The position numbers and the translations under genes were made by a program. The notes beneath the pieces were generated by a model that made no database searches, was not told the origin of the DNA, and saw only the letters and a program-made list of their open reading frames with translations. DNA of 64,000 nucleotides, from assembly GCA_016906335.1 (NCBI GenBank), contig JADEYG010000001.1, positions 992,001-1,056,000 of the forward strand, given 5' to 3'. This document shows, one piece after another, positions 1-64,000 of the stretch (position 1 is its first letter; the number at the start of each line of letters is the position of its first letter). The stretch is from Novakomyces olei. Taxonomy: Eukaryota; Ascomycota; Novakomycetes; Novakomycetales; Novakomycetaceae.

Positions 1-287
1 TGATCGGGTGACGGTGACGGTGACGGTGCTTGTCCGGTCTATATAGCAAACGCATATTAGTAGCGTTGCGTATGTAATGCAATAAATATTACGTATATTA
101 GTATTGTATAGTGTCGTATATTAGTGGAATTTAAACATACATACATTAATTAACTAATTAATTAATAAATATATTTATAAATATATTTATAATTATATTA
201 TAGAGCTTCGTTCAAACGGCATTCTAGTACTACTGCTGCAATTTCGACAGGATTTGATACACAAATTTATTAATCATGCCCCAACAA
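1..287. other. 3' flank of ehd3, no gene
   Basis: AT-rich flank beyond the ehd3 stop codon. It begins with about four copies of a GGTGAC-type hexamer near positions 7-28, followed by long A/T runs. I see no coding frame or RNA gene. Confidence 0.6.
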
Positions 288-2002
288 CTAGTCCTTGTCT
301 ACCCATTGCAGGTACTCAACATCGTCGTCCGCGCTATTAGCACGACGGCATTTACGCGATAGTACTTCGTGGACCTTTGCAGCCACACCCGGTTTGTTTT
401 CCCATTTGTCCACAAAATGGTCCACAATCTCTTGCCGAGTCATGGCCAGTGAACCGCTTTCCGCGTCGTAGCCCTGAACGTACCTCCGAATCTGAGATTC
501 ACGGGGCAAGGCATGATGCCGCCAAGGGTACTCTGTGTAATTTGCTTTGGCGGACGGAGGCCTCTCAAAGGTAAGCCTCGGAGCAAAGGCGCCCTCTGCC
601 GGCTGGAAATAGTCACCGAAATTAACCTCTGCAATGTCCTTTACATGCCAAGATGGATCGGAGCGTCGCACTAACTTTGCCTCCACTCCTTCCACAAAAT
701 CAGGGGTCTGCATGAAATGACAGGCTACGTCATAGTCTGTGGAAAGCGCCTGGCTGATATCGTAATCACGGCCACGTTTGAGCAGTTCCAGGGCAACAGC
801 ACAGCTAATTACAGACCGTTGCCGGATAGTAGCCGCTGTCTCCTTGGCCCAGTCAGAGCCTTCAGCGTCCAATGCCCGGAGAATAGAGGGTAAATCGTTT
901 CCTGAGAAACAATGATCAATTTCTTTGCGCATGGATCCAGAGATTCTTGCAGGCTGCTGGCCCTCAATGGGCTGTTGTACAAACTCATTCAGGGCACGAT
1001 TTATTTTGCGAGTATCAGTCGTATCGAGCTCCGCCAGGCGAGTACGTACTTTATCCACATCATTGGAAGAAATATAGTGGGTAGCAACGCCGGCGAAAAA
1101 GGCTTCGTACCCGTTCAGTCTCTCACTAGTGAGAGCAAGGTACTTGCCCAAACTACCATCAAGACGAGACAGGAAAAAGCTGGTTCCAACATCGGGAAAG
1201 AAGCCAATCGTCGTCTCCGGCATGGAGAAAACAGTTTTCTCCGTGGCCAACCTGAATGGGGCGTGTACGGACAAGCCAACACCGCCGCCCACTGAAAATA
1301 ATTAGTTATGAATGAAAATAAAATAAATAGACAAACAAATAAATTGGTTGATTAATTAAATTTATGTATTTGACCATACTTGTTATTCCATCCATGATTG
1401 ATACGATTGGTTTCCCATACGAAGCAATTAGCTGGTCTAGAGTATACTCCTTGCGAAAGTATTCACTGGCCTGCTTCTGACCTTCTTCTCCTGTCTTTGC
1501 CAGCTCAGCGGCCGCCGCTACGTCTCCACCGGCACAGAGTGCACGGCCACCGTTACCGCTAAGCACGATAACCTTGGCCAAATCCGAGGTTTCGTATTTC
1601 TGGATAGTGTAAGATATTTGCCAAATAATCGTCGATCAAAACTATTTATTCTGGAAAGAACGAGAGGCTGCCCAGCGCTGTTGTGACGAGATGGGACAAG
1701 AGACCGAGTTGTAAGCGTACCTTGAGCTCAGGCAGTATGAGATCACACATATCGCCATTGAGAGCGTTCAATTTTCGTGGGCGGTTAAGTGCTACACCAC
1801 GTAATCCCAGTTCGCTGCTGAAAAGCACGGATGCCTTTTAATACCGTTAGTAACTTGCAATGGTGGCCTTTGGGCTTACTTCAGCAGACTCTGTACTCTG
1901 GAAACGCGCATCCATAATTCGTGAGCGGAGCGGCATAGCGCGCTGCCACGGAGCACAGAACAGTATATTCTTTGAGCGAGAACACGCCTGCGCTCTTAAC
2001 AT
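288..2002 (-). CDS. ehd3: 3-hydroxyisobutyryl-CoA hydrolase, mitochondrial (Ehd3/mS47 type)
   Basis: Crotonase-fold thioesterase of valine breakdown; it hydrolyses 3-hydroxyisobutyryl-CoA in the mitochondrial matrix. In yeast the same protein (Ehd3, mS47) is also a small-subunit mitoribosome component. I read four exons on the minus strand: 2002-1880, 1834-1721, 1599-1380 and 1291-288, giving about 486 residues, close to yeast Ehd3. Introns start GTAAGC, GTACGC and GTATGG; the first is only 45 nt and contains a perfect TACTAAC branch site. Phases are consistent and both sides of each junction match the family. Exon 1 encodes an Arg-rich, acid-free presequence typical of matrix import, which is why I prefer the ATG at 2002 to the in-frame ATGs downstream. 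Family motifs: NRPRKLNALN, ALCAGGDV (oxyanion hole), MGGGVGLS and PETTIGFFPDVG with the expected acidic residues. It is divergent to mrpl4. Confidence 0.93.
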
Positions 2003-2222
2003 CCTATGCAGCAGCCGATCTGGAGTTGCAAGGTAATATCTTTTCCAAGCCGGTGCTATTTGCTTGATGTTATTTTACAATAAATATATTTTTATATCTT
2101 TTATATAAATTATAATATATAAATTATATTAATTGAATATATTCCAATATATAATAATTTTATATTTTTGTATTTTTTACAGAGTTCGCTGTCGTAAATA
2201 ATTTGTCGAATTGCAAATCTTC
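2003..2222. promoter_or_regulatory. shared divergent promoter, ehd3 / mrpl4
   Basis: Only about 220 bp separate the two start codons, which point away from each other. The stretch is strongly AT-rich with repeated ATATAT/TAATTT runs. A shared bidirectional promoter for two mitochondrial genes is an inference from layout; no specific factor site was identified. Confidence 0.45.
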
Positions 2223-3263
2223 ATGTTGAGGCAGAGCATAGCCTGCGCGCTGCTGCGCGCCGGCACTCGCACTTCGCAAGTGATCGCACAGGTACCGGGT
2301 GTACGTATGGCAGCCTCTGGAGCGGAGATGGAATATTTCTCGAGCAAGTTTGGGTCTATTGTAGACATTGCTCGATCTGATGCTAAACGTAAGGAAAGAG
2401 GAGTAAGCGCCAAAGAGAATCAAATAATCAAAAGCGAACTTGGGATGGCATATTCGCTTGAAAGAGAGTGCGAGCTCTGTGGTTCTGGACCAGTTTGATC
2501 TGAGAAGGCATATCAAAAAATAAATGTACAGCGAGGAAAAAAGATGATAAATTTATACAAAATCATACATAGCAGCATGATTGTCTAATATGCAGCGCTC
2601 CCGGTATCGTCTTCAACAGCGGCAGTAACCCTATCCGTGTTTCCTAGCATGGAACCCGTATCGGCAGCGTCTTTTCCGGCCAAATTTCTTACGACAAAAG
2701 TACGTACGGATATACTGCACAGGGCAGTTCGGTACGAACTGGATTACAACCGGTTTTCGCATGCGAGCACGTTAAATCGGTCTGAAGTCCGTGGAAGTGG
2801 TCGCAAACTCTTCAAACAAAAGGGTACGGGCCGGGCTCGGGTAGGTGATAATAGAGCGCCCAATCGTCGTGGTGGAGGTATTGTCTTTGGACCCACGCCT
2901 CGGAGCTTTCGACATCAATTGCCTCGACAGATCTACCATCAAGCAATAGCAATGGCTTTTGCTCTGCGCTGGCAAAAAGGCCAACTATATGTGGTCAACA
3001 ATACATTTTCGCTGCCTTCAAAAGATGCTGAGCAGTTGGATCAGCTACTGGATAGTCAACGCTGGTCTCGCGAGTACGGGATGACGACTTTTGTGGGCTT
3101 AGAAGCCGAACCAAATTTTGAAGCTGCTTGTGCTGCTAACGATAAGCAAGTGGCTTTCAGAACAGTACGCGATACGCGTGTGTTCGAGTTATTGAAAGGC
3201 GCTCGAGTCGTTATAGAGCAGGCAGCTTTTGAGCATATGATTGCAAAGCATGGAGAAAAGTAG
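2223..3263 (+). CDS. mrpl4: mitochondrial ribosomal protein uL4m
   Basis: Large-subunit mitoribosomal protein L4 (Yml6 in yeast), which lines the peptide exit tunnel. The main exon, about 2596-3263, carries the L4 hallmarks: [20 protein letters not shown], the basic loop [12 protein letters not shown] followed by [10 protein letters not shown], and a C-terminal alpha/beta half. The stretch just before the main exon needs splicing to reach an ATG. A likely first exon starts with ATG at 2223 and encodes a basic, acid-poor mitochondrial presequence ([14 protein letters not shown]). Two donors keep the frame with the acceptor at 2595: GTGTAC at 2299 (about 247 aa) or the better-looking GTAAGG at 2389 (about 277 aa; yeast Yml6 is about 286 aa). 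The body of the gene is sure; the first exon boundary is not. Confidence 0.85.
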
Positions 3264-3600
3264 GCTGGGTCAAAGGTGTTTATTAGCGTAGAATAAAAAT
3301 TCATAATGTTGAATAAGCATTCAATTGTGAGTATGCCGATTAGTTCATGCATTAACTCGATAGCTGAAGCTAATTTGTTGTGATATCTACTTTAATATGA
3401 AGTTGTATCGGAAACAGATTCTGCATTAGAGTACTATGCTTTGATCGCTGTACAGTCCTCTCATAACTTATTTGTTTATTTATCTATGTATGTGTGCTGT
3501 TTGTCAAATGTCAAACAATATAATTTCATCAAAATGTGCTTTTATTGAATTTTAAAAAGTGACTTTTAGCAGCCATATTTTCGCATACAAAGATCCAAAA
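3264..3600. other. convergent intergenic region
   Basis: About 340 bp between the stop codons of mrpl4 and mrpl35, which face each other. It is AT-rich with AATAAA-like stretches near 3291 suited to 3' end formation. No coding signal seen. Confidence 0.6.
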
Positions 3601-4911
3601 TTACACAGCATTCGCAGCGGCTGCCTTTACTTCTTGCCAAGTGGCCGGAGCCAGAGCCCAGTCAGGTACTGGCAATCCTTTGGCCGCTAGTTTCTGCTCA
3701 GCGTCTGGCTGCCACTGTACCCGGTATATGTGACCCCCCACAGCCTGCAATTTGCCCCGGGCCAACAGCGCACGTAAGCTAAAACCGTTGCGATCAAAGC
3801 TGTCAGCGCTAGGAACTGTCCAGTCATCGTTTTGCTCAAAAACGAAAAGAGATAGTCGCCGAGCTGGTCCGCCTTCCATCAAAGTCGGTGCTGTAAAAGG
3901 TGCCCATTCGTCACCAGTTGTGTAATCCACCATTGTGTTCTCCACACTCAAAGAGATATTGGACACGGCCCAAAGCAATCGAGTACTATAGCCCTGCGTG
4001 TCCAAGTCCGGAACGTCCGGATCGACAAGGCAGATAGTATACTTGTGTTGCTTGGCATCAAAGGGGACAATCTCTAATCGCGGCCGTACTAAGCTGTCCG
4101 CCACGTCAACAAAGTCTCCTACATAAATTTGCTTCCGAGCCCGTAACCACAGCTTGACATTTACACTAGGGCTCAAATGCGCCAATGTATCGGGGAGAAC
4201 GCGCATTTGCTCCATGCGCTGTAATAATCGCAGTTTTCCCCGATTTTCCCATCTTTTGCGTGCAAGGTAACGGTACACGGGCTGTCGTAAATCATAGTCG
4301 CCATGATCCCAGCGCCAACGGACTTCTGGGTCATGTATCTCTGACCATACTCGCAGTTTCGTTACATTTGATTCTCGATCGCGCAGCTGCATTGCTCTAC
4401 TCGGCGAGGGCGGCATTTGACGTAAATGTTGCAATTGCTCTTCTGCTTCCTTCAAAGCCTGTAATTTTTGCTCTCTGTCTTCCGCAATAATGCCTAGTGC
4501 TAATTCATATGCCCGGGTCGGCCGTACCTTGGGCAGTTGTAAGCGAGGATAAAACATAAAAGTAGGCACGGGTGGTAAAATTGCTTTTTTGGCTCGGTAT
4601 TCTGGGCTCAAATCTGGCCGAGGACGTGATGGGTTTAAACCGGGTCGATCTGCTCTTGGTTTTGTCTTGCGGCCGCCTCTAGAAGCGGAATTCCGTTGCT
4701 CAAGTCCTCTGGCTAGTTCGGGATCTGCAGCGGCTGCTTTCACTGGATCGCTTGAGAGAGGAGGCACTTGATCTGAAGGCGTTTGAGTGCCAATCGTGTC
4801 GGGGTCATCAGGCACACGCCCGGATGTTGACATAAGCCGTACATTATGTGGTCCCCGATTGCTGGCGGAAAAGAGACCGCGGCAAAGCCCGGCCATTGGC
4901 GATTTCGCCAT
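3601..4911 (-). CDS. mrpl35: mitochondrial ribosomal protein mL38 (PEBP fold)
   Basis: Single-exon 436-residue protein of the mL38/MRPL35 family, a mitoribosome large-subunit component of the central protuberance built on a phosphatidylethanolamine-binding-protein fold. Residues 1 to about 30 form an Arg/Ser-rich presequence. A low-complexity linker rich in Pro, Arg and Lys follows (about 35-110). Then comes a charged helical segment with a run of EAEEQLQHLRQ type (about 150-165). The PEBP part is about 255-410, with KYTICLVDPDVPD and, further on, RLLWAVSNI. The length is slightly above yeast Mrpl35 (about 367 aa), mostly because of the low-complexity N-terminal third. ATG at 4911 is the first in frame and opens the presequence. 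It is convergent with mrpl4 and divergent from bna1. Confidence 0.85.
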   Translation of the reverse strand: MAKSPMAGLCRGLFSASNRGPHNVRLMSTSGRVPDDPDTIGTQTPSDQVPPLSSDPVKAAAADPELARGLEQRNSASRGGRKTKPRADRPGLNPSRPRPDLSPEYRAKKAILPPVPTFMFYPRLQLPKVRPTRAYELALGIIAEDREQKLQALKEAEEQLQHLRQMPPSPSRAMQLRDRESNVTKLRVWSEIHDPEVRWRWDHGDYDLRQPVYRYLARKRWENRGKLRLLQRMEQMRVLPDTLAHLSPSVNVKLWLRARKQIYVGDFVDVADSLVRPRLEIVPFDAKQHKYTICLVDPDVPDLDTQGYSTRLLWAVSNISLSVENTMVDYTTGDEWAPFTAPTLMEGGPARRLSLFVFEQNDDWTVPSADSFDRNGFSLRALLARGKLQAVGGHIYRVQWQPDAEQKLAAKGLPVPDWALAPATWQEVKAAAANAV

Positions 4912-5593
4912 TTTTAATTTTTCTTTTTCGAATTTTCCGTTTATCTAGATATTTTTTATTTTGTAAAATAGCGTTAAAATTAGAATGATTTGGTAACTTG
5001 TTTGTATAATGGATATGATTATGAGAATATTACATGTTTTACTCTTTGCTATATGTATTGTACTATACACGCACTCTATACTGAATATCTATATTATCCC
5101 AATTCTAGCAATTATACGCATACGCAGTTTCATCACATGCTCGAATCAAACACATATTGCCAGGCCCAATGCCCCTTATTCAAGATATATTCAAGTGTTC
5201 GATTTTGTTATTCCTATCAGATTAGATGTGAAAGGGACCAAAGTTGTCTACGGCAATTTAGGCTTTATTTCTACTATCAATCAGGATTTTTCTAGTATAG
5301 GGTTTTCTATGTGGGACCCAGGTGCACAAGAGCCTTGTCAAAATTGAGACTGAATTATCTTCAGCACTGCATAATTAATTATACGATTGGCGGGGTTGTA
5401 TTAAATCTTTGAAATAATTAGGCACAAACACTAGTGCATGTGAATGCCAAATGATGGTATACTTTATACAGATCCCACATGTACTATTGATTACAAATTT
5501 ATAATTGTCCGATTGCGTATTTCGCAGCTTACAAATACCGTCTGTCGAAAAATACAAAACTTTTTAAACACTTGTAGTTTTCGAGTGAGGGAG
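4912..5593. other. divergent intergenic region, mrpl35 / bna1
   Basis: About 680 bp holding the promoters of mrpl35 (leftward) and bna1 (rightward). It contains two overlapping plus-strand frames of about 100-112 codons (4990-5347) whose products are hydrophobic and compositionally AT-driven; I do not recognise a family and do not call a gene. No tRNA or other RNA gene seen. Confidence 0.5.
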
Positions 5594-6333
5594 ATGCTTG
5601 CGGCTCCGATCGATCTTCCGAAATGGTATGAATAAGAGTTGGCGCTTTATCGCAATTTCCTTAGGCTCACGTTCGGCTTAGGCTCGAGGAGAACGGCCAT
5701 CTATTACAGCCGCCGGTCAATAATTATTGCGCTCAACGGGGCGGATATACGATCATGATTGTCGGTGGTCCAAACAAGCGTAACGACTATCACATAAATG
5801 AGACTCCAGAATGGTTTTTTCAATACAAGGGGTTTGTGCCGGCAAACAACGATTTATCCCAATATTTACCATACAGGTCTATGCTTCTTAAAGTTGTTGA
5901 TGATGGGGAGTTTAAGGATATTGTTATTGGGGAGAAGTGCATGTTTTTACTCCCGCGTAAGGCGCCCGTTACCCTTTTATTTCCAAGTCTACTATTCTCC
6001 TGCTCAACACGATTACTCCGTTCGTATCTTTTTGTAATTTATTCATTTATCTGATTCTTTTCCTCTTGCACATAAGCTTACTTGTCAGCCCGTGTTCCCC
6101 ATAATCCGGTAAGATTTGCGGACACGGTGGGCATTGTTGTGGAACAAGATCGGCCGCAAGAATCTTTTGACCGTATGCGGTGGTACTGCCCGAACTGCCG
6201 AAGCGTCGCTTTTGAAGACGCTTTTCATTGCACTGATTTGGGCACCCAAATTAAGGCGGCAATACAACAATTCGAAGCCGACAGCGACCGTCACACTTGC
6301 AAACAATGTAGCACTATTGTTACCGCACGCTAA
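5594..6333 (+). CDS. bna1: 3-hydroxyanthranilate 3,4-dioxygenase
   Basis: Cytosolic iron cupin that opens the ring of 3-hydroxyanthranilate on the kynurenine route to NAD. Four exons: 5594-5625, 5682-5831, 5877-5956 and 6089-6333, together 507 nt, that is 168 residues (yeast Bna1 is 177). Introns are 56, 45 and 132 nt with donors GTATGA, GTTTGT and GTAAGG, all ending in AG, and each junction rebuilds a family motif: LPKWLEEN, QYKGSMLLKVV and LLPPRVPHNP. Expected Fe ligands are present: His48 and Glu54 in [12 protein letters not shown] and His92 in PHNP. The C-terminal rubredoxin-like iron site is present as CPNC (121-124) and CKQC (158-161). The first exon is only 32 nt, so automated gene callers may miss the true start. 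Confidence 0.94.
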
Positions 6334-6819
6334 AAGGATAAGAGCTCTGGTAATGAGAGCTTCAAAAATAAAGCAAAAGAGAGCGGTGCTTGTCCTTGTA
6401 TTTGGTAGCTGCGTTTAGATATGTATCATCAATATATGAGAGCGTTTGTCGGGCGGTTTTTATTAATGTTTAGCAAGCGTTTACATGTTTTGCGTTTACA
6501 TTGAGCGAAAAACAATCCCATCTTTGCTTGCAAAACGTTGTCTTGAGGAGCAATGACGGATCGCGTTCTTTTTGTATTCTGTATTTTTATGATGTCTTCA
6601 ATTCTATACCGCATACAAATATAATCTTTATGGACTCTTGTTGATTTTACTGTCGCAAATCCATGTGTAAACTCCAATCCTTATTTTACCTTAAAAGTAA
6701 ATATGTATCCATCGCATAAACCCAAATATTCATCTCAACTCATCAGCGCGCACAGCTCGCTATGCATCTCACGAAAGACTTGAAGCCATTAATTTTAGTC
6801 AGAGGCCTTAAGCATTATT
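6334..6819. other. convergent intergenic region
   Basis: About 490 bp between the bna1 stop and the CFEM gene stop. Short frames here look like chance. It should contain both 3' UTRs. Nothing else seen. Confidence 0.55.
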
Positions 6820-7914
6820 TTAAAGTATACCCATAGTGCCCGCAAGTAAAGCCAACATTGATACTGCTATTGCTAAATGCGCAGTAGGCGCTGACAACCG
6901 TGGTGCGGCACTGAAATAACTGGGAATTACTGGGTTTGTCACGTTACTAGTCTTACTGCCAATTCCACCAACGACAACCGGGCTTGTAGTACTGCTGCCT
7001 GATTTAATAGAGAGCATCGGAGGCTTCGTCGTGCCAGTCACGCTGCAGGCGAGTACAACTGTATTGTAAACCGTACTCGTAACGCGGACGGTGCTTGGCA
7101 AGGCCGGGGCAGAATGATAGGCAGAAGAAGTTGTTGCGACATACTTCAAAGGCGCAGCCACACGAGAAGACGAAGAAGGCAAAGACAGAGACTCTGCTAC
7201 AGGAGTGGCCGCACAAAGGTCACAGGTTACGGTGGCGTAGTGTGTTTCGGTGGTTGTATAATGGAGATATAGTCCTGGCGGCAGATTTCCATTTACCGAG
7301 CTTGCTGGTGTAGCAGCAGTCAGGGCTGTTTGATTTTTTGACTTTGCGCAGGCAGGGCAGTCAGTTTGGACGGCAGCCCGAACGAAACGGCCAGCAACAG
7401 TCTCGACTTCAATAGACTCATTAGGCTCTAGAGGTGCCGCAGTTGAAAGGACAGAATCAGGACTGTCATTACTATCATCTTCATCATCGTTGATAGAAGC
7501 AGAGTCCAAAGGCTGAGCAGAAGCAGCGTCAGACCTTTGAATGGAAGCGTCTGGCAATGGAAAAGAACTGGCAACTGGGGCAACTGCTTCAATCGTCGTA
7601 GTCGGACTGATAGTCAAAGACGAAGCTGTAAGCGAAGAAGTTGTTAAAGACAGACCATTGACGAGAATTCTATGGCGCGCACAAAGGTCGCGAACATAGT
7701 TGAATGTATTTTGCACATTATTACTGCAGGCACCGTCTAGGCAGGTTTGCAATAGTGCTTCGTTTGGGCAAAAACAAGGGCCATCAGAGGCAGAACAATT
7801 TGATCCGAGTCTTTGCAAACATGCCCTTAGACACGCAGGCGCTTTACTGGACGCGTCCTGTGCTGCAGTCACACTGACTAGCAACGCTGCTGCTGTGATA
7901 ATATGGCCAAACAT
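6820..7914 (-). CDS. CFEM-domain GPI-anchored surface protein
   Basis: Secreted cell-surface protein of 364 residues. A hydrophobic signal peptide covers residues 1 to about 18 (cleavage near TAAQD). The CFEM domain has all eight cysteines at 28, 32, 40, 47, 49, 58, 63 and 78, with an aspartate (Asp44) placed just before the Cys47 pair, the position that in haem-binding CFEM proteins contacts iron. A long Ser/Thr/Pro-rich, acidic linker follows (about 90-330), suited to O-glycosylation and wall spanning. The C-terminus is hydrophobic (about 340-364) after small residues, as for GPI attachment. CFEM proteins are restricted to fungi and serve as adhesins, haem carriers or host-interaction proteins; which applies here cannot be told. 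A second pair CPAC and CDLC lies in the linker. Confidence 0.88.
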   Translation of the reverse strand: MFGHIITAAALLVSVTAAQDASSKAPACLRACLQRLGSNCSASDGPCFCPNEALLQTCLDGACSNNVQNTFNYVRDLCARHRILVNGLSLTTSSLTASSLTISPTTTIEAVAPVASSFPLPDASIQRSDAASAQPLDSASINDDEDDSNDSPDSVLSTAAPLEPNESIEVETVAGRFVRAAVQTDCPACAKSKNQTALTAATPASSVNGNLPPGLYLHYTTTETHYATVTCDLCAATPVAESLSLPSSSSRVAAPLKYVATTSSAYHSAPALPSTVRVTSTVYNTVVLACSVTGTTKPPMLSIKSGSSTTSPVVVGGIGSKTSNVTNPVIPSYFSAAPRLSAPTAHLAIAVSMLALLAGTMGIL

Positions 7915-8691
7915 TGCAACAAGTTATCAATAATAAATCAAGATGGGTTCAAGAGAGAAGTAAAACGTGTTCCCAAAGATGTGGAGACCGATAGGAATTA
8001 AAAGAGCGGATAGAAAAGAGCGTCAAGAGGAGAAGAGAAAGTAGAGAAGCACAAGAGGCGCAAAGCGCCTCTATTATACCACTCGATATGGGCAGGGATA
8101 AAGTCATCGGGGCAGTTTGAATCTCCTTTTCCCTTCCTTTTTGATTTTCTGTCAGACTTGAACGTTATGTGGCCGACCGTCTGGATCTGGATTCGGGTAG
8201 AGCTAATCTGATTTTGCGTTTCAAAGACGCGTAAAAAATGCATTCGCGTGCGCATAGTAAAGTTCACTATTGCTATTGTCACGCGGTGATCATACAGTGG
8301 GGAACGCTTGTACCAAGTAACGTAATGTGCATTAGCGTGGGAGCGGTATGTTCAGTACGGGATCCCTGATTGAAAAGCATTATTACTTGAACGTTATGTT
8401 GTGTGATCATTCCCGGCTTTAATGCGGGGGTATACTTTGTATTGCAGATATGCCTACCTGCTTATTCTACAATGCTATATTAGTGATGCACCTGCCGTAC
8501 CACAGCAATCGCAATCACGATAGCATGACTGTACAAAGCGCTAACAGCAAAGCATCGCATTTATGATGGACGGCGCATAAACAAAACATATTACGACACG
8601 ACTCTGAATAAACCTGTATATTAAAATATCTACCGTACAACAATAAACTACGCCCCTAAACCGTAAAATATAAAAATTATGTATGTATCCT
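7915..8691. other. intergenic region, CFEM gene promoter side
   Basis: About 780 bp between the CFEM start codon and the stop of the zinc-finger gene, both on the minus strand. It should hold the CFEM promoter and the zinc-finger gene 3' UTR. Two minus-strand frames (94 and 66 codons) have no recognisable motif and I reject them. Confidence 0.5.
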
Positions 8692-10788
8692 TCACTGTCT
8701 GACGCCAGCAAAGGGTTTCGTAGGCGTCTCTGGCGAAACAAGCCCTAAGACCATCCGTTCCTGAGAGGACATTTGATAATGACGACGATTGCTGTTGTTT
8801 GGTGAAGCAGGAGAAGAAAGCAAGACAGAATCACTGAGGAAACTGTTGCCTTCAACCTGGGGAAACGCCTTTGTCATACCGTCTGGTGACAAAGGCGCTA
8901 CTGCCGCCTGGAGACTATTGCATGATCGTCTCATTGGCTCATCGTCCGCCAGCATTGCTGCCCAGGCAGGATCTCGCATGGCCTCCTCGTCCGTGAAAAA
9001 ATCAGAAGAAAGAAAAGGCGTCTGTTTAACGGAACAAATACGCTCGTGGTCTTGTAAATTATGTTTTGACCGGAAAATCATTTTGCACGCATCACACTGC
9101 ATACGCTTAGTATGCAGCCTGTACCTTGAACCACGCGCCATGCCACGCGTCATTGTACCACCATTGTGGCACCCACCAGGCGATGAAAGAGGGCTATTAA
9201 TTTCTCCTAGTCGAGGAGTCATGGGGGCAGTTTCGTTAGCCAGTGGTGAGCTCATTAGTGCTGGATCGGGATCTACAGAAGTTGGGGCGCTTGCCACTGC
9301 TCCCGCTGGTTCCAAGCCATCAGCAGAAAAGGCAAAACAGGCACGACCTTCACGAAACCTTTGGTGCCTTTGATAAGCACGTTTAACGGCAGTTCTTGCG
9401 TCTAAATCTTCTCCAGTAATATTCATAAAGGAAGATTTGCCTCCATTATCTTCCGCATCAGCTCCTTGAGCACCAACTTCGTCTTCCTCCTCTTCACCGC
9501 CCTCATCATCTGTAGAGCTTTCGCTATCACTTGCTCCTTGTCTATCTCTCACAATTGAAAAGTTATTGTCTCCAACGGCTTCGTCTGGGCTTGTATAAGG
9601 GGAAGGTAAACTCGAGGGCTCTTTACCATTCTCACGTCCGATGAAAATAGATCCCAGTCTCATTGTATCATCAGCATCAGCATCAGGACTGTCATCCTCT
9701 ACGACTTCGGCCTCTGGTTCATCCGCCTCAACTTCTCTGGAACTATCTATTAATTCTTTACGTAAATCAATCGATAGTCGAGACGCTCGAATCATTGCTG
9801 CTCCTTTGCTTGTAGCTACAAGCGAAGCGGATGCAAGTCGGCTTTCCCTTCGGCTTCTTGCCGCAGCAGCTGCTGCTGCCTGAGCCCTACGATTCTCCAG
9901 GATTTTTGTCATTAAACCGCCTTTATCAGTTCGGCCTGCGGAAACGGCTTTTGGCGCTGCTGCTTCACTACTCTCTAGCATATCAGAACTGCTTCCAGTC
10001 TCTTCAACAGTAGCTGCCGGTTCACCTGCCCAACTAGCGGAACGTTGCATTTCCCTGAGTCCAGCTTCGTCGACCGGAATACTCTGCTTAACCAGCTCAG
10101 CGTTTCCGTTTCGTCTTACTACGAAATCCACACTGACCACAGTGGGCCGACGATGTTGAGGTCTGGAATCCGTCAAAACACTCGGATCGACTGAATCGTT
10201 GGGTGAAAGAAGCGAAGGCGGAGAGCTGAACAAGTGCCAATCGCAAAACACAGACCTCGAATCCCGGTGAGGGCTGACTTTGGCTTTGTACGTAACTGGC
10301 GATGAAACAGACCGTTCCATTAAAACCGCACTCGAGCCGAATTTTCGTTTCAGTTGCCTTGAAGGAACTGCAGCCGTCTGTGCACGTACCGCCCTTGGTC
10401 TCTCCAGTTGCGGTGGATCATGTTGGCCTCCTTTGTCATTGTTTCCGTGGCTTTTGGACAAAAGTGAATTTTCAGTCTTACTAAAAACATGCACTGCTGA
10501 ATCAACGATCCTTGTCTGACCTGCAGACTTGGTCGCGCTTGAATAATTGCTTTGCTCAGTAAATTGCTTGCTTTTCGAGCCACTAACAGGACTGGTCCGC
10601 TTACTCATCCCGTTTGCTTTATTCGGTTTTGCATGGGAATCAGCAGCAACGGCAGCTGCTCGAGCTGCAGCTGCTCGAGACGCTGGAGTCGAGTTAGGAG
10701 GGTATTTTCTCGGCCGACCTCTGGCACGGGGGACAGTAGATGCAATGCCAGAGTCGCTAAGCGACGACTTTGTCGGTATAGTTGACAT
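8692..10788 (-). CDS. AT-hook and single C2HC zinc-finger nuclear protein
   Basis: Single-exon frame of 698 residues; I do not recognise an orthologue. Near the N-terminus (about 22-30) is an AT-hook, RARGRPRKYP, a minor-groove DNA-binding motif. Residues 30-60 are Ala-rich. A further Ala/Arg helix (RRAQAAAAAAARSRRESR) lies near residue 300. The middle is acidic (Asp/Glu runs around 350-450) as in activation or chromatin-interaction regions. Near residues 565-586 is one zinc finger, CDACKMIFRSKHNLQDHERIC, with C-x2-C-x12-H-x3-C spacing. A Ser/Pro-rich tail with SP and TP sites follows. This combination suggests a chromatin-associated regulator, but the role is inference. It is the last host gene before the transposon block. 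Start ATG at 10788 is the first in frame. Confidence 0.8.
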   Translation of the reverse strand: MSTIPTKSSLSDSGIASTVPRARGRPRKYPPNSTPASRAAAARAAAVAADSHAKPNKANGMSKRTSPVSGSKSKQFTEQSNYSSATKSAGQTRIVDSAVHVFSKTENSLLSKSHGNNDKGGQHDPPQLERPRAVRAQTAAVPSRQLKRKFGSSAVLMERSVSSPVTYKAKVSPHRDSRSVFCDWHLFSSPPSLLSPNDSVDPSVLTDSRPQHRRPTVVSVDFVVRRNGNAELVKQSIPVDEAGLREMQRSASWAGEPAATVEETGSSSDMLESSEAAAPKAVSAGRTDKGGLMTKILENRRAQAAAAAAARSRRESRLASASLVATSKGAAMIRASRLSIDLRKELIDSSREVEADEPEAEVVEDDSPDADADDTMRLGSIFIGRENGKEPSSLPSPYTSPDEAVGDNNFSIVRDRQGASDSESSTDDEGGEEEEDEVGAQGADAEDNGGKSSFMNITGEDLDARTAVKRAYQRHQRFREGRACFAFSADGLEPAGAVASAPTSVDPDPALMSSPLANETAPMTPRLGEINSPLSSPGGCHNGGTMTRGMARGSRYRLHTKRMQCDACKMIFRSKHNLQDHERICSVKQTPFLSSDFFTDEEAMRDPAWAAMLADDEPMRRSCNSLQAAVAPLSPDGMTKAFPQVEGNSFLSDSVLLSSPASPNNSNRRHYQMSSQERMVLGLVSPETPTKPFAGVRQ

Positions 10789-11922
10789 TGTGCTGCTGGT
10801 CGCTGTGTGAGCGAATTCTTTGACGCTTTCACACTGATCAGAAACAGTAAAGGCAGGAAATCGTTTGTTCCACCAGACTCAAGAGATTATTTACCGCAAA
10901 CAAAGCAATGACTCGACAATTAAAAATTAATTGATTTGAAAAGAGAAAAAGGAAATAAAAAGGCAGAGGCACAGAGAAATAAAGGAAGAGGGTAAAGATC
11001 AAGCTGAAATATGTAGCAGTTCAGTAAATGGTCCGCAAGATAGAAAGGAGTAAATCTAAATCGAAAGAGGCCGATAACTAATTACACTGCGATATCACAG
11101 GTGACAACCCCAAAGTCCAAAATGATGGCCCAATGATCCACTAGGGCAAAGATAAACTTGATCCAACGTATTATTCAGATACAGCTTGACCTATAAGATC
11201 AGTCAAAAAACCGAGGAAGCAAATTAAGGAGATAATAATAGTGCTCAGGTGTACACCCCTTGACAGACGGTAACACTTTCAACACAAAAGTGAGGCCGTT
11301 TAGACCCAGTCCTTTCAAAGTAGTGCAATTCAAGCCTTTGACAAAACCTTTTTACATCAGTTTCTTCAAAATATTCAAGTATCTAGCCACAGCAATATGG
11401 TGAGTATGTACACTCGGCCCTTCTGGATACGATTACAGAGATACGGCAAAAGACAAAGGTAACAAGGCACAACGGCTCTTATTGATCGACTTGGCTATTG
11501 CATTGCTTGATAATTAAAAGTAACGGCACTAAATTAATATAGGCGTTATGGGTAAAGAACTGACTAGCGCGTATTTACTTACCCATTCACGAAATGAGGT
11601 ATAGCCAAGGTACGACTTAAAATCGAGCTACGTGTTCTGTCTATAATCCACAAACCGGGTTTAATGACTAATCAACTCTTGAGTCAGACAAATTGCATAT
11701 TTTAGAACGTTAGTGCTGAAGACCCTATTTATTTATTTATTTCAAATCTTTTCATATGTGTTGATTTGATCGTCACCTCCTTCAAATATCGACTCTTTCT
11801 ATTGAGTTGAAACAAACGTATACTTAAGTAGGTTTTTAAATGTCACTTATTGTTAGGAATATATATGCTACGCCTCTAGGTGTTGAAATATGAATCTATT
11901 ATCCCTTCATGTAATGTTCGGT
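10789..11922. other. long upstream region of the zinc-finger gene
   Basis: About 1.1 kb of AT-rich DNA with polypurine stretches near 10920-11060 and no credible frame. It probably holds the promoter and 5' UTR of the zinc-finger gene. It ends where the first retroelement scrap begins. Confidence 0.5.
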
Positions 11923-11975
11923 TGTTAGGGAGTCGCTATTTATGCCGCTATGAACGGTTAATATAGCGACGAATG
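11923..11975 (+). repeat. LTR tip, family A variant
   Basis: About 53 bp beginning TGTTAGGGAGTCGCTATT, matching the reverse complement of the end of the family A LTR (31922-31974). It has the same TATG variant as the remnant at 18162-18315. Its own outer arms, GTCGCTAT and ATAGCGAC, are inverted. The rest of the LTR is missing. Confidence 0.7.
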
Positions 11976-12158
11976 TTAGAGCCGTGAATGCTATAACTTT
12001 TGGATTAATGAAATCTACTCTTAAACTATGTAAAACTGTTAGACAGCGGAATTGGACTCACTGTTGCAACCGTTTCCCTTTCTTAACAGGTCATTGGAAA
12101 TGGCAACTTCCGGACAAACGGCTTACCGAGATACTTGGAAGCAGGAAAACAATCACCA

Positions 12159-12790
12159 TGTCATGATCCTCGCCTTGGCGAGTTCCTGACAACCGCGTTG
12201 GGAAGCGAGGGGCGACGCCTGCAGTCGGACTTGGGATGTCCGCGCGTCGCAAGCTTCGCCAACGCGGCCCAAGACCAGTCGGCGCGTAACGCGATGGTCT
12301 TGGGACGTAGAAGTTGTCTTAGTGCGCATGTAGGTACGCGCACTAAGCCAGCTTGGCCCACGGGAGCGAGGGGCTCCATGCACAATGTGCACGGACCTCG
12401 CTTCCCGTTCTCATTCTCGCACGCTAGCGAGTGCGACCCTTCGCACTCCGCTAGCGCGAGAACATTCATAGTTATTTCCATAGTCTAGTTTAGGTTGAGA
12501 GCTTCCCGCTCTAACTTGCGCGACCTTCGCACAAGTTAGTTTGGGAAGAGTAGTTTAGAGTGCGAAGGAGCATCCGCTCCTCCGCAGCTTAGTTTAGTTT
12601 ATAGTTGCCCGTGAAGGGCGAGAGGCCTTCACGGGTTGATTATCTCAAAGTGGGAGTAATATATTATATTACTCCTGGTAAGCCTTACAATAATCGCTTT
12701 CTGTTCCCTTGATTTCTGTAATTCCTTTACTTCTATTTAGACTATACACGACCGGTCTCCAGCGGTTGTAGTTGTAAGAACCGTCTTACA
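12159..12790 (+). repeat. LTR of family D, flanks do not match
   Basis: 632 bp from TGTCATGATCC to GTCTTACA, the same LTR as at 47805, 61040 and 62951. The 5 bp on the left (CACCA) and right (ACAAG) differ, unlike the solo copy at 62951, and the two flanks come from different sequences. It therefore looks like the product of recombination between two separate insertions rather than a plain solo LTR. Confidence 0.85.
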
Positions 12791-13246
12791 ACAAGCCAGA
12801 TCGTTTTAATAGAGACCCGACAGATTTTGTTGTACCGGATATATTGGAAGAAACAAATGAATATGAAGTGGATCATATTGTGCAACACAAAGGACGCGGT
12901 CGCGGAATACGATACTTAGTGCATTGGAAAGGATATGGCCCAGACGATCGCACTTGGGAGCCATACAGCAATTTAAGTCATGCACAAGAGGCTGTTGCCG
13001 ATTATCATGCGAAAAGGAAGACTTTAGCGTCTTAACTTTCTATTACGCTATATTGAATCACTTGAGTTAGCGTGCGTGCTAACACTGACGCTATATATAA
13101 AGTCAGCACTAATATTTTATTTTGATTATTACCTGCAATATTATTATTTTCGGTTACTTATATATTGGATTACTTACCAATAATTTATTTTTATTTGAGG
13201 ACGAGGAAAATTATTTCACTCTTAGCGGAAACCAAGCACGACAGCA

Positions 13247-14283
13247 ATGTCGAACGCCTCGTCCCCAACACAATTTTTTGACGCTTCGGAGACCTCACCA
13301 GTTCAGGGGGGAGGTAAGCGACGACGCAAAGGCATGGGACCGATTCCCTGCGATCTTTGCGACGCACGATTTTATCGCGCCAGCGAACTTTCGAGACACG
13401 AGCACACGCACAACAAGGTGCTAAAAGAAAGTTTACAGTTATGGAAAAAGAACGCAGAAAATGCCACAAACTACGACTTGGGCATTTCGATACTACAAAG
13501 GGCTACACAAAAGAAGCCACAGATATGCGAACCAGAGACGCATGATAACGAAAAGTTTGCCGAAAACGTTATCAAAGATCTTCTACATGGAAGTCCGTGC
13601 AGCTTTGCAAAGACGAACGTCCGCGAATTGGACAACGAAGTCCATGTTTCTAACTTTGTACTACAATTCTTTACATCAAAGACCGATGGAGTTGCGGCGT
13701 ACAACATTGTCCCGAGTGAGGATATGATGAGGCTACTTAAGCCTTTCAAAGAGCATCAAAATCTAGCTTCTCTTTGGCTGTCTGCTGCATCGCCAGCGCC
13801 TCTTATAACCGATGTTCATGCCGACAACATTCTTTTGGCCAACACAATTATGTGTCTTTCTGGCAAGAAACTTGTTTTACCTGGCCACCGACGGATGAGA
13901 ACTTACGTCTGTTTGGACCCAGACACCGTCGCCACGGGGATCTATTCTTACCACTAGCGATTCGCTCTCTGTGCGGCCTCAAGTTAACATTCTTGACTGC
14001 CGGGAAAGCAATGACAATGGAACCGGGGACGTTACATGCGGTAATGACCCTCGAGAACTCTATTATCACTGGGTACTCGTTTGCATACACTCATTCGCGT
14101 CTCAAGCGTCTAGCCGTGTGGGATGCTGAGAGTGCAAAAGGAACGGATTTGGAACTTCAAGTTGAGAACGAGCACCAGGAAGCAATTGAAGTTTACCGAG
14201 CCACTCTTCCTGCTTATTACAACGCGAAAAAGAAGTTTATTTATTCAGGCTTACAGTTGTTACGCCTCGGGAGGGGAGAGTAG
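13247..14283 (+). pseudogene. C2H2 finger + JmjC-like accessory gene of family C, broken
   Basis: Accessory gene between chromodomain and 3' LTR, homologous in layout to those of families A and G. It shows an N-terminal C2H2 finger (CDLCDARFYRASELSRHEHTH, C-x2-C-x12-H-x3-H) after a basic stretch. An HxD pair (VHAD) and the distal motif EPGTLHAV of the dioxygenase core are also present. The end again runs into the polypurine tract just before the LTR. It appears broken about once. Sequence is well diverged from the A and G versions, so the gene has been with this group for some time. Confidence 0.7.
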
Positions 14284-14661
14284 TGTTACGATTTAATTTA
14301 TTTCTATATTGTTATTGCGTCTTCGATAGCACCGACGCTATTGAAGCGCTAGTCTATTATTTGTTTGTTGTCTTTATTTAATATTTAATATTTATTATTT
14401 ATTGACTATTATTGTTCTGACTGCTTTTACTTGTTAGTTTGTTTAATCGTTTAAGTAGTTAGTGTTTCTAGAATATTCTACGTAGCGAGGATATAAATAG
14501 AGGTCCTGCTTCTACTTTTCTCGCTACGTGTAATCGAACTTTGGGGAGACCCAATCTATTAAAACCCAGTTCTATCTCTTAATTTCATCATAGTCCCAGA
14601 GCCGGCGTGAAATCCGGCAATTGGGTTCTCCTTTAGGCTTTCGCCTTCAACAACCATAACA
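14284..14661 (+). repeat. 3' LTR of family C
   Basis: 378 bp, TGTTACGATTT to ACCATAACA, preceded by the purine tract GGGAGGGGAGAG. Contains GATATAAATAGAGG as a TATA box, bracketed by inverted arms ACGTAGCGAG and CTCGCTACGT. A 400-bp relative stands alone at 21212. Confidence 0.85.
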
Positions 14662-17600
14662 AAGTAAGTGATTCAACAGACGATGAAAACATAATTACAT
14701 CTGCCAAAAACGAGGACGTTCTGGAATTGGACATTACAGAAGTTGCCTCAACTGCAACCAAGATACCAGAAGATAATCAGGAATTTAAAGATGTATTTGG
14801 CGAGCAAGAACAATTGGAACTACCGCCACACCGCTCATACGATCACGAAATCGTATTAGAGAAAGATGCCAAGATCCCATTCGGACCAGTTTATGGAACT
14901 ATACCGAAAGAACAAGACTATCTACTGAAGTACTTGGAAGAAAACTTGCAATCAGGATTTATTCGAAAATCTAAAAGTCCTGCTGCATCACCTGTACTAT
15001 TTGTACCGAAGAAAGACGGTGACCTTAGACTCTGTGTCGACTACAGAGCTTTAAACAAAGTTACAGTAAAGAACCGTTATCTTTTGCCGCGCATTGATGG
15101 ACTTATCGATAAGTTAGCGCAGGCCACCCACTTTACTAAACTAGATTTGCGAGGTGCATACAACCTCATCAGAATCAAGAAAGGAGACGAATGGAAAATA
15201 GCATTTCGAACTCGCTATGGATTATTTGAATACCGCGTAATTACAAATGCACCAGCGACGTTTCAAAATTTAATGAATGACATGTTTCGAGATATATTAG
15301 ATGTCAAAGTTTTGGTTTATCTAGACGACATTCTAGTATATAGCAAGACCCTTGAGCAACACCTTCAGGATGTTCGCGAAGTACTTTATCGCTTACGACA
15401 ACACACTTTATATGTGAAACTAGAAAAATGTGAATTTCACAAAGCTACCGTTGAATTTCTAGGATATATCATATCAAAAGATGGATTGTCAATGGCAAAA
15501 TCGAAAACAGAGCCAATACAAAACTGGCCACAGCCAAAGAATGTCAAAGACGTGCAAATTCTTTTAGGTTTCTGCAACTACTATCGCCGCTTTATCCCGA
15601 ATTTCTCGAAAATTGTATTACCAATAACTGAGTTACTCAAGCAAAAACCCGCATTCGCTTGGACCGCCGCTCAGAGCGACGCTTTTAGCGACTTGAAAAA
15701 ATCATTTCTAAAAAATGTTATGCTTGATCATATTGATAACAATTTGCAATGTGTCATTGAAACAGACGCTTCAGACTTTGCTTTAGGCGCCTGTCTACGA
15801 CAACAAAGCAAAGACAAACGACCTATCGCCTTCATTAGTAGAAAGCTACTATCAGCAGAGCTAAATTACGACATTTACGACAAAGAACTTTTGTGTATTG
15901 TGTGGAGTTTACGCACATGGCGTCATTATTTACATGGCTCACCACATCCTATACTGATCTACAGTGATCACCAAAACCTACAAACGTTTACAACATCAAA
16001 AATACTCACCAGACGACAAGCCAGATGGGCTGAGATCTTAGCTGAGTTCGATCTTAACATTATTCATCGAAGAGGTCAATTAAACATACCTGCTGACGCA
16101 TTGAGCCGCCGCTCCGACTTAGCAGATACTACGGATATTGAATATCAGAAGATACGATTAAAACCACTGCTTAAACAATCGCAGTTTATCGCAGTAAACA
16201 CCGTTGAAGAAAGCAAAACATTTGTGCCACCCGAGAATCGACAAGAGATTCTAGCAGCGTGTCATGATCACCCGCTATCTGGTCATTTAGGAATCAATAA
16301 AACCATTGATCTCGTCACCAGAAATTACTTTTGGCAGGGAATTCACCGCGACGTAAAGGAATACGTACAAGGCTGCACTACTTGCACCCGAAACAAGGTC
16401 TCCAGACATCGCCCTTATGAACTGCTGGTACCACTCTACATTCCCGACCGCCCTTGGAAGTCTATTTCTATCGACTTTATTGTTAAACTGCCTATTTCTA
16501 AATCCTTTGACCGATTTTCAAAGATGGCTCACTTTATACCAACAGTCGAAACAATTACATCTTTCGATCTCACGCACATTTTCATCAACGAAATTATCCG
16601 CCTACATGGAATCCCAGAAAACATCGTATCGGATCGTGATCCACGATTTGTCAGCAAATTTTGGAATTCACTAACGCAACAACTTGGTGTTACACTACGA
16701 AAGTCAACCAGCCACCATCCCCAAACAGATGGCCAAACGGAACGACTAAATCAAACTTTGGAACAGTACATACGCTGTTATTCTAATTACCAACAAGACA
16801 ATTGGTCTGATTTGCTCCCTTTTGCCGAATTCGCTTACAATAATACTATAAGCGCGAGCACCAAACAAAGCCCATTTTTTACTTGCTACGGTTATCACCC
16901 AAGAAGCGTTTTTACACCACTGCAGACGCCGAATGAATCTGCTAACAAACTTGTTATGGATTGGAAAAACCACTTTAATTCTACACAATCTATACTCAAA
17001 CAATCAGTTCAAAGAATGAAAGATTTTTATGATCGCAAACGACTGGAAGCACCCAAATTCAACATTGGCGACTTAGTTTGGATACGACGAGAACACATTT
17101 TATCTTCAGGACCAAGCCCAAAGCTCGATCATGTTTTCCTCGGGCCTTTTCCCATTATAGCTACAGTTGGCCCAGCCGCTTATCGCATTGAATTACGATC
17201 CATCCACGCTGCAAGAAATGAGATAACACTAGTGGCCTTGAGAACGATTTGGTTCAATGCGTTGTCAATAATCTGACATGGTGAACGGGACGTTAGATCT
17301 TTGAGGAGATCTTCACACTCGATGTCGACCGTATCGTAGGCTGCTTCATGGAGAGCTGTTTGGCGAGTGTTAGCGTGCGCAAATCCATACGCAGTGTACA
17401 ATTTAAAACCTAGCCGATTGGGCTCCGCCAAAAAGCTACGTCCTCTCGACGAGCATGCGGATAACACGACAAACTGGACGTCGGTCCTTACACCAGCAGG
17501 GACTGTAACAGACGTACACATTGATCCCATCATGTTCGGAACAGTCGTCTACGGTGTTTTCGGAACAAAAATGATTCTAACATGGCCGCCCACACCAGAG

Positions 17601-17976
17601 AATCTTTCCTGGTTTGGACCAATGTCGACAAAATCATCAGTTTGCATTGCGCGATGCCATCATCTACTTGCGCGGCCTGAAGTATTATATTCTCTCGGAG
17701 AATAGGTCAATCACTTTTCCACCAGGCACAGTCCACGGTGTTATCGCAATCACCGACTCTGCGCTGATGGGATACAACTTTGCCGTACTCGACAAGGACA
17801 TTACGAGACTTATCGAATGGGACGCAAACTTCGCAAAGGGTAAGGCTGAATTGACACGCGATGCGGTTGAAGAACATCGTGTTTGTCTTCGGCATTACGA
17901 AAAGGTTTTTAAGTCTTCTTTCTCTTCTTTTTCTTTTGATTTCAACAAAGGACTTCGACTTTTGAGAGGGGAGTGA
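14662..17976 (+). mobile_element. family A chromovirus copy A2, rearranged remnant
   Basis: Starts inside the protease-to-RT spacer of a family A element, at the point where the C element entered. It runs through RT, RNase H and integrase (14727 to about 17195), then into a scrambled remnant of the C2H2/JmjC accessory gene that ends at the polypurine tract GAGAGGGGAG. Pol is very close to element A. It is broken in several ways and part of the accessory gene is turned round. The LTR that follows is not the A type but J. Fossil, but sequence similarity to A says recent. Confidence 0.8.
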
Positions 17977-18161
17977 TGTTAGGGCAGAACGTTTACTTAG
18001 CAGTAGTGACTGCGAAGTAAACAAAGTATATAGGCTAGCGTGAAGAGCTTCCGCTCTTCACGGGTTAACTTAATATATTTTCTTCCTTCATATTTGTGTT
18101 TGTGTTACTTGTAATCCCTCTTCGGCCTAAAGTGCCTACAGTGTCCTGGGCGTTCTTTACA
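17977..18161 (+). repeat. LTR J (short)
   Basis: About 185 bp, TGTTAGGGCAG to TTCTTTACA, directly after the polypurine tract of A2, so it sits where the A2 3' LTR should be. It holds the hairpin GTGAAGAGC/GCTCTTCAC followed by CACGGGTTAAC, the same start-site motif seen in families D, E and F. It abuts a reversed piece of family A LTR whose first bases are CCCTT. Confidence 0.6.
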
Positions 18162-18315
18162 CCCTTGTGGTTAAACTATGAGAAAACTATTCTAGAACTA
18201 TCTAAGCCACATTAAACAAATAACTAAAAGTAATTAAAGTAATAAAGTGAAAAGTAGAATAAGACTCGTCGCTATATCAACCGTTCATAGCGGCATAAAT
18301 AGCGACTCCCTAACA
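18162..18315 (-). repeat. partial family A LTR, reversed
   Basis: 154 bp matching the last part of the family A LTR as written at 25440-25593, ending GACTCCCTAACA. It appears to be an older solo LTR into which the J-ended element was inserted. Confidence 0.75.
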
Positions 18316-18390
18316 CTTGCCACTACGCAATTCAAATCATATCCCTTGAATCGTATTTTTGCCATGTGTCGGCTAATACTTCTTGATTCT

Positions 18391-18733
18391 TGTAACCCCG
18401 AACCCTACCGGACTACCGGAGTTACCGCTTACGCCGAAGTTCCGATACGGAACTTCGTAACTAAAACTAATCTAAACAACTATGAACTACCGAAGTCCGT
18501 AATCGGTACTTCGGTCCGAACAAACTACGAACCATCTATAAGAAAGCCGGAGGCCCGAGCCTCCGAACAGCCGGGTTTCACAAGATGCCCCCTCTCAGCT
18601 CCGAGCTCCCGATCGGAGGAATTTCGGCACGTCGGTATTTCGGTATTTCGGTATTACTTATTTTTTAAAAGTAATAGATTGGTGTTGAAAACATTTTCAC
18701 CTTAGGCAAACCGACTAGAAACCAACCACAACA
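18391..18733. repeat. LTR-like segment K
   Basis: About 343 bp, TGTAACCCCGAACCC to CACAACA. Its left end resembles the family M/G LTR end (TGTAACGCCCCGAACCC). The interior is a run of hairpins such as CGAAGTTCCGATACGGAACTTCG-type arms. I find no matching 5-bp flanks, so the limits and orientation are uncertain. The next 114 bp (to 18847) are unassigned. Confidence 0.4.
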
Positions 18734-18847
18734 TGTTGACTGAGATTATTGATATTGGTAAGCAAGTTAACGCATACTTCTAACCTCATTAGAACCTTCC
18801 GCGCTTGCCACCACGCCGTGTGAAAATTGTGTCCGCCGCGGATTTTC

Positions 18848-19174
18848 TGTTATGGGTCACAGTTCTGTGCTGAGTAAGTCTGAATAGGTTTGGCCAGTAA
18901 CACGATGGCCGTGCCAGGGAGTCGGAGTAGGAGAAAGCAAATAGATTTAAACTCAATTAAACTCGTAACTTTAAAACTTCAGTAACTTCAATAACCGTCA
19001 AATCTCAATAGGCGGCGTTGAAGGGCCTATTTATAGACTTGACTACTGACTAAACTAACAAGTACTATAGAACACTATAGAACTTTCTACGAACCGTGAG
19101 CTCAAGTTAACGGAAATACCGCAACTGAACTCTATTAGCGTTGGAAAACGCTAATTAATGTCATGCCTATGACA
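18848..19174 (-). repeat. LTR L, copy 1
   Basis: 327 bp, read on the minus strand from TGTCATAGGCATG to CCATAACA, with TCTATAAATAGGCCC as TATA box. A second copy stands at 22052. It sits against the gag piece of H2; the left flank is not H2, so no target duplication is visible. Confidence 0.65.
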
Positions 19175-19616
19175 ATGAACGAATTGCTGGATTAGAATTG
19201 CTTCGTTAACAATTTCTAGATCCATCGATCTCAGTTTGAGCTGCGTTGCATATTGACTAATGCTTCTTGTTCCTTGAGTAAAAGTAACAAATTTGCTGTA
19301 AGCTCGAGGTAGGTAATCATTAGGAACAATACTGCGTTCCAGATGATTAAGCATTTGATTGGCTGTTAGGCCTGTATTGTCCCTGAGTTTTTCAGCATAA
19401 ATAGCAGCGCTGGAGTCAAGAAACATGCTGATCAAATCGATATCTGAAATGCTTATAGCGTTTGCTCCAGTTTTGACATATGCCAGCCATTTCACCATAG
19501 TATTTCTCCATGATTGAAATTCCCTATGAGTCATTGGATGGCCATTAAGCTTTGTAGGCTCGGGAAGTTTGAATTTGAAATCCATATTAAGTTATTTAAT
19601 AAATTTATATTAAGAC

Positions 19617-20282
19617 TTAAAATAGTGTATTAAAGTATGGTGGTGATTGTTTTCCTTCTTCCAAGTATTTTTTATAATTCGCTTCAATTTTGTTTGGATC
19701 CTCGCCCTTGAAAAGACGAATCCTAAATCGGTCCTCAACGATACTGTACAACAAATATTTCGTTTTCTTTTTATTGTGTAATTCTTTGATACGTTTAGCC
19801 ACCAAGCAATTATAAGTCTCTTCGTATTTCACTCTGGCAGCGGCCTTGCTCGTCCAATGGGCTTGCTTGTCAAAAATTTCCTCTTCGGTTAATGGTGGTC
19901 TGCTTGGAGCTTTGAGTGGCGTCGAAGGTGTCGGAAGAGGGGCCGGAATCGGGGTCGGAAGTGGTTTCGGAAGAGGTGTTGGAAGGGGTTTAGAAAGCGT
20001 TTCAATTTTCTTACGCTCCTTAAAAGCCTCTGAACGGCGAGCGTTTCTTTCTCTTCTCTTTGACAGCTGAAGAGTCAAGCTGGAAGAGGTTCGAACACTC
20101 TGGTCGGCAGGTCCAGACTCAGAGTTTTGTTTTCGCTCCTTGGATTCCGGGTATTGACGGCTATGTCCAGTCAACACCTTATCCTTAGGAGGATCGGTTT
20201 TCGCCTGGCGCAAAAGATTTGCAAAAGGCTCAGAGAAAACGTGTCGATAAATCCGTCGGCGTTGTCCAGACGGGGGAGTCAC
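19617..20282 (-). CDS. AUG-less leader frame (ORF0) of H2
   Basis: 221-codon open frame upstream of gag, lacking methionine throughout; GTG at 20282 aligns closely with a GTG in H. It is homologous along its length to the frame at 37450-38151: a basic start (RRRIYRHVFSEPFANLL), LTLQLSKRRERNARRSEA, a Pro-rich linker, and a helical C-terminal third from EEEIFDKQAHWTSKAAAR onward. Differences from H are mostly conservative (K/R, D/E, I/V, Y/F) and the Pro-rich linker varies most, as expected for a selected protein. No known family recognised. The stop lies about 30 nt before the gag ATG, in a different relative frame than in H. Confidence 0.6.
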   Translation of the reverse strand: MTPPSGQRRRIYRHVFSEPFANLLRQAKTDPPKDKVLTGHSRQYPESKERKQNSESGPADQSVRTSSSLTLQLSKRRERNARRSEAFKERKKIETLSKPLPTPLPKPLPTPIPAPLPTPSTPLKAPSRPPLTEEEIFDKQAHWTSKAAARVKYEETYNCLVAKRIKELHNKKKTKYLLYSIVEDRFRIRLFKGEDPNKIEANYKKYLEEGKQSPPYFNTLF

Positions 20283-20307
20283 TGTCTTGGTTAGCAGTGA
20301 AAAAATT

Positions 20308-20678
20308 TGTTAGGTTACAGAGGTACACTCACTGTTGTAACCTTATTTATTAAATAAATAAAAAAAATAGACTTGTTTCTAAACTATGGGATAGGTCCTC
20401 TATTTACAGACTTGCCAAGAGATAGGGTAGATATCCTATCTATGGCATGATCCAGTAAATGGCGTGATTGCCAAGAGTTTTTTATGCCAAGAGTTCTCAC
20501 GCCAAGAGATAACAAGAAGATAGCTTCCCAAAATAGATTCTTTAATGATGATTAGGGTTAGTTAGGGTTTAATTATTATTTGATAATCTTAAGTCATATT
20601 GGATTAATAATTATAATCTTTAATTAAAGTTTTCTATTTTGGGAACACTTTTTTTATTATTACACCTATTTTTTAACA
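20308..20678 (-). repeat. probable LTR of H2
   Basis: 371 bp, TGTTAGGTTACAG to TTTTTAACA. Its left part (ACTCACTGTTGTAAC) matches the family H LTR; the rest is diverged and lacks the 25-bp repeats of H. The limits rest on TG...CA ends and position beside the leader. Confidence 0.55.
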
Positions 20679-20927
20679 AAGGAGGCCGAATTGGCGGCCG
20701 CCAGGTCCAAGGAAGCGGCAAGGGCCAAGAAAGCAAGGGCGAAGGAGGCCGAATTGGCGGCCGCCAGGGCCAAGGAGATTGCCAGGGCAAAGGAAGCGGC
20801 AAGGGCGAAGGAGATCGCAAGGGCGAAGAAGGCCGCCAAAATTAGGATCGAGTTTGCAAAGGCTTGCGAAGGGTATGGGTTACTTAGGTTAGGGTTAAAC
20901 TCCTATTATATTGAGGGGCAGAGTTGA
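20679..20927 (+). other. Lys/Ala/Arg/Glu helical repeat frame, truncated
   Basis: Open frame cut at its left end by the H2 LTR. It repeats a roughly 5-residue theme (KEAAR, AKEIAR, AKKAA), a single-alpha-helix or coiled-coil composition, then ends GYGLLRLGLNSYYIEGQS. It could be the tail of a host or element gene that H2 landed in, or low-complexity DNA. Not recognised. Confidence 0.3.
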
Positions 20928-21211
20928 GGTTGAAAACGCCAGAATTGTTAAGAATGGAGGTTGGGTGTTGTTGAAAGTGTTGACACAACGTCTGTGTCCG
21001 GTTCAGTGTCATCACGGTCAGTAAACACGCTGAATTTCCAGCAGGGGGTCGTCAGGAAAACTTGGTGTTACTAAACTCATACTAATAAAATTAGTTAATA
21101 ATAAAAGGCTCTGAGGAATATGTTTTACACTTCGCAATATTAAAATCTACAACTTGTAGTGTCCACGTGTTTAAGAGAAATAGTCTTGGCTTTTAGCTGT
21201 AGCTCCCTTAA

Positions 21212-21611
21212 TGTTACGATTTAATTTATTTCTATATTGTTATTGCGTCTTCGATAGCACCGACGCTATTGAAGCGCTATATTATTATTTGTTTGTTGTC
21301 TTTATTTAATATTGAATATTTATTTAAATATTTACTTATTATTTATTATTTATTGACTATTATTGTTCTGACTGCTTTTACTTGTTAGTTTGTTTAATCG
21401 TTTAAGTAGCTAGTGTTTCTAGAATATTCTACGTAGCGAGGATATAAATAGAGGTCCTGCTTCTACTTTTCTCGCTACGTGTAATCGAACTTTGGGGAGA
21501 CCCAATCTTTTAAACCCAGTTCTATCTCTTAATTTCATCATAGTCCTAGAGCCGGCGTGAAATCCGGCAATTGGGTTCTCCTTTAGGCTTTCGCCTTCTA
21601 CAACCATAACA
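21212..21611 (+). repeat. solo LTR, family C
   Basis: 400 bp, TGTTACGATTT to ACCATAACA, flanked on both sides by CTTAA (target duplication). It differs from the C LTR at 14284 by small changes and an AT-rich length difference. Confidence 0.88.
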
Positions 21612-21898
21612 CTTAACCTTTACCTAGTGGACCCTTATCGAAAGGCAACGTGCTATCTGCCGCCTAAGGGGATTACTCGCCGCCGTGGCTAGACTCAAGC
21701 CGCTAGTTACCTAGTTGCGGGCCGACCCGTAACAACTGGAAAGCATTATTAGAGACCGTGTCACAATTTTGTCTCTGATTAAAACTCCAAATTTGGGGAA
21801 AGAATTCGAAACGTTCCCATTAATTGAACTAAAAAATAGGTATTATTAAGCAATGTCTTTAGAATCCAATATAACAGTCCTATCCAAATATTTTATTC

Positions 21899-22051
21899 GG
21901 ATCAAGCTCCTAAGCTGCTCAAAGCGGGAATATATCTTAAACTGCATGGGGCAGAACATTTCACTTCTGGTACAGGAATACACCAACAAAACGGCAAAGC
22001 GGAGCAAAATATAAGGTCGGTAAATAACATTATACGATTCCTAATGCTACG
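21899..22051 (+). mobile_element. Ty1/Copia-like integrase scrap
   Basis: Short frame with IYLKLHGAEHFTSGTG then IHQQNGKAEQNIRSVNNI, the catalytic-glutamate neighbourhood typical of Copia-type integrases (QNGxAE followed by an N-rich helix). No other part of such an element is recognisable nearby. Old and broken; L2 has inserted in it. The remainder of 21612-21898 shows nothing I can name. Confidence 0.5.
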
Positions 22052-22355
22052 TGTTATGAGTTCCAGTTCTGTGCTGAGTAACACGATGGCCGTGCCAGGG
22101 AGTCGGAGTAGGAGAAAGCAAATAGATTTAAACTCAATTAAACTCGTAACTTTAAAACTTCAGTAACTTCAATAACCGTCAAATCTCAATAGGCGGCGTT
22201 GAAGGGCCTATTTATAGACTTGACTACTGACTAAACTAACAAGTACTATAGAACACTATAGAACTTTCTACGAACCGTGAGCTCAAGTTAACGGAAATAC
22301 CGCAACTGAACTCTATTAGCGTTGGAAAACGCTAATTAATGTCATGCCTATGACA
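22052..22355 (-). repeat. solo LTR L, copy 2
   Basis: 304 bp, same LTR as at 18848, flanked by CTACG on both sides (target duplication). It differs from copy 1 mainly by an internal length change near its 3' end. Confidence 0.85.
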
Positions 22356-22751
22356 CTACGCGCTGAACTTCACTAGAGTTATGGTGCGACGCTAGTCTTG
22401 TGGCCGCTCTTTTATTTAATTCTACTATGCGCTATGAGATGTGAGTAGCGATTACCATCCCCTACCGTGCAGTCTTCTACAGCCAGCCTATTCTAAGTCA
22501 CACACTGCCGTTTGGATCCGATTGCATTGCCTATCGTGTACTATATATGAGAAAAGTCTCTTCTCAGAAGTCGGATATAAGGCAATCTACCTACGACTAG
22601 TAAACATGACTCTCGATGTTAGGGGGTGACTCAATACAAAGTAATCTTAAGTCGGCCAAGATCACACGTTGGCCTTGACAGGGAGTAACAAAGGATAGGC
22701 AGATAGAAGAACTAATCTCAAGACACTTATATTAAGCGGAACCTTGGTTGT
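22356..22751. other. unassigned stretch between L2 and element G
   Basis: About 400 bp. Near 22617 it reads TGTTAGGGGGTGACTC, similar to the start of the family A LTR as written at 25243, so it may include an old LTR edge. No coding signal. Confidence 0.4.
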
Positions 22752-22992
22752 TGTAACGCCCCGAACCCAGTAGAAGAACTCCTCGTCTTATACTTGGGCT
22801 CGGCTCGTTACTTGCCGAAGATCCCACTCTACGAAACTATTAAAGTAACTAACTTATTGCAGAAGTGCTAGAGTCTGCGCTCCAAGCGCTACTCTAAGCA
22901 ACTTCCTACAATACAACTAAATAAACTAACTAACTAAACTACGAAGTTGCTTACTCAAGTGCTCCCAGCACCTTTCTAAGCAACCCCTGACA
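22752..22992 (-). repeat. 3' LTR of G (LTR M)
   Basis: 241 bp. Read on the minus strand it runs TGTCAGGGGTTGC to GGGGCGTTACA, directly after the purine tract GGAGTGGGAG. A diverged possible relative is K at 18391. Confidence 0.75.
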
Positions 22993-23997
22993 TTACTCCC
23001 ACTCCAAGACAGTAAGTCCCGATAACACTCTTTTCGCTGTCCCTGGTAGATCCGTCCCGTAGACCTCTCTGTAAAACTCCACCATAGTCCGGTGTTCTTG
23101 TATCACTACGCTTCTGATCCCTGGTCTCTTCTGGGCTAACTTGGCTTCCCAGTCGACCACTCGCTGAAGGCATTCACAGTCCTTCGCGGCATAGTTGTAT
23201 CCAAGTAACGAGCTGTCCGAGACAGCGATAACCGCGTGAAGCGTTCCCGGTTCCATATTTAACATCATCCCTTTCCTCAACACACTGTAATGGAGGCTCT
23301 TATTAAGCGTAGGGAGGTGTCTTGGTATGACCCGACCCTGAGTAGAGCGATGATATTCCTCGTAAGTTCTTAGATTCACTTCTGTGGGAGGCCACATCAG
23401 CCCTACCTTCGTTCCTGATATCCCAAATATAACACTGCCGTACGCCACAGGGTCAATGTGGACGTTTGTAAATGTCCCGGCAGGTGTCATGGTCGACGAC
23501 CAATTCGTACTGTTCCCTTTGTGCTCTGGCAATGGCTCTAGCAGCAGCAAAGTTCCTTCCTCTGTCGGCGCAATGTTATAAGCCGCCAGTGGATTTGCGT
23601 GTCGGTACGCCCAATCTGCGAAAAACCTGCTCACTTTGTAATCCTCGTCCTCGCAACCCGTAATAGGACTGATCAAGTTGCACCCTTCATTCTTCCACAA
23701 GTCGCAGATAATGTGTTCGATAGTGATCCCTAGGTAAGGGGCCGTCAGCGGAGCCCTAGCTCCTGACTGGAAACGTTGGAGGGCCCTCAAAGTTGACTCC
23801 CCAGCCGTGAAGTTATCCGACTTCTTCGCGTTCTCTCGAAATTCTTGAATCGGCAAAACCGTCCCTTCTTTATGGCACGTTGTCACATGCCTTCGCACGT
23901 CTTGAATGCGCGATATCCTTAGTCCACATATAGCGCATTCGTTAGCACCCGAGTTGCGGGGCTTGCGCTTATTCCCAACAGCTTCATTCTCGCTCAT
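22993..23997 (-). CDS. C2H2 finger + JmjC-like dioxygenase, accessory gene of G
   Basis: Whole-looking 334-residue frame. An N-terminal basic stretch (KRKPR) and one C2H2 finger at Cys21, Cys24, His37, His42 (C-x2-C-x12-H-x4-H) precede a helical middle (about 50-130). The dioxygenase-like core follows: NWSSTMTPAGTFTNVHIDP with an HxD pair (His180, Asp182), GTKVGLMWPP with Lys197, and EPGTLHAV with His254. This H-x-D...K...H order is the Fe(II)/2-oxoglutarate site of JmjC-type cupins, which hydroxylate or demethylate proteins, often histones. The stop falls in the polypurine tract next to the LTR. It shares the same motifs with the A gene at low overall identity. Part of a retroelement, not a host gene; substrate unknown. 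Confidence 0.75.
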   Translation of the reverse strand: MSENEAVGNKRKPRNSGANECAICGLRISRIQDVRRHVTTCHKEGTVLPIQEFRENAKKSDNFTAGESTLRALQRFQSGARAPLTAPYLGITIEHIICDLWKNEGCNLISPITGCEDEDYKVSRFFADWAYRHANPLAAYNIAPTEEGTLLLLEPLPEHKGNSTNWSSTMTPAGTFTNVHIDPVAYGSVIFGISGTKVGLMWPPTEVNLRTYEEYHRSTQGRVIPRHLPTLNKSLHYSVLRKGMMLNMEPGTLHAVIAVSDSSLLGYNYAAKDCECLQRVVDWEAKLAQKRPGIRSVVIQEHRTMVEFYREVYGTDLPGTAKRVLSGLTVLEWE

Positions 23998-24470
23998 CTT
24001 GGGTTGCTTCGCAGGTTGCTCGTAGCCAACCTTTGTGCAAACTTTTTCTTCCCTTAACTCAATAAAATAGTATATAACTATTATTACTTAACTCCAATTT
24101 AAGTAATTCTGTAGACAACTTTTTCTAAGTTGCTTAAATATGCGCTTCGAGCACACTTTGTAGCAATAGTTCACTTCTCCCATACCATTGGTATAGCTTG
24201 ATCCCAATAGTACGTACTAACACAAAATATTCAAAACCAACAAATCTTGATAGAACTTTATCATAATTAATGAATCCTTCATTTAAACTGATCATATCTG
24301 CCTTAAGCTTGCTCCCCCTCTCCGAGAGCAGTGATAATAATCCAAATAATAACGAGCTACTGAAATCGTGACAGTAAGTACAAAAACAATAACAATTTCG
24401 TGTTGAAGACGCAAAAAAATAGCGAGCCACAGTTGAATGGGCTTCAAAATCAGATTTTTTCTTTTTAATA
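23998..24470. other. unassigned stretch within G
   Basis: About 470 bp between the accessory gene start and recognisable RNase H. Integrase and chromodomain would be expected here. The sequence has an open minus-strand reading but no motif I know. Confidence 0.4.
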
Positions 24471-25242
24471 TTTAATCTTTTTGTAATCTTAAGGTCTAAC
24501 TCCGACAAAACCTCGTGCCAACGGGCTTGTCTTCTCGTAAGTTGCTTTGTAGTAGTAAAGCGTTGCAGATTCTGATGATCTGTATAAACCAATACCGTGT
24601 GCGGTGAACCTTGCACGTACGGTCTCCATGTCTTAAATGCCCATACAATGGCTAGCAACTCCTTGTCGTGTATGTCATAATTTATCTCTGCCGGTGACAA
24701 CTTCCGACTTATAAAAGCAACTGGACGCTTCTGTCCTTCGTTGTCCTCTTGTAACAAAGCCGCTCCCAATGCATAATCAGATGCATCGGTCTCCATGAAG
24801 CATTGCTTTGAGTTGTCAATGTGAGCTAGTATTACATCGTTCAGGAAGGCCTTCTTTAAGTTGCTTAAAGCTGTGCTCTGAGCGTCAGTCCAAGCAAACT
24901 TTGTATCCTTTCGCAACAATCTTGTTATTGGCAGCACTGTCTCTGAAAATCGAGGTATAAAACGTCGGTAATAGTTACAGAAACCCAATAAAACCTGTAC
25001 ATCCTTCACGCAGGTTGGTGTTGGCCAATCTTGTATTGGTTTTGTCTTGTCATCTGCCATTGACAATCCTTTAGCAGATATGATATAACCCAAAAAACTC
25101 GACACTTTCACGATGAAACTCACATTTCTCCAACTTTGCGTATAGCTCATTTTCGCGTAGTCTCTGTAGCACTTCCTTAACATCCTCGTGATGTCTCTCC
25201 ATACTTGTGCTGTAAACCAGTATGTCATCCAAATAGACTAGT

Positions 25243-25593
25243 TGTTAGGGGGTGACCCTGGGTGATGGACTAGCCCGATATCGCGCGGGCGGAGGCAGGA
25301 AGATGGGACGAACCAGAGTACTGTCGGTGACTATTGCAACAAGGAGACTGAGGAGCCTACAGTCGCGAAGTATAGGCGTAACCCAAATTGATTTCACACA
25401 AGGGACAAGTAGAAGACAAGCCTCTATTTATAAGCTTGACCCTTGTGGTTAAACTATGAGAAAACTATTCTAGAACTATCTAAGCCACATTAAACAAATA
25501 ACTAAAAGAAATTAAAGTAATAAACTGGAAAGTTGAATAAGACTCGTCGCTATATCAACCGTTCATAGCGGCCTAAATAGCGACTCCCTAACA
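25243..25593 (-). repeat. 3' LTR of element A
   Basis: 351 bp with inverted ends TGTTAGGG and CCCTAACA. On the minus strand it follows the purine tract TTTTGAGAGGGGAGTAA. Confidence 0.95.
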
Positions 25594-26583
25594 TTACTCC
25601 CCTCTCAAAAGTCGAAGTCCTTTGTTGAAATCAAAAGAAAAAGAAGAGAAAGAAGACTTAAAAACCTTTTCGTAATGCCGAAGACAAACACGATGTTCTT
25701 CAACCGCATCGCGTGTCAATTCAGCCTTACCCTTTGCGAAGTTTGCGTCCCATTCGATAAGTCTCGTAATGTCCTTGTCGAGTACGGCAAAGTTGTATCC
25801 CATCAGCGCAGAGTCGGTGATTGCGATAACACCGTGGAGAGTGCCTGGTGGAAACGTGATTGACCTATTCTCCGAGAGAATATAATACTTCAGGCCGCGC
25901 AAGTAGATGATGGCATCGCGCAATGCAAACTGATGATTTTGTCGATGCCTTGGTCCAAACCAGGAAAGATTCTCTGGTGTGGGCGGCCATGTTAGAATCA
26001 TTTTTGTTCCGAAAACACCGTAGACAACTGTCCCGAACATGATGGGATCAATGTGCACGTCTGTTACAGTCCCTGCTGGTGTAAGGACCGACGTCCAGTT
26101 TGTCGTGTTATCCGCATGCTCGTCAAGAGGACGTAGCTTTTTGGCGGAGCCCAATCGGCTAGGTTTTAAATTGTACACCGCGTATGGGTTTGCGCCCCGA
26201 TCCATCCACGCTGCAAGAAATGAGATAACACTAGTGGCCTTGAGAACGATTTGGTTCGATGCGTTGTCAATAATCTGACATGGTGAACGGGACGTTAGAT
26301 CCTTGAGGAGATCTTCACACTCGATGTCGACCGTATCGTAGGCTGCTTCATGGAGAGCTGTTTGGCGAGTGCTTAGCGTGCGCAAACACGTCAGCACACT
26401 TTCGTAATTTGTCGATTTTCCCCCGCAACGATAAAACTCCTTGATGCACGCAGACATTCTTTTGTCATGGACTGCAATCTGATGCCGTTTCCTGTCATAT
26501 TGTTCGTAGAACCTTGTTCCACAATCTAAACATTCTAGCGGTCCTTGGTTTCTGGGGCGTCTGGTGCTTTTTTCTCGAGGCAT
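25594..26583 (-). CDS. C2H2 finger + JmjC-like dioxygenase, accessory gene of A
   Basis: 333-codon frame if begun at 26595 (MNLAMPREK); the Met at 26583 (MPREKSTRRP) may also serve. Counting from 26595: basic N-terminus, C2H2 finger at Cys22, Cys25, His38, His43, helical middle, then TPAGTVTDVHIDP with His181 and Asp183, GTKMILTWPPTPENL with Lys198 and PPGTLHGV with His254, the metal and 2-oxoglutarate ligands expected of a JmjC-like cupin. The C-terminus reads LRLLRGE, whose codons are the polypurine tract itself, and the stop touches the LTR. It lies downstream of pol in the same strand, so it needs a spliced, internally started or reinitiated message. A role in modifying chromatin or the element's own proteins is inference. 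Confidence 0.8.
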   Translation of the reverse strand: MPREKSTRRPRNQGPLECLDCGTRFYEQYDRKRHQIAVHDKRMSACIKEFYRCGGKSTNYESVLTCLRTLSTRQTALHEAAYDTVDIECEDLLKDLTSRSPCQIIDNASNQIVLKATSVISFLAAWMDRGANPYAVYNLKPSRLGSAKKLRPLDEHADNTTNWTSVLTPAGTVTDVHIDPIMFGTVVYGVFGTKMILTWPPTPENLSWFGPRHRQNHQFALRDAIIYLRGLKYYILSENRSITFPPGTLHGVIAITDSALMGYNFAVLDKDITRLIEWDANFAKGKAELTRDAVEEHRVCLRHYEKVFKSSFSSFSFDFNKGLRLLRGE

Positions 26584-27261
26584 CGCTAAGTTCACTGCTG
26601 AGGGCTGGTAGAGTTGCGTTTGCTGAAAATATTTTCAGGCCAGTTAATTTATATAGAACGGTTATCAATCTTAAGTAATCGTCCGTATATAATAAGTCGT
26701 ACCGGTAATATATATATAACGGTATATATAATAATATAAGTAACCAATATAATAACAACACATATAATAATATTATGTGTGGATAATAAGGTCGCTAAGT
26801 TGTCCGCTCTGGGCGTCATATTTAGCGTCACAATAAATAATCTTTTGCGATAATAAACGGTCGCTAAGTTGCCCGCTCTGGGCGCCATATTTAGCGTCGT
26901 ATGAAATAAATAATAAAGTGCGATAATAAGCGTGTATACGTGATACATAGCACAAATATTGCAGAGCATTACTCCCCCTTCAATAATAGGTGGGTTCCTT
27001 AATAGAAAAATAATAAATAAATAGAATCAATAATTAGTTCAGAAAATAGTTATTTGGGCAAGATAGATTCGAATAGATAATAAAGAATAATATAAAAATC
27101 AAGCTGTATGAGGTTGAGGCATACAATAACAAGGGTACCGGAGTTGAATCAGTGTCCCATTTCGTAGTAAAACAATAAAAATGTTGGTGTAATAGAAGTT
27201 TTTATCCCTGAATTAAAATCAATAAGTGATAAAAAGCATAATTAGAGAATAATTGGTAGTT

Positions 27262-30200
27262 TCAAAGGTTGCGATTGTGATATTCGCGTAAAGCGTCTTG
27301 TGCATTAACCAAGTTTTCGTATGGTTCCCAGGTACGGTCTTCTGGTCCATAGTTTTTCCAATGGACGTAATATTGGCGGTTCTTTCCACGTCCACGATGA
27401 CTGACGATATGATCAACTTCATATTCTTCTGTGTCTTTGAGTATATCGGGCACAATTTGTTCTGTCGATTCACGATTAAATCGGTCAGGTTTGTGTCTTG
27501 AGAGCAGTGTTTCATGAAAAACATTGTGGATTTTAATATGATCTGGTAATTCAATGCGATAAGCGGCTGGGCCAACTGTAGCTATAATGGGAAAAGGTCC
27601 GAGAAAAACATGATCGAGCTTTGGGCTTGGTCTTGATGATAAAATGTGTTCTCTTCGTATCCAAACTAAGTCGCCAATGGTGAATTTGGGTGCTTCCAGT
27701 CGTTTGCGATCATAAAAATCTTTCATTCTTTGAACTGATTGTTTGATATAGATTGTGTAGAATTAAAGTGGTTTTCCAATCCATAGCAAGTTTGTTAGCA
27801 GATTCATTCGGCGTCTGCAGTGGTGTAAAAGCGCTTCTTGGGTGATAACCGTAGCAAGTAAAAAATGGGCTTTGTTTGGTGCTCGCGCTTATAGTATTGT
27901 TGTAAGCGAATTCGGCAAAAGGGAGCAAATCAGACCAATTGTCTTGTTGGTAATTAGAATAACAGCGTATGTACTGTTCCAAAGTTTGATTTAGTCGTTC
28001 CGTTTGGCCATCTGTTTGGGGATGGTGGCTGGTTGACTTTCGTAGTGTAACGCCAAGTTGTTGCGTTAGTGAATTCCAAAATTTGCTAACAAATCGTGTA
28101 TCGCGATCCGATACGATGTCTTCTGGGATTCCATGTAGGCGGATAATTTCCTTGATAAAAATGTGTGTGAGATCGAAAGATGTAATTGTTTCGACTGTTG
28201 GTATAAAGTGAGCCATCTTTGAAAATCGGTCTATCACAACAAAAATTGAATCAAAGGATTTAGAAATAGGCAGTTTAACAATAAAGTCAATAGAAATAGA
28301 CTTCCAAGGGCGGTCGGGAACGTAGAGTGGTACTAGCAGTCCATAAGGGCGATGTCTGGGGACCTTGTTTCGGGTGCAAGTAGTGCAGCCTTGTACGTAT
28401 TTCTTTACGTCGCGGTGAATTCCCTGCCAAAAGTAATTTCTGGTGACAAGTTCAATGGTTTTATTGATTCCTAAATGACCAGATAGCGGGTGATCATGAC
28501 ACGCTGCTAGAATCTCTTGTCGATTCTCGGGTGGCACAAATGTTTTGCCTTCTTCAACGGTGTTTACTGCGATAAACTGCGATTGTTTAAGCAGTGGTTT
28601 CAATTGTATCTTTTGATATTCAATATCCGTAGTATCTGCTAAGTCGGAGCGGCGGCTCAATGCGTCAGCAGGTATGTTTAATTGACCTCTTCGATAAATA
28701 ATGTTAAAATCGAACTCAGCTAAGATCTCAGCCCATCTGGCTTGTCGTCTGGTGAGTATTTTCGATGTTGTAAACGTTTGTAGGTTTTGGTGATCACTGT
28801 AGATCAGTATAGGATGTGGTGAGCCATGTAAATAATGACGCCATGTGCGTAAACTCCACACGATACACAAAAGTTCTTTGTCGTAAATGTCGTAATTTAG
28901 CTCTGCTGGTAGTAGCTTTCTACTAATGAAGGCGATAGGTCGTTTGTCTTTGCTTTGTTGTCGTAGACAGGCGCCTAAAGCAAAGTCTGAAGCGTCTGTT
29001 TCAATGACACATTGCAAATTGTTATCAATATGATCAAGCATAACATTTTTTAGAAATGATTTCTTCAAGTCGCTAAAAGCGTCGCTCTGAGCGGCGGTCC
29101 AAGCGAATGCGGTTTTTTGCTTGAGTAACTCAGTTATTGGTAATACAATTTTCGAGAAATTCGGGATAAAGCGGCGATAGTAGTTGCAGAAACCTAAAAG
29201 AATTTGCACGTCTTTGACATTCTTTGGCTGTGGCCAGTTTTGTATTGGCTCTGTTTTCGATTTTGCCATTGACAGTCCATCTTTTGATATGATATATCCT
29301 AGAAATTCAACAGTAGCTTTGTGAAATTCACATTTTTCTAGTTTCACATATAAAGTGTGTTGTCGTAAGCGATAAAGTACTTCGCGAACATCCTGAAGGT
29401 GTTGCTCAAGGGTCTTGCTATATACTAGAATGTCGTCTAGATAAACCAAAACTTTGACATCTAATATATCTCGAAATATGTCATTCATTAAATTTTGAAA
29501 CGTCGCTGGTGCATTTGTAAGTCCAAATGGCATTACGCGATATTCAAATAATCCATAGCGAGTACGAAATGCTGTTTTCCATTCGTCTCCTTTCTTAATT
29601 CTGATGAGGTTGTATGCACCTCGCAAATCTAGTTTAGTGAAGTAGATGGCCTGCGCTAACTTATCAATAAGTCCATCAATGCGCGGCAAAGGATAACGGT
29701 TCTTCACTGTAACTTTGTTTAAAGCTCTGTAGTCGACACAGAGTCTAAGGTCACCGTCTTTCTTCGGTGCAAATAGTACAGGTGATGCAGCTGGACTTTT
29801 AGATTTTCGAATAAATCCTGATTGCAAGTTTTCTTCCAAGTACTTTAGTAGATAGTCTTGTTCTTTCGGTGTAGTTCCATAAACTGGTCCGAATGGGATC
29901 TTGGCATCTTTCTCTAGTACGATTTCGTGATCGTATGAGCGGTGTGGCGGTAGTTCCAATTGTTCTTGCTCGCCAAATACATCTTTAAATTCCTGATACT
30001 CTTCTGGTATCTTGGTTGCAGTTGAGGTAACTTCTGTAATGTCCAATTCCAGAACGTCCTCGTTTTTGGCAGATGTAATTATGTTTTCATCGTCTGTTGA
30101 ATCACTTACTTCCTCAGTGTGAGGTTCAAATTCGGTGTTCATTGATGTTTCCGTGAAGGTATTACTGGTCGTCTCCCATGCAATAGTACCTTCTTTCCAA

Positions 30201-31594
30201 TTAATTATGGGGTTGTGCTTTCTTAGCCAATCTACTCCCAGTAACATGTTATTTGTTCCGATCTCGGCAACTAAAAATCTTGTATCCGTCTCGTATCCAT
30301 TGATACTCAGGTTCAAACTGTCGGTTCGCTTAATTGCTTGACGTGAACGTATAGTTCCCCCGTCAGCCACGCGTACAGTAATAGGATTCTTTAATGGAGC
30401 AGTTTCGATCTTCAACTTATCTGCTAGCTTCCAGTGCATAAAGCTTGAGCTCGCGCCGGAGTCAACTAAAGCCGTAAAACTCTCATTTCCTATTTTCACA
30501 TTTACCTCCACTCGTTGGGGCATAGTGTCTTCATTCTCACTGAATTCATCATGTTCAGACTGGTAGACCATCGTCTCCTCCAAACTTAAAGCGTTATTTT
30601 GACGTTCTCTCGTCATATCTCGTGCCGGAAATGTGCTTCGGCAATTCTTGGCATAGTGTCCAAACTTATGGCAGCGTTGGCACTGTATCTTGGGCATGTT
30701 TATGCGGCCCTTTGTATACTTGTCTGATGGCTCCGTGTTGTGTCCGCTAAAACCTCTGTTCTTAGCGACTGATTGAGCGACCATATTCTGTTGTCCGCTA
30801 TTATGTCCGTTCCAAGCGGCATTCTTTGCGGGCTGAGCTTGTACCATGTCGACGTCCATAGGCACAGCTCCCCTATCTCTCGATACTGGTTGTTGCGGTC
30901 TATGGGTTAGGAAACGACCGTTGTTCCCCTTTCTTTCTGATAGTCTGTTGTCAATTTTAATACACTCGTCAATGAGTTTGTCAATGTCGTTTGGCTCATC
31001 CATTCTGGCCAATTCGTCTTTCATTTCGTCTTTTAACCCTTCGTAAAACTGTGATATCAATGGATCATTGTTCCAATTGATCCACGCACGCAAGCGGTTA
31101 AATTCTGCAGCATACTGTGCAACTGATCGTCTCTGTCGTAGTTCACGTATCTGTTTCTGCGCTGTTCTCTGAATATTGCGGTCTCCGAACATTCGTTCTA
31201 ACTGCGTACAATATTCGTCAAAGTCGTCTAGGATCATACTGTTGTCTGTCTTCACATGTGGTTCAAACCATCTAAATGCAGAGCCTCTCAAATAGGATGC
31301 AGCAAACATAACTTGTTGTCTCTCTGTAGTAAATCTCGTCGGTTGACTGTCGATGTACATTTTGATTTGCGTAAGATACTCCGTGGTCTTCGCTCGTTCT
31401 CCGTGGTACAGTGGCGGTGTAGCCAGCTTTGGTTCCCGGTAATTCGAAGTGTGTCCACTGGTTCTTGAACTCAAATCCATCACATGACCTCGTAACTGAA
31501 GGTTTTCCTGTTCCAGGTTTTGCATTCTAGAACTCATATCCCTAAGGATTTGTTGAATCGTAGCCGACATCTCGTTGTTTGGATCGACTTCCAT
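27262..31594 (-). CDS. gag-pol region of element A with chromodomain
   Basis: Single long gag-pol reading with about one break near its end. Domains in order: coiled-coil start with SSRMQNLEQENLQLRG; capsid part with RWFEPHVK; zinc knuckle CQRCHKFGHYAKNC; protease with LVDSGASSSFMH; RT with [10 protein letters not shown]; RNase H with ETDASDFALGA; integrase with the HHCC start (CTTCTRNK) and DRFSKMAHF; GPY/F region (FLGPFPIIATVGPAAYRIEL); and a chromodomain (YYVHWKNYGPEDRTWEPYE). This is the standard chromovirus order. The chromodomain is thought to steer integration to methylated H3K9 chromatin, which fits insertion into other elements here. Confidence 0.9.
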
Positions 31595-31612
31595 CTCGGT
31601 GCCACGTCGCGG

Positions 31613-31623
31613 GTGTGAAATAC
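31613..31623 (-). promoter_or_regulatory. primer site of element A, self-priming type
   Basis: Directly inside the 5' LTR the minus strand reads GTATTTCACACCCGCG. Its ATTTCACAC (31613-31621) is complementary to GTGTGAAAT in the LTR (31772-31780), which starts about 33 nt after the TATA box TATAAATA, where the RNA should begin. No tRNA-like TGG start is present at the LTR edge. This is the Tf1/sushi arrangement. Confidence 0.6.
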
Positions 31624-31974
31624 TGTTAGGGGGTGACCCTGGGTGATGGACTAGCCCGATATCGCGCGGGCGGAGGCAGGAAGATGGGACGAACCAGAGT
31701 ACTGTCGGTGACTATTGCAACAAGGAGACTGAGGAGCCTACAGTCGCGAAGTATAGGCGTAACCCAAATTGATTTCACACAAGGGACAAGTAGAAGACAA
31801 GCCTCTATTTATAAGCTTGACCCTTGTGGTTAAACTATGAGAAAACTATTCTAGAACTATCTAAGCCACATTAAACAAATAACTAAAAGAAATTAAAGTA
31901 ATAAACTGGAAAGTTGAATAAGACTCGTCGCTATATCAACCGTTCATAGCGGCCTAAATAGCGACTCCCTAACA
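31624..31974 (-). repeat. 5' LTR of element A
   Basis: 351 bp, the same as the copy at 25243 by eye. TATA box TTATAAATAGAGG on the minus strand near 31808-31815. Confidence 0.95.
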
Positions 31975-32886
31975 CTAGTACTTTGACATCCAGTAAGTCT
32001 CTAAATATATCGTTCATAAAATTCTGAAACGTTGCAGGCGCGTTTGTCAATCCAAACGGCATCACTCTGTATTCAAACAGTCCATAGCGTGTTCTGAACG
32101 CTGTCTTCCATTCATCGCCTCTCTTTATGCGAATCAAATTGTAAGCTCCTCGTAAATCAAGCTTAGTGAACACCTTCGCGTGTGCCAGCTTATCCAACAG
32201 TCCGTCAATTCGGGGTAGTGGATAACGATTTTTCACAGTTACCTTGTTGAGGGCTCTGTAGTCCACACACAGGCGCATGTCTCCTGACTTCTTCATGACA
32301 AATATGATGGGTGAAGCAGCAGGTGACTTTGATCTTTTAATAAAGCCTTTTGCCAAATTTTCTTGTATGTAGTTGAATAGATATTCCTGTTCCTTTGGTG
32401 TTGTTCCGTAAACAGGTCCAAAAGGAATCTTGGCATCTTTCTCCAACGTAATGTCATGATCATAGCTTCGATGTTTTGGCAAATTCCCACTCTGTTTGTC
32501 ATCAAACACATCATTGAAGTCCTTTTATGCTGCTGGTATGTTGCAGCTCGTCGGATCCTGACTCTCCTCTGACACTTGGCGTGCCTCAATGAGATATAAC
32601 GTTTCACTTCGGCCTTTGCTTGCATTGGTGCTTTGAGCGCGGTCCCAAGCAATAGTGCCAATTCTCCAATTCACTGTAGGGTTGTATGTGGATAGCCAAT
32701 CCATTTGTTAAGTGAGGATTACTCACTGTTGTAACAATATAAATTAGACCTAGCTAAGAGATCTATCTTTCAGACTATGGGAAGTTGGGTCCTTTTATAG
32801 ACTTTTTGTGAAGCAGATAGGACGGAGATAGGAAGGAAATAGGAAGGAAATAATGAGTAATGATGATGAATCATTGATGAGTAATG

Positions 32887-32961
32887 ATGACTCATTAATG
32901 AGTAATGATGATGAATCATTGATGAGTAATGATGACTCATTGATGAGTAATGATGACTCAT
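32887..32961. promoter_or_regulatory. three Gcn4/AP-1-type sites in the H LTR U3
   Basis: ATGACTCAT, the palindromic bZIP consensus bound by Gcn4-like factors, occurs at 32887-32895, 32932-32940 and 32953-32961, roughly 80-160 bp upstream of the TATA box. The 5' LTR has the same three at 38357, 38402 and 38423. They suggest control by amino-acid starvation or stress signals. Confidence 0.6.
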
Positions 32962-32970
32962 TGATGAGTA

Positions 32971-33120
32971 ATCAATCTTGATTAGATTTGATTAGATCAA
33001 TCTTGATTAGATTTGATTAGATCAATCTTGATTAGATTTGATTAGATCAATCTTGATTAGATTTGATTAGATCAATCTTGATTAGATTTGATTAGATCAA
33101 TCTTGATTAGATTTGATTAG
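32971..33120. repeat. 25-bp tandem repeat, six units
   Basis: Six contiguous units beginning ATCAATCTTGATTAG in the U3 of the H LTR, with a partial seventh. A matching block in the other LTR spans 38441-38590 with slight variation. There are no spacers. Confidence 0.9.
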
Positions 33121-33121
33121 A

Positions 33122-36100
33122 TCAATCTTGATTCCTAACATCCTCCCCCACTAATTCGAGGTGTGTCGAATTGTATCTTTTTAATAATTCGGGTGAATGT
33201 ACTAGGTGCTGCTTTGGTTCCCACGTGTCGTCTTCAGGTTGGTAACCTTCCCAGCGAATACGATACATTAGTTTGTAGCCCGGTTTTGGTGTTGTCGATC
33301 TCGATTGTCCTCGAACCCAGACATGATCTAGTATGTCTTCGACGACATAAAGCTCCGTGTTGTTTTTGTAGCGTCGGAGTGCTTTCGGTTTAGGTTGTTC
33401 TCGCTGGTTGTGTTTGTTCATTGGAGTATGTTTCTTTAGCTGAGAGATGTGTACCACATGGTGATACTTTAAAGCAGAAGGTAGCTCCAATTCGTAAGCA
33501 ACAGGGCTGACCTTTTTTATAATTCTGTATGGTCCAATGAATTTTGATTGCAATTTCCTTGTTAGTTGATTTTGGAAAAGCTCAGGAATTTCGCGAATAT
33601 TAGCGGTGCTTAAATAAACAGAATCATTGACGTTGTATTCAATGTTTATTCGGTTTTGGTCCGCATATATCTTTGATAATTCATGTGCGGTTCTGATTGC
33701 ATCCTGGCAAAGAATTCTGTTTACCTCAAGAGTTTCGAGAAATGTTGAATCATCTTGGTTTGTGATTGGAGGTATGGCAAGGTCACTTAGGCTTCTTGGA
33801 TTGTAACCTAAATCAGCTTCAAACGGCGTCATGCCAATGGCAGAGTGCTTGCTTGATGAATAACTGAATTCAGCAAATGAAAGCAGCTTGTGCCATGATA
33901 AGCTGTTGTTATTTGCATATGTGAATAGTCGCAAATAATCTTCTAGTACTCTGTTTGTTCGCTCAGTTTGTCCATTCGACTGAGGATGATAACTTGATGA
34001 TGGTTTCAATTTGATTTGAAGAATGGCTGTAATTTGTTGCCAAAAAGCTGACATGAATCGCACATCTCTGTCGCTTATTATGGCTTGTGGTAGTCCATGC
34101 AGGCAATAGTATCTGTTGAGAAATAAAGTTGCTGTGCCTTTTGCAGTGACTGTAGTGTGTGTTGGCCAAAAGTGTGCCCTTTTTGTAAGTCGGTCAACAA
34201 TACAAATAATAGCATCATATTGCTCATCACCAGATAGAGGTAGTCCAGTGATAAAGTCCATTCCAATAGTTTCCCATCTAGTATTGGGGATATCTATTTC
34301 TTGTAACAACCCGTATGGTTTGTGAGGAGTGATCTTATTTTTGGCACATGTCTCACATGATTTCACATATTCCTTGATTTCTTTTGACATTCCTGGCCAA
34401 TAGTAAGTTTTTGCTATTCCAGCTGTTGTCTTGTTCATTCCCCCATGTCCTCCATGGTACGTATCATGAAACTCCCGTATTATCGTGTTAGTGAAATCTG
34501 TAGGCACACAAATGCGGTTATCAAATTTGAGATGTATCAGGTCATCTTTTAGATAATACTTTGCTTGTGCTCGTTTAAAATCAATAGCTGTATCAGTATT
34601 TTTCAGCGAAGTTAGTACTTCAGCCCAATACGGATCATTTAGGTAAAGATCTTTTATTTCCAGATGTGTGACAGGACTTTGTTCCATGCTAATTGCGGAC
34701 ACATTTGATTTAGGAGGCGATCGTGACAATATATCTGCCAAAACGTTGGCCGTGCCCGATACATGTATGATGTTGATGTCAAATTCATTTAAAAAGTCCA
34801 TCCATCTCAGATGTCGTCTTGATAACATAACGTTTTTCGAATAGAGAAGACGACTTAGCGCCTTATTGTCTGTTAAGCAATTTACTTGATACCCTCTGGC
34901 ATATATTTCAAAGTGATCTAATGCTCTGATGCATGCAAGATATTCCAGCTCGTGAACTGGGTAATGTGACTCTGCTGTGCCCAATTTCTTAGAAGTGAAT
35001 CCAATTATTCGGCAGCTTTGCCACTCTTTTCCTTGTCCTAGCCATCCTCCAGTTCCGACTAGCGAAGCATCTATTCCCATGAACAATTTTTCTGTACCAT
35101 TGTTTAGGGGTTCTGGTTCAAATGGTTTTAGCACTATGTCTTGTTCGACTGCTTTTTTAATTTCATTGAACCCTTTTTGCTTCGTTTCGTCCCAATGAAA
35201 TTCTTTCATTTCTGTGAATATGGAAATTTGAGAGGATAAGTTTGGTATAAAAGTTGATACCCAATTAAGCATTCCGACCAATTTCTGTACTTGTTTCAAG
35301 TTCTTTGGGGCTTGTAATTTTAGTATGGAATTTTTTGACTTGTCGGTCATTTTGATTCCTTCGTCACTGATTTGTCTTCCCAACACAACAAAGCTTCTGC
35401 AAAATGGAAAGGTCTTTGTTGGACTGGCATACAATTCCCATTTGGCCATGATGCAAAATACAAGTACCAAGTGATCCAGATGTTCTTGGACATCGTCATC
35501 ATATATTATTATGTCGTCAACATAAACGGTCATCCATATTCCAATATATGGTCTGAATAGTTCCTCCATTAGTTGTTGTTGTATTGCAGTGGAATTTCGA
35601 TCACCCTGTGGCATCACATTCCATTGATAAATACCAAATGGTGTCCAGAATGCTGTATAATGTTCTTGCCCAGGCTGTATTCGAGATTGAAAGAAAGCAT
35701 CCTTTAGATCAATTTTTGTTCGATACTTTGCTCTGGCTATGTCCTGAACAACTATGTCAATTCGCGGTACTTGAATGTAAAATCGCTTCATATTTGTATT
35801 GCGAGGTCGAGCATCATTGACAAATCGTAAATAATTCTTAATCTCATTCGGATTGGTAAGTTTATTCACCATTTCTTTGTCTTTAGGAATTGGGAATAAT
35901 ATTGCACTAGGTTCTTCTGTAGATATTGATATCATTTTTGCTTGTAATAGATCATCAATTTTCATCTTTAAAGGCATCATAAGCTTTTTGCTTGGATACC
36001 ATTTTTTGATGTTATATTTCTTGTTTGGATCAATTGGTTCATAAGTTGCCACGACTGGTCTCATAATTGGTAACTTGCTTGGAGGTTCTTTGATCAAGGT

Positions 36101-37405
36101 TTGTGGAAAATTCTCTTGTAAGAGTTCCAGTACCTTGTCTGAATCAATTGCGTTTTCATTTGTAATTGATTTGGCCTCAATTTTCTTCTTCGGATCGATT
36201 GTTATGGAGCTAACCACTGGAATGCTTTGGTCTTCGTAAATGCTTTCTGTATCTTTGTTCATCTGCCATTTGACCTGTCTTCTGCTGGTGTTGACTATTG
36301 CTCCTAACTTGCTCAAGGTTCCCATACCAATTAGGAGATCAGAAGTTCGCAGTCTGGCTACTGCACAATTTAATTCATTTCCTTTGAATTTTATTCTAGC
36401 CATATATCTGCTGATTGTCTTTGATCCTTGAAATGCCATTTGAATTTTGTGGTCACTCTCTTCATACTTTGGTTTGTGAACATTGCAGAAATTTGAATCA
36501 ATAACATCAATGTCACTTCCTGTATCAATAAGGGCTTGACATTTGATCTCTTTACCATTTACTTCAATTGGTAGATTTACGAGAAACTGTTGGCTTTTGC
36601 TTTGAACAGCAGAGCATTGATAATCCAATCTTATTTCTTCGCTATCCATTTCATCGTCATCTTTGAGAGCACTAATGGTTGATTCATTCTTTCGTTTGAA
36701 ACATTGTTCATACGTGTGTCCAGTTCTGCGACAAAATGTACATCTCGTTCTCAGTGAAGGTTTCTCTGGCTCCTTTTTCTCTGACATGCTTGTTCTAGCT
36801 TCAATTCGTTGATTGTTTGGTTTTGGAGCGATATTTCCAATGTATGGTCTTGTTGCAGTAAAGTCATAGCCAGTTGCGACTTCTACCACACTCTGCCATT
36901 TCCATTTCGTCATCCCAGTATTGTTGCCAGGCTGGTTGCCAAATGCGCTTCTCAAAGATCCCATTATTTGTGGTTTTATCTTCTCATTGAGTCCATGAAT
37001 GAATTGTTGAACCAATATTGCTTCATTAATTATTTCTAGTTCCATTGACTTGAGCTTAAGTTGTGTAGCATATTGACTGATGCTTCTCGTTCCTTGGGAA
37101 AATGTAACAAATCTGCTGTAGGCTTTTGGCAGGTAATCGTTGGGAACAATGCTTCGTTCCAGATGATCCAGCATTTGGTTAGCCGTCAAGTTGTCATTGT
37201 CTCTAAGTTCTTCTGCATAGATTAATGCGTTTGATTCCAGAAACATACTGATGAGATCAATGTCTGAGATTCCTGTAACATTTCCTCCTGTCTTCGCATA
37301 AGTAAGCCATTTGACCATAGAGGTTCTCCAAGATTGGAATTCTCTGTGGGTCATATAATGCCCATTCAGCTTTGCTGGTTCAGGCAGCTTGATTTTGAAA
37401 TCCAT
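33122..37405 (-). CDS. gag-pol of element H
   Basis: Whole-looking fused frame of 1,427 residues starting MDFKIKLPEPAKLNG. Gag includes GTRSISQYATQLKL and a CCHC knuckle, CTFCRRTGHTYEQC. Pol has protease LIDTGSDIDVID; RT with VYVDDIIIYDDD; RNase H with GIDASLVGTGG; integrase with CETCAKNK and DRLTKRAHF; and a C-terminal chromodomain (YRIRWEGYQPEDDTWEPKQ) with a longer loop before its second strand than usual. The last codons are the polypurine tract and the stop lies just inside the 3' LTR. The fused gag-pol resembles Tf1-type elements, which make one polyprotein. Confidence 0.92.
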   Translation of the reverse strand: MDFKIKLPEPAKLNGHYMTHREFQSWRTSMVKWLTYAKTGGNVTGISDIDLISMFLESNALIYAEELRDNDNLTANQMLDHLERSIVPNDYLPKAYSRFVTFSQGTRSISQYATQLKLKSMELEIINEAILVQQFIHGLNEKIKPQIMGSLRSAFGNQPGNNTGMTKWKWQSVVEVATGYDFTATRPYIGNIAPKPNNQRIEARTSMSEKKEPEKPSLRTRCTFCRRTGHTYEQCFKRKNESTISALKDDDEMDSEEIRLDYQCSAVQSKSQQFLVNLPIEVNGKEIKCQALIDTGSDIDVIDSNFCNVHKPKYEESDHKIQMAFQGSKTISRYMARIKFKGNELNCAVARLRTSDLLIGMGTLSKLGAIVNTSRRQVKWQMNKDTESIYEDQSIPVVSSITIDPKKKIEAKSITNENAIDSDKVLELLQENFPQTLIKEPPSKLPIMRPVVATYEPIDPNKKYNIKKWYPSKKLMMPLKMKIDDLLQAKMISISTEEPSAILFPIPKDKEMVNKLTNPNEIKNYLRFVNDARPRNTNMKRFYIQVPRIDIVVQDIARAKYRTKIDLKDAFFQSRIQPGQEHYTAFWTPFGIYQWNVMPQGDRNSTAIQQQLMEELFRPYIGIWMTVYVDDIIIYDDDVQEHLDHLVLVFCIMAKWELYASPTKTFPFCRSFVVLGRQISDEGIKMTDKSKNSILKLQAPKNLKQVQKLVGMLNWVSTFIPNLSSQISIFTEMKEFHWDETKQKGFNEIKKAVEQDIVLKPFEPEPLNNGTEKLFMGIDASLVGTGGWLGQGKEWQSCRIIGFTSKKLGTAESHYPVHELEYLACIRALDHFEIYARGYQVNCLTDNKALSRLLYSKNVMLSRRHLRWMDFLNEFDINIIHVSGTANVLADILSRSPPKSNVSAISMEQSPVTHLEIKDLYLNDPYWAEVLTSLKNTDTAIDFKRAQAKYYLKDDLIHLKFDNRICVPTDFTNTIIREFHDTYHGGHGGMNKTTAGIAKTYYWPGMSKEIKEYVKSCETCAKNKITPHKPYGLLQEIDIPNTRWETIGMDFITGLPLSGDEQYDAIICIVDRLTKRAHFWPTHTTVTAKGTATLFLNRYYCLHGLPQAIISDRDVRFMSAFWQQITAILQIKLKPSSSYHPQSNGQTERTNRVLEDYLRLFTYANNNSLSWHKLLSFAEFSYSSSKHSAIGMTPFEADLGYNPRSLSDLAIPPITNQDDSTFLETLEVNRILCQDAIRTAHELSKIYADQNRINIEYNVNDSVYLSTANIREIPELFQNQLTRKLQSKFIGPYRIIKKVSPVAYELELPSALKYHHVVHISQLKKHTPMNKHNQREQPKPKALRRYKNNTELYVVEDILDHVWVRGQSRSTTPKPGYKLMYRIRWEGYQPEDDTWEPKQHLVHSPELLKRYNSTHLELVGEDVRNQD

Positions 37406-37449
37406 TTCTATTGAATGAAACCAATCGAACAGTGTTTTTAATTATTAAA

Positions 37450-38151
37450 CTAATAAAGAGTATTCAAAAATCCTGGTTGCTGTTTTCCGCTCTCCAAGTG
37501 TTTGTGATAATCTCTTTCAACTTTATCCGGATCTTCTCCTTTGTAAAGTCGAACCTTAAATTCGTCCTCCACAATATTGTCCAGCAAGTATTTAGTTTTA
37601 TTTCTTTTGTGTAGCTCTTGTATTCTGTCAGCTACCAATTTGTTGTAGGTCTCTTCGTACTTCAGCCTAGCTGCTGCCTTGCTCGTCCAATGAGCCTGCT
37701 TTCGGAAAATTTCTTCCTCGGTTATAGGCGTTCGAATGACTGGAGTTGGAGCCTGAGCCTCGACTAAGGCTGGTGGTGCGACGGCAATTGGCGTTGGAGC
37801 TTTGTTGACTTTGGGGGGCTTTGGAAAAGGTCGCAATGCCGCGTCAACAGCTCTCTGAAGTCCACTTTGTTTTCGCTCTTTGAATGCCTCCGATCGGCGA
37901 GCGTTTCTTTGTCTTCTCTTTGACAATTGTAAAGTCAAGTTGTCAGAAGATGTTGCAGGAGACGGTGTACACTGATCGGTTGATCCAGATTCAGTGACGT
38001 AGTCCTCCACTACAGGAATATGATGTGGGCGGTCTTGTCCTGCCTGCACCTTGTTCCTGGGTGGATCTGTCTTTGCCTGACGCAAAAGATTTGCGAAAGG
38101 CTCAGAATAGATTCTCCTGTAAATCCGTCGGTTTTTTCCAGACGGTTGCAC
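37450..38151 (-). CDS. AUG-less leader frame (ORF0) of element H
   Basis: About 233 codons between the 5' LTR and gag; the open frame extends further, to 38196 and into the LTR. It has no methionine codon, and no ATG exists in any frame from the TATA box to the gag ATG at 37405. A GTG at 38149-38151 has a close counterpart in H2. Product: basic start (NRRIYRRIYSEPFANLL), LTLQLSKRRQRNARRSEA, a Pro/Ala-rich linker and a charged helical end starting EEEIFRKQAHWTSKAAAR. It has a homologue in H2 with mostly conservative changes. No known domain recognised; a nucleic-acid-binding or gag-like accessory role is a guess. It must start at a non-AUG codon or be reached by splicing, if it is translated at all. 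Confidence 0.6.
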   Translation of the reverse strand: MQPSGKNRRIYRRIYSEPFANLLRQAKTDPPRNKVQAGQDRPHHIPVVEDYVTESGSTDQCTPSPATSSDNLTLQLSKRRQRNARRSEAFKERKQSGLQRAVDAALRPFPKPPKVNKAPTPIAVAPPALVEAQAPTPVIRTPITEEEIFRKQAHWTSKAAARLKYEETYNKLVADRIQELHKRNKTKYLLDNIVEDEFKVRLYKGEDPDKVERDYHKHLESGKQQPGFLNTLY

Positions 38152-38175
38152 TGACGATGTTAGCAGTGAAAAATA

Positions 38176-38610
38176 TGTTAAGTGAGGATTACTCACTGTT
38201 GTAACAATATAAATTAGACCTAGCTAAGAGATCTATCTTTCAGACTATGGGAAGTTGGGTCCTTTTATAGACTTTTTGTGAAGCAGATAGGACGGAGATA
38301 GGAAGGAAATAGGAAGGAAATAATGAGTAATGATGATGAATCATTGATGAGTAATGATGACTCATTGATGAGTAATGATGATGAATCATTGATGAGTAAT
38401 GATGACTCATTGATGAGTAATGATGACTCATTGATGAGTAATCAATCTTGATTAGATTTGATTAGATCAATCTTGATTAGATTTGATTAGATCAATCTTG
38501 ATTAGATTTGATTAGATCAATCTTGATTAGATTTTATTAGATCAATCTTGATTAGATTTGATTAGATCAATCTTGATTAGATTTGATTAGAACAATCTTG
38601 ATTCCTAACA
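38176..38610 (-). repeat. 5' LTR of element H
   Basis: 435 bp, TGTTAGGAATC to CACTTAACA on the minus strand. It differs from the 3' LTR at a handful of positions, mostly in the tandem repeats. No clear tRNA primer site was identified beyond its edge. Confidence 0.95.
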
Positions 38611-39897
38611 CCATTCCCAATATCACTTTGTGTCTTCCAATTTTTGACACCAAAAATCTCGCACTTGTAGTTCTTCCTTCTACTTCGAACTGTAGTGTTT
38701 CCGTCTGCTGCGAGGCTGGGCCTGACCTTATGTTTCTTCCGTCAGCCACTCGTATCAAAATCGGTCTCTTTGTTATCTCTGTACGCACTTTGAAATCGAC
38801 AACAGCATCCGGGTGCATAAAGCTAGAACTAGCTCCGGAATCGACCAATGCCGTAAACTGTCTCCCACGCAAAATCACGTTCGCGTGTATTCTCTCCGGT
38901 CTTCTCTCGATCTGGTCTGGTCTCTCACTAGACTCGTCATAGGTTTCGCCACTCTCATCGAGCTCTTCTTCGTACTCATCGTTTCTCTCATCGTCTTCGC
39001 CTCTCTCGGGCACTCTCTCTGTGTCTCTGTCTCTCTCGGACATCTTAACAATGGGTTTCGTAACATACTCTTCTTCAGACAAGGAAGCCATCTCTTCCGC
39101 ATTGTCTCTTCTCTTCCCGAACGTTCGTGTACCGTTCAAGTCTCTTGTCGCAAAGCTACTGCGACAGTCTCGTGCTATGTGTCCAGTCTTGTCACATCGA
39201 AAACACTTAATTTCTCGTCTAGACGAGTTGCTTGACTTTGTGCCCCGGACACGTCTCTGAGCAACAGTGGCATCGACTGCATCAACCTCTATGGGCGTCG
39301 GCCCACCGTCAGGCTTTCTCACATAATTGTTTCTCATAAACAATCGTCCTTTGGCTTTTCTTCTTTCAACCAATCTGTTGTCAATTCTGACACATTCATC
39401 AATAAACTGTTTCAAATCTTCGGGAATATCAGTTCTCGCGAGCTCATCTTTGATTGGGTCGCTTAGACCTTCGTAGAATTGCGATATCAAAGGATCCTCA
39501 TTCCAGTTAAGCCACGCGCGCAAGCGATTAAACTCAGCAGCGTACTGCGATACCGATCCATGCTGGCTAAGCTGTCGTATCTGACGCTGAACTGTCCGTT
39601 TGATATCTCTGTCGCCAAACATTCTTTCCAACTGCGAGCAAAACTCGTCAAAGTTGTCCAAGATGTTCTTGTTGTCTGTCTTGATCTGTGGTTCAAACCA
39701 GCGAAATGCGGCACCACGCAGATAAGACCCGGCAAACATGACCTTCTGTCGTTCTGCTATAATCTCGTATATTGACCGTCAATATACATTCGAACGTGGG
39801 TTAAAAACTCCGACGTTTTCGCGCGCTCCCCGTAAAACAAGGGTGGAGCCGCCATCTTCGGCTCTCTCGCCAGGCTCGGGTCTTTCTTCGCCTTGGC

Positions 39898-40301
39898 TGT
39901 AATGAACCGCGAAGTTCCATTCGCGAAGTTCCAATTTGGAACTTTTAACGGTTCTTCTCATAGTTGTTCGTAGGATCTTTTCATAGTTCCGTGCGGAAGC
40001 TGTATCTTCCGCACGAAGTGGAACTAGGCCCGACTGGGCAATTCAGCCACCGCGTGGCTGGACTTCGCCAGCCACGCAACAATCACGCCAAAGTTCTATA
40101 AATAGTTCCGCACCCGGGAAGAGATTTCTCTTCACGGGTTAACTCTCTCTTTAATACAAGAATAGAATTCAATCTACGAGTTCTACGAACTCTTTTCCTT
40201 TTGCTGCGGCTACCTCCGCTGTTTTAGCAACAGTACCTGTAGAGGCAGGATAGGCTCCACCGAAGGTTCTTCGAACTTCGGCGACCTTTCAGTTTCTCAC
40301 A
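39898..40301 (+). repeat. 5' LTR of element F
   Basis: 404 bp, TGTAATGAACCGCG to TTTCTCACA. TATA box TCTATAAATAG near 40096; then the hairpin GAAGAGA/TCTCTTC and CACGGGTTAA. Many strong hairpins upstream, such as GCGTGGCTGG/CCAGCCACGC. The leader after it has TTAACCCGT (40304-40312), complementary to ACGGGTTAA (40134-40142). Confidence 0.85.
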
Positions 40302-40695
40302 ATTTAACCCGTCTTCAAATTATTCTACACCTACTGTTTGCTAATCCTCGATCTAGGTTTCTTCATCGGACGTTTCGGTTTTGAGTCTGTCGCCAGTGTG
40401 AGTGGTTACGGAAGTTTACGGAATGGATATGGAAACAGGGTCATCGGACTCTGACTTGCACGCGACGTTGCAGCAGCTCCATGAAGAAATCCTACGATTG
40501 AAGGCAGAGACGGAGGCTCTTTTAGAGGCCAAAGCACGGCACAACCCGTCGCCGTGGAGGGGAACTTTGGAGGATTTTTGTTGCAGAAGCCAGACAACTT
40601 CCGCGGAAGCCGTAATGAGCTCAATCAGTTCTTGGCTCAGCTCCGCATGCAGATGGAAGTCAACGCAAAGAAGTTTCCTTCGGAGAGAAGCAAGG

Positions 40696-41401
40696 TGTCA
40701 TGATCCCCGCCTCGCGTGAACCACGACAGCGAACGACGCCTGAAGTCCTGTAGCGCCAAAGGCGATGACTTCAGGCTAGATAGATCTAAATAGCTCGCGC
40801 GAGGTAATGTTGGACATTACTCGCGCGAAGCGCGTAAGTGGCCTAGCTCGCGAGCAGGTTGGACCTGGCTCGCGCGAAGCAGGTCCACGTCCATGCCCGC
40901 GCGACGTAGGCACGTCGCGGCGCATGACAGTAGTAGTAGCGATCGCGCATCGCTACGAAGCTAGATAGATCGATCCATAGAGTTCATAGCTCGCCACCGC
41001 TTTCCCAATGCGGATGGTCTGGGACCATCGCATTGAGATCGTGGTGGGATGAGGCTTAGGCCGCGAAGTGGCTAAGCGAGCCGCTAAGCCTCATAGGATA
41101 GTCTACATAGTCGCCCATGGAGAGAACTCTCTCCACGGGCTTATAATCTCAAAGTTGCTACATAGCCTTGTAGCAGGTAAGCTTTAGAGAAGCGCCGTCG
41201 CCTTTTCAAGGACAACGTCCTTTTCCTTTTCCTTAGTTCTTGCGCCGGGCGCAAGTCTACGTTCCCGTTTCTCGGTACTCGCTTCGCGCGGTAACCGATT
41301 GAACTTCCTTTGTCGAGCGGTCTCGCAAAGGACAGTCCGTGTTCGCCTGTAGCGACACGCGAGTTTACACCGCGGTGCTCCCCTCTAAGGGCCACCTTAC
41401 A
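40696..41401 (+). repeat. 5' LTR of E1
   Basis: 706 bp, TGTCATGATCCCCG to CACCTTACA. The CG-rich U3 is a chain of hairpins. Start-site motif CCACGGGCTTATAAT follows an inverted repeat. The leader ATTATAAGCCCGT (41404-41416) is complementary to ACGGGCTTATAAT (41135-41147). Confidence 0.95.
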
Positions 41402-44400
41402 CTATTATAAGCCCGTCAGCTCGTCTAAGCTACAGATTTACACGGCGTTGAAAGGTGTCACGCACGGAGGCGTACACAAATTTCGATTACAAGTTTTATT
41501 TCGCACTAAGTTGTTGCGACGAAGGGTGCTTTGCTACGGTTTAGCAGCACAAACGAATTATTGAATTACGATGAGTCAAGAGGACTTGAACGCGTTTCTG
41601 CAGACGCTGCAGGCGCAGATCGCGTCGCTCCAAGAGGAGCGCGTTAAGGAAAATCGGTTATTGAAGGCCTTCGCCAGGAAATGGGATCCCGGGGATCTCG
41701 ACGATCAGGAGTCAGCGAAGGGCCAAGCATTTCGAAGCCGGATACATTCAGAGGCGATCGCAGATCGGTGGATACTTTCCTTGCACAGGTTCGCTTATAC
41801 GTGAGACTCAAGCCACATGAGTTTCGCAACGACGAAGCGAAGGTCCTGTTTGCGGTATCTTATCTGCGCGGTGCCGCTTTTGCGTGGTTTGAACCCCACT
41901 TGCGCGACCACGATGAAAGCCTAATTACCAGTGACTTTGCCCTGTTTTGCGACGAGCTCTCCACGACATTTGGGAGCGTCGACCGCATTAGTCAGGCTGA
42001 GCGGGAGCTAGCATTGCTCAAACAGCGAGGATCTGTTGCTGAGTATACTTCGCGTTTTCAGCAGATCACTTCGCACTTGGATTTTAGCGATCACAGTTTA
42101 CGCTACGAATATTATCAAGGATTGAAAGATCGAATTAAGGACGAATTATCTCGGTTGGAAAAATCGCGTACATTGTCAGACTTAATTGAGAAGTCTGTAC
42201 GCGTGGACGAAAGGTTGTCGGATCGTTACTACGAAAGCGCTAGCCGTACGAACGCCAAGGGCGCTTCAGGCTATAGGGGCGCGACGATCGCGAACAAAGG
42301 ATACACTCCCATGGAGGTAGATGCTACCAGTTACGAAAAGAAGAGCATTACCAGCGACGAACGCCAGCGTCGAAAGAAAGAGAACAGATGTTTTACGTGC
42401 GGACGCGAAGGTCATCGCGCACGTGATTGCAAACAGAAGCAACGCAATTATGAGCAACGCATCTCGGTGGTTATGGACAGTATCACGGAACCGGGAAAAG
42501 CGAGAGCCCAGGTCTAAAAGAAAGGCCTGATCTGGGCGTTAATGACACGAGGCTTTCGGAGGTGATGTCAGTGGTACCCGAACTGACAGAGGAATACATC
42601 TCACAGTTACTGCAAATTTGAGAACTAGCAAGGGCCAGCTGGACGCGAAGGCGCTGATCGACTCAGGCGCGACGTCGAATTTTATCAGCCAGAGCCTTGC
42701 TACGAGAAGCATAATCGATATAACGAAGAAGGCGAAGATTGAGCCACTACGAGTTGTGGATGGAAGAGCGATTCGCACCGGAGGTGTTCGCTTCCAGACT
42801 GAAAACATGGAGGTCACCATAGGCGAACATCGCGAGACTATGATGTTTAACGTGATACCGCTCTCTGGACACGACGTTATTTTAGGAAAGCCATGGCTCG
42901 ACAAACATGAGCCAAGGATTGCATGGAGACGTGCAAAAGTCGAATTCGAGTCTTCCTATTGCTTAGCAAACTGCCTCAAGAAGCCCGAGGCACAAGACGA
43001 ACCATCGCAAATCAGTGCGACGGAATTTGCTAAGCTATCGCGAGGCAACGACTCGGGATTGCTGTGCGTATACGCGACCGACGCTAAAAGCGAGGACAAA
43101 AACGTCGCTATACCTCCCGAGTATGCAGACTTTCGCGATCTTTTTGAGAAAAGAAATGCAGACATTCTACCACAGCATCAGGCGTGGGATCACGCAATAC
43201 CGTTGACAGAAGGCGCGAAGCCGCCGTTCGGGCCTATATATCCTCTGGCCGAACGCGAGCTACAAACACTACGCGACTACATTAAAGACAATCTAGCGAA
43301 GGGATTCATTAGGCCGTCTTCATCGCCCGCGGGGGCTCCAATTCTTTTTGTGAAAAAGAAGGACGGTTCGCTGAGACTGTGCGTAGATTATCGCGGGCTA
43401 AACGCGGTAACTGTCAAAAATCGCTATGCGCTGCCGCTCATATCGGAGCTATTGGATCGCATTCGTCAGTCGACGATATTTACGCGATTAGATCTCCGTG
43501 GCGCGTATAATCTTGTCCGTATACGCGAAGGCGACGAGTGGAAAACCGCCTTCCGTACGCGTTATGGACATTACGAATATCAGGTTATGCCTTTCGGGCT
43601 CACGAACGCCCCGGCATCTTTCCAAGCTCTTGCGAACGACACATTACGCGATTGTCTGGATCGCTTTGCTGTTGTATACTTGGACGACATCTTGATCTAT
43701 TCGGACACCGAGGAGGAGCATGTGACGCATGTTCGCGAAGTACTGAAACGACTTCGCAAAGCAAACTTATTTGTGAAACTAGAGAAATGCGAGTTCCACA
43801 CAGACACGACAGAGTTCCTAGGCTTTGTTGTCTCTACGAAAGGAGTGTCTATGGAGAAAGCGAAAGTTGATTCTATTGAGACATGGCCTGAACCCAAGAA
43901 CGCGAAAGACGTTATGTCGTTCTTAGGCCTATCAAATTACTATCGCAGATTTATTGCAAACTACAGCAAAATTACCATCCCTCTCACCCGCTTACTGAAG
44001 AAGGATGCGCAGTTTAATTTCTCCAAGGAGTGCATTGACTCTTTCCAAACTCTGAAGAACGCTTTTCTGGGTGCGCCGATCCTTGCGCATTTCGACCCGC
44101 AGAAGCCAAGTTATTTGGAAACCGACGCATCGGACTTCGCGATCGGTGGGATTCTCTCGCAGAAAGACAACAGCGACGAAATGAGACCCATCGCGTTCTA
44201 CTCGCGAAAAATGACTAGCGCGGAAGTAAACTATGATATCTACGACAAAGAGCTGTTAGCTATTGTCGCATGTCTTCGCGAATGGCGAGTTTACCTGGAG
44301 AGTCCGTTACATCGCACTACAATTTATACGGATCACCGCAATCTCATGTACTTTCTTACAGCAAGAGTACTTAGCCGTAGACAGATGCGATGGTCGCAAT

Positions 44401-46269
44401 TGATCGCTTCCTATGATTTCGTTATTGAATACCGTGCTGGAAAGCTAAATCACAAAGCGGATGCCTTGTCTAGGCGAAGCGATTATGTCGGCGATAAGGA
44501 ACAGGAGAAACCAGAGCGAACTATGGCACTATTGGACAGATCGCACTTCCTGTTCGCGACCGTAGAAGATACAGGCATTGATGATCAGATTAAACAATGT
44601 TACGGCAAAGACAAGACTTGCAAGGTTGTCATGGAGGACCTCGGCAAGCAGCCAGTGTCGGAACATCTGCGAAACTACAGTATAAACGAAAAGGGTCTTC
44701 TAACGTTTTCGGGTTTGCTATACATCCCAAACGACAATCGTTTGCGATTAGCTATACTACAGACATGCCATGATTCGCATGTCGCGGGTCACCCTGGCCA
44801 GGCCAAAACGTTGGACTTAGTCATGCGAAACTACTATTGGCCACGCATGCGAAAAGAGATATTTAGCTACGTCGAGTCGTGCGATACTTGTGCGCGAAAC
44901 AAGCCTTCGCGACATGCACCGTATGGACTACTACACCCACTGAGAGTACCAGCGAGACCCTGGGAAAGTATCTCAATGGACTTCATTGTGAAATTACCGG
45001 AGTCGCGCGATGCGATTACACAAAAAACCTACGACTCCATATGGGTAATCACCTGTCGATTTACGAAAATCGGAATATTTATACCAATACGCGAATCTAT
45101 TAAGGCTACTGAGCTAGCTTTGATTTACGCCCATCGCGTATTTGCCAACTATGGCCTACCAGACGAAATAGTCTCTGACAGGGGTTCGGTATTTGTATCG
45201 CAGTTTACACGACACTTGCTTTCGCAATGCGATATACAGCAGAAGTTGTCTACCGCGTACCACCCACAGAGCGACGGCCAAACAGAGAGGCTTAACCAGA
45301 TCTTAGAGCAATATCTGAGGATCTACAGCAACTATCAGCAAAGCAATTGGGTCAATTTGTTACCTTTTGCTCAATTCGCGTACAACAATTCAGAGCAGTC
45401 GTCTACAAAGACAACACCGTTTTACGCTTTTTACGGCTACAACCCGAAATGTCGCTTTACGATTTCATCTTAGCGACAATGCCCATCCGCGGATGAACGT
45501 ATCGAATACCTACGGAATCTACATCGCTTATTGAAAGTCGAAATCGAAAAGTCTCTCAGCGACCAGGCGCGCTTTGCAAATGAGCATCGCGTCGACAAAA
45601 GTTTTGCTATTGGCGATCAAGTCTGGCTAGTGCGAAAAATATTAGCACTACGCGGCCATGCGATAAGCTGGATGCCAAGAAGCTGGGACCGTTTAGGATT
45701 ATCGCACGCGTTGGTTTGCGTGCATATCGCTTGGAACTACCGAAGGCAATGCGTATACATCCTGTCTTCCACGCTTCATTGCTAGAGCGACATAACGCAG
45801 TGTCGCAGATCGCGCGAGAACAGATCGCGCCACCACCTCCAGTTATATTGGATGCTAACCCGGAATGGGAAGTCGAGCAAGTTCTAGACTCGCGCATCCG
45901 ACGCAAGCAACTTCAATATTATGTGCATTGGAAAGGCTACGACGCCTCCGACCGCACGTGGGAGCCTGCGAAACATTTACACAACTGCATGGATTTGGTA
46001 AACGAATTCCACCGTGCACACCCGAACAAACCTGGTTCTTAAATGGGAATGCTAAGCGAGCTCCCTATTCGGGCGACGACCTTCAACTTTCGTCACCCAC
46101 GCGAAACTAAGACTCAACTCTTAAAGTGATTTATTGATTTATTGATTATACCGCGATTATTATTGTTTAAATTATTACGAGAAAATTATACAAAAACATA
46201 TTCAATTACTTGTCGAACAAATAATATGGGACAACGCAAGGAGGAATGGCTGTTGAGTCACGCACACAA

Positions 46270-46725
46270 TTACGGACGAGCGGCACGGAGCGAAAGAATC
46301 TCGCGCTCCAACGCACGGTTGCGGCGCTCGAGGCGAGCGATAGTCGCATCGCGCTGGGCCAGCGCACTCGAAACCGAACCGACGATCGAATTTGTTGACG
46401 GAGGACCGTCATCGGCAATTACATGCACCTCGAATGGTGCCTGACGTCTTTCCTCCTGCGCTCGCTGTCGCGCGCGACGTCTTTCGCGGCGACGCTGCAG
46501 CTCCTCGCGCTCTCTCACACGCTGTTCTTCACGCGCGGCAACAAGGCGCTCGTTCTCCTCATTGTCATGAAGAAAACGGCCTCCTTCGCAACGGGTGCGA
46601 CGTGCCGCGCAGACCATACAGCGACGCACAAACGGTGCAGTGCCGAGAACGAAGCGGCACGGCAAAGAGTTTGCCACGCAATACTCGCAGGGCACGATAG
46701 CATCTCTGACATGAACAAGCGACAT
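46270..46725 (-). CDS. antisense Zn2Cys6-like coiled-coil gene of E1
   Basis: Opposite strand to gag-pol, between pol end and polypurine tract. The frame opens at 46776, but the Met at 46725 (MSLVHV) matches the start of the D version, so I choose it: about 151 residues. Six cysteines at 13, 16, 23, 36, 39 and 46 give C-x2-C-x6-C-x12-C-x2-C-x6-C, the Gal4-type binuclear zinc-cluster spacing, with basic residues (AARRTRC). A long Arg/Glu helix (about 60-100) and a C-terminal coiled coil (ATIARLERRNRALEREI) follow, as in dimerising fungal factors. It would be transcribed antisense to pol, away from the 3' LTR. A role in controlling the element is inference. Confidence 0.7.
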   Translation of the reverse strand: MSLVHVRDAIVPCEYCVANSLPCRFVLGTAPFVRRCMVCAARRTRCEGGRFLHDNEENERLVAAREEQRVREREELQRRRERRRARQRAQEERRQAPFEVHVIADDGPPSTNSIVGSVSSALAQRDATIARLERRNRALEREILSLRAARP

Positions 46726-46889
46726 GTTGTTGTTGATCCGGAACGCAGAGCGAAAATTCTTGTTTTGCATCCGCAAATTACTTTATATTACTTAGATAGT
46801 TTTATTGCCGAAAGCGCACTTATATAGCAGTCTAGTAGCTAACGTGGTTTTCATAGGCGCGGAGACCTCGCCCTAGAAAGGGGGGATAG

Positions 46890-47595
46890 TGTCATGATCC
46901 CCGCCTCGCGTGAACCACGACAGCGAACGACGCCTGAAGTCCTGTAGCGCCAAAGGCGATGACTTCAGGCTAGATAGATCTAAATAGCTCGCGCGAGGTA
47001 ATGTTGGACATTACTCGCGCGAAGCGCGTAAGTGGCCTAGCTCGCGAGCAGGTTGGACCTGGCTCGCGCGAAGCAGGTCCACGTCCATGCCCGCGCGACG
47101 TAGGCACGTCGCGGCGCATGACAGTAGTAGTAGCGATCGCGCATCGCTACGAAGCTAGATAGATCGATCCATAGAGTTCATAGCTCGCCACCGCTTTCCC
47201 AATGCGGATGGTCTGGGACCATCGCATTGAGATCGTGGTGGGATGAGGCTTAGGCCGCGAAGTGGCTAAGCGAGCCGCTAAGCCTCATAGGATAGTCTAC
47301 ATAGTCGCCCATGGAGAGAACTCTCTCCACGGGCTTATAATCTCAAAGTTGCTACATAGCCTTGTAGCAGGTAAGCTTTAGAGAAGCGCCGTCGCCTTTT
47401 CAAGGACAACGTCCTTTTCCTTTTCCTTAGTTCTTGCGCCGGGCGCAAGTCTACGTTCCCGTTTCTCGGTACTCGCTTCGCGCGGTAACCGATTGAACTT
47501 CCTTTGTCGAGCGGTCTCGCAAAGGACAGTCCGTGTTCGCCTGTAGCGACACGCGAGTTTACACCGCGGTGCTCCCCTCTAAGGGCCACCTTACA
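46890..47595 (+). repeat. 3' LTR of E1
   Basis: 706 bp; no clear difference from the 5' LTR seen by eye. It carries the same few E1-specific bases that separate it from E2. Confidence 0.95.
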
Positions 47596-47804
47596 CAAGG
47601 TTTACTATGCTGCGTCGTTTTTGAAGGGGCCCGCGTTTTCGTGGTTCGAGCCATTCTTGAGGGCTGAACCAGAACCGGAGATTTTGTCGAGTTACGATAT
47701 ATTCGTGACGGAACTTACGCAAGCGTTCGGAGACGTAGATACGTCAATATCTGCGGAAAGAGAACTTCGGAACCTGCGACAAGTCGGATCGGTATCAAAT
47801 TACA

Positions 47805-48434
47805 TGTCATGATCCTCGCCTTGGCGAGTCCCTGACAACCGCGTTGGGAAGCGAGGGGCGACGCCTGTAGTCGGACTTGGGATGTCCGCGCGTCGCAAGC
47901 TTCGCCAACGCGGCCCAAGACCAGTCGGCGCGTAATGCGATGGTCTTGGGACGTAGAAGTTGTCTTAGTGCGCATGTAGGTACGCGCACTAAGCCAGCTT
48001 GGCCCACGGGAGCGAGGGGCTCTATGCACAATGTGCACGGACCTCGCTTCCCGTTCTCATTCTCGCACGCTAGCGAGTGCGACCCTTCGCACTCCGCTAG
48101 CGCGAGAACATTCATAGTTATTTCATAGATTAGTTTAGGCTGAGAGCTTCCCTCTCTAACTTGTGCGACCTTCGCATAAGTTAGCTTGGGAAGAGTAGTT
48201 TAGAATGCGAAGGAGCATCCGCTCCTCCGCAACTTAGTTTAGTTTATAGTTGCCCGTGAAGGCCTCTCGCCCTTCACGGGTTGATTATCTCAAAGTGGGA
48301 GTAATATATTATATTACTCCTGGTAAGCTTTACAGTAATCGCTTTCTGCTTTCCTGGTCTTTCTTATTCCTTTACTTTATTTAAACTATACACGGCCGGC
48401 CTCCAGCGATTGTAGCTGTAAGGACCGTCTTACA
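47805..48434 (+). repeat. 5' LTR of D
   Basis: 630 bp, TGTCATGATCCTCG to CCGTCTTACA. Chain of hairpins including CTTAGTGCGC/GCGCACTAAG and CCCAAGACCA/TGGTCTTGGG. Leader ATAATCAACCCGT (48437-48449) is complementary to ACGGGTTGATTAT (48276-48288). Confidence 0.95.
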
Positions 48435-48483
48435 CTATAATCAACCCGTCCCGGTCGTTGAAGTTTGAAGTTTTTTGGAATTG

Positions 48484-49189
48484 TGTCATGATCCCCGCCT
48501 CGCGTGAACCACGACAGCGAACGACGCCTGAAGTCCTGTAGCGCCAAAGGCGATGACTTCAGGCTAGATAGATCTAAATAGCTCGCGCGAGGTAATGTTG
48601 GACATTACTCGCGCGAAGCGCGTAAGTGGCCTAGCTCGCGAGCAGGTTGGACCTGGCTCGCGCGAAGCAGGTCCACGTCCATGCCCGCGCGACGTAGGCA
48701 CGTCGCGGCGCATGACAGTAGTAGTAGCGATCGCGCATCGCTACGAAGCTAGATAGATCGATCCATAGAGTTCATAGCTCGCCACCGCTTTCCCAATGCG
48801 GATGGTCTGGGACCATCGCATTGAGATCGTGGTGGGATGAGGCTTAGGCCGCGAAGTGGCTAAGCGAGCCGCTAAGCCTCATAGGATAGTCTACATAGTC
48901 GCCCATGGAGAGAACTCTCTCCACGGGCTTATAATCTCAAAGTTGCTACATAACCTTGTAGCAGGTAAGCTTTAGAGAAGCGCCGTCGCCTTTTCAAGGA
49001 CAACGTCCTTTTCCTTTTCCTTAGTTCTTGCGCCGGGCGCAAGTCTACGTTCCCGTTTCTCGGTACTCGCTTCGCGCGGTACCCGATTGAACTTCCTTTG
49101 TCGAGCGGTCTCGCAAAGGACAGTCCGTGTTCGCCTGTAGCGACACGCGAGTTTACACCGCGGTGCTCCCCTCTAAGGGCCACCTTACA
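48484..49189 (+). repeat. 5' LTR of E2
   Basis: 706 bp. Leader ATTATAAGCCCGTG is complementary to CACGGGCTTATAAT inside the LTR, one base longer than in E1. Confidence 0.95.
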
Positions 49190-49359
49190 CTATTATAAGC
49201 CCGTGAGCTCGTCTAAGCTACAGATTTACACGGCGTTGAAAGGTGTCACGCACGGAGGCGTACACAAATTTCGATTTACAAGTTTTATTTCGCACTAAGT
49301 TGTTGCGACGAAGGGTGCTTTGCTACGGTTTAGCAGCACAAACGAATTATTGAATTACG

Positions 49360-50307
49360 ATGAGTCAAGAGGACTTGAACGCGTTTCTGCAGACGCTGCA
49401 GGCGCAGATCGCGTCGCTCCAAGAGGAGCGCGTTAAGGACAAATCGGTTATTGAAGGCCTTCGCCAGGAAATGGGATCCCGGGGATCTCGACGATCAGGA
49501 GTCAGCGAAGGGCCAAGCATTTCGAAGCCGGATACATTCAGAGGCGATCGCAGATCGGTGGATACTTTCCTTGCACAGGTTCGCTTATACGTGAGACTCA
49601 AGCCACATGAGTTTCGCAACGACGAAGCGAAGGTCCTGTTTGCGGTATCTTATCTGCGCGGTGCCGCTTTTGCGTGGTTTGAACCCCACTTGCGCGACCA
49701 CGATGAAAGCCTAATTACCAGTGACTTTGCCCTGTTTTGCGACGAGCTCTCCACGACATTTGGGAGCGTCGACCGCATTAGTCAGGCTGAGCGGGAGCTA
49801 GCATTGCTCAAACAGCGAGGATCTGTTGCTGAGTATACTTCGCGTTTTCAGCAGATCACTTCGCACTTGGATTTTAGCGATCACAGTTTACGCTACGAAT
49901 ATTATCAAGGATTGAAAGATCGAATTAAGGACGAATTATCTCGGTTGGAAAAATCGCGTACATTGTCAGACTTAATTGAGAAGTCTGTACGCGTGGACGA
50001 AAGGTTGTCGGATCGTTACTACGAAAGCGCTAGCCGTACGAACGCCAAGGGCGCTTCAGGCTATAGGGGCGCGACGATCGCGAACAAAGGATACACTCCC
50101 ATGGAGGTAGATGCTACCAGTTACGAAAAGAAGAGCATTACCAGCGACGAACGCCAGCGTCGAAAGAAAGAGAACAGATGTTTTACGTGCGGACGCGAAG
50201 GTCATCGCGCACGTGATTGCAAACAGAAGCAACGCAATTATGAGCAACGCATCTCGGTGGTTATGGACAGTATCACGGAACCGGGAAAAGCGAGAGCCCA
50301 GGTCTAA
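49360..50307 (+). CDS. gag of E2
   Basis: 315 residues, whole-looking. It opens with a coiled-coil helix (LQTLQAQIASLQEERVK). Capsid motifs include FRGDRRSVDTFLAQVRLYV and AFAWFEPHL, ending with a CCHC knuckle, CFTCGREGHRARDC. Pol follows in the minus-one frame relative to gag, as in many Ty3/Gypsy elements. The leader before the ATG has no upstream ATG. Confidence 0.88.
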   Translation: MSQEDLNAFLQTLQAQIASLQEERVKDKSVIEGLRQEMGSRGSRRSGVSEGPSISKPDTFRGDRRSVDTFLAQVRLYVRLKPHEFRNDEAKVLFAVSYLRGAAFAWFEPHLRDHDESLITSDFALFCDELSTTFGSVDRISQAERELALLKQRGSVAEYTSRFQQITSHLDFSDHSLRYEYYQGLKDRIKDELSRLEKSRTLSDLIEKSVRVDERLSDRYYESASRTNAKGASGYRGATIANKGYTPMEVDATSYEKKSITSDERQRRKKENRCFTCGREGHRARDCKQKQRNYEQRISVVMDSITEPGKARAQV

Positions 50308-53300
50308 AAGAAAGGCCTGATCTGGGCGTTAATGACACGAGGCTTTCGGAGGTGATGTCAGTGGTACCCGAACCTGACAGAGGAATACATCTCACAGTTA
50401 CTGCAAATTTGAGAACTAGCAAGGGCCAGCTGGACGCGAAGGCGCTGATCGACTCAGGCGCGACGTCGAATTTTATCAGCCAGAGCCTTGCTACGAGAAG
50501 CATAATCGATATAACGAAGAAGGCGAAGATTGAGCCACTACGAGTTGTGGATGGAAGAGCGATTCGCACCGGAGGTGTTCGCTTCCAGACTGAAAACATG
50601 GAGGTCACCATAGGCGAACATCGCGAGACTATGATGTTTAACTGATACCGCTCTCTGGACACGACGTTATTTTAGGAAAGCCATGGCTCGACAAACATGA
50701 GCCAAGGATTGCATGGAGACGTGCAAAAGTCGAATTCGAGTCTTCCTATTGCTTAGCAAACTGCCTCAAGAAGCCCGAGGCACAAGACGAACCATCGCAA
50801 ATCAGTGCGACGGAATTTGCTAAGCTATCGCGAGGCAACGACTCGGGATTGCTGTGCGTATACGCGACCGACGCTAAAAGCGAGGACAAAAACGTCGCTA
50901 TACCTCCCGAGTATGCAGACTTTCGCGATCTTTTTGAGAAAAGAAATGCAGACATTCTACCACAGCATCAGGCGTGGGATCACGCAATACCGTTGACAGA
51001 AGGCGCGAAGCCGCCGTTCGGGCCTATATATCCTCTGGCCGAACGCGAGCTACAAACACTACGCGACTACATTAAAGACAATCTAGCGAAGGGATTCATT
51101 AGGCCGTCTTCATCGCCCGCGGGGGCTCCAATTCTTTTTGTGAAAAAGAAGGACGGTTCGCTGAGACTGTGCGTAGATTATCGCGGGCTAAACGCGGTAA
51201 CTGTCAAAAATCGCTATGCGCTGCCGCTCATATCGGAGCTATTGGATCGCATTCGTCAGTCGACGATATTTACGCGATTAGATCTCCGTGGCGCGTATAA
51301 TCTTGTCCGTATACGCGAAGGCGACGAGTGGAAAACCGCCTTCCGTACGCGTTATGGACATTACGAATATCAGGTTATGCCTTTCGGGCTCACGAACGCC
51401 CCGGCATCTTTCCAAGCTCTTGCGAACGACACATTACGCGATTGTCTGGATCGCTTTGCTGTTGTATACTTGGACGACATCTTGATCTATTCGGACACCG
51501 AGGAGGAGCATGTGACGCATGTTCGCGAAGTACTGAAACGACTTCGCAAAGCAAACTTATTTGTGAAACTAGAGAAATGCGAGTTCCACACAGACACGAC
51601 AGAGTTCCTAGGCTTTGTTGTCTCTACGAAAGGAGTGTCTATGGAGAAAGCGAAAGTTGATTCTATTGAGACATGGCCTGAACCCAAGAACGCGAAAGAC
51701 GTTATGTCGTTCTTAGGCCTATCAAATTACTATCGCAGATTTATTGCAAACTACAGCAAAATTACCATCCCTCTCACCCGCTTACTGAAGAAGGATGCGC
51801 AGTTTAATTTCTCCAAGGAGTGCATTGACTCTTTCCAAACTCTGAAGAACGCTTTTCTGGGTGCGCCGATCCTTGCGCATTTCGACCCGCAGAAGCCAAG
51901 TTATTTGGAAACCGACGCATCGGACTTCGCGATCGGTGGGATTCTCTCGCAGAAAGACAACAGCGACGAAATGAGACCCATCGCGTTCTACTCGCGAAAA
52001 ATGACTAGCGCGGAAGTAAACTATGATATCTACGACAAAGAGCTGTTAGCTATTGTCGCATGTCTTCGCGAATGGCGAGTTTACCTGGAGAGTCCGTTAC
52101 ATCGCACTACAATTTATACGGATCACCGCAATCTCATGTACTTTCTTACAGCAAGAGTACTTAGCCGTAGACAGATGCGATGGTCGCAATTGATCGCTTC
52201 CTATGATTTCGTTATTGAATACCGTGCTGGAAAGCTAAATCACAAAGCGGATGCCTTGTCTAGGCGAAGCGATTATGTCGGCGATAAGGAACAGGAGAAA
52301 CCAGAGCGAACTATGGCACTATTGGACAGATCGCACTTCCTGTTCGCGACCGTAGAAGATACAGGCATTGATGATCAGATTAAACAATGTTACGGCAAAG
52401 ACAAGACTTGCAAGGTTGTCATGGAGGACCTCGGCAAGCAGCCAGTGTCGGAACATCTGCGAAACTACAGTATAAACGAAAAGGGTCTTCTAACGTTTTC
52501 GGGTTTGCTATACATCCCAAACGACAATCGTTTGCGATTAGCTATACTACAGACATGCCATGATTCGCATGTCGCGGGTCACCCTGGCCAGGCCAAAACG
52601 TTGGACTTAGTCATGCGAAACTACTATTGGCCACGCATGCGAAAAGAGATATTTAGCTACGTCGAGTCGTGCGATACTTGTGCGCGAAACAAGCCTTCGC
52701 GACATGCACCGTATGGACTACTACACCCACTGAGAGTACCAGCGAGACCCTGGGAAAGTATCTCAATGGACTTCATTGTGAAATTACCGGAGTCGCGCGA
52801 TGCGATTACACAAAAAACCTACGACTCCATATGGGTAATCACCTGTCGATTTACGAAAATCGGAATATTTATACCAATACGCGAATCTATTAAGGCTACT
52901 GAGCTAGCTTTGATTTACGCCCATCGCGTATTTGCCAACTATGGCCTACCAGACGAAATAGTCTCTGACAGGGGTTCGGTATTTGTATCGCAGTTTACAC
53001 GACACTTGCTTTCGCAATGCGATATACAGCAGAAGTTGTCTACCGCGTACCACCCACAGAGCGACGGCCAAACAGAGAGGCTTAACCAGATCTTAGAGCA
53101 ATATCTGAGGATCTACAGCAACTATCAGCAAAGCAATTGGGTCAATTTGTTACCTTTTGCTCAATTCGCGTACAACAATTCAGAGCAGTCGTCTACAAAG
53201 ACAACACCGTTTTACGCTTTTTACGGCTACAATCCGAAATGTCGCTTTACGATTTCATCTTCGCGACAATGCCCATCCGCGGATGAACGTATCGAATACC

Positions 53301-54060
53301 TACGGAATCTACATCGCTTATTGAAAGTCGAAATCGAAAAGTCTCTCAGCGACCAGGCGCGCTTTGCAAATGAGCATCGCGTCGACAAAAGTTTTGCTAT
53401 TGGCGATCAAGTCTGGCTAGTGCGAAAAAATATTAGCACTACGCGGCCATGCGATAAGCTGGATGCCAAGAAGCTGGGACCGTTTAGGATTATCGCACGC
53501 GTTGGTTTGCGTGCATATCGCTTGGAACTATCGAAGGCAATGCGTATACATCCTGTCTTCCACGCTTCATTGCTAGAGCGACATAACGCAGTGTCGCAGA
53601 TCGCGCGAGAACAGATCGCGCCACCACCTCCAGTTATATTGGATGCTAACCCGGAATGGGAAGTCGAGCAAGTTCTAGACTCGCGCATCCGACGCAAGCA
53701 ACTTCAATATTATGTGCATTGGAAAGGCTACGACGCCTCCGACCGCACGTGGGAGCCTGCGAAACATTTACACAACTGCATGGATTTGGTAAACGAATTC
53801 CACCGTGCACACCCGAACAAACCTGGTTCTTAAATGGGAATGCTAAGCGAGCTCCCTATTCGGGCGACGACCTTCAACTTTCGTCACCCACGCGAAACTA
53901 AGACTCAACTCTTAAAGTGATTTATTGATTTATTGATTATACCGCGATTATTATTGTTTAAATTATTACGAGAAAATTATACAAAAACATATTCAATTAC
54001 TTGTCGAACAAATAATATGGGACAACGCAAGGAGGAATGGCTGTTGAGTCACGCACACAA

Positions 54061-54516
54061 TTACGGACGAGCGGCACGGAGCGAAAGAATCTCGCGCTCC
54101 AACGCACGGTTGCGGCGCTCGAGGCGAGCGATAGTCGCATCGCGCTGGGCCAGCGCACTCGAAACCGAACCGACGATCGAATTTGTTGACGGAGGACCGT
54201 CATCGGCAATTACATGCACCTCGAATGGTGCCTGACGTCTTTCCTCCTGCGCTCGCTGTCGCGCGCGACGTCTTTCGCGGCGACGCTGCAGCTCCTCGCG
54301 CTCTCTCACACGCTGTTCTTCACGCGCGGCAACAAGGCGCTCGTTCTCCTCATTGTCATGAAGAAAACGGCCTCCTTCGCAACGGGTGCGACGTGCCGCG
54401 CAGACCATACAGCGACGCACAAACGGTGCAGTGCCGAGAACGAAGCGGCACGGCAAAGAGTTTGCCACGCAATACTCGCAGGGCACGATAGCATCTCTGA
54501 CATGAACAAGCGACAT
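54061..54516 (-). CDS. antisense Zn2Cys6-like coiled-coil gene of E2
   Basis: Same product as in E1 by eye (Met at 54516; an upstream Met at 54567 is also in frame). Cysteines at 13, 16, 23, 36, 39 and 46, Arg/Glu helix, coiled-coil end. Lies between pol and the polypurine tract on the opposite strand. Confidence 0.7.
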   Translation of the reverse strand: MSLVHVRDAIVPCEYCVANSLPCRFVLGTAPFVRRCMVCAARRTRCEGGRFLHDNEENERLVAAREEQRVREREELQRRRERRRARQRAQEERRQAPFEVHVIADDGPPSTNSIVGSVSSALAQRDATIARLERRNRALEREILSLRAARP

Positions 54517-54680
54517 GTTGTTGTTGATCCGGAACGCAGAGCGAAAATTCTTGTTTTGCATCCGCAAATTACTTTATATTACTTAGATAGTTTTATTGCC
54601 GAAAGCGCACTTATATAGCAGTCTAGTAGCTAACGTGGTTTTCATAGGCGCGGAGACCTCGCCCTAGAAAGGGGGGATAG

Positions 54681-55386
54681 TGTCATGATCCCCGCCTCGC
54701 GTGAACCACGACAGCGAACGACGCCTGAAGTCCTGTAGCGCCAAAGGCGATGACTTCAGGCTAGATAGATCTAAATAGCTCGCGCGAGGTAATGTTGGAC
54801 ATTACTCGCGCGAAGCGCGTAAGTGGCCTAGCTCGCGAGCAGGTTGGACCTGGCTCGCGCGAAGCAGGTCCACGTCCATGCCCGCGCGACGTAGGCACGT
54901 CGCGGCGCATGACAGTAGTAGTAGCGATCGCGCATCGCTACGAAGCTAGATAGATCGATCCATAGAGTTCATAGCTCGCCACCGCTTTCCCAATGCGGAT
55001 GGTCTGGGACCATCGCATTGAGATCGTGGTGGGATGAGGCTTAGGCCGCGAAGTGGCTAAGCGAGCCGCTAAGCCTCATAGGATAGTCTACATAGTCGCC
55101 CATGGAGAGAACTCTCTCCACGGGCTTATAATCTCAAAGTTGCTACATAACCTTGTAGCAGGTAAGCTTTAGAGAAGCGCCGTCGCCTTTTCAAGGACAA
55201 CGTCCTTTTCCTTTTCCTTAGTTCTTGCGCCGGGCGCAAGTCTACGTTCCCGTTTCTCGGTACTCGCTTCGCGCGGTACCCGATTGAACTTCCTTTGTCG
55301 AGCGGTCTCGCAAAGGACAGTCCGTGTTCGCCTGTAGCGACACGCGAGTTTACACCGCGGTGCTCCCCTCTAAGGGCCACCTTACA
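54681..55386 (+). repeat. 3' LTR of E2
   Basis: 706 bp, preceded by GAAAGGGGGGATAG. Shares E2-specific bases with the 5' LTR. Confidence 0.95.
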
Positions 55387-55678
55387 AATTGTTTGTGTTT
55401 TATTTCCTTCGGATTCGAGAGAGTTTCGGACGTCGAGTCAAAGACGCGGTTCGGTACTTATTTTTACGGATTTTTACGGAAGTTAAAACGGTTAAAGCGT
55501 CGAGTGAAGGACGTGGATTCGAGTTTGAGAATTTTGAGTTATCGAGTGTTCCGGTGAAACACAGTTATTTTGAGTTATTGAGTATCGGCTTGGATAGTCG
55601 ACGATTGAGTGAACAATTTACGAAGAACGGTTCTGGAAGAACGATTACGATTACGAGTTTTGCGGTACAAGGGACAAG

Positions 55679-56611
55679 ATGTCGCAAGAGGAGCTTAACA
55701 CCTTTTTGCAATCCCTGCAAACTCAGATTGCCGAGTTGAAGGCAGAGAACGAGAAAGGGCGATCGCACATTGCGCATCTGACCCAGGAGATCGGTTCGCG
55801 AGCTAAGAGAGCCCCGACGAGTGACGGACCAGCGGTGATGAAGCCCGACGCGTTTCGTGGGGACCGCAAAATGGTCGAGAATTTTTTGGCGCAGCTTCGC
55901 CTTTACATCATGTTGAAACCGCACGAGTTTCGCGACGAGCGTTCGAAGGTTTTGTTCGCAGCTTCGTATTTGCGGGACGCCGCATTTGCGTGGTTCGAAC
56001 CACACCTTCGCAACAACGACTTCGCTTCGGTAGTACCTACTTTTGAAGCCTTTTGCGAAGCGTTGGCCGCGAATTTCGGCAAGGTCGACAGGGTGAGTCA
56101 GGCGCAAAGAGAGTTAGCCGCCTTGAGACAACGTGGATCAGCAGCATCTTATGCAAGCATTTTTCAAAGAATTGCTTCGTACTTGGATTTCAATGACAGT
56201 GCGCTGACGTTCATGTATTATCAGGGGCTGAAGGATCGCATCAAGGATGAGCTTTCCAGGATGGACAGACCCCGCACTTTGAATGAAATGATTGAGATAT
56301 CAGTTCGCGTGGATGGAAGAATATCCGACAGGCACATCGAGAGTGCAAGCCGCGGTTCCGTGAAATATTCCAACAACCGCCCGGCTGCAAACGCGAGTAC
56401 AAGTTTTACTCCTATGGATGTGGACGCGATTAGTTTGGAAAAGGAGGATGACAACCATCGCAAAAGCAACATCAAATGCTTTAACTGTGGACGCGTGGGT
56501 CATCGAGCAAGAGAATGCAAGCAGAAGAAGAAGACGTACAATCAGCAACACGTCGCTGCATTCACGCACGAATTTTCCGATTTGGGAAAAGCGAACGCCC
56601 AGGTCCAATGA
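55679..56611 (+). CDS. gag of element D
   Basis: 310 residues, whole-looking. Coiled-coil start (LNTFLQSLQTQIAELKAEN), capsid motifs FRGDRKMVENFLAQLRLYI and AFAWFEPHL, and knuckle CFNCGRVGHRAREC near the end. Its TGA stop (56609-56611) overlaps an ATG (56608-56610) that opens the pol frame, giving ATGA. The 290-nt leader part before it has no ATG. Confidence 0.9.
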   Translation: MSQEELNTFLQSLQTQIAELKAENEKGRSHIAHLTQEIGSRAKRAPTSDGPAVMKPDAFRGDRKMVENFLAQLRLYIMLKPHEFRDERSKVLFAASYLRDAAFAWFEPHLRNNDFASVVPTFEAFCEALAANFGKVDRVSQAQRELAALRQRGSAASYASIFQRIASYLDFNDSALTFMYYQGLKDRIKDELSRMDRPRTLNEMIEISVRVDGRISDRHIESASRGSVKYSNNRPAANASTSFTPMDVDAISLEKEDDNHRKSNIKCFNCGRVGHRARECKQKKKTYNQQHVAAFTHEFSDLGKANAQVQ

Positions 56612-59600
56612 AAAGGCCTGATCTGGGCAAACAACTATTTAGGCCACCAGAAGTTATGACAGTTTTTACGGAACCGGACAAAGCAAAGCATCTGACTGTC
56701 GTCGTGAAAGTCAAGACAGAGGATGGAGAGTTGAACGCGAGAGCCCTGATTGACTCAGGAGCTACCTCTAATTTTATCAGCGAGAAGCTCGCATCGCATG
56801 CTTTTATTAAGCTTACGGAGAAGAGCGAGACCGAGCCCATCAGAGTCGTTGATGGAAGGACAATCAAGTCAGGAGGTATTCGCTTTCACACCAGCGAGAT
56901 GGATATATCAATTGGCGAACATCGAGAAAGGATGACCTTCAATGTCATACCTCTTCGTGGATACGATGCTATCTTGGGCAAGCCATGGTTGGACAAGCAT
57001 GAGCCTACGATCGGATGGAGTCGCGCAAACGTCGAGTTTAAGTCGAACTACTGTTTGGCGAACTGTTTGAAGTGCAGTACATTATCCGAATCCATGCAAG
57101 TCAGCGCAACCGAATTTGCAAGATTGGCTCGTAATGGAGAATCAGGTATTTTATGTGTGTACGCAACGGACGAGCAAGATATCAAGCCTCGCGTTACATT
57201 GCCTGGATTCTACGAGGGATATCGCGACCTATTTGAGAAGAAGAACGCGGACGTTTTGCCGAAACATCAACCTTGGGATCATGCGATACCCTTGGTCGAA
57301 AATGCGAAGCCGCCTTTTGGTCCGATCTACCCGCTCGCCGAACGCGAATTGCAAACGCTGAGAGATTATATCAAGGAAAACCTCGCTAAAGGTTTTATAC
57401 GACCGTCGTCGTCGCCCGCGGGGTCGCCGATCTTATTTGTCAAAAAGAAAGATGGATCGCTCAGATTATGCGTCGATTACCGCGGTCTGAACGCGATCAC
57501 TGTCAAAAACAGATATGCATTACCGCTTATCTCGGAACTTCTAGATCGCATTCGCCAGGCAACTATTTTTACGCGATTGGATCTTCGCGGTGCATATAAT
57601 TTGGTTAGGATACGAAAAGGCGACGAATGGAAAACGGCCTTTCGTACGAGGTACGGCCACTACGAGTACCAAGTCATGCCGTTTGGGCTTACGAACGCCC
57701 CGGCTTCGTTTCAAGCGCTCGCCAACGATACTTTGCGAGATTGCTTGGATCGATACGTTGTCGTTTACTTGGACGACATATTAATTTACTCGGATACAGA
57801 GGAAGAACACGTGGAGCACGTGCGCGGAGTATTGGAGAGACTTCGCAAGGCAAATTTATTTGTCAAATTGGAGAAATGCGAATTCCATACTGACACTACG
57901 GAGTTTCTAGGCTTCGTAATTTCAACGAAAGGTGTGTCGATGGAAAATACAAAGGTCAAATCGATTGAAACATGGCCCGAGCCAAAGAATGTTAAGGAGG
58001 TTATGTCGTTCCTGGGACTGGCGAACTATTACCGAAGATTCATCGCCAACTACAGCAAGATTACGGCACCTCTTACCCGGCTTTTAAAGAAGGATACAAA
58101 GTTCGTGTTTAGCGACGAATGCAGGGAGTCATTCAATGCGTTGAAGGATGCATTCTTAGGCGCACCTATTCTTGTGCACTTTGATCCACAAAAGCCGAGC
58201 TTCTTGGAAACGGACGCCTCAGATTTTGCGATCGGCGGGATCCTTTCGCAAAAAGACGAGAACGGCGATATGAGACCAATCGCATTCTACTCGCGCAAGA
58301 TGACAAGCGCAGAGACGAACTACGACATTCACGACAAGGAGCTGTTAGCTATTGTTGTATGTCTTCGGGAATGGAGGGTATACTTGGAGAGTCCCCTTCA
58401 CAAAACTACGATATACACGGATCATCGCAATCTTGTGTACTTTTGGACCGCGCGTGTCCTGAATAGACGGCAAATGCGCTGGTCGCAGTTACTTGCGTCT
58501 TACGATTTTGTGATCGTGTATCGTGCGGGAAAGTTTAACCACAAGGCTGACTCCTTATCGCGAAGAAGCGATTACGTTAGCAGCGAAGAGGAGGAAAAGC
58601 CAGAACGAACAATGGTGCTTTTGGACAAATCGCAATTTGTGTTTGCGATTGAGGACAACAAAACGCTAGCACAGGATGTTAAGAAATGCTACGAGAAGGA
58701 CAGCATTTGCAAGAATATCATTGAGGAGTTAAAGAGCAAGCCCGATGCTGCTCATTTGGAGAATTATACAATGGACAAGGAAGGTCTTTTAATGTTCTCG
58801 GGTTTGATTTACATACCCAGAGACAACGATTTGCGATTATCAATCATGCAAGAATGTCATGATTCGCAGACTTCAGGTCACCCCGGACAGGCTAAGACGC
58901 TAGAGCTTGTGACAAGGAACTATTACTGGCCAAGGATGCGAAAGGACGTATTTAACTATGTGGAGTCATGCGACACTTGCGCACGAAGTAAATCATCGCA
59001 TCATGCTCCCTACGGTCTATTACATTCGTTGCGAGTACCTACAAAGCCTTGGGAAAGCATTGCTATGGACTTCATTGTGAAGCTCCCGGTGTCAAGAGAT
59101 GTCATCACAGGCAAAGACTACGACTCAATTTGGGTTATAGTATGTCGCTTTACGAAGATAGGCATCTTTGTACCAATATGCGAGACCATGAGCGCGAAAG
59201 AACTAGCATTGCTATACGCTCACAGAGTATTTGCTAACTTTGGACTGCCAGAAGAAATTATCTCAGATCGTGGATCAGTTTTCGTATCACATTTTACGAA
59301 GCATTTACTCGCACATTGTGATATCAAGCAAAGGTTATCAACTGCGTACCATCCCCAGAGCGATGGACAAACGGAAAGGCTTAATCAGAGCCTCGAACAA
59401 TATTTGAGAATTTACAGCAATTACCAACAAACGAATTGGGTAAACTTGCTACCTTTTGCACAGTTCGCATATAACAATACTGAGCAATCATCGACAAAAG
59501 CGACACCTAGTTATGCTTTGTATGGGTATCACCCCAAATGCCGTTTTACGATAGCAACAGCACGGCAATGCCCATCGGCGGACAATCGGATTGATTTTTT

Positions 59601-60132
59601 GAGGACACTACATCGCCTTTTACAGATCGAGATCAAGCACGCCATTAGCGATCAAGCACGGTTTGCTAATACGCACCGTGTCGACAAGGATTTTGAAGTC
59701 GGCCAAAAAGTATGGCTAGTGAGAAAGAACATCAGTACCACTAGGCCAAGCGACAAGTTGGATTACAAGAAAATTGGACCTTTTACAATCTTGGAACGTA
59801 TCGGTTTACGTGCATACAAGTTGGATTTACCGAACACGATGAAAATACATCCTGTATTCCATGCTTCTTTATTGGAATCGTACAAGTCTACGTCTACGAT
59901 TGTGCGACAGCAGACAGCACCACCACCACCAATAATAATTGAGAATACACCAGAGTGGGAGGTAGAGAAAGTGTTGGACTCCAGGAAGCGAAGAAATAAA
60001 TTGGAATATTTTGTACATTGGAAGGGATACGATAGTGCTAATCGCACTTGGGAGCCGGCAGGCAATTTGACAAATTGCGACGATTTAGTGAAAGAATTTC
60101 ACAGATTACACCCGGCTAAGCCGAAGCTATGA
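56608..60132 (+). CDS. pol of element D
   Basis: Whole-looking frame of about 1,174 residues from the ATG at 56608 (the open frame reaches back to 56515). Protease with LIDSGATSNFIS; RT with VYLDDILIYSDTEEEH; RNase H with ETDASDFAIGG; integrase with CDTCARSK and CRFTKIGIFVPI; GPY/F-like IGPFTILERIGLRAYKLDLP; and a chromodomain (FVHWKGYDSANRTWEPAG). About a third of residues differ from E in the more variable parts, while catalytic blocks are shared. The arrangement fits either minus-one frameshifting or stop-restart at the ATGA. Confidence 0.92.
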   Translation: MKRPDLGKQLFRPPEVMTVFTEPDKAKHLTVVVKVKTEDGELNARALIDSGATSNFISEKLASHAFIKLTEKSETEPIRVVDGRTIKSGGIRFHTSEMDISIGEHRERMTFNVIPLRGYDAILGKPWLDKHEPTIGWSRANVEFKSNYCLANCLKCSTLSESMQVSATEFARLARNGESGILCVYATDEQDIKPRVTLPGFYEGYRDLFEKKNADVLPKHQPWDHAIPLVENAKPPFGPIYPLAERELQTLRDYIKENLAKGFIRPSSSPAGSPILFVKKKDGSLRLCVDYRGLNAITVKNRYALPLISELLDRIRQATIFTRLDLRGAYNLVRIRKGDEWKTAFRTRYGHYEYQVMPFGLTNAPASFQALANDTLRDCLDRYVVVYLDDILIYSDTEEEHVEHVRGVLERLRKANLFVKLEKCEFHTDTTEFLGFVISTKGVSMENTKVKSIETWPEPKNVKEVMSFLGLANYYRRFIANYSKITAPLTRLLKKDTKFVFSDECRESFNALKDAFLGAPILVHFDPQKPSFLETDASDFAIGGILSQKDENGDMRPIAFYSRKMTSAETNYDIHDKELLAIVVCLREWRVYLESPLHKTTIYTDHRNLVYFWTARVLNRRQMRWSQLLASYDFVIVYRAGKFNHKADSLSRRSDYVSSEEEEKPERTMVLLDKSQFVFAIEDNKTLAQDVKKCYEKDSICKNIIEELKSKPDAAHLENYTMDKEGLLMFSGLIYIPRDNDLRLSIMQECHDSQTSGHPGQAKTLELVTRNYYWPRMRKDVFNYVESCDTCARSKSSHHAPYGLLHSLRVPTKPWESIAMDFIVKLPVSRDVITGKDYDSIWVIVCRFTKIGIFVPICETMSAKELALLYAHRVFANFGLPEEIISDRGSVFVSHFTKHLLAHCDIKQRLSTAYHPQSDGQTERLNQSLEQYLRIYSNYQQTNWVNLLPFAQFAYNNTEQSSTKATPSYALYGYHPKCRFTIATARQCPSADNRIDFLRTLHRLLQIEIKHAISDQARFANTHRVDKDFEVGQKVWLVRKNISTTRPSDKLDYKKIGPFTILERIGLRAYKLDLPNTMKIHPVFHASLLESYKSTSTIVRQQTAPPPPIIIENTPEWEVEKVLDSRKRRNKLEYFVHWKGYDSANRTWEPAGNLTNCDDLVKEFHRLHPAKPKL

Positions 60133-60344
60133 TGTTTACGTTAATCGCGATACAGGTTACGTCATTCAACTCACGTAATCTTACGCAATCGCGAGACTCA
60201 ACTCTTGATTTTTGTTTACGACTGCGATATAATACACAATTCGCACTAGTTATTTATCGCTATTTGGAAATTTTTTTTTGAAAATGTATTAAAAATTATT
60301 AAAATCAAAACAAGATGTATCGCATATTTGAAGAATTTTGGCGC

Positions 60345-60776
60345 TCATTCCAAGCCGCGCAAAGCCGAAATTTCCGCTTTCAGCTCTAGGACCTGCTGAC
60401 GGAGCGAATCGATTTCGCGATCTTTAGCGGCCAATGCTCTTTCAACAGCAACCCCGAGGCCCTCAGACGAATCGGTTGCCGCGCATTGGGCGACTTCTAC
60501 AACGGGCGTCGCAACGCGAGGAACAGTGGAGGCCAACTTTGCCTTACGAGCGTTATCATACTTACGATACTCGCGCTCGACGATCGACCCGCGTATGCGC
60601 GAATTCAACAGGGTCGGCGACATAAACATCGCGCCCTCGCACTTGGTTTTACGCGCCGCACACGCTAAGCAGCGACGGACGCGAGGGATGGCTGTCATGA
60701 AGAACTCACAGCGCCTCCCCTGCGAAACACAATAGCCGCACGGCTTCTCGGACACAGTCACACGTGCAAGCGACAT
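60345..60776 (-). CDS. antisense Zn2Cys6-like coiled-coil gene of D
   Basis: 143 residues starting MSLARV. Six cysteines sit at 13, 16, 23, 36, 39 and 46, exactly the positions of the E version, with CLACAARKTKC in the second half. After that the sequence diverges strongly except for a C-terminal leucine-rich coiled coil (SLRQQVLELKAEISALRG). Keeping the cysteine frame while the linker changes points to selection on the protein. Same antisense position between pol and the polypurine tract. Confidence 0.72.
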   Translation of the reverse strand: MSLARVTVSEKPCGYCVSQGRRCEFFMTAIPRVRRCLACAARKTKCEGAMFMSPTLLNSRIRGSIVEREYRKYDNARKAKLASTVPRVATPVVEVAQCAATDSSEGLGVAVERALAAKDREIDSLRQQVLELKAEISALRGLE

Positions 60777-61039
60777 CGCGTTCAGAACTGTCTTTGCGAA
60801 CGCGACTGGATACTATTTATCTTCGCGTTTTGCCTCTTTACCCCTCTGCAACAAAACGCGAACACCCCTTTTATTTTCCCATGCTATTCTATATGTTTAT
60901 TTACGCGTTTACTGAGGAGAAAATATTATTGTGACACGCGGCAATTGAAATTAGCGTTTATTTTGTTCGCCTTTCTATTTTTATGGAATATTTTATGTTT
61001 TGCGGGCGCGGGGACCTCGCCCAAGGGAGGGGGGGATAC

Positions 61040-61669
61040 TGTCATGATCCTCGCCTTGGCGAGTCCCTGACAACCGCGTTGGGAAGCGAGGGGCGACGCC
61101 TGTAGTCGGACTTGGGATGTCCGCGCGTCGCAAGCTTCGCCAACGCGGCCCAAGACCAGTCGGCGCGTAATGCGATGGTCTTGGGACGTAGAAGTTGTCT
61201 TAGTGCGCATGTAGGTACGCGCACTAAGCCAGCTTGGCCCACGGGAGCGAGGGGCTCCATGCACAATGTGCACGGACCTCGCTTCCCGTTCTCATTCTCG
61301 CACGCTAGCGAGTGCGACCCTTCGCACTCCGCTAGCGCGAGAACATTCATAGTTATTTCATAGATTAGTTTAGGCTGAGAGCTTCCCTCTCTAACTTGTG
61401 CGACCTTCGCATAAGTTAGCTTGGGAAGAGTAGTTTAGAATGCGAAGGAGCATCCGCTCCTCCGCAACTTAGTTTAGTTTATAGTTGCCCGTGAAGGCCT
61501 CTCGCCCTTCACGGGTTGATTATCTCAAAGTGGGAGTAATATATTATATTACTCCTGGTAAGCTTTACAGTAATCGCTTTCTGCTTTCCTGGTCTTTCTT
61601 ATTCCTTTACTTTATTTAAACTATACACGGCCGGCCTCCAGCGATTGTAGCTGTAAGGACCGTCTTACA
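61040..61669 (+). repeat. 3' LTR of D
   Basis: 630 bp, preceded by the purine tract AAGGGAGGGGGGGATAC; one base difference from the 5' LTR noticed. Confidence 0.95.
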
Positions 61670-62950
61670 TTACATTACGAAGTTCCAGCAAATTGTGTCT
61701 TTTAATAGCGATGCGCAGATGTTCTTGTTTCGAAACGGTTTGAAGGCGAATATGCTGGATGAGTTGGCAAAGATGAATCGGCACGAAACGATATCGGAAC
61801 TTATGGCAGCTGCTGTCAGCATTGACAATCGTTTGTTCGATCGGCGTTTGGAGTTTAATGCACCCCCGCGAGGAATCTTCGTTCCAAGATCTCAGTTCGC
61901 GCGTGAAGGACCAACCCCGATGGAGGTCGATGCGACATCTACAATGCCGCAGAAGAAGTTTTTGAAGCCGACACGGAAGATTGTTTGTTACCTTTGTCAC
62001 AAGGAAGGACACAAAGTTTACGAATGCCCTTTGAAGGTTCCAGCGAAGCCGCGCACTAACCGGGCGAACGCTGCGAACATTGCAAAGGTGGAATTCGGTG
62101 AAGAGGGAAACGATCAGACTCAGGCGAATTATTGACGCCCTGTCTGAGTCAAGCGCCGAAGGGCCAAAGCTTGCTGGGAACTCATTTATCGTGTACTGTT
62201 TATTCGCTGCCGGCATATTCTTCTCATCTTACAGTGGAAGTGTATATTCAAACCGGTGTTGGTGTTCGGAAGGTAGTGGCCATGATCGACTCTGGCGCTA
62301 CATCAAATTTTATGGATAAGGACTTTGTGCAGAAGTTCAAAGTGCCTACGGAAAGGAAGAAGGTACCGTTACCTGTTTGCGTGTTCGACGGAAGCAAGGC
62401 TTCGTCAGGCGACATCGCGGAACACACAACGGCCCTTAGAATGTCTATTGGAAGAAAAGAGAAGCATGTGGAAGAAATCTCTTTTAATATTATGACGATT
62501 GCGAGTTATGAGATGGTCTTGGGAAGGCCTTGGTTAAACTTACATAACCCAGAAATTGATTGGAAGTATTCTTTGTTGAAGTTTACTTCGGAACATTGTG
62601 TTGAAACCTGCCGATTGAGGGAACTTCCGATGGTTCATTGTATTTCGAGCGCGGAGATCTCGACAATGATTGGAAGGAATCCTGGAGGTTTAGTGTATGT
62701 AAACTCTGTTGAAGACACTGCGAAGGACGATCGAGGGATACCATCAAGTTCTAGTGTGGTACCGAAGATATACGATGGCTTTGCGGATCTGTTTGACAAG
62801 AAACAAGCAGATAAGTTACCAGAGCACAAGCCATGGGATCATGCAATTCCACTTCACGCCGGAGCACAACCTCCGTACGGACCGATCTACGCTTTATCGG
62901 AACCGGAGTTGGAAGCATTGAGAAATTATATTGAGGAGAATCTAGCAAAA

Positions 62951-63581
62951 TGTCATGATCCTCGCCTTGGCGAGTTCCTGACAACCGGGTTGGGAAGCGA
63001 GGGGCGACGCCTGTAGTCGGACTTGGGATGTCCGCGCGTCGCAAGCTTCGCCAACGCGGCCCAAGACCAGTCGGCGCGTAACGCGATGGTCTTGGGACGT
63101 AGAAGTTGTCTTAGTGCGCATGTAGGTACGCGCACTAAGCCAGCTTGGCCCACGGGAGCGAGGGGCTCCATGCACAATGTGCACGGACCTCGCTTCCCGT
63201 TCTCATTCTCGCACGCTAGCGAGTGCGACCCTTCGCACTCCGCTAGCGCGAGAACATTCATAGTTATTTCATAGATTAGTTTAGGCTAAGAGCTTCCCTC
63301 TCTAACTTGTGCGACCTTCGCATAAGTTAGCTTGGGAAGAGTAGTTTAGAATGCGAAGGAGCATCCGCTCCTCCGCAACTTAGTTTAGTTTATAGTTGCC
63401 CGTGAAGGCCTCTCGCCCTTCACGGGTTGATTATCTCAAAGTGGGAGTAATATATTATATTACTCCTGGTAAGCCTTACAATAATCGCTTTCTGTTCCCT
63501 TGGTTTCTGTAATTCCTTTACTTCTATTTAGACTATACACGACCGGCCTCCAGCGGTTGTAGTTGTAAGGACCGTCTTACA
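62951..63581 (+). repeat. solo LTR, family D
   Basis: 631 bp with CAAAA on both sides (target duplication), inserted in the RT of element F. It shares more bases at its right end with the copy at 12159 than with element D, so it comes from a sister lineage. Confidence 0.92.
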
Positions 63582-64000
63582 CAAAAGGATTCATACAGAG
63601 ATCTTCGAGTCCCGCAGGAGCTCCTATCTTGTTCGTTAAAAAGAAGGATGGCTCATTGAGGTTATGCGTGGATTATAGAGGTTTGAATGCGATGACAGTT
63701 AAGAATCGTTACGCACTTCCGTTGATTTCGGAACTTGTCGATCGTGTTCGAAATTCGAAGATATTTACGAGATTGGATTTACGCGGAGCCTATAATTTGG
63801 TTCGTGTGAAGAAAGGAGATGAGTGGAAGACTGCGTTTAGGACGCGGTACGGACACTTCGAATATCAGGTGATGCCGTTCTGTTTGACCAACGCACCAGC
63901 CTCATTTCAGGCATTGGTGAACGATGTGTTGAGACCGTTCTTGGATCATTTTGTGGTTGTATATCTTGATGATATATTTATTTATTCAGAGTCAGAGGCG

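Follow-up and report, generated by a model that had tools for sequence, protein, structure and literature searches.

C2H2-JmjC genes of Ty3 elements in the window

The stretch of Novakomyces olei DNA analysed here (64,000 nucleotides, hereafter the window) contains two whole open reading frames, P0001 and P0002, each encoding a protein with a C2H2 finger and an HxD...K...H core, as the original prediction had proposed. The prediction had the strand wrong: the frames were given as lying on the sense strand, and both lie on the minus strand, the plus-strand reading at these positions being interrupted by many stops. The P0002 open frame spans positions 25597-26595 (333 aa) and its stop codon (25594-25596) abuts the 3' LTR. 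The two proteins are 35% identical across 327 aligned positions and belong to different lineages of a family described below. The broken third version that had been noticed at 13247 proved to be a frame-broken copy of lineage III, in two pieces, and the scrambled version corresponds to lineage I pieces, one of which is inverted (Table 1).

P0002 is carried by a Ty3 element whose general layout is complete, with both LTRs, and in which the chromodomain part sits in a different frame from the remainder of pol. The proposed location of the gene, between the chromodomain and the 3' LTR, was observed directly for this element; for the P0001 copy neither landmark was seen nearby, as the surrounding 5.3 kb (20001-25300) yielded neither an LTR pair nor a match to integrase or to a chromodomain. 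A copy 97% identical to that of P0001 (L022, at 1.42 Mb of contig C3) is bounded by LTRs, with the order gag-pol-chromodomain-JmjC-LTR. The window also holds an L4 gene, the nearest solved relative of which is PDB 6ywe, a Neurospora mitoribosome; this would fit a fungal, probably ascomycete, host.

Table 1. Positions of the C2H2-JmjC genes and associated element features in the window.
Feature	Positions	Strand	Remarks
Lineage III copy of the C2H2-JmjC gene, frame-broken, two pieces	13247..14280	+	95.7% identical to intact copy L025
Lineage I copy of the C2H2-JmjC gene, scrambled, partly inverted (one piece inverted)	17099..17973	.	
C2H2-JmjC gene, lineage II (P0001)	22996..23997	-	intact frame, 334 aa
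RT/RNaseH remnant upstream of P0001	24134..25237	-	
3' LTR, lineage I element	25243..25593	-	TGTTA...TAACA; target duplication ACTAG
C2H2-JmjC gene, lineage I (P0002)	25597..26583	-	intact from first ATG (26583)
JmjC core of P0002	25774..26088	-	T174, H177xD179, K194, H250
C2H2 finger of P0002	26467..26532	-	C18, C21, H34, H39; follows a basic stretch
AT-rich spacer, chromodomain stop to JmjC ATG	26584..27261	-	~0.7 kb
Integrase C-terminus and chromodomain, lineage I element	27262..27762	-	aromatic-cage residues intact
gag-RT-RNaseH-integrase frame, lineage I element	27713..31711	-	1333 aa
5' LTR, lineage I element	31624..31974	-	99.7% identical to 3' LTR

Seven lineages of young elements carry the gene

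When the genome (14.3 Mb, 15 contigs) was searched with P0002, at least 47 places matched at E≤1e-3. One is a host gene; the element copies group into seven lineages, I to VII. At least 21 full-length JmjC frames are free of stops (two in lineage I, two in II, four in III, six in IV, three in V, one in VI and three in VII), although one of the six lineage IV frames has an offset pair of indels. The C2H2-JmjC frames are not a product of chance, given the 47 matching places and the retention of an open frame with every motif residue in the seven lineages.

Within LTR pairs of lineages I-V, the domains probed (gag, RT, RNase H, integrase and chromodomain) occur in Ty3 order; in this check lineage VI had no assigned LTR pair and lineage VII was represented by a partial copy. 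LTR pairs were recognized in 13 elements among the fetched loci. As their identity is 98.8-100% and sister copies often have JmjC frames that are equal letter for letter, the JmjC-bearing elements are young insertions. Target duplications of 5 bp, judged by eye, flank 8 of the 13 elements, and 3 have no match; the other two, both of lineage V and on contig C2, have exchanged flanks, the arrangement expected after an inversion between the two copies.

The JmjC frame reaches or crosses the purine-rich tract preceding the 3' LTR: its stop codon lies immediately 5' of the TG of the LTR in lineages I, II and III, the lineage IV frame extends into the LTR and the lineage V frame ends 11 bases short of it. 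In the copies examined, JmjC is a frame of its own, unfused to integrase and separated from pol by stops and 0.2-0.7 kb. A purine is present at position -3 of the JmjC ATG in all five lineages tested. No GTRNGT donor-like site was found in the LTR or leader of the five lineages tested and one of the five has an acceptor-like site, a pattern that still allows for splicing. Our guess is that JmjC is expressed from a separate transcript starting in the AT-rich spacer.

A probable single gain, and inheritance with pol

To our knowledge, the usual gene set of Ty3 chromoviruses comprises no JmjC gene. Probing the genome with the integrase end and chromodomain yielded 91 places, 78 of which (the 13 weakest being omitted) were compared with 49 JmjC places, i.e., 46 of the 47 P0002 matches, without the host gene, and three more. 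A JmjC match lay at most 1.6 kb downstream, in the same orientation, of 21 of the 24 near-full-length chromodomain places with at least 52% identity, and of 8 of 11 partial ones. It accompanied none of the 43 places below 52%, a cut-off chosen post hoc after viewing the list, in which no identities fall from 48 to 52%. The full-length exceptions are three: (i) a lineage I copy on contig C7, with JmjC pieces 7.6 kb downstream and, apparently, a chromodomain from a different element in the intervening stretch, and (ii) two copies of an eighth lineage, which agree at 97.5% over the ~740 bases past the chromodomain, where no JmjC was found. In the integrase-chromodomain tree, lineage VIII branches off first, next to the seven carriers, with a weak support of 69/88. 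Lineage VIII is probably a JmjC-free sister of the carriers, and one gain of the gene accounts for the pattern with lineage VIII branching first.

When placed among two window controls and 33 database relatives (from 114 usable among the 120 matches listed), taken irrespective of their JmjC content, six carriers make up a single clade (100% support). The pol and JmjC trees share the pairs I+II, III+V and IV+VI, with VII apart (its pol row being partial). The median end branch of the seven carriers is 0.22 for pol versus 0.99 for JmjC. The congruent trees and the branch lengths indicate that JmjC has moved together with the element, at a rate of change four to five times that of pol. It was most likely gained once by this Ty3 chromovirus clade and has been transmitted vertically since.

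Selection on the JmjC gene

Long retention of the gene had been predicted, and it is borne out by the congruent trees and by the dN/dS of those close pairs that are best informed, which lies far under 1. Close copies were compared in 18 rows covering 15 distinct places; references are shared, so that the pairs are not independent. The two best-informed pairs gave dN/dS values of 0.17 (lineage II, 333 codons) and 0.18 (lineage III, 295 codons). Among the eight distinct pairs that span at least 183 codons, five fell between 0.14 and 0.23; the other three were a lineage VII pair (0.39), the lineage IV pair L030/L039 (0.92, from the offset indel pair, with a substitution count of zero) and lineage III L026, with two changes only (2 nonsynonymous, 0 synonymous). 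Values of at most 0.23 were obtained at 7 of the 15 places: the window copy, L028, L027 and the copy at 1.7316 Mb of C7 for lineage II, L029 and the first piece of the window copy for lineage III, and one short scrambled lineage I piece. Higher values came from the lineage I copy on C7 (0.71; 2 synonymous and 5 nonsynonymous changes), from scrambled lineage I pieces (0.43 and 0.74), from 52 codons of lineage II (0.44) and from the second piece of the lineage III window copy (0.48).

When the same changes were placed at random, an excess of synonymous changes was supported at 6 of the 15 places (p≤0.021); most of the nine non-significant places are broken pieces or differ by few changes. An earlier placement test had used six hand-picked pairs, five of which had low dN/dS; the full repeat used all 18 rows. 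Synonymous sites are saturated between lineages, and dating by the P0001-P0002 dN/dS was abandoned for this saturation, the codon maximum-likelihood omega (0.034 as the final value of the GY fit, whose log also gives 0.064) being unreliable. The original prediction had named a dN/dS near 1 together with a lack of homologues as evidence against itself; the best-informed pairs are low and seven lineages carry the gene. On these substitution patterns, the JmjC gene is kept under selection. Retroelements sometimes capture fragments of host genes, and a functionless fragment could have been caught here as a chance passenger; such an origin is practically ruled out by the seven lineages, the congruent trees, the dN/dS of 0.14-0.23 in the best-informed pairs and the 21 intact frames.

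The encoded protein is closest to the KDM2/KDM7 type

All seven lineages have the C2H2 finger and the basic stretch, and the HxD...H iron triad and the 2-oxoglutarate lysine are invariant in the seven, at 24-40% identity. A structural match to a 2-oxoglutarate dioxygenase, on which the prediction had been staked beforehand, was obtained: the predicted fold is a JmjC-type double-stranded beta-helix. Among the types compared, KDM2/KDM7 is both the best fold match and the best JmjC profile match, with 13-15% identity between the element proteins and the solved KDM2/KDM7 members listed. The T-x-x-HxD motif, the lysine 17 residues past the first histidine and the distal histidine are common to the element protein, KDM2/KDM7 (JHD1, PHF8, PHF2) and Epe1, and with KDM2/KDM7 the C-terminal helices align too. 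The JmjC-like reading therefore holds: the element gene encodes a C2H2-JmjC protein closest, by sequence and fold, to the chromatin-acting KDM2/KDM7 type. It differs from KDM2/KDM7 in being retrotransposon-borne, in its small size (some 330-370 aa, counted from the probable ATG) and in having a C2H2 finger in place of PHD or CXXC, as no CXXC match and a sub-threshold PHD_P300 match in one of seven members were found beside JmjC. None of the seven members matched Pfam PF02373 above its cut-off and none of the six genome matches to that model is an element copy, the family being too divergent for it. TET/JBP had no row among the fold and profile matches listed, an absence that is compatible with a TET/JBP-type core as well.

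No relatives of the JmjC gene were found in viral contigs or among 5.8 billion proteins, with P0002 or the seven-row alignment as query, by a word-based search that misses distant kin. The pol of the same element recovered at least 8000 relatives, eukaryotic ones among them, so the database does cover eukaryotes. Since the gene changes fast and distant relatives are missed by such a search, the gene may also occur outside Novakomyces olei; these searches returned homologues from the seven lineages of this genome and none from other organisms.

The finger and the basic stretch suggest a nuclear protein. From the motifs and the fold we infer its location, catalysis and substrate: an Fe(II)/2-oxoglutarate-dependent, nuclear, histone-directed enzyme. 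A hydroxylase or demethylase of RNA, Gag or another host protein, of the FIH/JMJD5 type or like the AlkB of orchid Ty3 elements, is rather unlikely, because KDM2/7 agrees better with both sequence and fold than the other types compared do and because the finger and basic stretch point to the nucleus. Alternatively, the JmjC fold might be a non-catalytic scaffold competing for HP1 or nucleosomes. A non-catalytic role is debated for Epe1, a fold can persist without activity and the protein evolves fast; however, every cofactor residue is invariant in the seven lineages despite 24-40% identity, and we regard a pure binder as quite improbable.

Host silencing genes and insertion sites

The host genome encodes one Pre-SET/SET protein with a chromo match in the same frame (presumably of the Clr4 type), one chromo-shadow protein and one Piwi-domain protein, as well as proteins that we take to be KDM4-, KDM5- and JMJD6-like; no DNA methyltransferase was found in it. 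The chromodomain cage residues are retained in all seven carriers. Ty3 elements, with or without JmjC, occupy a few internal clusters and contig ends, in 27 of ~143 hundred-kb bins. This clustering, and the adjoining chromodomain in the same element, would suit a protein acting at integration sites, where JmjC and the chromodomain integrase would alter or mark target nucleosomes and so allow integration or tolerance, and not boost transcription. Such a role is unlikely: the JmjC frame is separate from integrase in the copies examined, and JmjC-free chromodomain elements share the same clusters.

A proposed anti-silencing role

We favour, at somewhat better than even chances, an element-owned anti-silencing factor, a KDM2/KDM7-type JmjC with a finger, resembling a cut-down Epe1. 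The integrase chromodomain would bring new copies to H3K9-methylated chromatin, the site of silencing; the JmjC protein would reach the chromatin of the element through its finger, its basic stretch or the two together; the dioxygenase would remove or oxidise a methyl mark at that chromatin, most probably H3K9me and, as second choice, H3K36me; and the element would be transcribed despite host silencing of the Clr4/HP1/RNAi type. Rapid change outside the core fits a conflict with the host or shifting targets. Slightly short of an even chance, in our estimation, is the broader proposal that this would be the first retrotransposon observed to encode a histone demethylase itself, so that one and the same element reads (chromodomain) and erases (JmjC, aimed by the zinc finger) the silencing mark in a host with histone methylation and RNAi and without DNA methylation, the fast non-core change reflecting an arms race.

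Little is known of how retrotransposons escape histone-based silencing, and the element-borne counter-measures in the literature compared target DNA methylation or RNA, or are carried by DNA transposons. Here, JmjC has been retained in at least seven lineages of a clade of young Ty3 elements, next to a probable JmjC-free sister. The read-and-erase idea is thereby open to direct tests, both biochemical and in fission yeast, which builds its heterochromatin from similar parts. One more class is also added to the dioxygenases taken up by mobile elements.

Comparison with known systems

No JmjC gene borne by a retrotransposon was found in the literature searched (titles and the starts of abstracts, with few subscription papers or bioRxiv preprints). 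With its Ty3 pol and integrase chromodomain, the element resembles fungal chromoviruses of the MAGGY type (PMC3605345, available in part). The model for the proposed role is Epe1 of fission yeast, a fungus without DNA methylation, in which this JmjC protein counteracts the methylation of H3K9 (PMC7613290, in part). In VANDAL DNA transposons, the anti-silencing factor VANC, which recognises short motifs in them, is likewise encoded by the element (PMC5735166, in part), as proposed here. Repeated motifs of this kind in the noncoding parts of the element, specific to the carriers, looked promising by eye and proved non-specific on test: lineage IV reached p≤0.005 at both word lengths and lineages II (p 0.035) and V (p 0.005) passed at one word length each, and both JmjC-free controls gave p≤0.025 at both word lengths.

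Two systems share a 2-oxoglutarate dioxygenase with the elements described here. TET/JBP dioxygenases, thought to be anti-silencing, occur in fungal DNA transposons (KDZ, hAT, EnSpm, Helitron and others), and the survey that describes them states that it found none in retrotransposons (PMC12730594, in part); those are DNA transposons and concern DNA methyl marks, whereas here an LTR retrotransposon carries JmjC in a host without a detected DNA methyltransferase. Orchid Ty3/Gypsy elements also have an extra dioxygenase frame, an AlkB m6A demethylase with an RNA substrate, reported as gained recently in Phalaenopsis (PMC9289625, in part); in contrast, the enzyme here is a JmjC protein acquired before the split of at least seven lineages. 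Element-borne dioxygenases that counter silencing are thus known; new here are JmjC as the dioxygenase class, its pairing with a chromodomain and the unusual depth of its retention.

Additional features of the Ty3 elements

In the window, small antisense frames with a common Cys-rich motif are found behind the chromodomain of plus-strand Ty3 elements (see the table). These frames may represent a second type of accessory gene, carried on the strand opposite to that of the element. In the two copies of lineage VIII (L050 and L048), the eighth Ty3 lineage of the clade, the JmjC gene was not found past the chromodomain; a long AT-rich microsatellite region is present there. The two extra frames are akin (69% at the nucleotide level), and the 3.5-kb unit, which bears identical 279-bp repeats at both ends, is perhaps a non-autonomous element.

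Frames outside the JmjC gene in the window
Feature	Position	Strand	Location
Extra frame	37450-38223	-	5' end of Ty3 element 32703-38618
Extra frame	19617-20309	-	within 3.5-kb unit 18896-22355
Small antisense frame, 170 aa	46270-46782	-	3' of chromodomain, plus-strand Ty3 element
Small antisense frame, 170 aa	54061-54573	-	3' of chromodomain, plus-strand Ty3 element
Small antisense frame, 155 aa	60345-60812	-	3' of chromodomain, plus-strand Ty3 element

The LTR at 32703-33121, from a Ty3 element without JmjC, contains TAATCAA 13 times (both strands counted), far more than shuffled sequences. Leaders are very short, with only 30-54 bases separating the 5' LTR from the gag ATG, in the window lineage I element and at loci L022 (lineage II), L025 (lineage III), L031 and L036 (lineage V). 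L036 and a second lineage V element, L037, lie in opposite orientations on contig C2 (~1.071-1.090 Mb), and their target-site flanks, CACTG/GTCTT, are swapped, as expected for an inversion via recombination between both elements.
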